A stretch of 64,000 bases of DNA from Methanococcoides burtonii DSM 6242 (GTDB lineage Archaea > Halobacteriota > Methanosarcinia > Methanosarcinales > Methanosarcinaceae): assembly GCF_000013725.1 (NCBI RefSeq), contig NC_007955.1:2263579-2327578 (forward strand). The letters run 5' to 3'. Below are positions 1-64,000 of the stretch, piece after piece; the first letter of the stretch is position 1, and the number at the start of each line of letters is the position of its first letter. The notes below the pieces were generated by a model. That model saw only the letters and a program-made list of their open reading frames with translations. It was not told where the DNA came from and made no database searches. The translations under genes were made by a program, and so were the position numbers.

Positions 1-429
1 TCCTTTGGTAACATTCGTCCAAAGAAGAACATGCCAGCCATCATGGTAGCACATGGTTCTCCATACGTTACAACAACATCCATCGGATATCCAAAGGATA
101 TGATAAGGAAGGTCAAGAAAGCTGTCGATGTCGAAGGTCCTACCTATGTGCATGCACATTCACCATGTACTACCGGATGGGGATTCGACACCTCCAAGAC
201 CATAGAGATCGCAAAGCTGGCAGTCGAAACATGTCTCTGGCCACTCTATGAAATGGAAGATGGTGAGCTCACCAAGGCTAAGAAGATCAAGAACCCTAAA
301 CCAGTCGAGGATTATCTTAAGATGCAGCGCCGTTTCAAACACCTTTTCACAAAGGAAGGTGGAGACGAGATGATCAAGAAGATACAGGCACTCGCTGACG
401 CTAATATTGAGAAGTTCGGGTTACAGTAA
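1..429 (+). CDS. porB: Pyruvate:ferredoxin oxidoreductase (pyruvate synthase) beta subunit, 3' part
   Basis: This is the C-terminal 142 residues of a gene that begins before the window; the frame is open from base 1. The stretch around [17 protein letters not shown] and the [16 protein letters not shown] block match the thiamine-diphosphate-binding beta subunit of pyruvate synthase. That enzyme reversibly joins acetyl-CoA and CO2 to pyruvate with ferredoxin, the main entry from acetyl-CoA into biosynthesis in methanogens. The end, with a basic region and a short helical tail, has normal length. The upstream neighbours, probably the other por subunits, are outside the window. Identification is from family recall. 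Confidence 0.9.
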
Positions 430-509
430 ACCCGTTCCTCTTTTCGTTTTGTTTTCTTATTTTTCCTATCGACATTCAGTTCTATCAATTCTCAATAATA
501 TCAGTAGCT

Positions 510-1892
510 TTAGTTCTCTTTTTCTAGACCTTCAAAATATTTCCTTGTTTCATTGACGATCACCTTCCGCAAAGCAAGAAGGGCTATGAGGTTGGGTATC
601 ACCATCAATGCGTTCACGATATCTGCCAGTATCCAGATGGTCTCAAGGGTAAGGAAGACCCCACCTCCAACTAGCAATATGTAAACTATCTTGTAAGGAA
701 GTATGCCCTTGACACCAACAAGGAACTCCACACATCTTTCCCCGTAATAGTTCCATCCAAGTATGGTGGTAAATGCAAAGAAGATCAGACCTATGCCTAC
801 AATATAGGCTCCAACGTTCTCAAGCCCTGTGGAAAATGCGTATGAGGTCATATAGGCACCTTCATATTCACTTGTCCAGGAGCCTGTCATCACAAGCACT
901 ATTCCTGTCATCGTACAGACGATGATGGTGTCAAAGAATGTTCCTGTCATGGAAATAAGCCCCTGTCTTGCAGGTTCTTTCACCTTTGCTGCTGCGGCTG
1001 CTATGGGTGCACTTCCAAGACCTGATTCATTGGAGAATACCCCTCTTGCAATCCCCATCTGTACCGCAAGTAACATCGAAGCTCCTAAAAAGCCTCCTGT
1101 GGCTGCTGTTTGGGTGAACGCAGATGTTATTATCAGTCTTATGGTGTCAGGGAGCATGTCCAGATTGGTAAAGATGATGAGCAGACAACCAAGAACATAA
1201 GTTATTGCCATGAACGGGACAACTACCTGTGCAACTCTTGCAATGCTCTTTATCCCTCCGATGGTGACCAATGCCACAAGAACTGTAACAACAGCAGCTG
1301 TGTAGATAGGGGGCACATTGAATGTGATCGCAGCTGAATCCGCGATCGCATTTACCTGTGGGAAAATACCTATCCCAAAGAATGCAACTCCTATCCCACT
1401 GAATGCAAAGAAAGCCGCAAGAGGGCGTGCATAGAACTTACCGGCAAGTCCCTTTGTGATGTAGTACATCGGACCACCGGACATCTGTCCGTTCTCATCG
1501 ATATTTCTGTATTTGACAGCCAGCATGGATTCGGCATATTTGGTGGCCATACCAAAAAAAGCTGCCAGCCACATCCAGAACAATGCTCCCGGACCTCCGA
1601 TCTTAATAGCTGTGGCAACTCCCACGATGTTCCCTGTGCCGATAGTAGCAGCAAGTGCGGTCATAAGGGCTGCAAAGCTGCTAATGTCTCCGGTGTACTT
1701 CCTGTCTGATATGTTCGGCTTGACAACATAACGCAGTGCCAATGGTAACTTGAATATCTGTATGAAGCCAAGGCTCAATGTAAGATATATCCCGGTCCCG
1801 ACCAGTAGTGAAAGAAGGGGGATGCCCCATACTATCTCGTCAATGCTTTTCAGAATACCAGTTTCGGCAGCAAAAAGGTTCAGTAAATCCAT
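510..1892 (-). CDS. Sodium:alanine/glycine symporter (AGCS family)
   Basis: A 460-residue polytopic membrane protein with about ten to eleven hydrophobic segments. It has the AGCS signature region SNESGLGSAPIAAAA near residue 290 and the motif GTGNIVGVATAI near residue 85. The family imports alanine or glycine with Na+ across the cytoplasmic membrane. The length is typical (440-480). The gene is convergent with porB, and its 5' end lies only 64 bp from the IS cluster at 1957, so its promoter now abuts a mobile element. Substrate preference cannot be read from the sequence. Confidence 0.93.
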   Translation of the reverse strand: MDLLNLFAAETGILKSIDEIVWGIPLLSLLVGTGIYLTLSLGFIQIFKLPLALRYVVKPNISDRKYTGDISSFAALMTALAATIGTGNIVGVATAIKIGGPGALFWMWLAAFFGMATKYAESMLAVKYRNIDENGQMSGGPMYYITKGLAGKFYARPLAAFFAFSGIGVAFFGIGIFPQVNAIADSAAITFNVPPIYTAAVVTVLVALVTIGGIKSIARVAQVVVPFMAITYVLGCLLIIFTNLDMLPDTIRLIITSAFTQTAATGGFLGASMLLAVQMGIARGVFSNESGLGSAPIAAAAAKVKEPARQGLISMTGTFFDTIIVCTMTGIVLVMTGSWTSEYEGAYMTSYAFSTGLENVGAYIVGIGLIFFAFTTILGWNYYGERCVEFLVGVKGILPYKIVYILLVGGGVFLTLETIWILADIVNALMVIPNLIALLALRKVIVNETRKYFEGLEKEN

Positions 1893-2052
1893 AGTTCTTC
1901 TCTATAAGCTCTTAAAGTATATTTATTTCAATGATGTTTTCTGTGGATATATTGAGGAGAATTCCGATAAACCCCTCAAACAGAAGCAATATTTATAACA
2001 TATTACAATAATTTTGTATTATGTCCTTAACGAACTTTGCTTTTAAAGAAGA

Positions 2053-3193
2053 GAGAATTCCGATAAACCCCTCAAACAGAAGCAATATTTATAACCTATT
2101 ACAATAATTTTGTATTATGTCCTTAACAAACTTTGCTTTTAAAGAAGAGTACAAACGTCTTGAAAATCTCGGTGACAAGCTCTCTGAAATTGAATCTCTC
2201 ATCGATTGGAAACCATTTCGTCCAATTATAGCAGAGATGTATATCAATAAAACAGAGTTCGGTGGCAGACCAAACGTTGATGAAATCGTCATGCTCAAAA
2301 TGTTAGTATTGCAACAATGGCATGGCCTATCTGACCCTGAACTTGAAAGACAAGCTACTGATAGAATTTCCTTTAGGAAATTCTTGGGCTTTCCTGCAAA
2401 AATTCCAGATCATACTACTGTTTGGGCATTTAGAGAACGAATTTCCCAGGCAGGAAAAGAAGATGAAATCTGGAATGAAATGCAAAGACAACTTAATAAG
2501 AAAGGTCTGAAGATCAAGCAAGGTATGATTCAGGATGCAACATTTATACATGCTGATCCAGGACATGCAAATCTTGATACTCCTCGTGGAAATGAAGCAA
2601 AGACCAGAAGATGTAAGGACGGTACATGGACAAAAAAGGCATCTAAGTCACATTTTGGATATAAACTACATACCATTGAAGATACCGAATATGATCTGAT
2701 AAGGAGATATAGGACAACTACTGCCTCAGTTCATGATAGTCAGGTGGATCTTTCTGAAGAAGGCGAAGTTGTTTACAGAGATAGAGGTTACTTTGGTGCA
2801 ATTTCAAAAGGATATGATGCAACTATGCAAAGGGGAGTACGAGGGCACCCTATTGGTATTAGGGATAAGATGAGAAACAAAAGAATAAGCAGGAAAAGAG
2901 CAAAGGGAGAAAGACCTTATGCTGTTATCAAAAATGTGTTTACGTCAGGATTTGTAAGAGTAACAACGTTGGCAAGAGTAAATGTCAAAATGGCGATTAC
3001 AGCATTCAGCTATAATCTCTATCAATTGAGGACAATAAGAAGAAAATCATTAGGATGAATAGCGGTAGCTATTCAAAAAAGTTGGAAAGTATATAAATAG
3101 ATACTAGCAAACTGCTGGAAATAGAGAGAAAAGCTCAAAATTTTAGCTGGAAATATTTGCTTTGAAAAAAATCAGCAGTTAATCGCAATTCTC
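2053..3193 (+). mobile_element. IS5-type insertion sequence, intact 1141-bp form, nested in another IS
   Basis: It starts with GAGAATTCCG at 2053 and ends with CGCAATTCTC at 3193. It is flanked by the 4-bp duplication AAGA (2049-2052 and 3194-3197), created in the outer element shortly after its transposase start codon. The copy at 17990-19130 has the same length and encodes an identical transposase, so both probably moved recently. After the transposase stop, GAATAGC-ggta-GCTATTC followed by A residues forms a small hairpin. Confidence 0.93.
2117..3058 (+). CDS. IS5-family transposase (intact)
   Basis: A 313-residue DDE transposase. The N-terminal domain (roughly 1-115) contains the block LIDWKPFRPII and the HTTVWAFRERI block typical of IS5-type enzymes. 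The catalytic part includes QDATFIHADPGH with the first Asp near residue 140, the second Asp in the EVVYRDRGYFGA block near residue 225, and a downstream Arg/Lys-rich region RNKRISRKRAKGERPYAVIK carrying the conserved Glu. It cuts and joins the element ends. No frameshift is visible, so this copy could be active and could also mobilise the defective 1192-bp relatives in trans. Confidence 0.93.
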   Translation: MSLTNFAFKEEYKRLENLGDKLSEIESLIDWKPFRPIIAEMYINKTEFGGRPNVDEIVMLKMLVLQQWHGLSDPELERQATDRISFRKFLGFPAKIPDHTTVWAFRERISQAGKEDEIWNEMQRQLNKKGLKIKQGMIQDATFIHADPGHANLDTPRGNEAKTRRCKDGTWTKKASKSHFGYKLHTIEDTEYDLIRRYRTTTASVHDSQVDLSEEGEVVYRDRGYFGAISKGYDATMQRGVRGHPIGIRDKMRNKRISRKRAKGERPYAVIKNVFTSGFVRVTTLARVNVKMAITAFSYNLYQLRTIRRKSLG

Positions 3194-3438
3194 AAGAGTA
3201 CAAACGTCTTGAAAATCTTGGTGATAAGCTTTCTGAAATTGAATCTCTAATCGATTGGAAACCATTTCGTCCAATTATAGCAGAAATGTATGTCAACAAA
3301 ACAGAGTTCGGTGGCAGACCAAACGTTGATGAAATCGTCATGCTCAAAATGTTAGTATTGCAACAATGGCATGGCCTATCTGACCCTGAACTTGAAAGAC
3401 AAGCTACTGATAGAATTTCCTTTAGGAAATTCTTGGGT

Positions 3439-3489
3439 CATGTTAAATCAGAGATTTAACAGGAGTTGCAGATTATCAATCTGCAACAA
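3439..3489 (+). repeat. 51-bp in-frame double-hairpin insertion inside the transposase
   Basis: Compared with the intact transposase, 17 codons are added between the Leu-Gly and Phe-Pro-Ala residues. The insert holds two perfect hairpins: TGTTAAATC-aga-GATTTAACA (3441-3461) and GTTGCAGATT-atc-AATCTGCAAC (3465-3487), separated by GGA. It keeps the frame but brings one TAA stop at 3457. An identical insert lies at 16773-16823 in the other 1192-bp IS copy. Origin and function are unknown. Confidence 0.85.
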
Positions 3490-4370
3490 TTTCCTGCAAA
3501 AATTCCAGATCATACTACTGTTTGGGCATTTAGAGAACGAATTTCCCAGGCAGGAAAAGAAGATGAAATCTGGAATGAAATGCAAAGACAACTTAATAAG
3601 AAAGGTCTGAAGATCAAGCAAGGTATGATTCAGGATGCAACATTTATACATGCTGATCCAGGACATGCAAATCTTGATACTCCTCGTGGAAATGAAGCAA
3701 AGACCAGAAGATGTAAGGACGGTACATGGACAAAAAAGGCATCTAAGTCACATTTTGGATATAAACTACATACCATTGAAGATACCGAATATGATCTGAT
3801 AAGGAGATATAGGACAACTACTGCCTCAGTTCATGATAGTCAGGTGGATCTTTCTGAAGAAGGCGAAGTTGTTTACAGAGATAGAGGTTACTTTGGTGCA
3901 ATTTCAAAAGGATATGATGCAACTATGCAAAGGGGCGTGCGAGGTCATCCTATTGGTATTAGGGATAAGATGAGAAACAAAAGAATAAGCAGGAAAAGAG
4001 CAAAGGGAGAAAGACCTTATGCTGTTATCAAAAATGTGTTTACGTCAGGATTTGTAAGAGTAACAACGTTGGCAAGAGTAAATGTCAAAATGGCGATTAC
4101 AGCATTCAGCTATAATCTCTATCAATTGAGGACAATAAGAAGAAAATCATTAGGATGAATAGCGGTAGCTATTCAAAAAAGTTGGAAAGTATATAAATAG
4201 ATACTAGCAAACTGCTGGAAATAGAGAGAAAAGCTCAAAATTTTAGCTGGAAATATTTGCTTTGAAAAAAATCAGCAGTTAATCGCAATTCTCTGAGATT
4301 TTCAAATTCACTCACAAATCCTCCCCGTCTAGTTTGACGACATTTACCTCACATATAACTTATCTTTTAG

Positions 4371-4436
4371 TTTTGGAGATTTAATAATGGTATAGAACAA
4401 ACCAAAAGAAGAATCTCCAAAAGTTATTATATAATC
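4371..4436 (+). promoter_or_regulatory. Promoter region with 11-bp inverted repeat upstream of the defence cassette
   Basis: TTTTGGAGATT (4371-4381) and its perfect inverted copy AATCTCCAAAA (4412-4422) flank a 30-bp A-rich spacer. Immediately downstream is an A/T-rich TATA-like box at 4424-4436, about 35-48 bp before the helicase start at 4472, which also has a plausible ribosome site (AGGAG near 4460). An inverted repeat next to the TATA box could be an operator; its binding protein is unknown and no regulator gene adjoins it. Confidence 0.5.
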
Positions 4437-4471
4437 AAATTGATTTTCTTTAGATAGCAGGAGTATGAAAG

Positions 4472-7400
4472 ATGTCTGACCTATCGATGAAAGTATTTGA
4501 TAATAATGCTGGGTTGCTTGATAAATATAAAGAGGGTTCAGTTGTAGATATTTTTGAACATTATGCTGAAAAAGGTGTGCATCTCAAAGAACGAGTAGAT
4601 TCTTTTTTTCGAATGGATATAGGAACAGGCTATCTTTTTTTTTCTGGCTTTAAAGAGACGCATGATGTTTTTAAAAGACTTATTGATAATAAGGTTCTAA
4701 AGACGATTACAGATGACGAGGAATGGGATAGTAAAGCACCAATACGAATTGTAATGGGGCGTGAGACAAGTAAATTTACAAAGGAAATTTTATTGTCTAT
4801 TATTAAAGACGACATAAGTACTTATGATGATGAAACTGTTGAATTGCTTGAGTATCTTATTAAAAATAATCTTATTGAGTTCAGGGTGTTTCTTGATAGA
4901 AAATTCCATGTGAAGATTTTTAGTTTTTATTATCAAAGTAGTGTATTTCCAGATGATTTATGGGCAGGTTCTGCAAATTTCTCAAAAGGCGGGCTAACTG
5001 ACAATATTGAACTCTGCATACCAATGAATGTCACTGGAGAGACGCGGGAATTGTTCAGAGAGTGGTTCGATGTACTTTGGAGAAAGGCAAATAAAGATTT
5101 GAATCTCCTTACTATCATCAAGGATGTAAAAGAGTCTAAGTATATTTATCTACATCCCATGAACTTTTTTACTAAACTTATTCACCTGCTGAACAAAAGA
5201 TATCTGCTTGAGGATGAAGTTGAAGGCGATGAGAATATCCTCCTCGAATTCCAAAACCTGAGCTACTACATAGTAATGGAGCGCCTTCAGAAATACGGTG
5301 GTTATATTCTTGCAAATTCTGTGGGCCTTGGTAAATCCTATGTTGCCGGGCAGGCTATGAAAGCTTATCTTAAGCAAAATCCAGATAAAAAGTGTTTGCT
5401 TATCTATCCGCCTAGAATGAAAACGGAATGGAATAGCTATCTAGAAGAGTTTGGGATATCTGATAAGGTGGACATGATTTCGATGGGAATCCTTCAGAAA
5501 CCATCATATGGGGAAGCAGACGAGGGGATTTTTGATCATAGGGCATATACAGATAAATATTCTTTAATCGTGGCTGATGAAGCACACCACTACAGAAATG
5601 AGAATAACAGAAGAAAAAATATTGTAAATCTTATTAAGAGCAATGGAAAAGCAGAGGTGCTTCTCCTAACTGCAACTCCGGTCAATTTGAGTTCGAAGGA
5701 CCTTTTCAACCTAATCGATCTGTTCTATCAAGGTGAGAATGTTACACGTTTTGAAAGTCAGGGAATTCGGGAACTTTATGATACGACCAGCAGGGAACTC
5801 AAAGATTCTAAATATAAATTCAATAAGGATTTACTTGAAAAGATTAAGAGAATTGAAAAGGAACTAAACCTGAAGATAACGTGGCGCATTGTGCAGGATC
5901 ATTTTAAAGAAGACCTATGGAAACTTTCAGGGGTGAAATCGAAATATGAAGAACCTGATATAAGAGAAGTATCATTTACTTATCCTGATGAATATAAAGA
6001 GAAAATATTTGATAACATAGTAACTTTTCTGAAGAATCTAAAATATGAGCCAGCCAAATTGTGGGATGGGCAGGGCTATAAAGATGATAAAAATCTGCAA
6101 TTTTGGTACAAATGGCAGTTATATAAAAGACTTGAAAGCAGTCTTTATGCGTTCTACAAAAGCGTATATTACCTGAAAATTCGTTTTGCTCTTTATAGAG
6201 AATCTCTTGAGAAAGGTACATGGATAAATGGGGATAATCTGGATATCCTGCCTTTTGAACTTGGCAAACAAGAGTATCACGCTATTATTGATGAAACACG
6301 TCACCGTGTGATATTTGATTCGTTCCATGAACAGGACAGTTCGATCCAAGAACAGATTTTATTTAATCATTCCAATGATCTTGCATCAATAGATGAGATG
6401 CTTGATACGCTCAAAGAAGTTTTTGGTGAACTTGAAGAGATACCCTATAAGGATGATAACAAGATCCAGAACTTAAAAGATATACTTAAGAATAACCTGC
6501 GTGATGGAAAACCGACGATTGTATTTTCTCAGTACAAAGATACTATTGATTATCTTTACAAGTCATTGAATGGTGATATCGAAAAGATTGATTACATCCA
6601 CGGTAGCAGTGACAAATCAAAGGATAAATTGATAGATCAATTCCAGAAAGGGGATGTCGATATTATTCTTACGACTGATATTCTTTCAGAGGGTGTGAAT
6701 ATACCAAGAGCAGTGTCAATCATTAATTTTGATTTACCTTATAATCCTGTGTTACTTGTGCAAAGAGCAGGGAGAGCGCTCAGAATCACAAATCCAAAGA
6801 AACTTTTGATATACAACTTTAAACCAGAGGCCGAAATTGATAAGGAGCTCGCACTTTATGATAAACTCGAAGTTCGTTTAAAGACAATTCTGGATATTGT
6901 TGGATTGGACTTTATTGTATGGCTGATGGATGAGAAGAACATTAAGGAGGTGCACGAAGAGGAGAAAAAGCAGTATCTTGAAAAGTTCGGCGAGTACAAG
7001 GAGAGGCTCGCTACAACAGATCCAGATAAATTGTTCTCTGCAACTCTACCGGATGAGTCAAAACTGGATAAGGTGCTGAGAAAAGCAATCCTTAGATATC
7101 ATATTACAGAGGATGTTCTTGAAGTTATAAATCCTGAAATTAAAAAGCCCATATACACTGTGCTAAATGATGAAGATGACCTGTTCCTGATAGGAAAAAC
7201 GGGTAGCAGGATTAAGACGATTAATGAGATCAGGGAATCCCTTAAATATGTGCCTGAAGATGCGCGCAGGTTGGCTTCTGCTGATTACTCGAAAATCGAG
7301 TCCCAAATAACAAGTGCAAATGCAGAGATTGAAAAAGAGAGGACCTCCAGTAGTTTGATAGGGAGGAAATCAAAAAAACTTCTGAATAATATAAAAGAAG

Positions 7401-7669
7401 CAAAAGTGAAACTTGAATCTCAGGATATGTGCGATTGCTTGGATAGGGTGCGGGAACTTGTCGAGAAACAGGCACTTTTGCCGGATGAATCTGGCAAGGT
7501 TGAGAAAGTGGTTGAGCACATAATCTCGCATCCGTCTATATTTAAAGAGAGCGTTGATGATTCTATTAGAAATACAGAGGACTGGGATGATTTTACTGAG
7601 ATTTCCCGAAAGTCTTTATCTGTTGCTGGGATTGAACTTAAAGCATTTATAAAATACACTGGTGGCTAA
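4472..7669 (+). CDS. PLD-type nuclease/superfamily 2 helicase fusion, defence protein
   Basis: A 1065-residue cytosolic protein. Residues about 30-210 look like a phospholipase-D-type nuclease: H146-x-K148 in FHVKIFSF, then AGSANFSKGG at 165-174 and a conserved Asn-x-Glu after it. Residues about 255-480 form the first helicase lobe, with Walker A NSVGLGKS (282-289), Walker B/DEAH in VADEAHHYR and motif III LLTATPVN. The second lobe follows with IVFSQYKD, TTDILSEGVNIP and VQRAGRALR. The C-terminal 250 residues are charged and unassigned. The methyltransferase gene starts one base after this stop. By analogy with ATP-dependent restriction systems it probably translocates on and cleaves unmodified DNA. 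I do not recognise a named system. Confidence 0.8.
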   Translation: MSDLSMKVFDNNAGLLDKYKEGSVVDIFEHYAEKGVHLKERVDSFFRMDIGTGYLFFSGFKETHDVFKRLIDNKVLKTITDDEEWDSKAPIRIVMGRETSKFTKEILLSIIKDDISTYDDETVELLEYLIKNNLIEFRVFLDRKFHVKIFSFYYQSSVFPDDLWAGSANFSKGGLTDNIELCIPMNVTGETRELFREWFDVLWRKANKDLNLLTIIKDVKESKYIYLHPMNFFTKLIHLLNKRYLLEDEVEGDENILLEFQNLSYYIVMERLQKYGGYILANSVGLGKSYVAGQAMKAYLKQNPDKKCLLIYPPRMKTEWNSYLEEFGISDKVDMISMGILQKPSYGEADEGIFDHRAYTDKYSLIVADEAHHYRNENNRRKNIVNLIKSNGKAEVLLLTATPVNLSSKDLFNLIDLFYQGENVTRFESQGIRELYDTTSRELKDSKYKFNKDLLEKIKRIEKELNLKITWRIVQDHFKEDLWKLSGVKSKYEEPDIREVSFTYPDEYKEKIFDNIVTFLKNLKYEPAKLWDGQGYKDDKNLQFWYKWQLYKRLESSLYAFYKSVYYLKIRFALYRESLEKGTWINGDNLDILPFELGKQEYHAIIDETRHRVIFDSFHEQDSSIQEQILFNHSNDLASIDEMLDTLKEVFGELEEIPYKDDNKIQNLKDILKNNLRDGKPTIVFSQYKDTIDYLYKSLNGDIEKIDYIHGSSDKSKDKLIDQFQKGDVDIILTTDILSEGVNIPRAVSIINFDLPYNPVLLVQRAGRALRITNPKKLLIYNFKPEAEIDKELALYDKLEVRLKTILDIVGLDFIVWLMDEKNIKEVHEEEKKQYLEKFGEYKERLATTDPDKLFSATLPDESKLDKVLRKAILRYHITEDVLEVINPEIKKPIYTVLNDEDDLFLIGKTGSRIKTINEIRESLKYVPEDARRLASADYSKIESQITSANAEIEKERTSSSLIGRKSKKLLNNIKEAKVKLESQDMCDCLDRVRELVEKQALLPDESGKVEKVVEHIISHPSIFKESVDDSIRNTEDWDDFTEISRKSLSVAGIELKAFIKYTGG

Positions 7670-7670
7670 A

Positions 7671-10600
7671 ATGACAGAATATGATCTGGATTTCCTGAAG
7701 GAAAAAGGGTTTTTAGAAACTTCAATTAACATGGAGGATAAGTACGATACAGCAGAAGGAACTGTAAAGTTTGTTTCTTATCTTTTTGATTCTAAGAATC
7801 GACTGGCTTATTTTGTTGATTTTAATGTGGAAGACATTGCTTCTATTCTCAAGGTTTTAAGAGAAAAACGCAATTTTGATTATTACTGGTTCTGGAAGGA
7901 AGGCAGAATTTACACATTCCGCACATTTGGAGAAAATAAGCAGTTTATTTTTAATACCCAGCATAGCAGGAAAACTGAATACATAAAGAGCAAGAAGGAT
8001 AAGCTCTCCAAGTTTTCCTCTGATAATCCAACTGCACTTTTTGATGTGAAAGATGTCATTTTACGATTCTACCGCAACTTGTGGAATTTAAGGTTGAAGC
8101 TTGCAAAGGCAGTAAACAATGAATTGGATGATCGAGACAAGATTCTTGCTGCCCAGAGGCTTCTGGATAGGTTGATATTTACATACTTCATTGCAGAGAA
8201 AGGGATTATATATGGTATAGATAAGCGAGGCAACCGGCAGGAACTCAGTGCCAGAAATCTCTTTAGGTATCTGATAGAGGTTTCTGGAGACTTTCACAGC
8301 CTTTTAAATGTGTTATTTTTTGATTATCTTAACGATTCTAAGAAAAACGATATGCCAATTCAAGGTGCTGAGGGTTACTCTCTGTTTATTCCGTACTTAA
8401 ACGGTGGTTTGTTCAGGGAGCGGCAAATTACAACCCCTACTGGTGAATCCATTGGAGAGTCTGAACTTGAAATTGAAGGTTTTGAATGGAACGATCTCAT
8501 CGATGCACTTAATGAGTACAACTGGATCATTGACGGATACACGGATACTGAAGCTGAGGATACAATCGGCAACCTGACGCCTGAGATACTTGGTCATATC
8601 TACGAAAAGTTTGTTATCTCAGTGAGTGAACTTGACGATGTTGATGTTGATGACCTGAAAAAAACAAAGGAAGGCGAGCTTAAGAAGGGTAACAAGAAGA
8701 TCGGAGCATATTATACTCCAGAAGCAATTACTAAGTACATTGCTGAGAACACGATTTTCCCATTTGCGATGGATAAACTCGAACTTGATAAAAAATACGA
8801 GAATTTTGCTGATTTCCATGAAGCCCACAATAATGATGCAGATACATTAAATCGGTTTAATGAAGCATTGAAGCATATCAAGGTCTTGGACCCTGCTGTT
8901 GGCAGCGGTGCGTTCCCGATGGCTGCTGCGGACATACTGTTCGACTGGAGGCGCAAGTGTAGGGAAAAACTGGATGATTACCACCTGCGCCGTGAGATTA
9001 TCATAAACAACTTGCATGGCGTGGATATCATGGAAGGTGCTGTGGAGATTTGTATGCTGAGGTTGTGGTTGTGGTTGATTGCCTCGGTGGATACCAAGAA
9101 AGAGATTGAGGCACTGCCGAATATTGAATTTAATGTTTTTGAGGGAAATTCGCTGATTGGGTATGTGGATGAAAAAGAGGTTGTAGATCTTAAGCCTAAA
9201 AATAAACCAAAAGCGCGCTGGGATACTCTAACCCACAAACAATTTACTATAGATAATTGGGGAGAAGAGGGGATTTTTTATTTATTCCAACAGCGCAACG
9301 ATAAAATCAGGGAGTACAGGAATGCAAGCGGAGAACGGGCTGAGCGCTTGAGGTCTGAAATCAAGCAGATGACAGATGAATTCAATAGACTGTTAGATGG
9401 TAAGCTGTTGAAGGAGTTACAGAATAAGGGGATTGATATTGATGAGGATAAACTGAAGGAGCTCAAACCGTTCCACTGGGTGATGCAGTTTTCGAATGTT
9501 TTTGAGAAAGGTGGGTTTGATGTGGTTATTGGGAATCCGCCATATGTAAATGCTTGGGAAATGGAAGAGGGGAGCAAGTTAATACGTACTATTTTACCAA
9601 AATTATTTAACGACAAATGCCCACTTAAATCACATTGGGATTTATATATTCCTTTTATCATTCAAGCATTAGAAATCAATAGTAAGCAAGGGTATTTTTC
9701 ATATATTTTGCCAAATCCCATTTGTAGGGAAAAGTATGGGATTGAGGTTCGTAAATATATCTTAGAGAACACAAACATTAAAAACATTTTAACATCCGGG
9801 GTGCGAAATGTTTTCGAAGGCGTTTCACGTCAAAGCATTGTGTTGATTATAAAAAATAGCAAGCCTAAAAAGGTAGATAATATTATTTCTATAAATTACA
9901 TCGATGAAGATAATAACATTTCAATTCTTAATTCCACTAAACAATCAGACTGGAACAATCTTTTTCAGTGTCAGTTTAGATATGAAATGGATTCTACATC
10001 ATTTGATATCATCTCGCACATTGATAAATTAAAGGTTCGGCTTGGGAATATCTATTATGTAAATTACGGTGCACAAATATCCAGCAAAGAAAAAGGAAAA
10101 TTTGGAAAGCAATATCTTTTGGAAAAAGATCCAAAAGAAAATCCGAAGAAATTTATTGAAGGAAAAGATTTATCCAGATATTCAATAAGTGATCGAGGAC
10201 TCTATTTAGATTACTTGCCAAAAATGATGTATGGTCCAAGGGTTCCTGAATTTTTTGAATCTCCTAAATTAATAACACGGCATGTATCCGGTAAAAATGA
10301 TTCATTAATTTTCACCATTGATAAAATGGGATATTATAGCGATCATGGATTAATCATGTCCACAGATTATGAAAATTTAAATAGTAAAAACCGAACATCT
10401 TTTTCGGATTATACAGTTGATTCTAAACACAATTACCAGATTGAATTGCTTTTAGGAATCTTAAATTCCAAATTAATGTCTTTTTTTTACGCAAACGTTT
10501 ATGCAACTGGGAGTCTTCAGGGTTCATATTCGCATGTTTATCCTCAGCATGTACGAAATTTTCCAATATCTACCAAAGTTAAATTAAGTTATTCAGATTC

Positions 10601-10985
10601 AATTGTTAAGATTGTTTACTATTTACTCTTTAATCCGCCAAACAAGAATGCTATTATATCAAATTATTTTGATCAATATATTCTTGACTCTCTCGTTTAT
10701 TCTCTCTATTTCTCCTCTAATTTTACCACCGTTGGCATCCCCACAGACCTCGTAGATAAAATTGCCTCCTACCTCGAACCAATAAACTACGACCGTTGGG
10801 CGCAACTCGAATTCAAAGATAAACTGACCGGGGTGGAAATGAAGGAAAAGCAGGCGTTAGAAGAGAGGAACATGACAGTTATCGAAAGGGTGTACCAGCG
10901 TCTCAAGAATGATAAAGAGATTCAGGGGTGCATCCGACAGATCAAGTCGCATCCTTGGGTGAAGGTGGTGGAAGGGGAAGCATGA
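7671..10985 (+). CDS. Large N6-adenine DNA methyltransferase, Eco57I/PglX-like, of the defence cassette
   Basis: About 1104 residues starting at the ATG at 7671, preceded by GGTGG; a GTG at 7662 in the same frame overlaps the helicase stop and is less likely. AdoMet motif I is DPAVGSGAF (about residue 405) and the catalytic motif is NPPY (about 621), in the order of gamma-class N6-adenine enzymes. The long N-terminal part has the charged helical style of the Eco57I/PglX group. The part after NPPY, about 640-1020, is the likely target-recognition domain and is visibly richer in A+T than either flank. It should mark host DNA and define the recognised sequence for the PLD-helicase. It could also be a self-contained modification-restriction subunit, but I see no separate nuclease motif. 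Confidence 0.82.
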   Translation: MTEYDLDFLKEKGFLETSINMEDKYDTAEGTVKFVSYLFDSKNRLAYFVDFNVEDIASILKVLREKRNFDYYWFWKEGRIYTFRTFGENKQFIFNTQHSRKTEYIKSKKDKLSKFSSDNPTALFDVKDVILRFYRNLWNLRLKLAKAVNNELDDRDKILAAQRLLDRLIFTYFIAEKGIIYGIDKRGNRQELSARNLFRYLIEVSGDFHSLLNVLFFDYLNDSKKNDMPIQGAEGYSLFIPYLNGGLFRERQITTPTGESIGESELEIEGFEWNDLIDALNEYNWIIDGYTDTEAEDTIGNLTPEILGHIYEKFVISVSELDDVDVDDLKKTKEGELKKGNKKIGAYYTPEAITKYIAENTIFPFAMDKLELDKKYENFADFHEAHNNDADTLNRFNEALKHIKVLDPAVGSGAFPMAAADILFDWRRKCREKLDDYHLRREIIINNLHGVDIMEGAVEICMLRLWLWLIASVDTKKEIEALPNIEFNVFEGNSLIGYVDEKEVVDLKPKNKPKARWDTLTHKQFTIDNWGEEGIFYLFQQRNDKIREYRNASGERAERLRSEIKQMTDEFNRLLDGKLLKELQNKGIDIDEDKLKELKPFHWVMQFSNVFEKGGFDVVIGNPPYVNAWEMEEGSKLIRTILPKLFNDKCPLKSHWDLYIPFIIQALEINSKQGYFSYILPNPICREKYGIEVRKYILENTNIKNILTSGVRNVFEGVSRQSIVLIIKNSKPKKVDNIISINYIDEDNNISILNSTKQSDWNNLFQCQFRYEMDSTSFDIISHIDKLKVRLGNIYYVNYGAQISSKEKGKFGKQYLLEKDPKENPKKFIEGKDLSRYSISDRGLYLDYLPKMMYGPRVPEFFESPKLITRHVSGKNDSLIFTIDKMGYYSDHGLIMSTDYENLNSKNRTSFSDYTVDSKHNYQIELLLGILNSKLMSFFYANVYATGSLQGSYSHVYPQHVRNFPISTKVKLSYSDSIVKIVYYLLFNPPNKNAIISNYFDQYILDSLVYSLYFSSNFTTVGIPTDLVDKIASYLEPINYDRWAQLEFKDKLTGVEMKEKQALEERNMTVIERVYQRLKNDKEIQGCIRQIKSHPWVKVVEGEA

Positions 10986-11641
10986 ACAAAGATTCTCCGG
11001 CGATAGCGATGGACAATACTGCAAACTTTGATCGTATATGGTCTATCCTGAAAAAAGAATATCCTGACCCTCAACCTGAGCTGGATTACAGCAATGAGTT
11101 CGAGCTTTTGATAGCTACTATCCTTTCAGCACAGTGTACCGATGTGCAGGTCAATAAAGTGACAAATGAGCTGTTCAGGAAATACACGAATGTGGAGGCT
11201 CTTGCAGCGGCTGATCTGGACGTGCTTGAAAAAGAGATATATTCCACCGGTTTTTACCGTGCTAAATCGAAGAACATCAAAAGGACATCTCAACTGATAC
11301 TTTCTGATTTCAATGGCAAGGTGCCTGACACAATGGAAGAACTTACAACCTTTCCGGGAGTTGCCCGAAAGACGGCCAATATCGTTCTTGCAAGGGGATT
11401 CGGCAAGGTGGAAGGCATTGCAGTGGATACGCATGTGAAAAGGGTTTCTGGAAAGTTGGGGCTTACTGAGAACACTGACCCGAAGAAGATAGAACAGGAC
11501 CTTATGAAGCTTGCAGAACAAAAGGACTGGGAAGATCTGTCAATGACACTCATACTTCATGGACGCAGGGTATGTGATGCAAAAAAACCTCAGTGTATCG
11601 TTTGTCTGCTTTCGAAGCTATGCCCTTCGAGTCTGGTTTGA
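10982..11641 (+). CDS. nth: Endonuclease III, DNA glycosylase/AP lyase
   Basis: About 219 residues from the ATG at 10982, which overlaps the methyltransferase stop as ATGA. An upstream in-frame start at 10928 lies inside the methyltransferase and is rejected. The helix-hairpin-helix TTFPGVARKTAN carries the catalytic Lys, and VDTHVKR the catalytic Asp. The [4Fe-4S] loop C-x6-C-x2-C-x5-C lies near the end. The enzyme removes oxidised pyrimidines in base excision repair. The overlap implies translational coupling to the restriction-modification genes, either by chance of insertion or because repair is needed with them. Confidence 0.95.
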   Translation: MNKDSPAIAMDNTANFDRIWSILKKEYPDPQPELDYSNEFELLIATILSAQCTDVQVNKVTNELFRKYTNVEALAAADLDVLEKEIYSTGFYRAKSKNIKRTSQLILSDFNGKVPDTMEELTTFPGVARKTANIVLARGFGKVEGIAVDTHVKRVSGKLGLTENTDPKKIEQDLMKLAEQKDWEDLSMTLILHGRRVCDAKKPQCIVCLLSKLCPSSLV

Positions 11642-11659
11642 ATGAATATGTTTCATATG

Positions 11660-11695
11660 TAAATTATCTGTAAATTATTTATAAATTATCTGTAA
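11660..11695 (+). promoter_or_regulatory. Direct repeat with TATA-like core before the membrane-protein gene
   Basis: TAAATTATCTGTAA occurs twice (11660-11673 and 11682-11695) with a 22-bp period, and the stretch between them contains TTTATAAATT, a good archaeal TATA box. It lies 26-60 bp before the start at 11722. The repeats may bind a regulator or may be simple-sequence drift. Confidence 0.4.
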
Positions 11696-11721
11696 GTTGA
11701 AAATGGATCTGTGGTAATAAA

Positions 11722-12465
11722 ATGAATATGCGTTCAAAATATGTGATATTTGGTTCTGCTCTTGTGCTGGTATCGGCTGTCATCCACCTGATCCACTATC
11801 TGATCTTCCATGACATGCATCACATTTCTATCTATCTTATTGGGAGGATTGCCTTCGTTCCCATAGAGGTACTGCTGGCTTCTTTGATAATCCATCATTT
11901 TCTTGAACGTATCGAGAACAAGCATAAGATGGAAAAGCTCAACATGATAATTGGAAGTTTTTTCAGTGAGGTCGGTAATGATCTTCTGGCTGTCATCTCT
12001 GATGCTGATCCCCACCTTGACCATGTAAGGGAAAAATTCGTGATAAAGGATGTATGGTCAGAAAAGGAGTTTGCTGATTTTGAGGTCTTTCTCAAAGGCT
12101 ACATCTATAAAGTTGATATGAATAAGATAGATCTGGTTCCTTTTGCTTCATCTATTATCAGTAAAAGAAATTACCTTGTGTCCCTGCTCCAGAATCCTGT
12201 GATGTTCGAGCATGAATCCTTTACTGAACTTCTTAGGGCTGTTTTCCATCTGACCGAAGAGCTGGAATATCGCGGAGATCTTTCATCTCTTCCCAATTCT
12301 GACAGGCTCCATCTTTCAGGGGATGTCAAAAGGGTATACAGTTTGCTTTCCCGCGATTGGTTGAAATATATGCAATATCAGAAAGCCAATTATCCCTATT
12401 TGTTCTCCCTTGCAATGAGGACCAATCCGTTCGATAAGGATGCAAGTGTGGTAGTAACAGAGTGA
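11722..12465 (+). CDS. Conserved membrane-anchored protein of unknown function
   Basis: A 247-residue protein. Two hydrophobic segments near residues 7-30 and 38-60, in a His-rich setting (IHLIHYLIFHDMHHISIY), anchor it in the membrane. The remaining 185 residues are soluble, charged and mainly helical, and probably cytoplasmic. I do not recognise a domain with a known job. It is preceded by a TATA-like repeat region and followed by a hairpin plus T-rich tract, so it is probably transcribed alone, between nth and dinB. Confidence 0.75.
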   Translation: MNMRSKYVIFGSALVLVSAVIHLIHYLIFHDMHHISIYLIGRIAFVPIEVLLASLIIHHFLERIENKHKMEKLNMIIGSFFSEVGNDLLAVISDADPHLDHVREKFVIKDVWSEKEFADFEVFLKGYIYKVDMNKIDLVPFASSIISKRNYLVSLLQNPVMFEHESFTELLRAVFHLTEELEYRGDLSSLPNSDRLHLSGDVKRVYSLLSRDWLKYMQYQKANYPYLFSLAMRTNPFDKDASVVVTE

Positions 12466-12479
12466 TCGTCAGGGACCTC

Positions 12480-12525
12480 AACAAGCATTTCTCTGTTAAT
12501 GCTTGTTCCTTTCCTACTTTTTAAG
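12480..12525 (+). terminator. Hairpin terminator
   Basis: AACAAGCATT (12480-12489) pairs perfectly with AATGCTTGTT (12498-12507) across an 8-nt loop and is followed by a pyrimidine-rich, T-rich tract to 12522. It sits 15 bp after the stop of the membrane-protein gene. Confidence 0.6.
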
Positions 12526-12604
12526 AGTGGAGTTCGTAGCTTTTTCCACTTTCATTCCACATACCAAATCCTTTAAACTGCCTTTACACATACTAGTTCT
12601 TACA

Positions 12605-13699
12605 ATGTCCCGCATTATCCTCCATGTAGATATGGATTATTTCTACGCTGCCATCGAAGAGCGTGAGGACCCTTCCCTTAAGGGAAAAGCGGTCGTTGTC
12701 TGTATGTATTCCAATCGTGGCGAGGAAGGAGGTGCTGTCAGTACCTGCAACTATGTTGCAAGGGATGCAGGTATTCACTCCGCCATGCCCTGTCGTCTTG
12801 CAAAGGCTGTCAAACCGGATGCTGTTTTTTTGCCAGTGAGAAAAACCTTCTATTCTGAGGTTTCGGAAAGGATAATGGAGATCATCAGGTCCTATGCTGA
12901 TAATGACGGGGAACTTTTTGAGAAGCTAGGCATCGATGAAGCTTTCCTTGAAGTGACGGCCACCTCTAGGGGAGATATTGATAAGGCACAACAGATCGCA
13001 CAGAGCATCAAGGATGATGTAAAGGAGCTGGAGGGTCTTACCTGTTCGGTGGGCATAGGTCCTAACAAGATAATCGCCAAGATGGCATCATCCCGTCAGA
13101 AGCCGGACGGTATCACTGTTATCAGGGAGGATGAGGTGGATGGTTTCCTCAGGAAGATGCCTGTGGCAAAATTATGGGGTATCGGAAAGGTCACAGAGGA
13201 AAAACTTGCCAATATGGGTATCGATATCGTGGAAGACCTTGCCGGCCACGATGTTCAGGAACTGATCTCCGCTTTCGGGAAGACGCGGGGTACGTGGCTC
13301 AAGATGGCTGCATCAGGCATCGATGACGACCCTGTGAAGGAGAAGACAAGTTCTGACCAGATCGGCAGGATGGCCTCTCTTACCCATGATACCCGCAAAA
13401 GCGATCTGGTGCTCTCCCTGCTTGATGAGCTTCTGGATGATGTGTTCAGTAAGGTCACTGCAAGAAATGTTTCATTCAGATCGATCACTGTAACAGTCAT
13501 ATATTCTAATTTCAAGACCGTTACCAAAAGCCATACGCTCAATCATCCAATGGCTGAAAAGGCAGTGCTCAGGGAAGTTTCCTATCAGATAATGGGGGAA
13601 TTGCTGGATAGCAGTACTGTCAATATACGCCGCATTGGTGTGCGTGTGGGGAACCTGCATGAGAACAAGGGTCAGAAAACGCTGGCTGAGTTCTTTTGA
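12605..13699 (+). CDS. dinB: DNA polymerase IV (Y-family translesion polymerase)
   Basis: 364 residues from the ATG at 12605. The palm motif HVDMDYFYAAIEER is at the N terminus and KLGIDEAFLEV holds the second acidic pair, where this copy has DEA instead of the usual SxDE arrangement. The helix-hairpin-helix (KLWGIGKVTEEKLANMGI) and the little-finger domain follow. The last residues, KTLAEFF, resemble the PCNA-binding peptide QxxLxxFF, which fits the pcn gene elsewhere in the window. It copies damaged DNA. Upstream in-frame codons from 12503 are rejected because the conserved N terminus begins at MSRIILHVD. A decayed copy of its 3' end lies at 15790. Confidence 0.95.
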   Translation: MSRIILHVDMDYFYAAIEEREDPSLKGKAVVVCMYSNRGEEGGAVSTCNYVARDAGIHSAMPCRLAKAVKPDAVFLPVRKTFYSEVSERIMEIIRSYADNDGELFEKLGIDEAFLEVTATSRGDIDKAQQIAQSIKDDVKELEGLTCSVGIGPNKIIAKMASSRQKPDGITVIREDEVDGFLRKMPVAKLWGIGKVTEEKLANMGIDIVEDLAGHDVQELISAFGKTRGTWLKMAASGIDDDPVKEKTSSDQIGRMASLTHDTRKSDLVLSLLDELLDDVFSKVTARNVSFRSITVTVIYSNFKTVTKSHTLNHPMAEKAVLREVSYQIMGELLDSSTVNIRRIGVRVGNLHENKGQKTLAEFF

Positions 13700-13731
13700 T
13701 ATTAGGATGCGAAGGTTCGGATTTCTCCCCT

Positions 13732-13780
13732 CGCATAGCAAGTCGGGGATATAGGTAAGAAGAAAAAACGGAACTCTTAT
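13732..13780 (+). repeat. Partial copy of the 19.7-kb hairpin repeat
   Basis: This 49-bp stretch, 33 bp after dinB, aligns with 19743-19791. The two share the segments GGGGATATAGGTAA and AAAAAACGGAACTCTTA and differ at about seven positions. Here the 5' arm of the hairpin is eroded (CTCCCC remains), so only a short stem can form. A still weaker version follows the dinB relic at 15847-15900. Confidence 0.65.
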
Positions 13781-13982
13781 TCAAAATTTATTATGTATTG
13801 TTGAATTGAAAATCCACAAAATGGGACTAAATAACTTATTCACAAATTACATTCTTTAGAAAATAGTAAAGTAAAAAAGATTAAATCAAATTTTGGAAAT
13901 AATTCTCAAAAGGTTTAAGGCATATCAAATCTTATTTACTTTGCATAATTTTATAAAGAAAAATACAAGGGTGTTGCTAAGT

Positions 13983-14888
13983 GTGAACAAAATGTTCAGA
14001 TGTACAATATGTATTGTTCTAGTGATATTTTGCATGGGATGTATAGAAAACGAACAAGAAGTAAGTGTGGAAGATATCACCAGTGAAGAAGATATACTTT
14101 TTATAAATAATAATTATAAAGAACTTGACGAAGCCGGAGATATGGCATCATATATATGCCAAATGGAAGTAATGGATTATTATAGTCAGCCTAATGTAGC
14201 TTATGTGTTTGATGAAGAAGTCTTTTATATGAATGAAAGTGAAAGGGCTAAAGTAGAGTACACAGAAGCAATTATCCACTTTAATAGAACACCAATTCAT
14301 TTTATTGATTTGAATAAAATCGAAGAGTTTGGTGAACTGAATTATAGCAGGTCTCATCTAAATTCAATTGTATCCTCTGCATTTACACCGATGTATGGTG
14401 TTGATGGTGAACAACTTAATTGTATCATATATTCCAGAAACATCCTTTTAAATCATTGTATGTCAAAGGAACATGAAGACAGGTTAAGAGGAGCCTTTAA
14501 AATAATAGACACGTGGGCTAAATTCAGAGATAGTATGATACAGGCTAATGTTCCAATGAACCGTTCTGATGCAAACAGAACGTTTGTACTTGATAATGTT
14601 GAAGACATGAATGTAATAATGGATTTAAATTGGAAACAAGCTGATCTTGAACAGTATTTTGATTTCTTAGATACATCTGGTTTCAATTCATCAAATGATT
14701 TGTTAATGTTTGCTCGCCAGTTTAGAATTGCAAAAAAATGTATTGATGATAAAGCATCCAATAGTGAACGGAATAAAATATATGAAGCAAGAGAGTATGT
14801 AATTGCTAATTTCCCGCTATACAGTGATGCTGGCATTCAAAAATCTGATATTAAAGTTTATTTTTATCGGTGTGATAACAAATCATAA
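13983..14888 (+). CDS. Putative lipoprotein of unknown function
   Basis: About 301 residues. A GTG at 13983 with AAGG about 10 bp upstream, or the ATG at 13992, gives a short hydrophobic signal segment ending in CMGC, a lipobox-like cleavage site, followed by an acidic linker. The rest is soluble and helical with no domain I recognise. The in-frame ATG at 13893 would put a basic extension before the signal and is less likely. The gene is A+T-rich compared with dinB and lies inside the relic island, suggesting acquired DNA. It would be anchored outside the cell membrane. Confidence 0.6.
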   Translation: MNKMFRCTICIVLVIFCMGCIENEQEVSVEDITSEEDILFINNNYKELDEAGDMASYICQMEVMDYYSQPNVAYVFDEEVFYMNESERAKVEYTEAIIHFNRTPIHFIDLNKIEEFGELNYSRSHLNSIVSSAFTPMYGVDGEQLNCIIYSRNILLNHCMSKEHEDRLRGAFKIIDTWAKFRDSMIQANVPMNRSDANRTFVLDNVEDMNVIMDLNWKQADLEQYFDFLDTSGFNSSNDLLMFARQFRIAKKCIDDKASNSERNKIYEAREYVIANFPLYSDAGIQKSDIKVYFYRCDNKS

Positions 14889-14968
14889 ATATTTTCTTAA
14901 GCACTTTCCAGTGCTGAGTCTTTTATTGTTTCCAACCAATTTTGAGCATGGAACTCTAGCTTTAAAAT

Positions 14969-15348
14969 TTATACCCACATCCCTAACCTATCCCTCACAT
15001 GAGCATTTAGAGTGAATGGCTTATTAACCTCCTCACCGCTGGAGTATTCAAATTCAAATCTCCATTTTCCTTTATCCTCTGCTTAATCCCCTGAAACCTG
15101 CTCTTTGAAATCCCTAATGCTCCAGCCTGCTTTTGTGAAATATTGAGAATATTTTCCATGATATCTAGCTTATTAATAAACTCTTGAGCCTTCTTCAAAT
15201 CCAATTCCTGCTCATCAATATTGTTGGCTTCTTTCCCAATGTAAACCACAGAATCAGCATAAATATGCTTTCTTTCAAGAACTCCAACCTCACTAGTGAA
15301 AGAAAGGAATATGAAATATATACTTCAAAAATGATATGCCACTCTGTA
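14969..15348 (-). pseudogene. Decayed helix-turn-helix tail, relic A (resembles Cas1-family C-terminal extension)
   Basis: Reading right to left, an open stretch without an upstream body encodes VLERKHIYADSVVYIGKE, then a helical linker and an HTH-like segment GISKSRFQGIKQRIKENG ending in NTPAVRRL. It runs, with a frame change, straight into 18 codons (15022-14969) encoding KPFTLNAHVRDRLGMWV and a stop, the end of a different tail type also found at 21426-21488. A stop codon precedes the module, so no complete protein is made. From memory these tails resemble extensions on Cas1-type integrases of Methanosarcinaceae; this was not checked against a database. Confidence 0.5.
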
Positions 15349-15597
15349 CTCTGAATAAAATTATTGATGAGTGTTTTACAATGAAATCTTCGAACTGAAA
15401 ACTCTTTGTGTTGGCTATAATTTCCCTTTTAATATTGGCAGGATATCAATAATTAGTTTAGTGCAATCTTAATATGATAAGCAATATAAATTCCTAGCAT
15501 GATTACTGCTATAATTTTAAAAAACACTGTTATATTTTGAAGTTTCATTATGATCAAGTCCTTTATTTTTTCCCTTCTCTATGAAGGTCTCTTCTTC
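15349..15597. other. Gene-free stretch within the relic island
   Basis: About 250 bp of A+T-rich sequence between two tail relics. I see no open frame with coding character, no RNA gene and no repeat that I could pair with another part of the window. Confidence 0.5.
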
Positions 15598-15789
15598 TTA
15601 ATTAACTTTTACGGAGACAGTATTCAAAGTAAACGGCTTGTCACTTTTAACATTCTGTTTCATGTGGTGTAATGTACCTTTAGAGAATCCCATTTTCTTC
15701 CATTCTTTGTAACCGATAGCAAGAATCTTCTTCCTCTGAAAATCAGTATCATTCCTTTCTACCAAAACCGCCGCCACCGGCAGTTTCTG
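15598..15789 (-). pseudogene. Decayed helix-turn-helix tail, relic C, joined to a hyuB-end fragment
   Basis: On the minus strand, bases 15789-15762 resemble the end of hyuB (AGAAACTGCCGGTGGCGGCG against AGAAACTCCCGGTGGCGGCG at about 21712-21693). The frame then encodes ERNDTD, WKKMGFSKGTLHHMKQN, and KPFTLN before breaking down. This parallels relic D at 21426-21690, where the same two parts are joined. The tail is HTH-like and similar to what I recall at the C terminus of Cas1-family proteins in Methanosarcinaceae. No intact gene is present. Confidence 0.5.
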
Positions 15790-15846
15790 GTGCATGTGGA
15801 CTTGCATGAAAACATATGTCCAAAAATTCTGACAAATTTCTTTTGA
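15790..15846 (+). pseudogene. Relic of the 3' end of dinB
   Basis: On the plus strand the 19 codons GTG CAT GTG ... TTC TTT TGA encode VHVDLHENICPKILTNFF and a stop, aligning with the last residues of the real DinB (VRVGNLHENKGQKTLAEFF). The similarity continues past the stop: TTCTTTTGATATT is shared exactly with 13691-13703, and weaker similarity runs on to about 15900. The relic starts immediately after a hyuB-end fragment. That is the junction expected if a segment from the dinB end to the hyuB end had been tandemly duplicated. Confidence 0.65.
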
Positions 15847-15968
15847 TATTCGATACAAAGGTTTGTATTTCTTCCTCTTACTACCAAGTCGAATATGCAT
15901 GTAAAAACAAAAACCAAACTTCCTATATTTATTTTGAAAAATGTTACTTTTTTAAAATTTATAATCTA

Positions 15969-17160
15969 GAGAATTGCGATTAACTGCTGATTTTTTTCAA
16001 AGCAAATTTTTCCAGCTAAAATTTTGAGCTTTTCTCTCTATTTCCAGCAGTTTGCTAGTATCTATTTATATACTTTCCAACTTTTTTGAATAGCTACCGC
16101 TATTCATCCTAATGATTTTCTTCTTATTGTCCTCAATTGATAGAGATTATAGCTGAATGCTGTAATCGCCATTTTGACATTTACTCTTGCCAACGTTGTT
16201 ACTCTTACAAATCCTGACGTAAACACATTTTTGATAACAGCATAAGGTCTTTCTCCCTTTGCTCTTTTCCTGCTTATTCTTTTGTTTCTCATCTTATCCC
16301 TAATACCAATAGGATGACCTCGCACGCCCCTTTGCATAGTTGCATCATATCCTTTTGAAATTGCACCAAAGTAACCTCTATCTCTGTAAACAACTTCGCC
16401 TTCTTCAGAAAGATCCACCTGACTATCATGAACTGAGGCAGTAGTTGTCCTATATCTCCTTATCAGATCATATTCGGTATCTTCAATGGTATGTAGTTTA
16501 TATCCAAAATGTGACTTAGATGCCTTTTTTGTCCATGTACCGTCCTTACATCTTCTGGTCTTTGCTTCATTTCCACGAGGAGTATCAAGATTTGCATGTC
16601 CTGGATCAGCATGTATAAATGTTGCATCCTGAATCATACCTTGTTTGATCCTCAAACCTTTCTTATCAAGTTGTCTTTGCATTTCATTCCAGATTTCATC
16701 TTCTTTTCCTGATTGAGCAATTCGTTCTCTAAATGCCCAAACAGTAGTATGATCTGGAATTTTTGCAGGAAATTGTTGCAGATTGATAATCTGCAACTCC
16801 TGTTAAATCTCTGATTTAACATGACCCAAGAATTTCCTAAAGGAAATTCTGTCAGTAGCTTGTCTTTCAAGTTCAGGGTCAGATAGTCCATGCCATTGTT
16901 GCAATACTAACATTTTGAGCATGACGATTTCATCAACGTTTGGTCTGCCACCGAACTCTGTTTTATTGATATACATCTCTGCTATAATTGGACGAAATGG
17001 TTTCCAATCGATGAGAGATTCAATTTCAGAGAGCTTGTCACCGAGATTTTCAAGACGTTTGTACTCTTCTTTAAAAGCAAAGTTTGTTAAGGACATAATA
17101 CAAAATTATTGTAATATATTATAAATATTGCGTCTGTTTCCGAGGTTTATCGGAATTCTC
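15969..17160 (-). mobile_element. IS5-type insertion sequence, 1192-bp variant, minus orientation
   Basis: The ends GAGAATTGCGATTAAC (15969) and CGGAATTCTC (17160) are the right and left IS ends in reverse. The length of exactly 1192 bp equals the outer IS at 1957-4293, including the 51-bp double-hairpin insert (16773-16823). The flanking 4-mers are TCTA on the left and TATA on the right, so no perfect target duplication remains. One flank has therefore mutated or been replaced by recombination. Confidence 0.88.
16104..17096 (-). pseudogene. IS5-family transposase with in-frame UAA
   Basis: Read on the minus strand, the transposase starts at 17096, meets TAA at 16805-16803 within the 51-bp hairpin insert, and continues in the same frame to 16104. 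Outside the insert it differs from the intact transposase by few residues (for example Ala-Gln-Ser for Ser-Gln-Ala near the RERI motif). Readthrough of the stop would give a 330-residue protein; otherwise two fragments of 97 and about 230 residues would result. Confidence 0.85.
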
Positions 17161-17490
17161 TATAGAGTGGTATATCATTTTTGAAGTATATATTTCATAT
17201 TCTTTTCTTTCACTGGTGAGATTGGAGTTCTTGAAAGAAAGCATATTTATGCTGATTCTGTGGTTTACATTGGGAAGGAAGCTAACAATATTAATGAACA
17301 GGAATTGGATGTGAAGAATGCTCAGAGTTTGTTGATGAGAATTTAGTCTATGATTTCATTCTGAAGCTTATACCTGAAAAAGCAAGAGAGATTGGAATCA
17401 AGCATAGGAGTGCTTAGCTTATCTGAAGAAAAAAGCAAAGGAAGATGATTTGAATGGCGAATCCAAAAAGTTATTGATGAGATTATTATA
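17161..17490 (+). pseudogene. Decayed tail, relic B, with an inverted duplicate of 15168-15348
   Basis: Bases 17161-17341 are a close inverted copy of 15348-15168, beginning exactly at the IS end. They encode the same VLERKHIYADSVVYIGKE module. After the shared part the sequence switches to another tail: fragments IPEKAREIGIKHRSA and KKKAKEDDLN in shifting frames with stops. The two relics thus share one module but carry different DNA-binding-like ends. No functional protein remains. Confidence 0.55.
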
Positions 17491-17989
17491 TTTATTCTAA
17501 AGACTCTAAATATGCATCAAAATCATTAATTTTTTCAATTTGTATTTTGTACTTTCCTTGAACCTCTTTAGCTTCATAAAAATGTACATCGATTCCTTCT
17601 TTTAGATAATTTTCATTAATGACGTTATGAATTTGTTCAACAGTCTTTCGGTTTATTTTCAAACCAAAAATAATTCCTTCTAAATCATTTTTTTCATATT
17701 TTGTAATTCCATCATCAAATTCATCCTCAAAAATTAACATTCGGAATTCTTTTTCGTATTCCCACTCAGTGTATTTAGTTAACAAAAATATGGTAAGATT
17801 TTGATTACCAAACATGTTTATTGCTGGTGGAAGGTTGTCTTCATAGTTTATATCAAAAAACGGGCTTGAAACTAATTTAGCAGATGATTTTAGATGTAAA
17901 TAATGTCCATCTTTTGCTTTTTTAGATCTGAAACAAATACAAATACCTTTATGGTTATCGGCATAATGACTCCACATTAAGATATTATT

Positions 17990-19130
17990 GAGAATTCCGA
18001 TAAACCCCTCAAACAGAAGCAATATTTATAACCTATTACAATAATTTTGTATTATGTCCTTAACAAACTTTGCTTTTAAAGAAGAGTACAAACGTCTTGA
18101 AAATCTCGGTGACAAGCTCTCTGAAATTGAATCTCTCATCGATTGGAAACCATTTCGTCCAATTATAGCAGAGATGTATATCAATAAAACAGAGTTCGGT
18201 GGCAGACCAAACGTTGATGAAATCGTCATGCTCAAAATGTTAGTATTGCAACAATGGCATGGCCTATCTGACCCTGAACTTGAAAGACAAGCTACTGATA
18301 GAATTTCCTTTAGGAAATTCTTGGGCTTTCCTGCAAAAATTCCAGATCATACTACTGTTTGGGCATTTAGAGAACGAATTTCCCAGGCAGGAAAAGAAGA
18401 TGAAATCTGGAATGAAATGCAAAGACAACTTAATAAGAAAGGTCTGAAGATCAAGCAAGGTATGATTCAGGATGCAACATTTATACATGCTGATCCAGGA
18501 CATGCAAATCTTGATACTCCTCGTGGAAATGAAGCAAAGACCAGAAGATGTAAGGACGGTACATGGACAAAAAAGGCATCTAAGTCACATTTTGGATATA
18601 AACTACATACCATTGAAGATACCGAATATGATCTGATAAGGAGATATAGGACAACTACTGCCTCAGTTCATGATAGTCAGGTGGATCTTTCTGAAGAAGG
18701 CGAAGTTGTTTACAGAGATAGAGGTTACTTTGGTGCAATTTCAAAAGGATATGATGCAACTATGCAAAGGGGAGTACGAGGGCACCCTATTGGTATTAGG
18801 GATAAGATGAGAAACAAAAGAATAAGCAGGAAAAGAGCAAAGGGAGAAAGACCTTATGCTGTTATCAAAAATGTGTTTACGTCAGGATTTGTAAGAGTAA
18901 CAACGTTGGCAAGAGTAAATGTCAAAATGGCGATTACAGCATTCAGCTATAATCTCTATCAATTGAGGACAATAAGAAGAAAATCATTAGGATGAATAGC
19001 GGTAGCTATTCAAAAAAGTTGGAAAGTATATAAATAGATACTAGCAAACTGCTGGAAATAGAGAGAAAAGCTCAAAATTTTAGCTGGAAATATTTGCTTT
19101 GAAAAAAATCAGCAGTTAATCGCAATTCTC
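17990..19130 (+). mobile_element. IS5-type insertion sequence, intact 1141-bp form
   Basis: It starts GAGAATTCCG at 17990 and ends CGCAATTCTC at 19130, the same length as 2053-3193. The target duplication is TATT (17986-17989 and 19131-19134); a longer TATTATT match comes from the local ATT repeat. It sits in the DUF2971 gene in the opposite orientation to that gene. The clean duplication indicates a simple recent insertion. Confidence 0.93.
18054..18995 (+). CDS. IS5-family transposase (intact)
   Basis: 313 residues, identical in translation to the transposase at 2117-3058, with the complete DDE-type catalytic region (QDATFIHADPGH, EVVYRDRGYFGA, RKRAKGERPYAVIK). The start codon lies 64 bp inside the left end, as in the other copy. 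Two identical full-length enzymes suggest that this family is currently or recently mobile in this genome. Confidence 0.93.
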   Translation: MSLTNFAFKEEYKRLENLGDKLSEIESLIDWKPFRPIIAEMYINKTEFGGRPNVDEIVMLKMLVLQQWHGLSDPELERQATDRISFRKFLGFPAKIPDHTTVWAFRERISQAGKEDEIWNEMQRQLNKKGLKIKQGMIQDATFIHADPGHANLDTPRGNEAKTRRCKDGTWTKKASKSHFGYKLHTIEDTEYDLIRRYRTTTASVHDSQVDLSEEGEVVYRDRGYFGAISKGYDATMQRGVRGHPIGIRDKMRNKRISRKRAKGERPYAVIKNVFTSGFVRVTTLARVNVKMAITAFSYNLYQLRTIRRKSLG

Positions 19131-19726
19131 TATTATTTGTTTCACTAAAACAGCAAACTCTTGGCAAATGTTTCTTATTTATGCCGCCGTGAAGAACAGT
19201 TTTATGTTTGGAATGATAGACTTCATTCATTGGATCAAATGTAAATAAATCACCATCTTTTTCAATATAGGGAGATTTAATTTCATTTGACTTATTAGGA
19301 CGAAAACCTTTCCTTATTAACAAATTATCCCAATCTTCTATTTTGCCTTGATAAACAAGGTTAACTTTACAGTCAAATGGATCATTAAATTTGGTAGAAT
19401 CACTAAAATATAGTTGGTTTTTGGTTAAGTTATCAATAGTATGATTCTCATCATCAGCTTTAAATTTTAGATATTTATAGAATAATTTCTCGGTCTCCAT
19501 TTGAATCGCTAAACAATAACATTTTTTTGGATATAATTCTTTTGAAAAAAATCTTTTAGATTTAAGGCACACAAAGTTGTTAGCAAGAGATCTATAGTGT
19601 GATTTGATCAAAAGTAAATGTTCAACTTTTGTAGATATCACAATAGTCTACAAAAAAAGGCAGTTTCTCTTAGATGTTTGAACAACAGTTATGCAAGGAA
19701 TTCACACAAGACCGTACAAAAAATTC

Positions 19727-19791
19727 ACGTTACCTATATCCCCGCATAGAAAGTTGGGGATATAGGTAACGTCAAAAAACGGAACTCTTAC
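19727..19791. repeat. Perfect 17-bp hairpin with conserved 3' flank
   Basis: ACGTTACCTATATCCCC (19727-19743) pairs perfectly with GGGGATATAGGTAACGT (19756-19772) across a 12-nt loop, GCATAGAAAGTT. The 3' arm and the following AAAAAACGGAACTCTTA are shared with 13732-13780 downstream of dinB. It lies between the DUF2971 pseudogene and the HEAT-repeat gene. It may be the end of a lost mobile element, a protein-binding site, or a terminator remnant. Confidence 0.7.
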
Positions 19792-19923
19792 TTTTAATTT
19801 GATCTGTTTAATGATGGATATTTCAATATGAAAATCTAGAATATACATTTTTGAGGAAAATAATACTTTAATTCTGTGTCTGTTATAAATTTTAATATCT
19901 AATAAGTAATATATGAATTTAAC

Positions 19924-21396
19924 ATGGATTCAATTGATGAAATTATAGACCCTGATATACAATCTTTAGTAAATAATAAAGACCTTAAAGGAATACTCAA
20001 TGCATTAAGTCATAGTAACGCTGAAATTAGATTCCAAGCAGAAGAAACTTTTGATGAAGTCGCAAATTTTAATGAACTTGAAACTTTTATCGAAGCTTTG
20101 AAAAGTGATGATGAGAACATAAGACGATTCGTTTCGAGAGTGCTTGGTGGATGTGATGACTTGAGGGCTGTAGAACCTCTTATTCAATCTTTGAATGATG
20201 AAGATGAATGCGTGGTAGATTATGCAGCAGAGTCTCTTGGGAATTTACAAGACAAAAGAGCAGTTGATCCACTTATAAAAGTGCTATCTCATAAATACTG
20301 GGCAGCCCGCAGCTCAGCAGCATTGTCCCTTGGATGTATCGGCGATTCAAGAGCAATCGACCCACTAGTACAAACTTTAAATGATAAATATCATGAGGTA
20401 AGATATTATGCAGAAGAGGCACTTGAAAAATTTGATGATGACAGAGCAACAGAGGAATTAAATAAATATCATGAAAGTCAAATTCCGAAACATCTTAAAA
20501 ATGTTGTAAACGCATTCCGAACATTCGAGAAATCAAAATCAATTGACCCCCTTATAGAATATTTGAATGATGAAAACGATGAAGTTAGGGAATATGCTTC
20601 TAAATGTTTTTATGAATTAAATGATAAAAAATCAGTAGATGCTCTTATTCAATCACTCAATGATCCATCTAAAATTGTTCAGCGAAATGCTGCATGCTCG
20701 CTTGGGAAGATAGATACTCCAGAAGCATTAGAAGGCTTAGTTCAAAACTTAAAAAGTGAAAAAGTAGAAGTCCGAAAAAATGCTGTGGGGGGAATGGGTG
20801 AGTCTGAAAGTAAATTAGCAACTAAAATGATTTTCCAAACATTGAATGACGAAGACGAAAGAGTTCGTTTATCTGCAGCAAACGCTCTCTATTTTTCGGA
20901 TCGTTTATACGATCAACAAAACATTGACTCTGTTATAGAAGCTCTGGCAAATAAAGACGTTAATGTTCGAAAATATGCAACCATGGGTCTTATTGAAATT
21001 GCTGATGAGATGGCAATAAAACCACTTATTTATGTTTTAGATGATGAAGATATTCGTATTCGGAATTATGCAGCTCAAGCACTAGGAAACATTGGAGAAG
21101 ATAGTATAGAACCCTTGGTTCAAATTTTGGATGACAAAAACACTTTCGGTAAAAAGAGACTTTTAAGAGCAACTGTAAATGCCTTGGGTTTCATCGAAAA
21201 TTCAAAAGTCGTGGATTCGCTCATTAAAGCTCTTTCAATTAAAGACATGTTTGTTAAAGAATCTGCTTGTCTCGCACTAGGAGAAATGGGTGATCCGAAA
21301 TCCATTGAACCACTTAAAGCATGTCTGAATGATAAGCACAAAAAAGTGCAGGATGCTGCAAAGAGATCATTAAAAAATTTAGCGAAAATCAAATAA
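19924..21396 (+). CDS. HEAT/PBS-lyase-like repeat protein
   Basis: A 490-residue protein built from about 14 helical repeats of roughly 31 residues with the recurring pattern AV-x-PLI-x-x-L-x-D-x-x-x-x-VR-x-x-A-A-x-x-L-G, for example around residues 78-170 and 325-480. Such repeats form a superhelical scaffold that binds proteins. In archaea they occur near phycobilin-lyase-like and signalling genes, but here no partner is adjacent. The gene is intact, in A+T-rich island DNA between relics, so it is probably accessory. The start ATG at 19924 has no clear ribosome site. Confidence 0.8.
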   Translation: MDSIDEIIDPDIQSLVNNKDLKGILNALSHSNAEIRFQAEETFDEVANFNELETFIEALKSDDENIRRFVSRVLGGCDDLRAVEPLIQSLNDEDECVVDYAAESLGNLQDKRAVDPLIKVLSHKYWAARSSAALSLGCIGDSRAIDPLVQTLNDKYHEVRYYAEEALEKFDDDRATEELNKYHESQIPKHLKNVVNAFRTFEKSKSIDPLIEYLNDENDEVREYASKCFYELNDKKSVDALIQSLNDPSKIVQRNAACSLGKIDTPEALEGLVQNLKSEKVEVRKNAVGGMGESESKLATKMIFQTLNDEDERVRLSAANALYFSDRLYDQQNIDSVIEALANKDVNVRKYATMGLIEIADEMAIKPLIYVLDDEDIRIRNYAAQALGNIGEDSIEPLVQILDDKNTFGKKRLLRATVNALGFIENSKVVDSLIKALSIKDMFVKESACLALGEMGDPKSIEPLKACLNDKHKKVQDAAKRSLKNLAKIK

Positions 21397-21425
21397 GCTA
21401 TTTAGATTGGAGATGTTGTCAAACA

Positions 21426-21690
21426 TTATAATTTACATTCCCAACTCTCCAATCTCTCCCGAACATGAGCATTGAGAGTAAACGGCTTACACTCTTTGCT
21501 TTCTGCTTCATGTAATGCAAAGTACCTTTAGAGAAACCCATCTTCTTCCATTTAGCATAAGGTATGTCAATGATCATCTTCCTCAGTAAATCAGTATCAT
21601 CCCTTTCATCCACATAAACAGGTTTACTAAACTCAATCGTTTTTCTCTTCCCTGCAAGCTGATGGCTTAATTCCCATGCTTTTCCCGAAT
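21426..21690 (-). pseudogene. Decayed helix-turn-helix tail, relic D, fused to the damaged hyuAB end
   Basis: Immediately after the GGGGFG motif of hyuB (minus strand), the sequence encodes [49 protein letters not shown] and, after a frameshift, KPFTLNAHVRERLESWECKL with a stop at 21426. This is the best preserved of the tails. The segment SKGTLHYMKQ has the look of a DNA-recognition helix. From memory it matches the C-terminal extension of Cas1 proteins in Methanosarcinaceae CRISPR loci, but no Cas1 catalytic part is present. A casposase-type Cas1 is another possible source. Confidence 0.55.
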
Positions 21691-24600
21691 CCGCCGCCAC
21701 CGGGAGTTTCTATAACGAACACATCCCCTTCTTTCATGTCCACTTCGGCGGTTGGTTCCAGCTACTGTGTCCTTCCTTCCATCCTTCCTGATCACCATAT
21801 TCTTACCGCATTCCGCTTCGGAACCGCCATTTGAACCAAAAGGAGGATATTTTCGGTGCGAGGATATTATTGCTGCTTTCATTTCCTCAAGGAATCGCAC
21901 TTTTCGGACAACACCATTTCCTCCGCAGTATTCTCCTTCCCCTCCGCTTTCCTTCCTTATGGAGTATTCTTCAAGGAGCACCGGGAAACGCAATTCGAGG
22001 ACTTCGGGATCTGTCATCCTGGAGTTTGTCATATGGGTCTGTACGGCATCGGTACCATTGAATCCGTCTCCTGCACCTGAACCGCCACAGATGGTCTCAT
22101 AATACTGGATTTCCTGGTTTCCAAAGGTGAAGTTGTTCATGGTTCCCTGTGATGCTGCTATGATCCCCAGTGCTCCATAAAGGGTATCCACGATATACTG
22201 CGAGGTTTCCACATTTCCTGCTGCAACTGCTGCGGGGTGGGACGGGTTCAGTAAACATCCTTCCGGTATTATTATATTGAGAGGTTTCAGACATCCTGCA
22301 TTCAATGGGATATTGTCCTTTACAAGCGTGCGGAAAACATAGAGTACGGCAGCCTTACATACTGATGCAGGGGCATTGAAATTATTCTCCTGTTGCGGTG
22401 ACGTTCCTGTAAGGTCGATGGTTGCTGAACGCTCATTCTTATCGATCTTTATATTTACGTGGATATGGCTGTCATCATCAAGTTTGTAAGTGAATTCTCC
22501 GTCATGCAGGACCTCTATGACCTTCCTTACAGCTTCTTCGGCGTTATCCTGCACATGCTGCATATATGCCTCAACTGTTGGCAGCGAATATTTCTCCACC
22601 ATCTGCTCGAGTTGCTGTATGCCTTTTTCATTCGCAGCGACCTGTGCCCTGAGGTCTGCTATGTTCTGATGATGATTGCGTACGGGATGTTCACCACTAT
22701 TCAGGAGTTCGGTAACTTCCGTTTCCCTGAAATATCCCCTGTCCATGAGTTTGATATCATCTATCAATATCCCCTCTTCGAAGATGGACCTGCTCTTAGG
22801 TGGCATCGACCCCGGGCTGATCCCTCCGATATCGGCATGGTGACCTCTTGATGCAACATAGAACTGCACTTCATCGCAGCCGCAGAATACCGGGGATACA
22901 ACAGTGATGTCAGGAAGGTGTGTGCCGCCTGCATATGGGGAGTTCAGCATATATGCATCCTTTTTATTCATTCTCCCTTTTCTGTTCCTGATCACTGCTT
23001 TGATGGATTCTTCCATCGATCCCAGGTGTACCGGTATGTGAGGGGCGTTAGCGATGAGATTACCTTCATGGTCGAAGATCGCACAGGAAAAATCAAGCCT
23101 CTCTTTGATATTGACCGAATATGCGGTGTTCTGAAGGCTATATCCCATTTGCTGCGCAATTGACATGAAGCGGTTGCTGAACACTTCGAGCATGATCGGA
23201 TCGACCTCTGTGCCGAGGGCAACATGCTCCTCTGGAGGCGCTGTACGTGTGAGTACAATATTGGCAAGAGCAGTTATGTCTGCTTTCCACATTGGTTCCA
23301 CAATTATCGTAGTATTATCTTCAATTATAAGGGCTGGTCCTGTTACTGAATGTTCATTATCTAGACAGCAGCGTTCGTAAACATTTGCGGTCTGGTATCT
23401 CCCGCCGGTGTACATCTGTACTGTTCCGCATGGTCCTGACCCATTCTCGGAAGTTTTCATCTCGTTCCTTTCCACATGGACCTCATTTGCTCCGATCATC
23501 TCCACGGATGCTGCTGAAACCACAAGTTCCTTTTCCATTACAAAACCAAAACGCTTCCTGTGGGCCTCATAAAATCTTATGCTTATGTCCTTCGTGCTGC
23601 CGAACTCGATCTCCATGGGAGTGTCCGTGCCGCTGTATCGCACATGCACTTTCCTTTTGGCGATGAGCCTGTCAGGTGAGACACCCTGCTCCTGCATTGA
23701 CTGATATCCTTCAGTTTCCATTTCAATGAAGAGTTCTCGCATTTGTTCGGTGGTGTCGGCATTCAGGTCCTTTTCCACGGACCTTTCAAGTATCATTCTC
23801 TGGTCTGCCAGCCCCATGCCATATGCTGAAAGGACTCCTGCATACGGGTGGATGAAGATCTTGCTCATTCCCAGTGAATCAGCAACAAGGCCGGCATGTT
23901 GTGCACCAGCTCCTCCAAAACAACAGAGTGTATAGCTTTTCAGATCGTATCCTCTCTGTGTTGATATCTTCTTGATGGCATTTCCCATGTTCTCGACAGC
24001 GACCGTCAAAAATCCCTCTGCTACTTCTTCGGGGGATATGCTCTTGCCCGACCCTTCCGAGACCTTCGATGCTATTTCCTCAAACTTTGCGTGAACGGTT
24101 CCTGTATCGAGGGGCAATGTGCCTGACTCGCCGAAAACCTGTGGGAAATATTCCGGGATTACTTTTGACAGCATCACATTACAATCAGTGACCGTCAATG
24201 GTCCACCTTTCCTGTAACACGCAGGTCCGGGTTCGGATCCTGCAGAATCGGGTCCTACCTGGAATCTTTCATTTTCATAGTGCAGTATAGACCCGCCACC
24301 TGCGGCGACCGTGTGGATGTGCATCATCGGGGAATATAAGTGTATTCCGTCGATCTCGTTCTCAAATGAGCGCTCATATTCTCCGTTATAGTGTGCTACG
24401 TCCGTGGAAGTCCCACCCATATCGAAACTTATGATCTCCTTGAATCCGGCAACTTCTGATACAGTTGCTGCCCCCACGATACCTCCGGCAGGACCTGACA
24501 GGATACTATTCTTACCTTTGAAAGAGGTAGCCTGTGTCAGCCCTCCGTTGGATTGCATGAACAAAAGGCTGGTGTCATCTCCATTGGATCGCAATGCTGA

Positions 24601-25287
24601 ATGTATCCTGTCAACATAGCGCTTTAATACAGGCGAAAGGTACCCGTCCACCATGGTCGTTTCCCCGCGTCCTATCATTTTGATGAGGGTGCTGATCTTA
24701 TGGGACAGGGAAATATGTGTAAATCCTATCTCCTTTGCAATCCTTTCAATGGCAATTTCATGCTCCGGATAACGATAAGAGTGCATAAGAGCTACTGCAA
24801 GGGAATATATTCCGGAATCATGAAGTTCTTTAAGGTTTCTCCTTAATTTGTCTTCATTAAGGGGTATCAGCTCTTCACCCCTGGAGCTGTAGCGCTCTTC
24901 AGCTTCTATCACAGTTTTATAAAGGACTTCGGGGAGCTTGATGTCAAGTGCAAATATGTCCGGTCGGTTCTGATATCCTATTCTTAGGGCATCTCTGAAC
25001 CCCTTGGTAACCACAAGTGCAAATTTCTCGCCTTTTCTTTCAAGAAGTGCATTTGTGCCCACTGTTGTTCCCATCTTTATGCATTCAATTTCCCTTGTTG
25101 GCAATTGCTCATCTGCCCCGAGGTCAAGCATCTGGCGTATCCCTTCAATTACTGCATCTTCATAATGTTCCGGGTTTTCCGAAAGTAGTTTATGGGTGAC
25201 GATAGTTCCATCGGGGGATCTGCCAATAACGTCTGTAAATGTTCCTCCCCTATCTATCCAGAATTGCCATCTGTTCTTTTCGAACAT
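21667..25287 (-). CDS. Fused hydantoinase A/B (5-oxoprolinase-like), C terminus damaged
   Basis: A 1206-residue frame. The first ~670 residues are the ATP-dependent HyuA part ([10 protein letters not shown] at the start, DMGGTSTDV near 290, GGAGAQHA near 470). The rest is the HyuB part ([40 protein letters not shown]). Family members open cyclic amides such as 5-oxoproline or hydantoins with ATP. Near 21750 one extra base shifts the frame: the other frame reads [22 protein letters not shown], the conserved HyuB end. The sequence after GGGGFG has been replaced by relic D. The enzyme may be impaired, or the frameshift may be a sequencing error. Confidence 0.85.
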
Positions 25288-25342
25288 GTTAAACCTCGAT
25301 ATCTTGCAAAATTGTTTATCTATACAGCTCTTACAATTATTT

Positions 25343-25843
25343 ATGTTGTTCTCATCCCTGGATGTTCAGATACTGCATATCCTGAACTCTTATGCCGGTT
25401 TTGACCCCATTGTGGTATTTTTGTCAGTGGCAGGGGATGATATATTGTGGATATTGATAGCTGCTATTCTGTTCTTATCGACCTCAAAGGAGAAAGTTCT
25501 CTATTATTGTTCGATGATGCTTTTCCTGGTGGGGGCGGTCGCATTGATCAAATCACAGTTAATGGTACCCCGTCCCGAAGATGTTCGATTTGTTGTGGAA
25601 TCCTCGGGCTATTCAATGCCAAGTGCACATTCGACAGCTGCCTTTGCAACAGCGATGTTCTTGCATCATGTGGCAATAAAATATGGTATTCTTATTTGGT
25701 CAGGTGCAATTGCAATGGCTTTAAGTCGTGTGTTTGCAGGTGTGCATTACCCTTCTGACGTGATGGCAGGAGTTGTGCTCGGTATAATGATAGGCTACTT
25801 ATGGTTACAAATTGAAGCCTATTTCCAAAAAAAGAGTATGTGA
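25343..25843 (+). CDS. PAP2-family membrane phosphatase
   Basis: 166 residues from the ATG at 25343; the longer frame from 25196 would overlap hyuAB and is rejected. The three phosphatase motifs are present: K-x6-RP in [13 protein letters not shown] in MPSAHST (PSGH in most relatives), and SR-x5-H-x3-D in [12 protein letters not shown]. Four to five hydrophobic segments place it in the membrane with the active site facing outward. Relatives dephosphorylate lipid or polyprenyl pyrophosphates. The promoter region is shared with the divergent hyuAB, 55 bp away. Confidence 0.88.
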
Positions 25844-25883
25844 ATTAATTGATTTTGCTCTCTGATATTTCAGATCTGAGCTG

Positions 25884-27272
25884 TTAGCGAGAACACTTTT
25901 CGCCAACTATCTTTATCGGATATCGTTCTGTAAGACATCCCAGGCAAAGTTCGTCCCTGTGAATTCCTATTGATTTAATAAGACCTTCTATACTGAGGTA
26001 TCCGAGTGAATCTGCTGTGATAGCATTTTTCACGTCAACAAGAGGCTTTTTAGCGGCAATGAGCTCTTCCCTTGAAGCCATATCGATGCCCATATAGCAC
26101 GGTGCGATAATGGCAGGGCTTCCTATCCTTGCATGTACCTCTTTTGCACCTGCGTTACGTACCATCTCGATTATGCGTCTGGACGTTGTACCGCGAACGA
26201 TACTGTCATCGAGGATGATGACCTTTCTATCCCTGAGGTTCTCAGAGATTGTGTTCATCTTAAGACGAACTGCTGTTTCCCGCATTTCCTGTCCCGGGAG
26301 GATAAAAGTGCGTCCTATATAACGGTTCTTCATCAATCCTTCCCGATAATTGATGCCTGACTCATCAGAATAACCTATTGCAGAGGTGATGCCTGAGTCT
26401 GGTACAGGGGAAACGATATCCGCATCTACTGGGTGTTCCTTTGCAAGTTCTCTGCCTATCTGCTCACGAACCTTGTAAACAAGCTGACCATCAATGATGG
26501 AATCCGGTCTTGCAAAATATATGTACTCAAAAACACAATGAGCACAGTTCTTTTCCGTTAGCATCTGATGGCCTTCAAAACCATTTTCCGTTATCTCCAC
26601 AACTTCGCCGGCTTTAACATCCCTTGTCAATTTACCGTTGAGTGTGTCGATGGCAACGCTTTCCGATGCAACTACATATCCGCCGTCGATCTCTCCTACG
26701 CATAGTGGCTTGAATCCCAGTGGATCCCTCACAGCGAAAAGTCGATCGTCTATCATAATGGCGAGTGAATATGAACCTTTGAGCATTGACATGACTTCCT
26801 TGATGGATTCAAGAGGGTCGTGTATTAGCAATGCTTTGACAAGAAGGTGAGCTATGACCTCTGTGTCAGAACTAGTTATAAAAATGCGTCCTTCGGATTC
26901 CAGCTCATCCCGAAGTTCCTGTCCGTTCACAAGATTTCCATTATGCGCAATTGCAAGATTTCCATTCTTGTAGTTTACCATTAAAGGCTGACAGTTGACT
27001 ATGTTAGAATCTCCGGTGGTCGAATATCGAACATGTCCGACACCGAGCCTACCTTCAAGCTTCAACAGTTCATCCTTGGAATATACTTCCGGGACAAGAC
27101 CCATACCCTTGATGGACTTGAGTTTATCACCGTTCTTTACCGTAATTCCTGTGGATTCCTGTCCCCTATGCTGCAATGCATAGAGTGCATAATATATTTG
27201 GAGTGAAGCGGGTTTTGCCTTCGTATCAGCTTTGTGCATTAATACGCCGACAACACCACATTCTTCTTTCAT
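25884..27272 (-). CDS. purF: Amidophosphoribosyltransferase
   Basis: 462 residues. After a very short leader (MKEE) comes the nucleophile Cys in CGVVG, released by cleavage of the leader in this family. ALQHRGQES and HNGN are glutaminase-domain motifs, and VIILDDSIVRGTTSR is the PRPP-binding loop. Cysteines in NCAHC and CLGC fit an Fe-S type enzyme. It makes phosphoribosylamine from glutamine and PRPP, the first step of purine synthesis. It starts 26 bp after rpl37e on the same strand, the arrangement LSm-L37e-purF that I recall in related methanogens. Confidence 0.96.
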   Translation of the reverse strand: MKEECGVVGVLMHKADTKAKPASLQIYYALYALQHRGQESTGITVKNGDKLKSIKGMGLVPEVYSKDELLKLEGRLGVGHVRYSTTGDSNIVNCQPLMVNYKNGNLAIAHNGNLVNGQELRDELESEGRIFITSSDTEVIAHLLVKALLIHDPLESIKEVMSMLKGSYSLAIMIDDRLFAVRDPLGFKPLCVGEIDGGYVVASESVAIDTLNGKLTRDVKAGEVVEITENGFEGHQMLTEKNCAHCVFEYIYFARPDSIIDGQLVYKVREQIGRELAKEHPVDADIVSPVPDSGITSAIGYSDESGINYREGLMKNRYIGRTFILPGQEMRETAVRLKMNTISENLRDRKVIILDDSIVRGTTSRRIIEMVRNAGAKEVHARIGSPAIIAPCYMGIDMASREELIAAKKPLVDVKNAITADSLGYLSIEGLIKSIGIHRDELCLGCLTERYPIKIVGEKCSR

Positions 27273-27298
27273 TTATGCTCCAAATGAGAAAACTCGAT

Positions 27299-27469
27299 TT
27301 AGAATTTGCACTTTCTTTGCCACTGGTAGCTTCTCATACGTGATGTTCTTCCGAATCCGCATGATGTGCATTGTTTTGTATGGATATTGAGTGAAACGCT
27401 TCCACAGCGCCTGCATTTTGCATGTGTGCGTTTCTGCCTCTTACCCATTGATGGAGTACCTTTTGACAT
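27299..27469 (-). CDS. rpl37e: Ribosomal protein L37e (eL37)
   Basis: A 56-residue basic protein read on the minus strand from ATG at 27469: [19 protein letters not shown], then a zinc ribbon with Cys 19, 22, 34 and 37 (CRRC...CTSC) and the tail [13 protein letters not shown]. The length is normal for the archaeal protein (55-62). It binds zinc and sits in the large ribosomal subunit. It follows the LSm gene by 115 bp and precedes purF by 26 bp on the same strand. Confidence 0.95.
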
Positions 27470-27584
27470 CTTTTAATCACCCTTTTGTATTATATAATAT
27501 GTATTTTGCAGCCTATCACTACTGCTGATAAATTGTAATAACAATGACGTGGATTTCTCCTGACGCATCTATTGTTCATATAGG

Positions 27585-27848
<264 letters not shown>

Positions 27849-28075
27849 TTATGTTGTATTTGAACTTGATAAGCGTTTAGTTCTTAACTTGAAGCTCCAA
27901 TGTTGTAAATACAATATATAAACCTATCGAAATACGCAATATCATTTCAAACCTATTATAGTTGAGGTCATATATCATTCCTACTCTTCGAGTTACTAAT
28001 TACACTTCTAAATAACCACTTGTTTTTTATCCAAAAAGTTCAATCTTAGACTTTATGATAAGAGAAGGCTTAAAA

Positions 28076-29425
28076 ATGGATGAGGTGGGGATCATTCCCG
28101 TTGTATTGACTATCGCCGGTTCTGACTCCGGCGGCGGTGCAGGCATTGAAGCTGATATCAAGACTCTGGCTTCCCTGTATGTACATGGGGCATGTGCTAT
28201 TACCTCAGTGACCTCGCAGAACACAACTGGTGTTCAGAGTGCTTATGAGCTACCTCCAACCGTGGTATCCGACCAGATGGATGCAGTATGCACTGATATG
28301 GACGTCAGGTGGGCAAAGACCGGTATGCTTTCATCTGCTAATATTGTCAGGGCAGTTGCAGATCGTGTAAAAAAGTATGGCCTTAAAGTTGTCGTTGATC
28401 CTGTGATGGCCGCAGAGGCAGGTGGAGATCTTCTCGAGAAGGATGCTGTATCTATCCTTAAAGACGAACTTTTACCCATAAGCTATGCTGTAACTCCTAA
28501 CATCAGCGAAGCAGAGATTCTTTCTGGTATGTCTATAACTACCCGTGAGGATGCCATGGAAGCTGCAAAAGCTATAGCTTCCCTTGGATTGAATGCAGTT
28601 ATCATCACTGGCGGTCATTCTGATGGGGTGGACCTTGTTTATGATTCAGTTACTGATGAGTTCACAGAAGTATCTGGTAAACTGATCGAAGGTGGGACCC
28701 ATGGTTCAGGTTGCACTTATTCAGCAGCGCTAACCTCCTATCTTGCAAGGGGTTATTCCCTTCAGGATGCCGCAATTGGTGCCAAGGAGTTCGTAGAATC
28801 CGGCATCCTTTTGAGCAAGAACATTGGCAAAGGCGTGGGTCCGGTGAACCAGATGGGCTATCTCCATACAATGGCAGCAAAAGAAAGTGTGTTGAGGAAC
28901 ACCGGGGAAGCTGTCAGGATGCTGGAAGATGATGTTAACTTCGCCAGCCTTGTTGCAGAGGTCGGTTGTAATATCGCCATGGCAATACCTCATGCCATGG
29001 AAGTGAAGGATGTAGCTGCAGTGAATGGAAGGATCGTGAAGCTTCAGGGCAAACCCAAGGTCGTAGGATGTGTCAGCTTAGGGGCAAGCAGTCATGTGGC
29101 ACGCATAGTATTGGCTGCGATGGAATTCGATTCCAATATGCGTGCATCAGTGAATATCTCCTATTCTAAGAACGTGCTTGCCATCTGTGAGGACATGGGG
29201 CTTTCCATATCATCTTTCAGTCGTCAGGAAGAGCCTGAGGACACACACACCATGGATTGGGGTGTGACCTATGCCATCGACTCGTATGGTCGTGTGCCTG
29301 TCATCATCTATGATGAAGGCGGTGTGGGCAAAGAACCAATGGTCCGTGTACTCGGGAGGGATGCAGTGGAAGTGGCAGGAATTGCTCTGGAGATCGCAGC
29401 ACGTCTTACAAAAGAGCAGGCATAA
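28076..29425 (+). CDS. thiDN: Bifunctional HMP(-P) kinase / thiamine-phosphate synthase ThiDN
   Basis: About 449 residues. The ATG at 28076 is preferred because AGAAGG precedes it at good spacing; an in-frame ATG lies at 28055. Residues 1-265 are ThiD, with [19 protein letters not shown], and [14 protein letters not shown] near the end of the domain, which phosphorylates hydroxymethylpyrimidine. Residues 285-449 are ThiN, the archaeal thiamine-phosphate synthase that replaces ThiE ([16 protein letters not shown]). The fusion makes the pyrimidine diphosphate and joins it to the thiazole. I see no TPP riboswitch in the 250 bp upstream. Confidence 0.94.
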
Positions 29426-29462
29426 TTTAAAATGAGCCTGCTATTATCCATTTCTTCTCTTT

Positions 29463-29993
29463 TTATCTGACTGCCAGTACTTCCACTGGTGAGTTCCTGA
29501 TAACTTTATCAGCGACACTACCAAGTTTGAACGTACCGTCTGCGGTCATTCCAAGCGTACCGATAACCACCATGTCCACATTCTCTTTCTTGGCTGTGTT
29601 CAGGATCGTAGCTGCCGGGTGTCCTTCTTCGATAATTGTCCTTACATCTATATTGAGGGGCTTTCCCATGTCCTTTACATAGGCGGTTATCCTCTCTCCC
29701 TTCTCCATAAGAAGTTTGTGCCTTTCAGTTTTCCATCTCTCATCTGCGACACGGGCAAATTCCCTCCACTGCTCACTTGTCATGTGTTCAGTGGCAGCGA
29801 CTTCCATTGCAGTGAGATTGTCTCTGTGCACTGATTCAGGAGTTATCCCGACGGAATTTATCTCTATAACGTACAGCGCAAGAACACTGGCACCGCACGA
29901 TGATGCGATCTTCAAACCCGACATTACGGCTTTCTCTGCATTTACAGACCCGTCGGTAGCTATCAAAATAGTTTTATATTCTTTACAATTCAT
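29463..29993 (-). CDS. Universal stress protein (UspA family)
   Basis: 176 residues with the USP fold. The N-terminal strand is KTILIATDGSVNAEKA, and near the end VIGTLGMTADGTFKLGSVADKVIR contains the G-x2-G-x9-G(S/T) nucleotide-binding pattern in a variant form. The protein is cytosolic and its partner is unknown. It is monocistronic, 38 bp from the convergent thiDN end. Confidence 0.92.
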   Translation of the reverse strand: MNCKEYKTILIATDGSVNAEKAVMSGLKIASSCGASVLALYVIEINSVGITPESVHRDNLTAMEVAATEHMTSEQWREFARVADERWKTERHKLLMEKGERITAYVKDMGKPLNIDVRTIIEEGHPAATILNTAKKENVDMVVIGTLGMTADGTFKLGSVADKVIRNSPVEVLAVR

Positions 29994-30052
29994 AATAATA
30001 TCTCCGCAATAGTTATAGAAAACTATCGCGGGGCAGAAAATAACTGTTTTGG

Positions 30053-32650
30053 TCAGCGAACTATCACTACGACAGTTCCATTGACATCAAGGACATCAAC
30101 AGCCCTTCCGGCAGAGATTACCTCTTTCTCAATGGCCACACTTTCCGGCTCAAGCTCGATATCCTCGCCATCTATATTGATGTTGATGTTCCCTTTTGAG
30201 ATGATATTTGCAACTTCCACAGGGTCCATGGATGTCAGGGTCTTGATTATGGCTCCTGCCTGTTTCCTGAACTTCGGGCCTATGATGGCCATGTTAGGCT
30301 TAACGTTCACAGGCACATGCTCAAAGTCCGGCTCCCCGCTAATTACCTCTACGGTCGAGTTCGTGACACCTGTCAGGTCTGAAGCATCTCCAAGGGATGC
30401 ATATACTTCGATCTTTTCAAGGGGTGCGTTGAGCGCCATGCCAGATTCGGATTTGTATCTTCTGATACTGCCTGCAATGTCCTTGATAAGCTCTCCGTCC
30501 TTCTCGATAGCCTCATCGATGAGTGTCTTATCAACAACTGGCCATTCCTGAACGTGTATGCTTCTCTCACCTATCCTTGAGTACATCTCCTCTGCAAAGA
30601 ACGGAGCAAATGGTGCAAGCATGCGTGAGAGTCCATCAATGGCAACATACAGTGTGTACTGTGCTGACCTGCGTGCTTCCTTATCTTCACCATACAGCCT
30701 GGACTTCACAAGCTCGATATAGTTATCTGCAAGGGTCTCCCATGCGAATCCCCTTATGGATTTGTATGCTTCGTCAAACTGGTATGCATCAAGACTTGCG
30801 GTGACCGAACTGATGAGCCTGTTAAGATTGCTCAAAAGCCATTTGTCAATGACATTGAGTTTCTCCGGTTTGCCGGACGTGATCTCTGCAAGCTCGTCTT
30901 CGATATGTGACATGGAGAACCTGTAGATACTCCACATCTTAGTAAAGAACCGGGATGCTGATACTACGTCTTTCCATCTGAACATCACATCGGAGCCCGT
31001 GGAGCCACCTACTGCTGCCCACTGCCTGAATGCATCAGCACTATGGTCCTTGATGACCTCTTCAGGTGAGATGACATTTCCGAGGGATTTACTCATCTTA
31101 TGTCCGTCCTCTCCGAGAACCATTCCGTTGACGAGTATGGACTCCCAGGGCTTCTTGCCAGTAAGTGCCATTGAACGAAGTATGCTGTAGAAAGACCATG
31201 TACGAATGATGTCGTGTCCCTGTGGACGCAACTGTGTTGGGTTTCTCATCTCCTTATCGCTGAGCCATCCTGCAACATGTAATGCAGTGATGGATGAATC
31301 CATCCACGTATCCAGGACATCCTCTTCAGGCTCGAAATCTTCACAGCCGCACTTACATGCCACAGGTGGCTGCTGTTGTGTTGGGTCGATAGGAAGCCAT
31401 TCCTCTTCAGCGACCATGACCTCGCCACACTTCTTACAATACCAGACAGGTATTGGGGTTGCGAAGATCCTCTGGCGTGAGATACACCAATCCCACTCCA
31501 TGGTGTTGGTCCAGTTCTGAAGCCTGACCTTCATGTATTCAGGCAGCCATTCGATCTCGTCTGCTGTCCTGAGTATCTCATCATTGTCGATCTTGACGAA
31601 CCACTGCTTCTCGGACAGTATCTCTATAGGTGTCTTGCATCTCCAGCACATTCCAACGTTCTGTTTGAGCGTGTTTTGCTCGTAGAGATTTCCTTCGCTC
31701 TTGAGGTCTTTGATAATAGCAGCTTTACATTCAGGTATTGTCATTCCTGCGTATTTACCGGCTATCTCTGTGATGATCCCGCTCTTGTCAATTCCCTTCC
31801 TCAGCGGAAGGTTGTGTTCTAGCCACCATCTGACATCCTGTTTATCACCAAAGGTACAGATCATGACTGCACCTGTACCAAATGTTGGGTCAACGTCCTT
31901 GTCAGCTATGACCTCTACATCATGACCGAACAGTGGTACTTTCATTGTTTGCCCAATGTATTGCTTATAACGCTCATCTTCCGGACTGATGGCAATGGCA
32001 ACACATGCCGCAAGCAGTTCCGGTCTTGTTGTGGCTATCTCCAGCTTGTCGAAGTGCAGGAAGTTAAGCTTGGTATCCCTTGAATCGTATTCGACCTCTG
32101 CAAAAGCAATCGCTGTTTCACATCTTGGGCACCAGTTTACTGGGTGCTCTGACTGGTACACACGGTCCATGTCTTTCATCTTGACAAAAGATGTCTGTGT
32201 CTTGACGTAGTACTCAGGTTCCATTGTGACGAACTCATTGCTCCAGTCAGTTGAAAAACCGAGGCGGTGCATTGTCTTTCTCATCTTGTCGATGTTGCCT
32301 ACGGTCAGTTCTTCACACATTTGTCTGAATTCTGTACGTGGTACCTGATTCTTTGTAATGCCGTGGTTTTCCTCTACCTTTACTTCGGTAGGGAGGCCGT
32401 GGCAGTCCCAGCCCTGCGGGAACATCACATTAAAGCCTTGCATCCTCTTGTATCGGGCAACAAAATCGATATAACACCAGTTAAGAGAGTTTCCTATGTG
32501 GAAATTTCCAGTAGGGTATGGGGGTGGGGTATCAATGATATACTGGGGACGACTTTCGTCTTTCCAGTCAAAATGATACATTGACATATCCCAGTCGTTT
32601 TGCCATTTTTCTTCTATTTCGTGAGAATCGTATTCTTTAGGAATTGTCAT
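30053..32650 (-). CDS. valS: Valyl-tRNA synthetase
   Basis: 865 residues, class I. The HIGH motif appears as FHIGN in [13 protein letters not shown] and KMSKS as [12 protein letters not shown]. Zinc-type Cys clusters (CPRC, CWRC, CKKC, CGC) are present, and the editing domain and C-terminal anticodon-binding helices follow. It charges tRNA-Val. The length fits archaeal ValRS without the long C-terminal coiled coil. It starts cleanly at 32650 and is probably transcribed alone. Confidence 0.97.
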
Positions 32651-32786
32651 TAAAACACTCCAATTATTATTGAAAAGTATCTATGTATTTTGATAGATTG
32701 AGAGGTTTTAGAATATTTAAAATATCTGGTTGGAACTCAAATATTGCACATTATCATTGCTTGTTCCAAAAAAGTTGAAAAGATGA

Positions 32787-33857
32787 TTAATTTTGTTCGG
32801 CCAGTTCCGGTTCCCAGCCAAATCTTTTCATGACCATCTTGATACGGGCATTGATCTCCCTCTTGTCAAACGGTTTTGAGATATAATCATCAATTCCAAG
32901 CTCCATTCCTTTAAGCTTGTCCTCTATCTCGGTCTTTGCAGATACCATTATGACCGCAATATCCCTTGCATATGGGTCTTCTTTCAATCTTTCGACAACC
33001 TCATATCCGTCCATGTCCGGCATCATAATGTCCAATAATATAAGGTCTGGAAGCTCCTCAATGGATTTCTTGACCGCATCCTCTCCATTGTATGCCACAA
33101 TGAAATCGTAAGGTTCAGTTGCAAGTGAAAGCCTGATAAGTTCAGGGATGTCCGGCTCATCATCCACTACAAGTATCTTGAGCCTTTCCTTATCTATCTT
33201 CTTCTGGGTATATTCGAGATCTATCTTCCCGTCCACGATGGTGTAATGAACATCAAGGCTTTTCATTCCAATATCAGTGTGGAAGTTGCCTTTCTCCGTA
33301 ATATCTATTATAATATCGAAGAACGAGCGCATGAGTCCTTCTGTCTCGGGTGGAAGTATGCCTTTGCCAAGCATTGAAATAATACTTCCCTGGGTATCAC
33401 GAACTTTTCTCTCGAGGAACTTGATGAAATTCTCAACTACCTGGAGGTTATCCTTTGAGAGTACTGTAAGGTCATCAAGGACCATGATGGAACCCGGCTT
33501 ATCATCGAATATCCTCGATGCGTGTGACCCTATCTTGATGTAATCGCTTGCAGAACCACAATAGAAGGTATTTGGGTCGTTCTTGCCTGGTCCTTCGATA
33601 TCAATGAACCACATTCTCTCAATGTGGTCATTGATCTTGAACCCGTACTCCTCGAACTTTTCGAGCACATGTTTCCTTGAGGTCTTCAGGCATAACCACA
33701 CAATGTTCCTTTCTGGATTGCATTTCAGTGCAGAATACGTGTAGAAATAGATCATCCTCTCGCTAAACACATTCAAAGGCGCCAGCATCAGTGTGTTCTT
33801 CGATGCCAGTTCTTCACAAAGTGTTTCTATGATCTTAGTTGTTTCTTCTACAGACAT
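32787..33857 (-). CDS. DUF835-like domain plus response-regulator receiver protein
   Basis: About 356 residues from the ATG at 33857; a TTG at 33872 is the longer alternative. Residues 1-215 resemble a RecA/KaiC-like or DUF835 fold without a clear Walker A. Residues 228-350 are a receiver domain with the acidic pair in VVDDEPD, the phosphorylated Asp in LILLDIMMPD and the conserved Lys in DYISKPFD. There is no DNA-binding output, so it should signal by protein contact, with an unknown kinase. The PAS kinase at 50.7-54 kb lacks its own receiver and is a possible but unlinked partner. Confidence 0.85.
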   Translation of the reverse strand: MSVEETTKIIETLCEELASKNTLMLAPLNVFSERMIYFYTYSALKCNPERNIVWLCLKTSRKHVLEKFEEYGFKINDHIERMWFIDIEGPGKNDPNTFYCGSASDYIKIGSHASRIFDDKPGSIMVLDDLTVLSKDNLQVVENFIKFLERKVRDTQGSIISMLGKGILPPETEGLMRSFFDIIIDITEKGNFHTDIGMKSLDVHYTIVDGKIDLEYTQKKIDKERLKILVVDDEPDIPELIRLSLATEPYDFIVAYNGEDAVKKSIEELPDLILLDIMMPDMDGYEVVERLKEDPYARDIAVIMVSAKTEIEDKLKGMELGIDDYISKPFDKREINARIKMVMKRFGWEPELAEQN

Positions 33858-34055
33858 CTTACCCTCATCCAATTACTTAGGTCATTATTGTTTTTTTGTA
33901 ATATTAACCTTTTCAAAAAAACCTATCTTTTTAGATGTGAATATACACTTTCAGATCGGCAACAAATATTCCATTATATCGATAAGATATTTGTGAATGA
34001 TCTATTTGGGGCATATGGCTCAAAGAAAAGAATGTATTTGCATTACAACGATATA

Positions 34056-34094
34056 ATTATAAAAAAGTGCCTTCAGGTCAGGAACACTGACCTG
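34056..34094 (-). terminator. Hairpin terminator of alaS
   Basis: Read on the minus strand, CAGGTCAG-tgttc-CTGACCTG (34094-34074) forms a perfect 8-bp stem and is followed by AAGGCACTTTTTT, a T-run ending near 34056. It lies about 55 bp after the alaS stop codon. Confidence 0.6.
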
Positions 34095-34148
34095 TGGGCG
34101 TTTGGCTTCAATTACCAATAAAGGTACCTATGTATCTTACCAATGTTC

Positions 34149-36920
34149 TTAATTGAGCTGTTCTTTCAAAAGTTCGACACTGCGTGATAATGCATTGTCC
34201 ATGCCTGAAGGATCTGTTCCTCCACCGCGTGCCATGTTAGGACGGCCTCCGCCGCCTCCACCGACCATCGTTGACATCTCCTTGACGATAGCACCAACGT
34301 TAACACCCCTTTTCACAGCATCATCTCCTGCAGTTGCAACGATCTTAACGCCATCCATCTCACTGATAAGGATCGCGACAACATTACTTTCCTGTGTGAG
34401 TTCTCCGGCTGTCTTTGTAAGCTCTTCACTGTCTGCATGTGGTATTGCTTTTGTGATGATACGAATTCCGTTCACATCTTCAGCGTCGTTGACAAGCTGG
34501 CTGACCCTTGAGTGAGCAAGCTCTTCTTTGAGTTTGTTATTCTCTTTCTTAAGTTCCTTCCATTCATCGAAGAATCTCTCGATGGTCGAAGGAAGCTGTT
34601 CTGCTGATACGCGCAATGTTTCAGATGAATCACGCACAAGGGTTTCAATATCTTGCATGGCAATAATAGCTGCTTCTCCTGCTGCGTATTCCAGGCGTTC
34701 GACACCGTCTTGTATGCGCTCTGTCTTCAGTATCTTTATTGGACCTACCAGACCAGTGTTCGTACAATGTGTACCAGCACATGCCTCGATATCGTTTCCT
34801 ACCTGAAGTACACGTATCATCTTTCCCGGGGGAACTCCTCCCTGATACAGTCGGAAACCGTATTTCTGTTCGGCCTCTGTCCTATCCATCCAGTCGCTTA
34901 TGATCCGCTTGTTCTTCATAACGGTGTGGTTTGCAATAATCTCGATCTGGTTTGCCTCTTCCTGGGTGATACGTTTGTAATGTGAAATGTCAAGACGTGC
35001 ACGGTCTGCGAACTTCTGTGCACCTGTCTGCCAAATGTGGCTACCCAGAACTTCTCTTGCAGCATCATTGATTATATGGGTTGCAGTGTGATGTCTTGCA
35101 TGTGCCATACGGCGCTTTTCATTGACTCTGCCGACCACCATATCGCCTTTTCGTATGTGCAGTTCGTCCTCTATCTCGTTTATGGTGTGTACAACTACGC
35201 CATCATACATCTGGGTATCAACAACTTTCAGCACAACATCTTCGACAGTAAGGGTTCCGTGGTCTGCAGGCTGTCCTCCTCCTTCCGGATACATGAGCGT
35301 GTTGTCAAGGACGATATGGTTATCGAACACTTCAAGGACAACAGCATCGAAGTCCATTCTGTTAGGCTCATCGTAGAACAACCTCTTTGTCTTAGGTAAC
35401 CTCGCGATCTTGTCAGCAAAAGGCACAACTTTCTCTTCTTTCTCTTCGGACTGGCTATGTTTGTCTGCAACAAGTGAATAGAAATTGTCTGGCAGATCGA
35501 CTTCGACACCTACATCAGATGCTACTGCTTTCGATATCTCTGGTGGTATGCCATGGCTGTCATACATGTCGATGATCGTCTCCAGTGGCATTTTCTCACC
35601 GCTCTCTTTGTAATGTCTGGCGGATTTCTCCATCATTCTTCTTCCACGTTCGAGAGTTTCTGCAAACTTACGTTCCTCATGTTCCAGGATATCCTTGATT
35701 ACATCGAACCTTTTCTGGAATTCCGGATATTCGGGCAGGTTGTTGATGTGCATCTGTATTATCTCAGAAATAGGGATCATTATACCAAGGTCCTTCATCA
35801 TTCTGAGAGTTCTGCGTATGACAAGTCTTGCCAGATATCCGGCTTTCACATTGGATGGTATGATGCCGTCACCGATCATGAACGTCAGACATCTTGTATG
35901 GTCAGCTATGGCATAGACATTTTCCACAGGCTCCATGATGGAGCTGAGCTTGTCCGCAGTGATGCCAATGCTTGCCGCAACCTGTTTTCTCAGTTCCAAT
36001 AGGTTTGCCTTCTCGCTTATGTCCATAAGTCCTGCAAGGCGTGCATTCTGTGAGAGGATATGTGAATATTCATTGTTCTCCAGTTCGTGTTCGATACCTG
36101 CCAGTCCCATAAGTTCGTTCACAATACTGGGGAAAATTGCATCGTAAATGGTTGGTGAACCTTTTGAAGCCCAGACTAACCTTTCAAGTCCGTACCCAGT
36201 GTCCACGATGTAATTTTCCATCTTGGAATACATGTCACCTTTGATGTCGATATCTCCATTTTTGTCCTTCTTGAGATTCATGAACACAAGGGTTGCGACC
36301 TCAAGTCCTCCAATGAGTACTTCAACACATGCTCCTGCATTTCCACCGCCTGCCCATGGTTCTTCCTTATAGGTAACAGCCATAGGGTCTGCGCCAAGGG
36401 AATTGAGAAGTCCATCGCACAGTTCAAGAGTGTGCTCTTTCCAGTATATTTCCTCGTTCTTCGTGTTGAAGGCATGGTGTGCCATCATCTCGAAAGTTGT
36501 AAGGTGCCTTCCACTCTTCCCAACCGCATCAAGGTCAGAAAGCCTTATGCATGGCTGGGAGATCGTCAATGGGTTTGCCGGTGGGGGAACCTGGCCTGAT
36601 GTAACGAATGGCTGAAAATCAGCAATTGACGCAATTGTCAGGTATATATCATCTCTCCATCTGGCGATGACTGGGTATCTTTCTATACGGGTATGGCCCT
36701 GCTCTTCAAAAAAGTTCAGGTAGAACTCTCGCATGTCTGGAAGCTCTAACTCTTTTTTGAACACTGGATTTCCAATAAATGAATAAGGGTCGCATGGCGC
36801 ATCTCCGCACGTAGACCTTTCTATGTCTCGTGTCCAAAAGAAGTTACCACACGTAGGGCACTGTTTTCTAACAAAACCGTTATCAGAGAAAAAATCGATT
36901 TGATATTCATCTTCAAGCAT
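34149..36920 (-). CDS. alaS: Alanyl-tRNA synthetase
   Basis: 923 residues, archaeal type with the N-terminal zinc motif CPTCGNFFWTRD. The class II catalytic core follows, then the editing domain with HARHHTATH and the second zinc ligands in CAGTHC. The C-terminal DHHA1/oligomerisation part has GGGGGGRPNMARGGG. It charges tRNA-Ala and clears misacylated Ser or Gly. The start MLEDEYQIDFF is conserved in the group. A terminator-like hairpin follows the gene. Confidence 0.97.
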   Translation of the reverse strand: MLEDEYQIDFFSDNGFVRKQCPTCGNFFWTRDIERSTCGDAPCDPYSFIGNPVFKKELELPDMREFYLNFFEEQGHTRIERYPVIARWRDDIYLTIASIADFQPFVTSGQVPPPANPLTISQPCIRLSDLDAVGKSGRHLTTFEMMAHHAFNTKNEEIYWKEHTLELCDGLLNSLGADPMAVTYKEEPWAGGGNAGACVEVLIGGLEVATLVFMNLKKDKNGDIDIKGDMYSKMENYIVDTGYGLERLVWASKGSPTIYDAIFPSIVNELMGLAGIEHELENNEYSHILSQNARLAGLMDISEKANLLELRKQVAASIGITADKLSSIMEPVENVYAIADHTRCLTFMIGDGIIPSNVKAGYLARLVIRRTLRMMKDLGIMIPISEIIQMHINNLPEYPEFQKRFDVIKDILEHEERKFAETLERGRRMMEKSARHYKESGEKMPLETIIDMYDSHGIPPEISKAVASDVGVEVDLPDNFYSLVADKHSQSEEKEEKVVPFADKIARLPKTKRLFYDEPNRMDFDAVVLEVFDNHIVLDNTLMYPEGGGQPADHGTLTVEDVVLKVVDTQMYDGVVVHTINEIEDELHIRKGDMVVGRVNEKRRMAHARHHTATHIINDAAREVLGSHIWQTGAQKFADRARLDISHYKRITQEEANQIEIIANHTVMKNKRIISDWMDRTEAEQKYGFRLYQGGVPPGKMIRVLQVGNDIEACAGTHCTNTGLVGPIKILKTERIQDGVERLEYAAGEAAIIAMQDIETLVRDSSETLRVSAEQLPSTIERFFDEWKELKKENNKLKEELAHSRVSQLVNDAEDVNGIRIITKAIPHADSEELTKTAGELTQESNVVAILISEMDGVKIVATAGDDAVKRGVNVGAIVKEMSTMVGGGGGGRPNMARGGGTDPSGMDNALSRSVELLKEQLN

Positions 36921-37156
36921 AATGATTCCAACTGTAGTCGTTATTCTATAATCATAATGTGTAAATTAAATAATTAGTGAAACGTGTTCTATCCGTATCC
37001 TTCAATGGTTTAAATACATTTCTCATTTGAGTAGTCTATCTTCAAAACTTTACATTTGTATATTTCTTGTCAATGGCGCAAGATAGCGATAATCAATGTC
37101 CTCTCTCTTCGGTGTGTACATATGTGTACACAATTTGCTACGATTGTCTTCGTTTC

Positions 37157-37221
37157 ATGGACACGCTTGATATATGCATGTCCATAGATTCTGTAACTTA
37201 AGTAGGAAGGGAAGTGTCCAT
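37157..37221 (+). promoter_or_regulatory. TATA box framed by ATGGACA/TGTCCAT repeats
   Basis: ATGGACA (37157-37163) and its inverted copy TGTCCAT (37179-37185) flank the TATA-like GATATATG at about 37169-37176. A further TGTCCAT at 37215-37221 runs into the start codon region of the downstream small gene. Sites this close to the TATA box would block or guide the basal factors if bound, so this is a candidate operator. Confidence 0.45.
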
Positions 37222-37495
37222 GATGCAAGCAGTAAAATATATGTCATTGGTTTTCAGAGGCGTAGTAGAAGAATACGACAATACGGGTGTCCGACCATCT
37301 GTTTTTATGGATGCTGCCGGTGATCTTCAGATCTATATATGCGATCCTATTATCGATGATCCTAAGGTAATGGAATCTATCAATGAAAATGAGCTTGAGG
37401 CAAATGGTGGTCAGTTCGTTGGTTTTCTTGAAAGCTCCTTCAATGCACACTATAACAAGGTGAAGCCGGAGATGGAGTTACTGCACTCAATGTGA
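37220..37495 (+). CDS. Small conserved protein of unknown function
   Basis: About 91 residues from the ATG at 37220, which has GGAAGGG 8 bp upstream; the GTG at 37214 is too close to that site. It is acidic and soluble with a mixed alpha/beta pattern (KYMSLVFRGVVEEYD, DLQIYICDPII) and no signal peptide or metal-binding cysteines. I do not recognise the family. It stands alone between alaS and surE. The TATA region carries an inverted repeat, suggesting regulated expression. Confidence 0.65.
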   Translation: MMQAVKYMSLVFRGVVEEYDNTGVRPSVFMDAAGDLQIYICDPIIDDPKVMESINENELEANGGQFVGFLESSFNAHYNKVKPEMELLHSM

Positions 37496-37605
37496 AATAA
37501 ATTTGCTTGGGACTGTTCTGTTCCTGTTAATTTTAGATTCCTACTCCTTCTTTTTTTCATTCTTGTTCCATTAACTATAACACTCCAAAGAACAAAGAAT
37601 GCACA

Positions 37606-38391
37606 ATGTCAAAACGAATACTTCTTACCAATGATGATGGTGTGTATGCTGCCGGTATCAGAGCAGCTTACCGCAGCGTGTCCGACCTTGGTGATGTTAC
37701 TGTCTCAGCACCAGCTCAGCAGCAAAGTGGTGTGGGTCGTTCCATATCCATATTCGAACCACTGCGTATTACTCGTACTACCATTGACGGTATTGAGGTA
37801 CATGCGATCGGTGGGACTCCTACTGATTCTGTTATTCTGGGTATCTTTACTATCATGAAGGAATTGCCCGACCTGATCCTTTCTGGCTTCAATATAGGTG
37901 AGAACATCAGCACAGACACTATTACGACCTCCGGGACCATCGGAGCTGCACTGGAAGGTGCAAGTTATGGTGTTCCTGCCATTGCCGCATCCTTGCAGGT
38001 GACCGAAGAGGGATTGAAATTCGATGACCTCCGGGATTTCCAGCATGACTTCGATGTTGGTATCAAATTTGTGAACGGTGTTGCAAAAAAAGTCCTTAAA
38101 AACGGTCTGCCTGAAAATGTCGATCTTTTGAACATTAACATTCCTCATTTTGTAGAAGAGGACTCTGAAGTTGAAATAACAAGGCTTGCTCGCAAGTTCT
38201 TCCGTACGGGTGTGGAGGAACGCCGCGATCCAAGGGGAAGGCCATATTACTGGATAGCAGGTGACCTTATCCACACAGCCGAAAAAGGCACTGATGTCAA
38301 TGCCATAGAAAAAGGTCACATCTCAGTGACACCTATATCACTGGATGCAACATCTCCCATCAACTTTTCAGAAATTGAACATCTGATGTGA
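37606..38391 (+). CDS. surE: 5'-nucleotidase SurE
   Basis: 261 residues. The metal-binding start ILLTNDDGVYAAGI carries the Asp-Asp pair, Ser and Asn ligands follow in AQQQSGVGRSIS and LSGFNIGENI, and GTPTDSV is conserved. It dephosphorylates nucleoside monophosphates, with a role in survival in stationary phase in bacteria. The length is typical. An 11-bp perfect hairpin spans the stop region. Confidence 0.95.
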   Translation: MSKRILLTNDDGVYAAGIRAAYRSVSDLGDVTVSAPAQQQSGVGRSISIFEPLRITRTTIDGIEVHAIGGTPTDSVILGIFTIMKELPDLILSGFNIGENISTDTITTSGTIGAALEGASYGVPAIAASLQVTEEGLKFDDLRDFQHDFDVGIKFVNGVAKKVLKNGLPENVDLLNINIPHFVEEDSEVEITRLARKFFRTGVEERRDPRGRPYYWIAGDLIHTAEKGTDVNAIEKGHISVTPISLDATSPINFSEIEHLM

Positions 38392-38410
38392 CCTTACGGT
38401 CAGATGTTCA
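38376..38410 (+). terminator. Hairpin across the surE stop
   Basis: TGAACATCTGA (38376-38386) pairs perfectly with TCAGATGTTCA (38400-38410) over a 13-nt loop that contains the stop codon. The downstream tract is only moderately T-rich, so termination is plausible but not certain. Confidence 0.4.
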
Positions 38411-38483
38411 TATATCTCCCTGGATATCTCAGTTCAACAGTATAGCTTCTCTAATCTATTTTGAACAGGTAGGGATGTTCTCA

Positions 38484-40136
38484 TCAATTTCCCTCCCTTT
38501 CCTGTAAATATCCAAGGGCTTCCTGTGTGCTTTTGAATACTATGACATCCTTTTCCTGCATTAACTTGCTAAGGACCGTGTCAGAGTTGATCGATCTCAT
38601 TACCTCCGGCTGTACCGTTGTCAAATATACTTTTTCACCTGTTCCTTTTCTGGTAGTGATGAAGCTTTTCAACCTCTCTATACCTGTGGTATCGATAAAA
38701 GGAACATAACGCATTCTTATTATTATATGGGGCTTGCTCATATGTATGTGTTCATCGACCTTGTTCTCGAATACGGCCATTGCACCGAAGAAGAATGGAC
38801 CATTTATCGTATAGACCGCTACATTATCTTTCAGGTAAGGGTCTGAAAGTATCGTAGCATTTATTCCTTCGGAAGGGTCGTAGCCCTCCATTGACTGGAC
38901 ATCGATTATGTTGGTCAGGCGTATGAACAGTAGTATGATTGAAAGGAACATACCTGCCTGAATGGCAAATACAAGGTCAGTTAGCACCGTCAATGCAAAT
39001 GTCGTCAATAGGACGAACGTATCCATCTTGCTGATATTTATCGTGGTCCTGATCTCATCTACATTGACCATTTTGATCGAGACAAGTACTAGTATACCTG
39101 CAAGATATGCTTTTGGAATGTACTGTGCTATTGGTCCGAAGAATATCAATATCCCCAGTAGTACCAATGCATGAATGACCCCTGACATACGGGTCTTGGC
39201 ACCTTCTCTTATATTGACCGCACTTCTTGCGATCGCTGCTGTTGCAGGAATGCCTGCAAAGAACGGAAGGATAACATTTGCAATTCCCTGGCCTATCAGT
39301 TCCTTGTTGCTGTTGTGTTTGGTGTTCGTCATTGCATCACAGACCACAGCACAAAGGAGTGATTCTATGGTTCCGAGAAGAGCTATGGTAAATGCTGCTG
39401 GAAGGACTGCATACATGAGTCCTATGTTGATGTCCAGCATGTGGATCTGGGGTATGATACTTGGGATCTCTCCTACTATAGGTATCTTCAGATCGAAATG
39501 ATATGTGAGGATAACTGAAAGTACTAAAGTTATGATGGAGGCAGGGATATTTTTCAGATATTTTATGTTAGACAATACTTTTGGCAACAGTAGCATGAGT
39601 ATTATTGTACCTGCAAACATGCTTAATGCCAAAATATTCATCGCGTCAATGCTTGTGAAAACATCATAAACGGTTTCCCACACATGTTCACGGGCAGGCA
39701 ATACCAATCCGAATACATTGGATAGCTGTCCGATCAATATTATTATTCCGATACCGCTTGTAAATCCTGATATGACTGGCAGCGGGATATATTTTACAAC
39801 TTTTCCCAAACGAAAAATGCCGAAAAGTATCTGGAAAACACCTGCTAAGACCCCTGCTAACAATAATCCTTCAACACCATAGCCATTGACAGTTGATAAT
39901 ACAATAACGGTCATAGCACCTGTTGGTCCGGATATTGAATAGCGGGAGCCGCCAAAAGTGGATACTAGCATTCCTGCAATAATGGCAGTGTAAAGCCCCA
40001 TTACCGGCTCAACTCCGGAAGCGATTGCAAAAGCGATGGCAAGTGGGAGTGCCACAACTGCAGTGATAAGACCTGCTTTCAGGTCGCTCAAAAACGATTC
40101 TTCAAAATAGTTCTTAACTTTCTGTTCTGTTCTCAT
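38484..40136 (-). CDS. SulP-family anion transporter with STAS domain
   Basis: 550 residues with 10-12 or more hydrophobic segments in the first 410, starting DLKAGLITAVVALPLAIAFA and followed by SRYSISGPTGAMT, the SulP signatures. Residues about 430-545 are a cytoplasmic STAS domain with FIDTTGIERLKSF. Substrates in the family are sulfate, bicarbonate or other anions; none can be chosen from sequence. It is monocistronic and convergent with surE. Confidence 0.93.
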   Translation of the reverse strand: MRTEQKVKNYFEESFLSDLKAGLITAVVALPLAIAFAIASGVEPVMGLYTAIIAGMLVSTFGGSRYSISGPTGAMTVIVLSTVNGYGVEGLLLAGVLAGVFQILFGIFRLGKVVKYIPLPVISGFTSGIGIIILIGQLSNVFGLVLPAREHVWETVYDVFTSIDAMNILALSMFAGTIILMLLLPKVLSNIKYLKNIPASIITLVLSVILTYHFDLKIPIVGEIPSIIPQIHMLDINIGLMYAVLPAAFTIALLGTIESLLCAVVCDAMTNTKHNSNKELIGQGIANVILPFFAGIPATAAIARSAVNIREGAKTRMSGVIHALVLLGILIFFGPIAQYIPKAYLAGILVLVSIKMVNVDEIRTTINISKMDTFVLLTTFALTVLTDLVFAIQAGMFLSIILLFIRLTNIIDVQSMEGYDPSEGINATILSDPYLKDNVAVYTINGPFFFGAMAVFENKVDEHIHMSKPHIIIRMRYVPFIDTTGIERLKSFITTRKGTGEKVYLTTVQPEVMRSINSDTVLSKLMQEKDVIVFKSTQEALGYLQEREGN

Positions 40137-40550
40137 TAGATCAAGTCTGTGGTATTTTAGTCTGAAAAATGGATGTATTATTATATCAATTTTAAATAAT
40201 ATGTCTGAACGATATCGTAAATAGAGTACTCCAGTAAATAGTTTTTGGATATTTCCTAACGATTGACTAATAAAATAAACACATGACTATACTTTGGGTA
40301 ACACCTTCGTTGTCTGAATTGAAGAACGGATACATTCCGTGGTTGTTTGGGCTAAACTAGTTCAATGTTCGAATTAAAGAATTGTTCACTCAATACCACG
40401 CTAAAAGTGTCATAAACAGTTATAATTTGAGTTAATGGGTGGATAACCTGGAAGGGATAAGTTAATGAATGTAACGATGTCGAAAAAACGGGTTGAATTG
40501 CAGAGCTGCTGTCCGTTCAATTTCGCTCTATGGCTCCTGTCTTTGATCTC
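40137..40550. other. 414-bp intergenic region without a visible gene
   Basis: A+T-rich DNA between the sulP start and the end of a small minus-strand gene. TATA-like sequences near 40170-40200 may serve sulP. The short palindrome ACGGA-tacat-TCCGT at about 40325-40339 is the only structure I noticed. No frame longer than 60 codons has coding character. Confidence 0.5.
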
Positions 40551-40700
40551 TTATTTTTGAATTTTGATCGTCATTTCTTTCCAGCCCTCTTCGACACCAT
40601 GTAATGTCTCCACAGAAGAGCCGGTCATGGCTGCGAGTATCTCTGTAACGAAATGATTGATCTTTATGTTATTTCCATCAACTTTAAGTTCTACTTCCAT
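40551..40700 (-). CDS. 49-residue protein overlapping the end of moaA
   Basis: Read on the minus strand from ATG at 40700 to TAA at 40551. It starts MEVELKVDGNNIKIN, continues through HFVTEILAAMTGSSVETLHGVEE and ends KEMTIKIQK. The start overlaps the last 17 bases of moaA in another frame, so it is probably co-translated. Alternating hydrophobic strands at both ends and a helix in the middle suggest a small folded alpha/beta domain rather than a chance frame. The function is unknown; the linkage points to molybdopterin synthesis or a neighbouring step. Confidence 0.65.
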   Translation of the reverse strand: MEVELKVDGNNIKINHFVTEILAAMTGSSVETLHGVEEGWKEMTIKIQK

Positions 40701-41640
40701 TTTTCGTTTCCCCTATTATTGTTTTATCTTTCATGTCCCTGTAGAATGGTACTCTGCGATCAACAGATCTGCGTAGTAGTTCCGGCAGTTCATCAGGTTC
40801 TGCTTCTGAGATGTCTATGAGGTTGTTGTTGACCAGCAGGCAAGGTTTAAGCTTTCCATCTGCGGTTATCCTGAGCCTGTTGCAGTTGGCGCAGAACTCC
40901 GTATTTTCAATCGGTCTTACGAACTCGACCTCAGCACCATCGATGATGTATTTCTTACGGTGGTGCATGTTACGTATGGTAATATTGTTTGCATGTGCTT
41001 CAAGTTTTTTCTCTATCTTGTCCGCATCAAGATCGTATTGTTTTCCATCCTTGAAATCCATCACCTGGATTATCTGTAGGATCAGATCGTCTTTTTTACT
41101 TCGGACAAGGTCCAGCATATCCCCGATCTCATCTTCATTGATACCTTTTAGAAGTACCATGTTCAGTTTGACAGGGGTCAGTCCGGCACTTATGGCAGCA
41201 TCTATTCCTTCAAGGACCTTATGCAGGGTTTCCGGGCTTCCATGAGTTATATATGCATACTTTTCTGGATCGAGGGTATCAAGACTAACATTGACGCGGT
41301 CCAGTCCGGCCTCTTTCAGACTGAATGCGCGCTCTTTGAGAAATACGCCGTTCGTTGTAACTGAAACATCCTTTAGTTTTGGAAGTTTTCGGAGTATGTC
41401 CTCAAAATCTTTCCTGACAAGGGGTTCTCCACCTGAGAACTTGACTTTGTTGACACCGAACTTTGCCGCAGCGCTGACGATGACAGAGATTGTCTTTGCG
41501 GACATTTCTTTCCTGCTTCCTTCATCACCTTCGCTGTGGCAATAGATGCAATCAAGGTTGCAGCGGTTCGTAATTGAGATCCGAAGGCTTGTAACCGTAC
41601 GTCCGAACCTGTCTGTCAAACTATTACTGGATGGATTCAT
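40684..41640 (-). CDS. moaA: GTP 3',8-cyclase (molybdopterin synthesis)
   Basis: About 318 residues from ATG at 41640 (MNPSSNSLTDRFGR); the longer frame to 41709 would run into the divergent cfbB promoter. The radical-SAM cluster C-x3-C-x2-C is in NRCNLDCIYC. The second cluster is near the C terminus in FCANCNRLRITADGKLKPCL, which together with the lead motif distinguishes MoaA from other radical-SAM enzymes. It converts GTP to the cyclic pyranopterin precursor. Methanogens need molybdopterin for formylmethanofuran dehydrogenase. Confidence 0.93.
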   Translation of the reverse strand: MNPSSNSLTDRFGRTVTSLRISITNRCNLDCIYCHSEGDEGSRKEMSAKTISVIVSAAAKFGVNKVKFSGGEPLVRKDFEDILRKLPKLKDVSVTTNGVFLKERAFSLKEAGLDRVNVSLDTLDPEKYAYITHGSPETLHKVLEGIDAAISAGLTPVKLNMVLLKGINEDEIGDMLDLVRSKKDDLILQIIQVMDFKDGKQYDLDADKIEKKLEAHANNITIRNMHHRKKYIIDGAEVEFVRPIENTEFCANCNRLRITADGKLKPCLLVNNNLIDISEAEPDELPELLRRSVDRRVPFYRDMKDKTIIGETKNGSRT

Positions 41641-41717
41641 GGTCGTGCACACAAAATGATTCTTAAGTTGTGGAACAGATGGTAATCGATATATATAAAA
41701 CCAACTCAATTAGTGCC

Positions 41718-43037
41718 ATGAAACAATCAGTCCTAATTGCAGGAACGCATAGCGGTGTCGGTAAAACGACTGTTGCTATGGGAATTATGGCAGCTCTTAC
41801 CAAAAGGAACATGAAAGTACAGCCTTATAAGGTTGGTCCGGATTATATTGACCCCACTCATCATACAGCTATCTGCGGGGTGTCCTCAAGGAACCTTGAC
41901 ACTTTCATGATGGGTGTGGATGGCGTTCGCAGAACTGTGGATAACAGTTACAAGGATGCTGATATCTCTGTTATAGAAGGGGTTATGGGTCTTTATGATG
42001 GTATGGATTCAACGGAGATCGCCAGCTCGGCACATGTTGCAAAGTCACTTGGTATACCTGTCATACTGGTAGTGAACGTACATGGTATGTCCAGAAGTGC
42101 CGGTGCTATTGTTAAAGGTTTTACTGAATTCGACAAGGACGTTGAAATTGCAGGTGTTATCCTTAACAGGGTGGGAAGTCCACGCCATGCAAAGCTGATC
42201 AAGGATGTCCTTCAGGATATTCCGGTCGTTGGTACTGTTCCGAGGAACAATGATGTGAAAGTACCTTCAAGGCATCTTGGTCTGCATATGGCATCTGAGC
42301 AGGATTATGATGTAGATATGCTTGCAAGTTTCATTGAGGAAAATGTCGATATCGACACAATCCTATCTCTTGCACGCGAACCTGTTAAGCCTAAAGTTGA
42401 AGATGAAAGGTGTGTCGGAAATATGTCCGAGGTAAACATAGGTGTTGCCAGGGACAGTGCATTCTGTTTCTATTATGAGGAAATGTTCGATATGTTCAGG
42501 AAATGTGGTGCGAATATTGAGTTCTTCAGTCCTCTGGACGGTGAACTTCCTGATGTGGATGGCCTGTATTTCGGTGGAGGTTATCCGGAACTCCATATCG
42601 CAGAACTTGAACGGTCAAGCACGACAAAGAAGCTCAAAGACCTTTCTGCTGATGGTATGCCCATCTATGGTGAGTGTGGAGGGTTGCAGTATCTGTGCAG
42701 TTCCTATGAGATAGAGGATGTCGTGTACAAGATGGCAGATCTCTTCTCTGCAGAAACAGTGCAGACAAAAAGGCTTCAAGCACTTGGATACACTGAGGGT
42801 GTAGCAAAAGGCAAGTTCATAAAAGGACCTGTCAGAGGCCATGAATTCCATTATTCTCTGACGGAATGTGATAGTGATTCAAGGCTTGCTTACGAAATGT
42901 CCCGTGGTAAAGGCATCATGAACGGAAAGGATGGTATCACGGAGCATAATTCCCTTGCAAGCTATATGCATGCGCACCCTGGCTCGTTCCCTGTAGACAG
43001 TTTTGTGGAACAATGTCGCCAGTACAAAAAGAGATAA
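41718..43037 (+). CDS. cfbB: Ni-sirohydrochlorin / cobyrinate a,c-diamide synthase
   Basis: 439 residues from ATG at 41718. The N-terminal ATPase is SGVGKTTVAMGIMAALT with KVGPDYIDPTHH. The C-terminal class I glutaminase domain has FGGGYPELH and the nucleophile Cys in YGECGGLQYL. It amidates the a and c acetate side chains of the corrin or Ni-sirohydrochlorin ring, using glutamine and ATP. In methanogens this serves coenzyme F430 and often cobalamin too; without a second copy in view the two roles cannot be separated. It is divergent from moaA. Confidence 0.92.
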   Translation: MKQSVLIAGTHSGVGKTTVAMGIMAALTKRNMKVQPYKVGPDYIDPTHHTAICGVSSRNLDTFMMGVDGVRRTVDNSYKDADISVIEGVMGLYDGMDSTEIASSAHVAKSLGIPVILVVNVHGMSRSAGAIVKGFTEFDKDVEIAGVILNRVGSPRHAKLIKDVLQDIPVVGTVPRNNDVKVPSRHLGLHMASEQDYDVDMLASFIEENVDIDTILSLAREPVKPKVEDERCVGNMSEVNIGVARDSAFCFYYEEMFDMFRKCGANIEFFSPLDGELPDVDGLYFGGGYPELHIAELERSSTTKKLKDLSADGMPIYGECGGLQYLCSSYEIEDVVYKMADLFSAETVQTKRLQALGYTEGVAKGKFIKGPVRGHEFHYSLTECDSDSRLAYEMSRGKGIMNGKDGITEHNSLASYMHAHPGSFPVDSFVEQCRQYKKR

Positions 43038-43041
43038 ATGC

Positions 43042-44136
43042 TTACTGAGGGGGAGTTTCTCCTTCCTTTTTCTCTTCATGCCCTTTTTCGTTATCGTTTT
43101 GCATCCTGTTCTTGACCCACACTCTTCTGCTATAATATCCTAAAGGATGCTTAACTCCTTTGCATAACTCATCCGGAGCTGAACAGTTGCCATAGGTTCT
43201 CATCGTGTTGCAGGATGGCGGTTTATATGTTGTGCCGGATGAAGTTCCAGCGATGTGTTCTATCTGGTAGCGTGTTTTTTCCTCGTCAAAATCCGGGGAG
43301 ATGTTGAACATTGCTACCACTTCATCAACGGACATCCCGATATTTATTAAGAACGAGGTCATTGCAAATCTCATCGAATGTGCAAGGTTAACTCCTGCAC
43401 GTACATTTGCGATCGCTTGCGTGATACATGGTGGGAACAGGTCACTTTCGACTCTCTGGAACTCTCCTACTCCGAATTCGGTCTTCTTCTTTTCCAGTTC
43501 TTCACTGATTGTATCCGTATGCGGGATGCAGGCTTCACATATCTCTTTCGGAACGGTTACTGGGAGTGAGTTCTGTATCCGCAGGCGTATTGCCTCCTGG
43601 AGCAGACGGGCAAGCTCTTCCTTGCTTATCTTTACGTAACCCTTCTTCATCTTCCGGTTTACCAGTTTCCAGTTAAGGTCCTTCAAAGGACTTGCAAGTT
43701 TGATATAATCCGTAAAATGCAGGTCGAAAAATATGTCATGGGTTTCCGGATTCTCGTAGATCTCCGCATTGATCCTGAAATCAGTGGCCAGGTCCTGTAG
43801 GAACTCAGGTTGTTGTGTTTTCAATAAATGGTATGCAGCCTTGGCTTCAGCGAGTGCATATTTTCGGGTTAAAAAAGGGTCATCTATGCAGGATACGAGT
43901 ATCCTGGAAAAAGGGTAGGACAGCAATTCAGTAAGTATCTTTCCTTCTTCTGAACTGGATGGGGATGGTTTTTCTATCTCGCCTTCAAGCGCTTGTATTA
44001 CGCGCTCTCTTCCCCTTATACGTGCGGATTCCAGTGCACGCGAAGATAATAGCTTGTCCGGTGAAAATCCGAGGCTGCCGACATATTCGGATGCCTCGGT
44101 AACAAAGGGGTATAAGGCGAGATGTCTGTTATCCAT
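43042..44136 (-). CDS. priL: DNA primase large subunit
   Basis: About 364 residues from ATG at 44136 (MDNRHLALYPF), one base after the pcn stop; the longer frame from 44196 lies inside pcn and is rejected. The C-terminal part contains conserved cysteines of the Fe-S domain (CEAC, PPCITQ, SCNTMRTYGNC, LCKGVKHPL). PriL with PriS makes the RNA-DNA primers for replication. The end after residue 345 is charged and variable. It is translationally linked with pcn. Confidence 0.93.
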   Translation of the reverse strand: MDNRHLALYPFVTEASEYVGSLGFSPDKLLSSRALESARIRGRERVIQALEGEIEKPSPSSSEEGKILTELLSYPFSRILVSCIDDPFLTRKYALAEAKAAYHLLKTQQPEFLQDLATDFRINAEIYENPETHDIFFDLHFTDYIKLASPLKDLNWKLVNRKMKKGYVKISKEELARLLQEAIRLRIQNSLPVTVPKEICEACIPHTDTISEELEKKKTEFGVGEFQRVESDLFPPCITQAIANVRAGVNLAHSMRFAMTSFLINIGMSVDEVVAMFNISPDFDEEKTRYQIEHIAGTSSGTTYKPPSCNTMRTYGNCSAPDELCKGVKHPLGYYSRRVWVKNRMQNDNEKGHEEKKEGETPPQ

Positions 44137-44137
44137 T

Positions 44138-44875
44138 TTAGTCTGATTCAATTCTTGGTGCAAGCAGATATCCAATGGTGCCTTTTCCGTTGGCAATACT
44201 GAAATTGATCTTTATAGGAAAATCGTTGCCTAGGTGAAGTGAGATCTCGTTGGATTTTGAAGCAGGTTTTATAATGTCTGACAGGTAGTCAAGCGAGAAC
44301 AGTGAACGCACTTGAGATGGCTTGATGTCAATAAGCTGGTCACGTGTCATGGTGAGCTTCACACGGTCGGTGTCACCCTCTGCTTCCATGAAGAAGGATT
44401 CTCCTTCAACACCAAGTAACATATGGTCACTTATTTTCTCAGCAGCTTTAACAGCTTTTTGTAGGTCCTTTCCGTTAAGGACTATTTCTGCTGGCAGTTC
44501 AAGCTGTGGAATTCTAGGTTCTGCACGGATCGTAGATGGGTCAAGCAGTGAAATTGTATATGAAAAACCGCCTATCTGGATCTTCAGTTTCTTTGATTCC
44601 TCATCGAGTTCCATCTGGACCTTATCGTCCCTGTCTGCAACTCCCAGTATATCATTGATCCTTGAAAGGTCCAATCCTAATTCACAGTCATTTGCTTCAA
44701 AGTCATCGAATGCCTCTGGGGTAAGGTCAAAACTTACCATTGCAACGTTTGCAGGGTCAACCGCCCTTACAACAACTCCTTCTGGTGAAATCCTGAACCT
44801 TGCTTCGTCCACGAGCACAGAAAGTGTTTCGATCGAATCCTTTAGAAGATATGCATCAATTGTCGCCTTGAACAT
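44138..44875 (-). CDS. pcn: DNA polymerase sliding clamp (PCNA)
   Basis: 245 residues starting MFKATIDAYLLKDSIETLS, with the DNA-sliding basic region, the interdomain loop region DPSTIRAEPRIPQLELP, and the C-terminal GTIGYLLAPRIESD. It forms a homotrimeric ring that tethers polymerases, ligase, nucleases and probably DinB. It is the first gene of a pcn-priL pair, and tfs lies 92 bp upstream on the same strand. Confidence 0.96.
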   Translation of the reverse strand: MFKATIDAYLLKDSIETLSVLVDEARFRISPEGVVVRAVDPANVAMVSFDLTPEAFDDFEANDCELGLDLSRINDILGVADRDDKVQMELDEESKKLKIQIGGFSYTISLLDPSTIRAEPRIPQLELPAEIVLNGKDLQKAVKAAEKISDHMLLGVEGESFFMEAEGDTDRVKLTMTRDQLIDIKPSQVRSLFSLDYLSDIIKPASKSNEISLHLGNDFPIKINFSIANGKGTIGYLLAPRIESD

Positions 44876-44967
44876 GTTGTTTCTCCGCCAAATAATCTCA
44901 ATTTCAATTTGTTTATATCATTTCCCGTATATATGTTTTCACTGCGTTTTTCAGTAGATCATATATA

Positions 44968-45279
44968 TTAGTCGTATTCACGCCATGTGTAGCTGCACTT
45001 GATACATTTGAAAAACCGTGTTTCCGACTCATCGGCGGACCTTAATTGTCTTAGCCACCAGTATGCAGTATTGTTTCCACATTCTTCGCATCTTGCAGTT
45101 GTTGTAGGAAGTCCGATATCAGTATCACCTTCAAGGACAGTGACCTCTCTTTCTTCCCTTGATGATGTGCTCAAAAGGTCTGGAGCTGCATCCTTCACTT
45201 TCTCATATCCACATTTTCTACATTTAAGCGTCCCTTCGATTGGGTGCATCATACTTTTACATTTTGGACAGAATTCCAT
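44968..45279 (-). CDS. tfs: Transcription factor S (TFIIS/RpoM-like)
   Basis: About 103 residues from ATG at 45279 (MEFCPKCKSMM). The N-terminal zinc ribbon has CPKC and CRKC. The C-terminal TFIIS-type ribbon has CEECGNNTAYWWLRQLRSADE and CIKCSYTWREYD, including the acidic Asp-Glu pair that enters the polymerase and stimulates RNA cleavage in backtracked complexes. The start overlaps the end of the nudix gene by 23 bp, so the two are co-translated. Confidence 0.95.
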   Translation of the reverse strand: MEFCPKCKSMMHPIEGTLKCRKCGYEKVKDAAPDLLSTSSREEREVTVLEGDTDIGLPTTTARCEECGNNTAYWWLRQLRSADESETRFFKCIKCSYTWREYD

Positions 45280-45676
45280 TAATCTCATCTCCTGCATCAT
45301 CTATCATTTTTCGGTGGTCGAAAGCCAGTTCAGGCAATTTTTCGGGATCGAACAAAGCTACATCTGCTGCATCTGTGTTCGCTTCCGGATTTCCATGACC
45401 TGTTGCTAGATAGCATACGGACACAGTGTGTCCACGAGGATCGCGCGAAGGGTCTGAATACACTCCGATCAATTTAACAAGATCGATAGATAATCCGGTT
45501 TCTTCAAAAGATTCTCTGATTGCCGCAGCTTCAGTTGTCTCACCTACCTCCACAAAGCCACCTGGTAGTGCAAATTCGTTTTTGAACGGGTAATTGTTCC
45601 GTTTGATGAGTACAATCTTACCATTTAAGATGATTACGGCATCAACAGTCAATAGGGGTGTTGTTGGGACTGGCAT
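45257..45676 (-). CDS. Nudix hydrolase (ADP-ribose pyrophosphatase-like)
   Basis: 139 residues with a complete Nudix box G-x5-E-x7-REUXEE-x-GU starting at GGFVEVGETTEAAAIRESFEE (about residues 41-62). It hydrolyses a nucleoside diphosphate linked to another moiety, with Mg2+. The short size and LPGGFVEVGE are typical of archaeal ADP-ribose pyrophosphatase. It is the first gene of a probable nudix-tfs-pcn-priL unit. Confidence 0.92.
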   Translation of the reverse strand: MPVPTTPLLTVDAVIILNGKIVLIKRNNYPFKNEFALPGGFVEVGETTEAAAIRESFEETGLSIDLVKLIGVYSDPSRDPRGHTVSVCYLATGHGNPEANTDAADVALFDPEKLPELAFDHRKMIDDAGDEINGILSKM

Positions 45677-45702
45677 TTTTTACAGAACCTTATCCATTTA
45701 GC

Positions 45703-45741
45703 AAGATACTATATATGATACCTGTTATAAAGATACTATAT
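45703..45741 (+). promoter_or_regulatory. Direct repeat AAGATACTATAT in the nudix/artA divergent promoter
   Basis: AAGATACTATAT occurs at 45703-45714 and again at 45730-45741, immediately before the artA start codon. The first copy merges into ATATATGAT, a TATA-like box at suitable distance for a nearly leaderless artA mRNA. The repeat could be an operator or a duplication of the promoter core. Confidence 0.4.
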
Positions 45742-45742
45742 C

Positions 45743-46555
45743 ATGATTGAAAACGTACTTTGGATAGCCGTCGCATTAATGATGGCATCTGCTATCCTAC
45801 CTCCAACAAAAAGGATAAAGTTTCTGGTTGGTGGTTTAGGGTGGGTGTTCTTTTCACTACACTGGGCTTACCAGCCATTACATTATGTCGCGATAAACGA
45901 TTATTTTAATGTAATACTCACTATAGCCATTGCTTTTTTCTGTTTGTTCATGGCACAGAATATGATCAAGGGTTACAAAGGCTTTTCAGTTTCTGAAGAA
46001 AAGGGTCACCTCAATACTGTGCTAATGGTCACAAGTGCAACTGCGCTTGGTTCTCTTTTCTATTTCCCTTTCGCGAACATACCTTCGCTAAATCAGTGGA
46101 TCATTTCCACAGTTACTAATAATACAGTGTGGATGCTCCAGACGTTGGGGCATGATGTGCTCGTAAGTGGTAATGAAATAGTTTATAATGGATATGCTGT
46201 TAGTATCATACTTGCCTGTACTGCAATTGAAAGCATTGCTTTGTTCACGGGTCTTATAATCTCTATAAACGCTCCTAAAAGGAAGCTCTTTCAGGCTTTC
46301 ATGGTCTCAGTTCCCGTGATATATTCATTGAACCTCATCAGAAATACCTTTGTAATAGTTGCATATGGTGATCAGTGGTTCGGTCCTGAAAGTTTTGAAA
46401 TTGCTCATCATATCATTGCCAAGTTCGGATCAGGAATCGCACTTTTTGTCATTGCCTATGTAGTAATGCGAATACTGCCTGAACTGCTTGACCTGATCGA
46501 TGGTCTGTGGGAAATGACCACAGAACAGTTAAGGTCATTCGTACGTAAGATCTAA
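45743..46555 (+). CDS. artA: Archaeosortase A
   Basis: 270 residues with about seven to eight membrane segments. The catalytic set expected of the exosortase/archaeosortase family is visible: Cys159 in LACTAIES, Arg200 in NLIRNTF and His222-His223 in AHHIIAKFG. The enzyme recognises a C-terminal PGF-type sorting signal on surface proteins and processes it for lipid attachment. In haloarchaea this depends on archaetidylethanolamine enzymes; here the next two genes are pssD and pssA, 11 bp downstream. Confidence 0.92.
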   Translation: MIENVLWIAVALMMASAILPPTKRIKFLVGGLGWVFFSLHWAYQPLHYVAINDYFNVILTIAIAFFCLFMAQNMIKGYKGFSVSEEKGHLNTVLMVTSATALGSLFYFPFANIPSLNQWIISTVTNNTVWMLQTLGHDVLVSGNEIVYNGYAVSIILACTAIESIALFTGLIISINAPKRKLFQAFMVSVPVIYSLNLIRNTFVIVAYGDQWFGPESFEIAHHIIAKFGSGIALFVIAYVVMRILPELLDLIDGLWEMTTEQLRSFVRKI

Positions 46556-46566
46556 GGGAACCGGAA

Positions 46567-47193
46567 ATGTTAGCTAAAGATTCTCTTTCATGGGTAGTTA
46601 CTGTAGTTACTCTGACGGGTATTTTCCTGACCGCAGCGGTCTTGACGGGAATTGATCTTGTATGGTATTTGTTCTATATGTCTCTCTTCTTGACTTTTTT
46701 TGTCATCTGGTTCTTCAGGGATCCTGATCGGACTACCAGGATATGTGACCATTGTATGTTCTCAGCAGCCGATGGCAAAGTTATGGATGTAAGTGGACGA
46801 CGGGTCTGTGTATTCATGAATGTCCATAATGTACATGTGAACCGCACACCTATATCTGGTGTCGTAAAGAGCATAACTCATAAAAAAGGTGGTTATTTAC
46901 CTGCTTTTCATAAAGATTCTGAGCGGAACGAACGCACTGTCACAGTGATCAAGAGCAGTCACGGTGAAGTGAATGTGACTCAGATAGCCGGTGTAATGGT
47001 TCGCAGGATCGTTTCTTATATCAATGTAGGGGATGAGCTTGTCAATGGTGAAAAGATAGGGATGATCCGCTTTGGTTCCCGCGTAGATGTGACCATTCCA
47101 GACGATTTTGATATTGCCTGTAAGGTCGGCGACCGGGTTTATGCAGGTGAAACGGTAATTGCAAAAAAAAAGAACTTTAAGGTACGGAAATGA
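46567..47193 (+). CDS. pssD: Archaetidylserine decarboxylase
   Basis: 208 residues, the short soluble-type phosphatidylserine decarboxylase family with two N-terminal hydrophobic segments. The processing site is Gly170-Ser171 in RFGSRVDV, where self-cleavage gives the pyruvoyl group. SAADGKV and NVHNVHVNRTP are family motifs. It converts archaetidylserine to archaetidylethanolamine. It lies between artA and pssA, overlapping the latter as ATGA. Confidence 0.93.
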   Translation: MLAKDSLSWVVTVVTLTGIFLTAAVLTGIDLVWYLFYMSLFLTFFVIWFFRDPDRTTRICDHCMFSAADGKVMDVSGRRVCVFMNVHNVHVNRTPISGVVKSITHKKGGYLPAFHKDSERNERTVTVIKSSHGEVNVTQIAGVMVRRIVSYINVGDELVNGEKIGMIRFGSRVDVTIPDDFDIACKVGDRVYAGETVIAKKKNFKVRK

Positions 47194-47873
47194 CTTTTAT
47201 AAAAATCCTTAAGATACCAGATGTTGTGACACTTGGTAATGCCATGTTCGGCATACTTTCAATTTTCAGTGCATTTTCTGGGAAAGCGGATCTGGCTTTC
47301 ATTTTTATTCTCTTTGCAGCCATTGCTGATGGTGCAGATGGATTTCTGGCTCGTAGAATGGGTTCAAGTGCTATAGGTGAAAATCTGGATTCACTTGCAG
47401 ATGTAATTTCTTTCGGTACAGCACCTGCAGTTGTCATCTTTTTGATATATGGTCATCTCCAGCCATATCTTGTGGGTACTGCTGCTTGTATCTATGTTCT
47501 CTGTGGTGTTCTCAGACTTGCTAGATTCAACACGAAACACAAAGAGATCCCGGATTTTGAGGGACTTCCAATTACAGCAGCAGGGGTTGTTCTTGCTTCT
47601 TACTTGTTAATGGACGACAAATATATAATACTTTACGGGATTGTTATTTTGATGCTTCTATTATCCTATCTTATGATAAGTGAGCATCCTTATCCCAAAC
47701 TTCGTCATCCTAAAGCAATGGTTATTATGGCAATTATCTTCATGCTTCCAGTATTGTCCTATTTTGTCCTGCCGGAATATCTCTTCATCTTTGCTACATT
47801 AATTTTTTTATTAATGCTTCTTTATCTCGAATCTCCACTTATGAAGATTCCGCGGCAGTATTATGATGAATGA
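47190..47873 (+). CDS. pssA: CDP-archaeol--serine O-archaetidyltransferase
   Basis: 227 residues with about seven membrane segments. The CDP-alcohol phosphotransferase motif is DGADGFLARR followed by G-x3-D-x3-D in GENLDSLAD. It joins serine to CDP-archaeol. The start overlaps the pssD stop by four bases (ATGA), so synthesis and decarboxylation are made together and co-expressed with artA. Confidence 0.93.
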   Translation: MTFIKILKIPDVVTLGNAMFGILSIFSAFSGKADLAFIFILFAAIADGADGFLARRMGSSAIGENLDSLADVISFGTAPAVVIFLIYGHLQPYLVGTAACIYVLCGVLRLARFNTKHKEIPDFEGLPITAAGVVLASYLLMDDKYIILYGIVILMLLLSYLMISEHPYPKLRHPKAMVIMAIIFMLPVLSYFVLPEYLFIFATLIFLLMLLYLESPLMKIPRQYYDE

Positions 47874-47919
47874 ACAATTAAATTAATGGAAAAAGTGAAG
47901 GGTAGTGTCCCTTCATTGA

Positions 47920-50529
47920 TCATTGCTTTGCTGGCTCTGTTCTTACATTGACAACGATTCCACGGTCATCGGCATCCACTTCTATGGTGGAACCTTCAAG
48001 TGCCTGTCCTCCGACTATTAATTTTGCAACTGCGGTTTCTACCTCGTTCTGAATGACACGCTTGAGCGGTCGTGCTCCATAAGTTTCACTGTAACCTGCT
48101 TCGGCAAGGTAATGTTTCGCCTTCTTTGATATTTCAAGCACCATTCTCTTTTCCTTGAGCCTTTGTATAAGGTCAGTTGCTTTAATATCTACGATGGTCA
48201 CAAGCTGTTCCTTTGTCAGGGGGCGGAATATGGCCAATTCATCGATACGATTTATGAATTCCGGGCGGAAATGTTTGGCAAGTTCGTTCTGTGCCATCTC
48301 CTGCATCTTAGCATAATCCTCACCTTCCTCCAGTTTCGAGAGTGTGCGATCAACACATATGTTAGATGTCATTATGATCAGTGTATTCTTGAAATCCACT
48401 GTTCTACCATGCGAATCTGTAAGTCGTCCGTCATCAAGTATCTGGAGCATTACATTGAACACATCATGATGGGCCTTTTCTATCTCATCAAAGAGAACGA
48501 CTGCATAAGGTCGTCTGCGAACTGCTTCTGTAAGTTGCCCTCCTTCATCGTGACCGATATATCCTGGTGGCGCTCCGATAAGGCGGGATACAGTATGTTT
48601 TTCCATGTACTCTGACATGTCGATGCGTATCATATTGTTCTCATCATTGAACATTTCCGCAGCAAGTGCCTTTGCAAGTTCGGTCTTGCCAACACCTGTT
48701 GGTCCAAGGAATATGAAACTTCCAATAGGTCGTTTCGGGTCCTTGATACCTGCATAAGCACGTATGATCGCATCTGAAACCGCTTTGACAGTTTCGTTCT
48801 GCCCAACAATTCTCTCATGAAGCTTCTCTTCCAGATGTGTGAGCTTTTCACGTTCTCCTTCCATCAACCTCGTTACCGGGATGTTGGTCCATTGGCTTAC
48901 TACCTGTGCAATGTCCTCTTCCCAAACCTCTTCCTTGAGGAGCATGTCATCCTGTTGCTCCTGCAACTTTGTCTCCTCTTCTTTATACTGATGTTCAAGA
49001 GGGGTTAAACTACCGTATTTCAGCTTTGAGGCCAGCTCGAAATCTCCGCTGTTCTCAGCAAGTTCGAGTTGTATCTTAATATCCTCTATTTGCTGTTTCA
49101 GTGATCCAAGATTTGCAATGGTGTCCTTCTCGCTTTGCCACTTAGCACGCATAGCATCGGATTCAGCACGAATGTCCGCAAGTTCCTTTTCAAGGTCGGC
49201 CACTCTTTCCTTTGAAACCGCATCCTTCTCTTTTTTCAGTGCTTCTCTTTCTATCTCGAGCTGCAATATCTTACGATCTGCCTCATCCAGCTCGGATGGT
49301 TTGCTGTCAATGGCCGTTCTTACCTTCGCAGCTGCTTCATCAACAAGGTCTATTGCCTTGTCTGGCAGGAACCTGTCCGAAATATAGCGGTTACTGAGGA
49401 CCGCAGCTGCCACAAGTGCAGTATCCTTAATTCTTACTCCGTGGTGAACCTCGTATTTTTCTTTCAGTCCTCTGAGGATGGATATGGTATTTTCGACATC
49501 CGGCTGGTCAACAAGGACCGGCAGGAATCTTCTTTCAAGGGCTGCATCCTTTTCTATGTACTTGCGGTATTCGTCAAGTGTAGTAGCACCTATGCAATGC
49601 AGTTCACCTCTGGCAAGCATTGGTTTTAGCAAGTTCCCTGCATCCATCGCGCCTTCGGTGGCTCCTGCACCCACAATGGTGTGCAGCTCATCAATGAAAA
49701 GGATGATCTGTCCTTCGGAATCAGCAACTTCTTTTAAGACCGCTTTAAGGCGTTCTTCAAACTCTCCTCTGAATTTTGCTCCTGCGATAAGTGCACCCAT
49801 GTCTAATGCTATGATCTTCTTATTTTTCATATCCTCGGGGATGTCATGCTTGGCAATACGCAGAGCAAGTCCTTCTACAATAGCTGTCTTGCCAACCCCT
49901 GCTTCTCCTATGAGTACGGGATTATTCTTTCTGCGGCGTGAAAGGATCTCTATGGTATGCCTTATCTCCTGATCCCTACCTATTACCGGGTCAAGTTTTC
50001 CCTGTGCTGCAAGTTCGGTGAAGTCAATTCCGTATTTCTTGAGCGGTTCCATTGTGTCTTCTGGATTTTCGCTGGTAATGCGCCGATTCCCCCTTAGTTT
50101 TTTAATTGCTTCTAGTGTGGCATCTATTGTGATGCCTGCTTCTTCGAGTATCCGGTAACTTGTGCTCTCTTTTTCTTTCAGGAGTGCGATGAGCACATGT
50201 TCTACACTTATGTATTCATCATTCATTGAACTTGCTTCATTTTCAGCCGTGTCCAATACTCTGCTGTATGCCTGACTTACGTAAGTCTGTCCACTTCCTG
50301 ATCCGGATACCTGTGGCAGTTCTGACAAATGGTCTTCAAGTTCCTTTATTATCGACTGATTTTCAGCCCCTATTCTGTCAAGAATGGTAGGTACAAGCCC
50401 ACCAGTTTGTTCCACCAATGCAAGCAACAGATGTTCGCATTCTGTTTGTTGGTTATAATATCTTGCAGCAATGGAGAAAGACTTCTGTATGGCTTCCTGT
50501 GCTTTCTGTGTAAAACGGTTAAGGTCCAT
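47920..50529 (-). CDS. clpB: ATP-dependent disaggregase chaperone ClpB
   Basis: 869 residues in ClpB order: an N domain with two Clp repeats ([17 protein letters not shown]), first AAA+ domain with GEAGVGKT and [10 protein letters not shown], a long coiled coil at about 400-530, and second AAA+ domain with [12 protein letters not shown], then [13 protein letters not shown]. It resolves protein aggregates together with DnaK. ClpB in an archaeon indicates ancient transfer from bacteria, as is known for Methanosarcinales chaperones. It is convergent with pssA and single. Confidence 0.97.
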
Positions 50530-50730
50530 TTTTACCTCCGTATATATGGTGATGCAATGGTATTCGAGATTCTGTCCTTTTTAACATCTGTAACTGAAAC
50601 ATTTCCCCCCTGTTCCACGTATAATCTCAGATATTCAAATGGTTTGTTATTGTTTGATCATCAACTAATGTCAAACAAGTTCATTTAGTGTATATCACAT
50701 TTAAACATTTCTAAAAAAATAGTACTCAAC

Positions 50731-52131
50731 ATGCTTACAAATATTTCCGAGGGGTGGGGTAACGTTGGAGACTCTTGCAAAAATCTTGGCATTAAAATTT
50801 CAAGTGGCAATCATCATCTTCAAAACTTCATAGATGCCTGTCTTGTCTATATAAAAAAAAGATTTCTGTATTTGCGTGGTGGTAGTCTCAAAACAGCGGT
50901 ATGTGAGATGAGAACGGATTCTGAGAGGATATTCGATGAGTTAGAAATAATAACGGAAGTTATTGATAATGAGATTGGACTTAAATGCCGTCCTCATTGT
51001 ATTATAATTTACAATGGTACTAAATTTGTATTTGTATGTATACACTTATATATGGTATCAAGCATACTTAATTGTGTAACACTGTTTGTGGGGACAACGT
51101 GTTTAGTAATGTGGGGTATGGGAATGTACATTGTCACTGGATCTTCCGGTGAAGGGCTTTCGGGCTCATCACATACATCTGAAAAAGATGGCCTTTTAGA
51201 AGGAAATGAACTGGAGCTTTTATGTCTGAGCTTTGATTTTATAGATGGCAAGATATCCTTTGAACAGGTTGCACAGCGAATAGTTGAAAAGATTCCCTTT
51301 ATTTTCATTCATCCTGATAATGTATGTGCATGCATAGATATTCAAGATTCCTTTTACACATCCTCAAATTTCAAAAGGACAAATAATTCTCTTAGTTATA
51401 ATGTTTCTTTGGATGATGAGTCTGTTGGGGTCATTTCTGTATACATTTTGGATGAATTGGCTGATATGGATTCCCGTTTGTTTTCTAAAAAAGAAGAAGA
51501 GATGTTCAAAAGAGTTGCCAATCACATTGAAATGATGTTAATGCATCGGAATATGCATACTTCCTCCTTTGAAAAAGAGCAGTCATATCGTTTTCTTGTA
51601 GAGAACATCAAGGATATGGTCTACTCTATTGATGTGGATATGAACCTGTTATACATTAGTCCGCAGGTTATTTTTTATGGTTATACTCCTGAACAGATCT
51701 CTTCTGGAAACTGGCTGGATATAGTTCATCCTGATGACAGGGGAAGGCTCATTGATAGTTATCGCGCTACGGTCAAAAATGAATTTAATGAACCGACTGT
51801 TTTCAGAATATTCGATTCAGATGGGCATATTTACTGGATGGAAGAAATGGGGATGCCTCTGCTGAATTCATCGGGTGAGGTTACGAGTATTAGCGGTATT
51901 ATTAGAGATGTGACTGAACGAAAGGATCTGGAGGATGCGTTAAAAAAACGTGTAGAATTTGAAAGAATAATTAGTGATATATCATCAAGTTTCATTAATT
52001 TTTCATCAGATGAGCTTGATGGAAAAATGCATGATGCTATAGAATCGATTGGCAATATTTCTGATATAACTCAGTGTTATATTTATGATTATTCTTATGG
52101 AAGTTCTCTTTTTTCCATTATTTATGAATGA
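50731..52131 (+). CDS. PAS/GAF sensor kinase, N-terminal part (frameshifted)
   Basis: A 466-codon frame, probably the first part of one kinase continued at 52085. A PAS domain lies at about residues 287-400 (FLVENIKDMVYSIDVDMNLL, then SGIIRDVTERKDLE), and a GAF domain begins at about 405 and is cut by the stop at 52131. The first 125 residues are unlike known domains; a TATA-like box at about 51046-51056 and the SD-like GTGGGG before the ATG at 51124 suggest that the true start may be 51109-51124. The protein is an input module for signal sensing. Confidence 0.75.
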   Translation: MLTNISEGWGNVGDSCKNLGIKISSGNHHLQNFIDACLVYIKKRFLYLRGGSLKTAVCEMRTDSERIFDELEIITEVIDNEIGLKCRPHCIIIYNGTKFVFVCIHLYMVSSILNCVTLFVGTTCLVMWGMGMYIVTGSSGEGLSGSSHTSEKDGLLEGNELELLCLSFDFIDGKISFEQVAQRIVEKIPFIFIHPDNVCACIDIQDSFYTSSNFKRTNNSLSYNVSLDDESVGVISVYILDELADMDSRLFSKKEEEMFKRVANHIEMMLMHRNMHTSSFEKEQSYRFLVENIKDMVYSIDVDMNLLYISPQVIFYGYTPEQISSGNWLDIVHPDDRGRLIDSYRATVKNEFNEPTVFRIFDSDGHIYWMEEMGMPLLNSSGEVTSISGIIRDVTERKDLEDALKKRVEFERIISDISSSFINFSSDELDGKMHDAIESIGNISDITQCYIYDYSYGSSLFSIIYE

Positions 52132-54025
52132 AAAAGAGGGTAAAGAACCTCTTGAAAGTATGGGCGATCTTCCGATCTCAAAAGTTCCAATGCTGTTTAA
52201 CGATCTAATATCTGGTATAAATGTTGTAGTTTCGTCTCTTGATGAACTCCCTTCTGATATGGGTGCAGAAATATGTCAGGTCGATAATTGTCATGTAAGA
52301 TCATTTGTTGTTGTGCCAATGATCGTAAAGAACAAGTTGATTGGTTTTATTGGTTTTAACAACAATGAAAAGGAAGTACGATGGTCAGATATTGAAGTAG
52401 ACATGTTCTCTTTTGTGGGTATGATCATTGGAAATGCATTACAACACGAACGTTATAATAATGTCCTTTGTGAAAATGAAATGTATTTCCGTTCTCTTTT
52501 TGAAGAGAGCAATGATGCGGTATTGATCCATATTCAGGATGGCACGATCTTAAATATCAACAAAAAAGCCTGTGAGATGTTAGGGTATGAAAGGAGTACT
52601 CTCTGCAACATTAATGCTTACTCTTTGTATGATGAAAAGCTGTATGATGGACTTCCTGTTTTTGCAAGAAAGGTACTCTCCGAAAAATTTGCTCACTCCA
52701 AATCGTGTATGATAAGAGCCGATGGCAGTATTATTGATGTTTCAATAAGTTCTTCTTTCGTTGATCGAAATAAGGGTGTTATTCAGAGCATTGTTCGGGA
52801 TATTACTGTTGAAAAAGAAGCTGAGCAAGAACTAAGATGCTATCGCTTGAAATTGGAAGATAAAGTGAAAGAAAGGACTGAAAAATTGACTCGTGCTAAT
52901 GAGCAGCTTGAAGAAGAAATATTTGAGCGTAATTTAATTGAAGTTTTGATGAGTGAGAATGAGCTTCTCCTGAGTAACGTTCTTGAATCATCAAGTGATG
53001 GCATTGCTTTTTTTGATATGGACAATAATACAAAGTTAATGAATTCCCAATTCCGTAATATGTGGGAAATTCCTAAAGATGTAGTTGCTGATATGAACTA
53101 CATCGATATTTTCACAAATTATGGTTTTCAACATCTTGAGAATGCAGAATCTGTATTATCAAAGGTACGTAAATTCTCAAGCCGATACGAAAAAGACAGT
53201 GGATTGCTTTATTTTAAAGATGGACGTATAATTGAGTATAATCTGTTCCCGGTTATTAAAGATGGAGTAGCCCAGGGACATGTCTGTAATTGTCGTGATG
53301 TAACTATTAATAAAAAAGCAGAAGCTGAACTTAAGAAGTATGCAGATGATCTGGAATATTCTAATGAACTAAAGGATCTGCTCGCAGATATCTTGCGGCA
53401 TGATCTGTTAAACCCGGTTGGGATAGTAAAAGGTTTTCTTTCTGTTCTTATACAAAAGGAATATGATCCCAAGATGCTTGATATGCTCAGAAAGGCCGAA
53501 ATGAGCAATCTGAAGGTTATCGATACGATCGAGATGGTTTCTAAACTTTCAAAACTTGATTCAGTTGAAGAAATTGAGTTTAGCGTTATAGATATTGGTC
53601 TCATGATAAACATTGCAAAAACGAACTTAGGGGCAATGTTTAAGAATAAGGATATGAGGGCTTTATGCAGATTCAGTGGTAATTATCCGGCAAAAGCTAA
53701 TATAATGGTCGAGGAAGTGTTCGCAAACCTACTTTCAAATGCTATAAAATACAGCCCGAAAGGTAGTACTATCTATATTGATATTTTAGATGCAGGCGAT
53801 GAATGGAAAGTACAGTTCACTGATTTTGGTGAAGGCATTTCCGATGAGGAAAAAGATTTTGTTTTTGAAAGGTTCAAGCGGGTTAACAAGACTAATATTA
53901 AAGGAACTGGCATCGGTCTTGCCATCGTACGGAAGATAGTCGATCTTCATGGAGGTCACTTTGGAGTTGAGGATAATCCCGATGGGAAAGGATGTGTTTT
54001 CTGGATCACTCTGAAAAAAGGATGA
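52085..54025 (+). CDS. GAF/PAS/PAS histidine kinase, C-terminal part (frameshifted)
   Basis: A 646-codon frame overlapping the previous one. Coding similarity starts inside it near 52115, where the rest of the GAF domain resumes (NEKEGKEPLESMGDLP). It continues with two PAS domains (FRSLFEESNDAVLIHIQDGT; LLSNVLESSSDGIAFFD), a coiled-coil linker and the kinase core: His in ILRHDLLNPVG, N box NLLSNAIKYSPKG, and GTGIGLAIVRKIVD. One base too many in the overlap around 52105-52130 separates the two parts; joined, they give one kinase of about 900-1,100 residues. The frame change is either a real mutation or a sequencing error. Confidence 0.82.
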   Translation: MIILMEVLFFPLFMNEKEGKEPLESMGDLPISKVPMLFNDLISGINVVVSSLDELPSDMGAEICQVDNCHVRSFVVVPMIVKNKLIGFIGFNNNEKEVRWSDIEVDMFSFVGMIIGNALQHERYNNVLCENEMYFRSLFEESNDAVLIHIQDGTILNINKKACEMLGYERSTLCNINAYSLYDEKLYDGLPVFARKVLSEKFAHSKSCMIRADGSIIDVSISSSFVDRNKGVIQSIVRDITVEKEAEQELRCYRLKLEDKVKERTEKLTRANEQLEEEIFERNLIEVLMSENELLLSNVLESSSDGIAFFDMDNNTKLMNSQFRNMWEIPKDVVADMNYIDIFTNYGFQHLENAESVLSKVRKFSSRYEKDSGLLYFKDGRIIEYNLFPVIKDGVAQGHVCNCRDVTINKKAEAELKKYADDLEYSNELKDLLADILRHDLLNPVGIVKGFLSVLIQKEYDPKMLDMLRKAEMSNLKVIDTIEMVSKLSKLDSVEEIEFSVIDIGLMINIAKTNLGAMFKNKDMRALCRFSGNYPAKANIMVEEVFANLLSNAIKYSPKGSTIYIDILDAGDEWKVQFTDFGEGISDEEKDFVFERFKRVNKTNIKGTGIGLAIVRKIVDLHGGHFGVEDNPDGKGCVFWITLKKG

Positions 54026-54086
54026 TCATCGTTCTTCCTACCAAATTGGCTATATATCTGCAAGGCAATGTCATTGCATCAGGAAC

Positions 54087-54455
54087 ATGGTAGATATAAT
54101 GGTCGAAGATACAATTACTGATAGGGACAACGTGCTTTTTGAAGCGGGTATAAAGCTTGGAGCTTTATATCATCAGTTCACAGGTTCTCCGGTGAATCTT
54201 CGTACGGTGGGAAGCCTTGAGACAGCTATTGCACAGAGCATTTCAGTGCAGCCTTGTGTGGAGAACATCACTGTGAGCATAGATCGGGATATTCTAGGCT
54301 CAAAGCTCAACGATGAGTTCGGTTACTGCGAGCTTGAAGGACGTATGCTCAATGTTCAGATAGATGCAAGATACGAATCAGCAAAAGTGCATGTTTCAAT
54401 GGAGTTCAACAAGGAACTTGACTATCCTTTGATGAAAATTGATAAAATAGACTGA
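54087..54455 (+). CDS. mptD: Archaeal dihydroneopterin aldolase MptD (DUF372)
   Basis: 122 residues. The family pattern is visible: FEAGIKLGALYHQFTGSPV, TVGSLETAIAQSISVQPCV and KELDYPLMKIDKI. MptD splits dihydroneopterin in the tetrahydromethanopterin (here probably tetrahydrosarcinapterin) pathway, the C1 carrier of methanogenesis. Start 54087 or 54099 are both possible. It converges on hisC with a short CTGACC/GGTCAG hairpin between. Confidence 0.88.
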   Translation: MVDIMVEDTITDRDNVLFEAGIKLGALYHQFTGSPVNLRTVGSLETAIAQSISVQPCVENITVSIDRDILGSKLNDEFGYCELEGRMLNVQIDARYESAKVHVSMEFNKELDYPLMKIDKID

Positions 54456-54471
54456 CCACTTATGATAGCGG

Positions 54472-55554
54472 TCAGATGTCGGAGAAGGCTTTTACGACCT
54501 TCTCATTCTGTTCTTTTGTTCCAATGGTTACACGTATAAGTGATAGACCGGCATGTGCAAAGGATGTGCAGTCGCGCACAATAATACCTTTTTTGAGCAA
54601 TTCTGTAGTGACATCGCGTGCTTTGTGCGGTGCTACATCGACAAGTACGAAGTTAGCCTGCGTGTCGTAGACCTTAAAAGGCAATTCTTCCTGAAGGAAC
54701 TTCTTTCCTTTAACTGTAAGTTCGATACTTTTATTCAGGTGTTCTGTGTCTGAGAGTGCAGCTATGCCTGCAGCCATTGCAGCCGTACTGACATTGAAGG
54801 GGGTCGCTATCTTCATGTATTCTTCTCTGAGCCACTCCGGCATTATGCCGTATCCCATTCTCATGCCGGCAAGGCCAAATGCTTTTGAAAATGTCCTGCC
54901 CACAATGATGTTGTCATGTTGGAGTACAAGATGTGCAATATTCTTCTCGGCAAATTCCACATATGCCTCATCCACGAAAACAAGTGCATCGGTAGCTGTT
55001 GCGATCTTCAGTATGTCTTCTTCAGGAATGACATTTCCTGTGGGGTTGTTCGGGGAGCATAGGAATATCATCTTCGTATTCGGGGTGAGGGCTGCCAGTA
55101 ATTTATCCACATTGATCGAAAAGTCCTTTTCACGCTGGACATATACCGTAGTTGCACCGTTGGCACGTGCAGCTATCTCATAGTAGGAGAAGGTCGGGGT
55201 AGTAATCACTACTTCGTCACCGTTAGCTATGACAAGCCTTGCCAGTCCGTCCAGCAATCCATCCATCCCGGGACCGGATGCAACAATATTGGCTGCAGGT
55301 ATATCTGTATACTCAGATATCGCATCCACAAGCTCGCGTGCATCTGCTGAAGGATAGATACTGATTCCTTGTGCATTTGCGATGAGTGCTTCAACAGCTT
55401 TTGGTGAAGGTCCAAGGGGATTCTCGTTCGATCCGAGCTTGATAACAGAGGATGGTTCAAGTCCATAGTTCTTTACTATATCCTCTATGGATCTACCGGG
55501 GACATATTTGGCAATGGATCCTATCTCATCCTTTATCAGTTCATATCTGGCCAA
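54472..55554 (-). CDS. hisC: Histidinol-phosphate aminotransferase
   Basis: 360 residues, class I/II PLP fold. The PLP Lys is in [18 protein letters not shown], with [10 protein letters not shown] and the [12 protein letters not shown] start typical of HisC. It makes histidinol phosphate from imidazole-acetol phosphate with glutamate. The gene overlaps argD by 14 bp, so it is co-translated with it. Confidence 0.95.
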
Positions 55555-56713
55555 TGATCTCGACCACCTTGTCTATCTGTTCCTTTGTTATTATTAGTGG
55601 AGGTGCGATGCGTATGACCTTCTCGGAAGTGCAGTTCAAAAGAATGCCATTGTCCCTTGCAAGGTCTACGATGTCTGCACAAGCCCTGTTAATTTCGACA
55701 CCTATCATAAGACCGCGTCCACGAACTTCGACAATGCTGTCGTTATCAAGGGAATTTAGCTCGTTCATGAAGTACTGTCCCATCTCTGCCGAGCGTTCCA
55801 CCAGCTTCTCATCCCTTATCACATTGATAGATGCTAAAGCTGCGGCACAAGCAAGGGGTCCTCCGCCGAAAGTTGCAGCATGCTGGCTCTTTTCAAATGA
55901 AATTCCATCGCGTGCCACAATGGCACCCATTGGGAATCCGCCACCTATAGCCTTTGCCATGGTCATGATGTCCGGTTTGACCTTTGAATGATCCTTGCAG
56001 AACCATTTACCTGTCCTTCCAAAGCCTGTCTGCACTTCATCGAATATCAGGAGCATCTCGTTCTCATCACATATCTCGCGCACTTCTCTCAGGTATTCGT
56101 CTGAAGGCACATTTATGCCACCTTCTCCCTGTATGGGCTCTACGATGACGGCAGCGGTATCTTCAGTAACTGTATCCCTTATGGCCTGTGCGCTGTTGTA
56201 TGGTACGAATCTCTCTCCCTGTATGAGCGGTTCGAAAGGTTTCCTGTAAGTGGATTTGTATGTGACTGTCAGTGAACCCATGGTCCTTCCATGGAAGGAG
56301 TTCTCAGTAGCTATGAATTCCTTCTTGCCGGTGGCGACCCTTGCCAGTTTCATTGCAGCTTCCACGGCTTCTGTTCCGGAATTGCAGAAAAATGCACGTC
56401 CCATGCCTGAAATGTTCACAAGTTCTTCGGCAAAGTTTGCCTGGACATCTGTGTAATAGAGATTGGAAGTGTGTATGAGCTTGCCTGCCTGCTTGCTGAG
56501 GGCCTCGACTATTTTTGGATGGCAGTGTCCAACATTGTTCACAGCGATCCCGGCAACACAGTCGATGAATTCCCTGCCCTCAATATCACGGACAATTGAA
56601 CCCTGTCCGCTTTCAAGCGCTAATGGCTGGCGAGTGTATGTCTGCATTACATACTTTGAATCTTTCTCAACAATTGAATTGTAATCTTTTGATAGAGTAG
56701 TCTCTTTGGTCAT
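55541..56713 (-). CDS. argD: Acetylornithine aminotransferase
   Basis: 390 residues, class III PLP fold. [17 protein letters not shown] and the PLP Lys in [14 protein letters not shown] are conserved, as is [13 protein letters not shown]. It carries out the fourth step of ornithine/arginine synthesis and in some organisms also serves lysine synthesis. It lies between a bactofilin-like gene (27 bp upstream) and hisC (14-bp overlap), all on the minus strand. Confidence 0.95.
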
Positions 56714-56740
56714 AAAAAGCCTCTAAATAGTTAATAATGG

Positions 56741-57571
56741 TCAAATATCAAGCGTCATAAGCTCATTTTCATTTAAGGTCCTGTCTTCTTCCCGTACAAA
56801 GACAATTCCTCCGGATGCTCTCATGACACCGTCAACACGTGCACTTTCGTGTATCTTTATGGAATTGGCATTTATCTCTCCAAGAACATGTGTCCCTTTG
56901 TTGATGTATACATCACCTCTGGATACAATGTTCCCGTGTATGATATTATCTTCTCCGAGGTCCACGTTGGTAAGGGTACGGATACTTCCATAAAGCGTGG
57001 TATTTTTCCCCATCTCGAGCATGGATGCACGGATGTTACCGACAAGGCGACAATTGTTGCCTATGGTCGCCGTGGATGGTACTCTGATGGAATCTATGGA
57101 TATCTTAGAACCATTAGGGACGATCATAGCGGCACTCCCAATAGTCTCGATTTCTTCATCGAAAAGCTCATCAAGTGCCTTTTCTACTTCTTCATCCTTA
57201 CCCATGCGCAAAAGTTCTGTCAGATAAAGGAAAAGGTATGCTATAACAGGAATCGGGTTCCTGACAACTATCCAGCCCTTTGCTTCAAAACCGCTGCTGA
57301 TCTTCACATCATTGCCAATATCAAGGTCGCCTTTTACTACGAGTCTTCCATCAATAGTGACGAACTCTCCGATGTAGGCGTTCTTTTTTGTCTTGACGTT
57401 TCCGCCGATGTGTGACCAGATATCTATCCTTATATCTGAGCTGGCAACTATATCTCCGGAAACCTCTACTCTCTCACCGAGTATGGCAGCGTTGGCAATA
57501 ATTCCATAGCGTATGTCTGAATGGTTACCTACTACGATATCACCATCAAGAACGATGTTCCGTTCTTCCAT
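56741..57571 (-). CDS. Bactofilin-like / polymer-forming beta-helix protein
   Basis: 276 residues made of short hexapeptide-like beta-helix turns (GDIVVGNHSDIRYG, GRLVVKGDLDIGNDV, DNIIHGNIVSRGDVYINKG), interrupted at residues 107-150 by a hydrophobic helix (VIAYLFLYLTELLRMG) and an acidic stretch. The pattern fits the polymer-forming cytoskeletal/bactofilin group or a catalytically inert acyltransferase-like fold. No enzyme residues are apparent. It is the first gene of the operon with argD and hisC, though no metabolic link is evident. Confidence 0.75.
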   Translation of the reverse strand: MEERNIVLDGDIVVGNHSDIRYGIIANAAILGERVEVSGDIVASSDIRIDIWSHIGGNVKTKKNAYIGEFVTIDGRLVVKGDLDIGNDVKISSGFEAKGWIVVRNPIPVIAYLFLYLTELLRMGKDEEVEKALDELFDEEIETIGSAAMIVPNGSKISIDSIRVPSTATIGNNCRLVGNIRASMLEMGKNTTLYGSIRTLTNVDLGEDNIIHGNIVSRGDVYINKGTHVLGEINANSIKIHESARVDGVMRASGGIVFVREEDRTLNENELMTLDI

Positions 57572-57733
57572 TTTTGTATTGTCAGGAATGACAAATGTCT
57601 TCAGGAGTCCCTCTTCTGCGATATTTTCACTCTCCGGTGAGGATGAATTTGAGATTATAAATGCTCTATCAGCTTATTTAATCTGTTGCTATATGTAAAT
57701 TTTGACGTACGCTAGCCGTTTTGCAAGAAATTT

Positions 57734-58204
57734 TCATTGTTCGCATCCGCATCTGACATCGACCGCTGCACCAGTATCAAGAGCTTCGATCTCTTCAGGG
57801 GATAGCATCAACTGACCTGTTGCGATCACTGTATCATTCTCATCGACAACAATAACCTCATCTCCGCTTCTGAGTTCAGGGTCGATAGCAGTCACATGTT
57901 TTGCAAACGTGGTCTTGCCTTTGGACACGAAAGGCACAGCATCGTCACAGACAGTAACTCTTGAACCCGGTGCAGGTATGTGGTCGTGGATAGCTGTTGC
58001 AGCATCCATGCTCAATGTGAATGTTCCATCCTTTGCCCGTACGGTTGCAATACGTTTGCCGCTAACCATTATCTGTCGGATTCGTTTTGTTCTTGACAGC
58101 TGGAATGTCACATCATCAGGGAATAGAATATCTCCGCATCCTTTCCCAAACTGGTAGTCAGCCATGACACGAACTTTTTTCAGCATTTTCGCATTTTTAT
58201 CCAT
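57734..58204 (-). CDS. PUA-domain RNA-binding protein
   Basis: About 156 residues from ATG at 58204; codons upstream to 58282 are A+T-rich and lack conservation. An N-terminal domain (VRVMADYQFGKGCGDILFPDD) is followed by a PUA domain at about 75-150 (PFVSKGKTTFAKHVTAIDPELRSGDEVIVVD, with DTVIATGQL). This resembles the C-terminal part of archaeal tRNA-guanine transglycosylase, without its catalytic domain. It is probably an RNA-modification or RNA-binding accessory protein. The tail ends in Cys-Gly-Cys. Confidence 0.85.
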   Translation of the reverse strand: MDKNAKMLKKVRVMADYQFGKGCGDILFPDDVTFQLSRTKRIRQIMVSGKRIATVRAKDGTFTLSMDAATAIHDHIPAPGSRVTVCDDAVPFVSKGKTTFAKHVTAIDPELRSGDEVIVVDENDTVIATGQLMLSPEEIEALDTGAAVDVRCGCEQ

Positions 58205-58340
58205 ATGCGCAAGATTATGTATTGCACTTAAAAATAGTATTGGTCGAAAATATGTTTCGACATCGAATTTTTGGGATAACACCTTTTATATTTAAATGAC
58301 ATAGAACATCTTTAAATATTATTATCTCTATTTGTTAATT

Positions 58341-58440
58341 GAGGAAACGGGAAGATTGCTTGCAAACTTTTGTGTTGTAAATGACTGTAATCAAGCAAAC
58401 CATTCATCCCCTCAAACAAGCCGTTTCCTCACTCTCTTAT
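58341..58440 (+). ncRNA. Candidate structured RNA closed by a 10-bp terminal stem
   Basis: GAGGAAACGG (58341-58350) pairs perfectly with CCGTTTCCTC (58431-58440), enclosing about 80 nt; inside, TTGCTTG (about 58356) can pair with CAAGCAA (about 58392). A TATA-like TTTAAATATT at about 58312-58321 lies about 25 nt upstream, and a T-rich tract follows. There is no open frame in this intergenic region between rtcB and the PUA gene. It may be a small RNA or, given the paired ends, a substrate of cleavage and ligation. The strand is inferred only from the TATA box. Confidence 0.4.
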
Positions 58441-58566
58441 TATCTTATTCTGTGGTGTCGGGTGATAAGTTATCCTTATTTTTGATTGGCAGAAGCTGTT
58501 CGGTGTAAGGCTAAATATCATGCAGCTTTTAATTTCTACCTTGCACACTTTGCAAAATTTCGAATA

Positions 58567-60027
58567 TTACCCTTTAATAACACCCATTGGCATCATTTTT
58601 GCTACCTTTCTTGCGATATCCAGTTCGTGGACCACATTGACCACGTCACTACTGGATTTGTAAACACCTGGAGCTTCTTCTGCAATGACTGCCGGATGTG
58701 CAGACCTGACCGTAATGCCTCTTTTCTCAAGTTGCATCTTGATATCTTCTCCCTGAAACTCCTTTTTAGCATGTGAACGGCTCATCACCCTGCCGGCACC
58801 ATGACATGCACTTCCGAACGAGATATCCATTGATCGATCTCCTCCGTGAAGCACATAGGATGCCGTACCCATGCTTCCGGGGATCAGCACAGGCTGCCCT
58901 ACATCACGATATTTTAAAGGAACTTCTTTATGCCCTTTTGGGAATGCCCTTGTAGCACCTTTACGGTGGACGTAGACGTTCTTCTTTTTGCCGTCAACCT
59001 CATGCTCTTCGAGCTTTGCCACGTTGTGTGCCACATCATAGACAAGTTCTAATCCCAGCTCGTCAATATCCGACCTGAAAGTGTCTGCGATAACATCCCT
59101 TGTCCAGTGCGTGATCATCTGACGATTGTTCCACGCATAGTTGGCGGCACATATCATTGACCCAAAGTAGTTCTGTGCTTCCTCTGACTGTGCTGGAGCA
59201 CATGCGAGTTGCTTATCCGGAAGTTGTATGCCGTATTTCTTCGAAGCCTGTGACATCGTCTTTATATTGTCCGTACAGATCTGATGACCTGTGCCGCGTG
59301 AACCGCAATGTATCATAAAACTGACCTGCCCTTCTTCCAGTCCAAAAGCATCAGCAGCCTCCTGGTCATATATCTTATCAACATATTGCACTTCAAGGAA
59401 ATGATTTCCGCTTCCAAGAGTTCCCGCTTGTGGTCTCCCCCTCTTTCGTGCCTTGATGCTTATGTTACCAACATCTCCGCCCTCGATACATCCGCCGCCT
59501 TCACAGTGCTCAAGGTCGGTCTTTTCCCCATAACCGTTCTCCACTGCCCACTTCGATCCATGCAGGAATATGTCATCTAGTTCGCTGTCTGTTACTTTCA
59601 GACGGCTTTTTGACCCGACGCCCGATGGAACTGCCTCGAACATCTTCTCTGTAAGTTCTTTCATCTTCGGACGGACATCATCGACCGTAAGGTTGGACCG
59701 TAAAAGTCTTACACCGCAGTTAATATCAAAACCCACACCTCCCGGACTGATTACTCCTTCCTCTTCATCAAAGGCTGCAACGCCTCCGATTGGGAACCCG
59801 TAGCCCAGATGGGCATCAGGCATTGCCATGGAGAACTTCTGTATCCCTGGCAATTTTGCCACATTTGCCACCTGGTCAAGTGTTTCCGGCTCGAGGTCCC
59901 GGATAAGCTTCTCTGAAAGATATATCCTTCCCGGAACGTTCATTCCTGGGGAGTAGTCCTCAGGTATCTCCCAGATATTATCATCTACCCTCGTGAGCAG
60001 ATCCGTTATTTTATTTCCGCTTTCCAT
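58567..60027 (-). CDS. rtcB: RNA 3'-phosphate/5'-OH ligase RtcB (tRNA-splicing ligase)
   Basis: About 486 residues from ATG at 60027, which has GGGGTGG upstream; the frame continues to a GTG at 60036. Metal and GMP-binding residues are in [22 protein letters not shown] and [12 protein letters not shown]. No intein is present. It joins tRNA exon halves after the splicing endonuclease, with GTP and Mn2+. Archease, its activator, is encoded just upstream on the same strand. Confidence 0.96.
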
Positions 60028-60084
60028 GTATCCCACCCCTTGATGATATTGTTCTTAATGTATCATCGATAATATTCGTTAATT

Positions 60085-60525
60085 TCATGTATCGACAGTG
60101 ACCTGGACCATGAATCCGTTCTCGGTCTCTTCCACTCTCAGATCATTGTATGTCACTGCCTTGACCTCTGTATCTATTTCATGCCTTTCAAGGTCTATCT
60201 CTTCACCGCATGCATGACCTGATAATTCGAATTCTCCATCCTTTTCTGTTATATTTTCAACCTTGAACTCTCCGAATGCAAGAAAATCCACTTCAAAAAG
60301 GAATAGAAGTTCTGAGAGCCACTCAACAAGCAGTTCATCTATCTCAGGCGCATTGACGATGATATCTTCTTTGTGTTTGCAGTCCACCTTTGATGTATTT
60401 ATCATCACATTGAACATAGCTTCTGCAGCATTTGCAAAAGCTTCTTCCTTTGTTTTTCCATAGGCTCTGAACTTTGCATCTGCAGTATGTTCAAGATATT
60501 CATATTTTATTTCAGAGGCCCGCAT
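60085..60525 (-). CDS. Archease (RtcB activator)
   Basis: 146 residues. YEYLEHTADAKFRAYGKTKEEAFANAAEAMF is the conserved start, and the C-terminal acidic residues of the metal site are in VTVDT. It helps RtcB turnover and widens its nucleotide use. It is 57 bp from the rtcB start on the same strand, a common operon. Confidence 0.95.
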   Translation of the reverse strand: MRASEIKYEYLEHTADAKFRAYGKTKEEAFANAAEAMFNVMINTSKVDCKHKEDIIVNAPEIDELLVEWLSELLFLFEVDFLAFGEFKVENITEKDGEFELSGHACGEEIDLERHEIDTEVKAVTYNDLRVEETENGFMVQVTVDT

Positions 60526-60594
60526 AATTTTCAGATGGTCTTTGCTCTACTTTAAACTATTCCAAAATAATCTGGTGGGTCAATATATCCTGTC

Positions 60595-61203
60595 TCAGAG
60601 GCGTTTCCATATGCTACCCATTCTCTGTATGGCTGTAATATGGCTGCCAATGGCTATCACTACGAGAGACCATCCGATGATCGTGTATCCGAAGATCGCT
60701 TCACTGTAAATGTAGTAGGCAAGGGATGCTATCAATATCAGTACAAGCCTGTCGGCTCTACCCATGATGCCGCCATAGAACCTGCCGATACCCAGTGCCT
60801 GTGCCTGAGTTCCAAGATAGCTGGTAAGAAGTACACAGACGATAGCTATGGTGCCTATCTGCCACTGGACATGCCCGCCGAAGAACATCCCGCATATTAT
60901 GAAAACATCGGAATATCTGTCGATGACATGGTCAAGGAAATCGCCTTTTTTACTGTCTGTGCGAAGGTACCTTGCAACTGCACCATCAAGCGCATCAAGG
61001 AATGAGTTAAGGGCAACAAAGAATATTGCGATGAGTGCACCTAAGGGGTTATCCACAGAAAAATAGAATGAGATGCCCGCAAGTGCAGCGCATACCAGTG
61101 AAGCCACTGAAAGAGCGTTTGGTGATATGCCTTTGTTCGCTACGCGTCTTGCTATCGGGTCGAGTATCCTTGTAGCTGCCGGTCTGAATGAATCAATGGT
61201 CAT
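60595..61203 (-). CDS. Archaetidylinositol-phosphate synthase-like CDP-alcohol phosphotransferase
   Basis: About 202 residues from ATG at 61203 (MTIDSFRPAATRILDPIARR); the longer frame to 61335 runs into the aldolase gene. The signature is DALDGAVARYLRTDSKKGDFLDHVIDRYSD, the form seen in the archaeal inositol-phosphate branch. It has six membrane segments. It transfers an alcohol, probably inositol phosphate, to CDP-archaeol. It is a second member of this superfamily besides pssA at 47.2 kb. Confidence 0.85.
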   Translation of the reverse strand: MTIDSFRPAATRILDPIARRVANKGISPNALSVASLVCAALAGISFYFSVDNPLGALIAIFFVALNSFLDALDGAVARYLRTDSKKGDFLDHVIDRYSDVFIICGMFFGGHVQWQIGTIAIVCVLLTSYLGTQAQALGIGRFYGGIMGRADRLVLILIASLAYYIYSEAIFGYTIIGWSLVVIAIGSHITAIQRMGSIWKRL

Positions 61204-61295
61204 GGCTTTTCCTTGTATGTTCAATGATCTTAGGGGTCTATTATCGATATTGACTATTAGTTTTTTTGGTTCATTCTTAGTTCGATATATAGAGT

Positions 61296-61847
61296 TTATT
61301 TTTTGGCAAGATCTACAAGATACTTTATTCTGCATGAATGTTCGATCTGTGTCATTATTATATATGCTTCCGGGAGTGTCTTCCCGATTGTGAACGGACC
61401 ATGGCTGTAGACCACCATTCCTCTATGTTCTTCAAACGCCTTTACAGCTCCTTCTCCAACTTCCTTAGAACCGATACCGCCTTTTACAATGGGTATTTCT
61501 TTCAGGAAAAGCTTTCCTTCGCTGTCAATAGGGATTATCCTGTCAGAATCCGTTATGAGTGTCTGTGTGACGGAATAGGGACAATGCGCATGAACAATCG
61601 CTTTTGCATCTGTTCCCTGATAGATCGCACGATGGACCGATGCCTCTGAAGATGCCAGTACGTCAAGTTCTGATGTACTTTCGATGGGCACTTCTACCAC
61701 ACTCTTCTCTTCGATCTCATCCAGTGCCGCACCGGTTCGTGTTATTATCATACTTCTTCCAACACGCACACTAATATTCCCGAAATTTGACTCTACAAGC
61801 CCGTGGTCCACAAGCTTTTTCCCGAATTTTGCCATTTCTTGCCACAT
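61296..61847 (-). CDS. Class II aldolase (L-fuculose-phosphate aldolase-like)
   Basis: 183 residues. The zinc site is formed by His pairs in IVHAHCPYS and by a His in YSHGPF, with the conserved ESNFGNISVRVG at the N terminus. It cleaves or joins a phosphorylated sugar; archaeal relatives act on fuculose 1-phosphate or lactaldehyde, which can feed coenzyme F420 synthesis, but the substrate is not determined here. It lies upstream of the archaetidylinositol-type gene. Confidence 0.85.
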   Translation of the reverse strand: MWQEMAKFGKKLVDHGLVESNFGNISVRVGRSMIITRTGAALDEIEEKSVVEVPIESTSELDVLASSEASVHRAIYQGTDAKAIVHAHCPYSVTQTLITDSDRIIPIDSEGKLFLKEIPIVKGGIGSKEVGEGAVKAFEEHRGMVVYSHGPFTIGKTLPEAYIIMTQIEHSCRIKYLVDLAKK

Positions 61848-61921
61848 AGTATATCCAGTACCTTAGAATCAACCATTACATTTATCTGTTATTATGCAAT
61901 GTATGGGTACGTTTCAATAGC

Positions 61922-61995
61922 GCCTCGGTGGCTCAGCCCGGCAGAGCGAGTGATTTGTAATCACTAGGTCGCGTGTTCAAATCACGCCCGAGGCT
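61922..61995 (+). tRNA. tRNA-Thr (UGU)
   Basis: A complete cloverleaf of 74 nt without CCA: acceptor stem GCCTCGG / CCGAGGC, anticodon stem GTGAT-TTGTAAT-CAC with loop anticodon TGT, and T arm GCGTG-TTCAAAT-CACGC. The discriminator base T73 is the one expected of archaeal tRNA-Thr. No intron is present. A decayed tyrosine recombinase gene starts 60 bp downstream, as in many tRNA-targeted integrated elements. Confidence 0.96.
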
Positions 61996-62054
61996 TTCTA
62001 CTAACAGTGTAAAGCTCTCACCTGCCTTGAAAGGTTCAAGGAAGGTGGAAGCTA

Positions 62055-63243
62055 ATGTCACTGCACGACTACGATGAGCGGCTTAAAGCTGCGGAAAAAC
62101 GCATCATGAATGCGTCTTATTCTGAGAATGACAAAAATGTTCTCTTCAGCTATGAGGATGAACTTTTTACAGAAGATCTGAGTCTTTCACGTATATCAAA
62201 GTATTTGGGGCAATTAAATAGACTCCGAAATATGATCAATGTTAATTTTGAAGATGCGACTGAAAGAGATCTCAAAAATTTCGTTGGAAAATCCAAATAG
62301 ATGGAGAACTTGCCGCATCAACAAAGAAACATTATAAGATATGCATACGGAAATTCTATCAGTGGTTCAAACCAGAGGAGTATTCTTCCATTCTGGAATG
62401 GTTGATAATCTGAGAAAAGATCGGTAACTCAAAAGTTCCTGATAATCTACTTACGGAATAAGATCTTTTTAAAATGATGGAGGTATTCAACCATCTGCGC
62501 GACAAAGCTTAATTGCAACACTTTACGAATCTGCGGCGAGAATTGGTGAGATGTCTAACCTCATGATCAAGCACGTACATTTTTGATGAACTTGGTGCAC
62601 AGTTGACTTCGACTGGAAAAACAGGGATAGACGGATACGCACTATAATTTGTGCACCTTACCTTGCATCCTGGCTTCCCATACACCCAAATCGTGATAAC
62701 CCCAAAAGTTATGTTTGGATTAACATCGGGACACGTAGCTATGGAAAACCCATGAACTACAATGGTTATAATGTCCTTTTAAAGAGGACTGCTGAAAGAG
62801 CAGGAATTAAGAAAAGGATCTATCCCCATTTGTTCAGGCATTCGAGATGTACAATCCTTGCCCAGAACCTAACTGAAGCTCAACTGGATAAATATGCAGA
62901 TTGGGTATCAGGATCAGACATGTCGGGCGTATGTGTCTATCTTTCAGGGAAATATCTTGATGGAGCAATATTAAAGTTGTACGGATTGGAAATCGAAGAA
63001 TCAAAGCCCCAAATATCATTCAAGCGATGTCCACGGTGTGGTACAACCAATAAGGCAACCAATAAGGCAACCAATAAGATCTGCAAAAAGTGTGGACTTG
63101 CATTTAATATTAAAGGTGCTATCGAACTGGGAGACAAATCCGAGGAATCAACAAACAAACTGATTGAAAAGATGAAGGATAATCCTGAGCTCAGGTCTTT
63201 ACTTGAAGACTTGGTGGATAAGGCGCAATTCAACGATGAATGA
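62055..63243 (+). pseudogene. Tyrosine recombinase (phage-type integrase), multiply frameshifted
   Basis: Intact N-terminal 81 codons (SLHDYDERLKAAEKRI; core-binding domain) are followed by 450 bp with stops and frameshifts that still encode ELAASTKKHYKICIRKFYQWF, ATLYESAARIGEMSNLM (catalytic Arg) and IRRIRTIICAPYLASWL. The last 163 codons are intact: HLFRHSR holds the His-x-x-Arg pair, MSGVCVYLSGKYLD the likely catalytic Tyr, and a CPRC/CKKC zinc ribbon follows. The intact protein would be about 390 residues. Its place beside tRNA-Thr suggests a former integrated element; a second attachment site is not in view. Confidence 0.82.
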
Positions 63244-63288
63244 TTTTTTAAATCATTTTGAGTCAAATGTAGTATTTTCTTTTTTATT

Positions 63289-63843
63289 TTACTCTTCCGC
63301 TACATTTTGAATTTCTATAAAACGCCATATCTGAGCTCTTCCTTGCTTTCCAGTTAACTCAATCTTTTTGTCCTTATTTAAATATCTAATATGTGAACGA
63401 GCACGATTACGGAGGGTGCCATCTCCATTATTTGGCCAAAACTCCTTTAATAGTTCGACTACATCTCCTGTTGTGAACGTATCGGTGAATTCCTCTTTCA
63501 TTCGGTTTAGGACATTGCTATATATTCTGACAAAATTTATTGATGCTACACTTGTGCCTAGATCAGTAATACTATCGTTTGAGTCAGCAATTTGTCCTTG
63601 TTGCTCTTGAATCTGGATCTCCGAATTTGATGCTAGCTGGGCATCATCCTCACTCAGCATTCTGATTATTTCACGTACATCGACATCGAATGTGTCAACA
63701 AACGCCTTTGTAGCATCACAAAGAATCTGTACAACTTTAGATGGATCCTCTGCTTGACTTTCAGATTTAACTGTCAATAACATATCACCAGCTTTGATAA
63801 TCTTGATATTCCCTGCTTCCACATTCCATGGTTTTATTTCCAT
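63289..63843 (-). CDS. Protein of unknown function with winged-helix-like C terminus
   Basis: 184 residues. The N-terminal half is acidic, with Gln-rich stretches (EIQIQEQQGQ). The last 70 residues (FTTGDVVELLKEFWP, RARSHIRYLNKDKKIELTGKQ) look like a winged-helix DNA-binding fold. No family is recognised. It lies directly downstream, in the direction of reading, of the 32-bp tandem repeats at the window edge, which may be its regulatory sites. It is probably part of the same accessory element as the dead recombinase. Confidence 0.6.
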   Translation of the reverse strand: MEIKPWNVEAGNIKIIKAGDMLLTVKSESQAEDPSKVVQILCDATKAFVDTFDVDVREIIRMLSEDDAQLASNSEIQIQEQQGQIADSNDSITDLGTSVASINFVRIYSNVLNRMKEEFTDTFTTGDVVELLKEFWPNNGDGTLRNRARSHIRYLNKDKKIELTGKQGRAQIWRFIEIQNVAEE

Positions 63844-63928
63844 TAATTTTCCTCCGTATGATTGTTTAGTTACACATTGTTAAGGATGCTCTCGTTTATT
63901 ACACGTTTGCTAATATGAACTAGTGCGT

Positions 63929-64000
63929 AACTAGTATTTAGTGGTTGCGTTATCGTGCTTAACTAGTAATTGATAGTTATGTCATCGTGCTTAACTAATA
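63929..64000. repeat. 32-bp tandem repeat running off the window edge
   Basis: Two complete units of 32 bp (63929-63960 and 63961-63992) share AACTAGTA at their start and TCATCGTGCTT / TTATCGTGCTT at their end. A third unit begins at 63993 (AACTAATA). A fragment AACTAGTGCGT precedes at 63918. The units differ at about eight positions. They resemble iterons or operator repeats upstream of the minus-strand gene starting at 63843; the true extent is not visible. Confidence 0.6.

Follow-up and report, generated by a model that had tools for sequence, protein, structure and literature searches.

The genome of the archaeon Methanococcoides burtonii DSM 6242 contains a gene coding for a PLD nuclease fused to a helicase, which is followed by the gene of a large DNA methyltransferase and by nth, coding for endonuclease III, whose reading frame can be extended to overlap with that of the methyltransferase. 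The arrangement, located in a 64,000-nucleotide stretch of DNA (the window, to whose first letter all positions refer), raises the question whether these genes constitute a single system and what function such a system would have. An initial sequence-only reading had proposed an ATP-dependent restriction-modification (RM) system with a metal-independent PLD cleavage site, and had left open whether nth acts as its partner in the repair of host DNA or is coupled by accident. As described below, the predicted RM-like part of this proposal fits all of our findings, whereas a conserved coupling to nth is refuted.

Two intact enzymes separated by a single base

The two proteins and their motifs are located as follows:

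4472..7669, + strand: fusion protein of PLD (HKD) nuclease and SF2/Snf2-type ATPase, P0001, 1065 aa (from motifs, Pfam and fold)
4907..5011, + strand: PLD active site of P0001, H146-x-K148 ... GSANFSKGG ... E180 (unchanged in all helicases from 54 pairs)
5315..6784, + strand: SF2 ATPase motifs of P0001 (I, 5315-5335; II, DEAH, 5576-5587; V and VI, 6689-6784)
7671..10985, + strand: PglX/Eco57I-type N6-adenine DNA methyltransferase with TaqI_C-like specificity domain, P0002, 1104 aa (from motifs, Pfam and fold)
8889..8915, + strand: motif I of P0002, DPAVGSGAF
9534..9545, + strand: motif IV of P0002, NPPY

The fusion of a PLD site, recognized initially by its H-x-K and GSANFSKGG signatures, to a full SF2 helicase is real and intact in the open reading frame of P0001, where GSANFSKGG encompasses residues 166-174 and where all SF2 motifs were found, including GxGK (285-288), DEAH (369-372) and TATP. 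These assignments are accompanied by Pfam matches to Helicase_C (2.7e-24) and ResIII (7.4e-9), and by a match to PLDc_2 (4e-4) that is under the curated cut-off. On the level of the fold, P0001 matches Snf2 translocases, ZorD and SauUSI (7clg), with its AlphaFold model being of low confidence (mean pLDDT 60.5) and not resolving the C-terminus. The top library model is the PADLOC candidate C3a139 'HKD+Snf2' with 127 bits, for which the homologue of GB37 scores 526 bits.

The methyltransferase of about 1100 residues that had been described one base further downstream was equally confirmed. Its start was placed at ATG 7671 and not at GTG 7662, as in the mechanical list of open reading frames, since this ATG sits one base past the TAA of the helicase gene. 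P0002 shows Pfam matches to Eco57I (1.5e-33) and TaqI_C (9.7e-14), structural matches to BrxX/PglX (the best), MmeI, BpuSI and DrdV, and its best PADLOC models belong to REase_MTase_IIG (149 bits). The D..ExK nuclease motif is absent from P0002 and its orthologues, with P0002 reading AYFVDFN at the comparable strand, whereas seven solo relatives of the methyltransferase carry FLVEAK or FLLEAK. Because a profile-profile comparison at the N-terminus assigned a degenerate PD-(D/E)xK domain a probability of just 0.2%, our claim is limited to the absence of the D..ExK motif.

Insertion of the pair next to nth

The boundaries of the locus are defined by the following features:

1957..4293, + strand: IS array built of three copies or partial copies of an IS5-like element in head-to-tail order (flanked by a TGAG target duplication, 1953-1956 and 4294-4297)
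4294..4471, + strand: left end of the acquired cassette, constituting the operon upstream region (left boundary from the insertion comparison)
10982..10985, + strand: ATGA at the insertion junction (the insert ends at 10982, native DNA restarts at 10983)
11009..11641, + strand: nth (endonuclease III), a native chromosomal gene outside the system (conserved start at ATG 11009)

The identity of nth is supported by its match to TIGR01083 (250 bits at a cut-off of 212). The reported ATGA overlap does exist, with an ATG at 10982 overlapping the TGA of P0002, but a start at this position is an artefact of the junction, the start conserved across the genus being ATG 11009 (MDNT). In 10 of 10 other genomes of the genus, nth directly adjoins an alanine-symporter gene in the absence of the pair. 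Since the congeners preserve this adjacency and homology restarts at 10983, the overlap is an accident of the insertion junction, which agrees with the second of the two options considered initially. The pair was thus inserted between two genes that adjoin each other in each of the 10 congeners, which makes nth an old neighbour and no more.

A system in which endonuclease III mends the damage inflicted on the host by the nuclease could still refer to the overlap in this genome and to the loss, upon insertion, of the original sequence upstream of nth, a gene that may consequently now be served by read-through from the cassette. We assign hardly any credence to this functional partnership in light of the pair-free gene order in the congeners and the position of the junction, and since no match to nth was detected in 96 related loci, beside any of about 60 other pairs or next to the plasmid-encoded orthologues. 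The case illustrates how an insertion junction can by accident give rise to an 'operon' that convincingly includes a repair gene.

The inserted DNA consists of exactly two genes and 178 bp of upstream sequence. The latter contains a perfect 11-bp inverted repeat (4371-4381/4412-4422) and, as identified by eye, a putative TATA-like TTATATAA at 4427-4434 and a GGAG ahead of the start codon of the helicase. The cassette was acquired horizontally by M. burtonii and resides at one site of its chromosome. Carriage by the IS elements was considered and rejected: the array abuts the left edge but has its own TGAG duplication, and it therefore appears to be a separate insertion outside the system that provides no pointer to the carrier of the cassette.

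Conservation of the pair in bacteria and archaea

Conservation of the gene neighbourhood, whose absence had been named initially as speaking against the prediction, was found for the pair itself, with a PLD-helicase located nearby in 48 of 64 related loci that were chosen by their methyltransferase alone and that contain enough upstream DNA. All 58 counted pairs, which extend across phyla, are encoded on one strand; the helicase comes first in 53, and in 25 of these the genes overlap or are within 56 bp. The catalytic residues of the PLD, SF2 and methyltransferase domains are essentially invariant (54 pairs). Distance matrices of helicases and methyltransferases correlate with r=0.83, a value that is in part due to shared ancestry. 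The pair is thus a conserved module. In the remaining 16 of the 64 loci an intact PLD-helicase is missing, and several of these methyltransferases carry their own nuclease motif. The methyltransferase family is therefore not tied to the helicase. A scan of genome contigs with the helicase alone recovered no relative, whereas the alignment of the methyltransferase did.

The distribution of the pair is sparse, yet it includes many bacteria and archaea, and orthologous pairs are found on three archaeal plasmids, one of them a 14.9 kb plasmid with toxin-antitoxin genes. Both features would suit a cassette that is mainly selfish, where the same enzymes would promote their own maintenance by RM-type post-segregational killing instead of protecting from phages. 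With the cassette of M. burtonii being chromosomal and fixed at one site, we regard addiction as its main benefit as very improbable. Such a benefit would be compatible with the restriction-modification function favoured below.

Mosaic structure of the methyltransferase

The sequence comparison delineates one further feature:

9288..10736, + strand: exchanged segment of P0002, residues about 540-1022 (motif IV through the specificity domain)

This segment resembles the methyltransferase of GB37 (Methanoperedenaceae) at 56-65%, whereas the framework of the protein resembles the plasmid orthologues, and the helicase goes with the same lineage as the framework. P0002 is thus a mosaic, a feature newly recognized in the present analysis (0 of 20,000 permutations). 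Its origin from two lineages is as expected if target specificity were swapped as a module. The mosaic predicts a methylation motif that is similar to the one of the GB37 system and unlike that of the halophile orthologues, which could be distinguished by long-read sequencing.

The described relationships also bear on the question whether both proteins could be independent neighbours, namely an orphan or type IIG-type methyltransferase and a type IV-like helicase that attacks modified DNA by itself. There is precedent for the latter in SauUSI, a structural match of P0001 and a type IV restriction enzyme in which a single polypeptide unites a PLD nuclease with an SF2 ATPase (PMC7913695), and related methyltransferases exist without helicase. 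We nevertheless consider such independence unlikely, in view of the same-strand pairing in 58 of 58 loci, the lineage shared by the helicase and the methyltransferase framework but not by the specificity half, and the lack in P0002 of the D..ExK motif of its solo relatives. As far as can be judged from gene order, the conserved pairing argues against P0001 acting on modified DNA without its partner.

Proposed mechanism

Taken together, we think it probable that the pair constitutes a self-contained ATP-dependent restriction-modification cassette, with the target site determined by the methyltransferase and with translocation and cleavage carried out by the PLD-helicase. This reading is supported by the intact domains and motifs, the conserved pairing, the cassette boundaries and the mosaic specificity half. 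An RM-like function fits since the pairing is conserved across phyla, the catalytic residues are invariant, the methyltransferase shows a PglX-like fold, plasmids carry the pair, its distribution is sparse and the specificity half appears exchangeable. In the proposed mechanism, P0002 would recognize a specific DNA site via the half extending from motif IV to the specificity domain and mark self by N6 methylation of adenine at this site. If the site is unmethylated, P0002 would let P0001 engage the DNA, and P0001 would then translocate driven by ATP and cut both strands. It would use its PLD site for this metal-independent cleavage and, like SauUSI, probably act as a dimer. No role would fall to nth. 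We infer that the two proteins form a complex, that translocation and cleavage are gated by methylation and that phages or plasmids are excluded as a consequence.

With BrxX/PglX as best structural match of P0002 and the BREX-1 methyltransferase as its top NCBIfam model (82 bits at a cut-off of 500), the methyltransferase might alternatively mark self in a BREX-like process, where the PLD-helicase would block phage replication and the DNA would not be degraded. We consider this to be quite unlikely, as a PglZ match is absent from the genome (with a positive control), as the cassette contains no other BREX gene and as the invariance of the PLD residues in 54 of 54 pairs argues that selection maintains cutting.

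Returning to the restriction-modification function, it is an evenly balanced matter whether the pair defines a distinct and widespread two-component class of ATP-dependent systems, in which a nuclease-less single-chain PglX-like methyltransferase would direct a separate PLD-Snf2 translocase-nuclease and where specificity would evolve by exchange of the region from motif IV to the specificity domain in a fixed, helicase-facing framework. If true, a minimal RM architecture would be common to many phyla, and present catalogues of defence systems would list its halves separately, as a 'type IIG enzyme' and as an 'HKD+Snf2' protein without partner, thus mislabelling both genes and missing the system.

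Comparison with known systems

The combination, which could not be named in the initial reading, is assigned to no described system by profile searches of defence libraries. No library model searched names the pair, nor does the literature that we found, with subscription papers largely outside reach and an earlier description thus possible; the matching passages of two defence surveys do not mention it (PMC8565338, PMC12988326). Described systems that come close are BR type 2, DISARM with DrmD/DrmMI, CglI/NgoAVII and SauUSI.

The effector of type-2 BR systems shares with P0001 the N-terminal fusion of an HKD nuclease to a Swi2/Snf2 helicase and is paired with an N6-adenine methyltransferase, but a DUF499 ATPase is additionally required in BR systems, as is a DUF3780 protein in those of type 2 (PMC12839542). 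DUF499 has no match in the whole genome (with a positive control), and a standalone DUF3780 protein is absent from the inserted DNA with its two genes. Among the loci L054-L057, L055 was rejected as a BR type-2 comparator since its gene content (DUF4391, an N6_N4_Mtase gene and a type III Res subunit) characterizes a different system.

In comparison to BREX, the structural match of P0002 to BrxX contrasts with its low score for the family model. For class 1 DISARM (DrmD helicase, DrmMI methyltransferase, DrmA, DrmB and DrmC), PADLOC scores P0001 as DrmD with 102 bits and P0002 as DrmMI with 92 bits, but both are outscored by other PADLOC models and the PLD of the cassette is fused to the helicase. 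Against a DrmD model with a cut-off of 610 bits, P0001 reaches 119 bits and is thus not DrmD. DrmA, DrmB and DrmC are absent from the inserted DNA of this two-gene locus, and the genome's only DUF1998/MZB match lies at a distance of about 1.8 Mb. Similarly, P0001 scores 124 bits against NF042964, a stand-alone PLD-helicase antiphage protein with a curated score of 1100. The best-scoring C3a139 is a single-protein candidate model, for which we found no description as half of a pair with a methyltransferase.

SauUSI shares the one-chain architecture of P0001, but it recognizes methylated sites through a target-recognition domain of its own and lacks a methyltransferase as partner. The NTP-dependent RM systems CglI and NgoAVII combine a methyltransferase with a nuclease and a DEAD-family SF2 ATPase (PMC4267653, PMC5737866), but these are encoded by three genes, so that nuclease and ATPase are separate proteins, whereas they are fused in P0001. 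Finally, type IIG and MmeI-type enzymes combine methyltransferase and specificity domain on one chain as in P0002, but they contain the nuclease motif on the same chain, whereas in case of P0002 cutting would presumably proceed in trans and depend on ATP. As is general for ATP-dependent RM systems, the locus encodes a methyltransferase with a target-recognition domain together with an ATPase-nuclease.

A conserved helicase-methyltransferase pair on acquired DNA

The genome is archaeal and consists of a single contig of 2,575,032 bp, in which the window (2,263,579-2,327,578) contains two adjacent genes whose reading frames are open from end to end. The sequence-only reading had described a PLD-type H-x-K and GSANFSKGG site fused to a full SF2 helicase and, one base later, a methyltransferase of about 1100 residues, both of which are borne out by our analysis.

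Features of the acquired DNA and its right-hand neighbour (window positions)
1957-4293, IS array, transposase with Pfam DUF772 and DDE_Tnp_1, TGAG duplication on both flanks
4472-7669, gene 1, 1065 aa, PLD motif with H146-x-K148, GSANFSKGG and E180, then a complete SF2 ATPase
7671 (ATG, one base past the gene 1 stop) to 10985, gene 2, 1104 aa, methyltransferase motif I DPAVGSGAF and motif IV NPPY, Pfam Eco57I and TaqI_C
11009-11641 (+), nth, endonuclease III

On the left side, homology to congeners stops near 1946. The TGAG duplication flanks the IS array, which thus reads as an insertion separate from the cassette. Subtracting the array leaves about 10 bp plus 4294-10982 as acquired DNA, which comprises 178 bp of upstream sequence and no more than the two genes, with a GC content of 36.6% versus 44.5% in nth and 41.2% in the window. 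A perfect inverted repeat of 11 bp (TTTTGGAGATT / AATCTCCAAAA, 30 bp spacing, 4371-4422) lies immediately before the TATA-like box of the helicase gene and could be an operator or hairpin.

Near-identical copies of one IS5-like element are found at 1957-4293, 15958-17161 and 17982-19131; the head-to-tail array consists of two copies and a 96-bp partial copy, and a short insertion present in two copies disrupts one transposase frame. At 15622-15760 and nearby, on the minus strand, lies a cas1 remnant of 138 bp, which matches a resident cas1 (L146) at 80% identity and sits among numerous stop codons; four intact cas1 genes are located elsewhere in the genome.

The pair is a conserved module. In a search of 84,980 species genomes, 64 of the loci recovered had 3.6 kb or more of DNA before the methyltransferase, and 48 of these contained a PLD-SF2 helicase; since a methyltransferase alignment was the sole query, finding the helicase is no selection effect. 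Hosts include methanogenic and ANME archaea, Cyanobacteria, Betaproteobacteria, Chloroflexi, Bacteroidota, Planctomycetota and Nitrospira. Both genes share one strand in all 58 pairs, a count that also takes in archaeal loci fetched by the helicase and one locus of the Methanoperedenaceae GB37 system fetched twice (L053, L059); the helicase comes first in 53, of which 25 overlap or sit within 56 bp. The PLD residues H, K, G, S, N, G and E, the tested SF2 motif residues and the methyltransferase D and NPP are invariant or nearly so (54 pairs), and the distance matrices of both proteins correlate with r=0.83 (permuted maximum 0.45), to which shared ancestry contributes.

In ten bacterial loci (L077, L084, L086, L089, L092, L098, L107, L108, L115, L131) an AAA ATPase gene is found downstream of the pair, resembling HEC-01A/MAD3 in the one locus checked. 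Nine of the ten also carry a gene encoding about 200 aa, making a four-gene variant possible.

The link to nth is an accident of insertion

The ATGA overlap into nth, from which coupling to a repair enzyme had been proposed, is present in this genome but reflects an accidental junction of insert and native DNA. The gene is present in each of the 11 genus genomes examined and lies about 105-162 bp from a Na+/alanine symporter gene in all ten others, where the order is pyruvate oxidoreductase, symporter, nth, usually a 247-aa protein, and dinB, with the same neighbours on both sides; in none of the ten does a PLD-helicase or methyltransferase separate symporter gene and nth. Nucleotide homology to the closest congeners starts at 10983 (in one at 10982), the TGA of the methyltransferase, and the overlap was formed by chance when the insert's final base came to stand before the native TGAACAAAG. 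At this site the closest congeners carry GTG or ATT and others have diverged, the nth start common to all genus genomes compared being the ATG at 11009 (MDNT). We thus rejected nth as a system component, given its position beside the symporter without the pair in ten congeners and the restart of homology at 10983. Nor does nth follow the pair in other genomes, as scans of 96 related loci gave no match and none lies next to the plasmid orthologues (Natronococcus occultus SP4, Haladaptatus halobius, pMETOK01).

At the junction (10983-11008 with upstream DNA), the insertion took the place of the sequence that natively precedes nth and that in the closest congeners contains, by eye, a TATA-like CTATAAATA. 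Having perhaps lost its promoter, nth may now depend on read-through transcription from the cassette, so that both are perhaps coupled in expression, though not as parts of a conserved system.

Plasmid relatives and a mosaic methyltransferase

The closest full-length helicases reside on plasmids, with identities of 43% (N. occultus SP4), 40% (H. halobius) and 34% (Methanothermococcus okinawensis pMETOK01, 14.9 kb). On the halophile plasmids the methyltransferase follows the helicase with gaps of 1 and 49 bp; on pMETOK01 it precedes it with one ORF in between and toxin-antitoxin genes near. In a set of 393 genomes spanning the phylum, the helicase search at 1e-70 matches this genome alone. The lineage is therefore thinly distributed, which is what one would expect for mobile defence genes.

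The gene 2 product, METHYLTRANSFERASE, is a mosaic. Over residues 1-500 it shares 37-42% identity with the three plasmid orthologues, and GB37 is outside the top ten matches. Identity to GB37 then reaches 56% over residues 601-780 and 65% over 781-985, with the plasmid orthologues absent among the matches listed, and for the last 110 residues M. okinawensis is once more the closest (41%). For the helicase, identity is 34-43% with the plasmid orthologues versus 26% with GB37. A segment scan delimits the GB37-like block to residues 540-1022, which contain 135 of 162 GB37-only compared to 14 of 148 orthologue-only matches, a value reached in 0 of 20,000 permutations. This is what an exchange of specificity modules would look like, and such a block in an otherwise orthologue-like protein points to a framework that faces the helicase, with the half from motif IV to the specificity domain setting the site.

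Mechanism and relation to known systems

The methyltransferase model (mean pLDDT 68) resembles BrxX/PglX, CamA, MmeI, BpuSI and DrdV, and the helicase model (mean pLDDT 60.5) Snf2 translocases, ZorD and SauUSI, which acts as a PLD-SF2 dimer, moving along DNA with ATP and shredding it (PMC7913695). Seven solo methyltransferase relatives carry their own nuclease motif (D..FLVEAK or FLLEAK), which is absent in the window methyltransferase and its orthologues, in a comparison of motifs rather than of N-termini with established homology. In the simplest reading, cutting would be performed by the PLD-SF2 partner. Methyltransferase and helicase would presumably form a complex, with methylation gating cleavage. 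Archaeal type IIG-like enzymes combining D..FLVEAK with an Eco57I methyltransferase (L061, L062, L064, L065, L066, L081) are the closest among those relatives whose fetched DNA lacks a PLD-helicase and offer a possible before/after comparison for nuclease outsourcing. Another species of the genus harbours a different defence-like locus (L055, 7991-16932), with genes for a Snf2 helicase, DUF4391, N6_N4_Mtase and a type III Res-like endonuclease in a row.

The sequence-only reading could not name this combination. In our profile searches neither protein reaches an NCBIfam cut-off, and the best PADLOC models are the single-protein 'HKD+Snf2' candidate C3a139 for the helicase and type IIG for the methyltransferase. 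The pair may have been described earlier, most subscription papers lying outside our literature search. CglI and NgoAVII are examples of NTP-dependent restriction-modification systems built from a methyltransferase, a nuclease and an SF2 ATPase (PMC4267653, PMC5737866). BR type 2 employs the same effector type as gene 1 but needs DUF499 (PMC12839542), for which, as for BREX PglZ, this genome contains no match, and the cassette lacks the DISARM core. With no cut-off reached and these components missing, the pair would thus work like an ATP-dependent restriction-modification system and probably constitutes a new variant outside BR type 2, BREX and DISARM.
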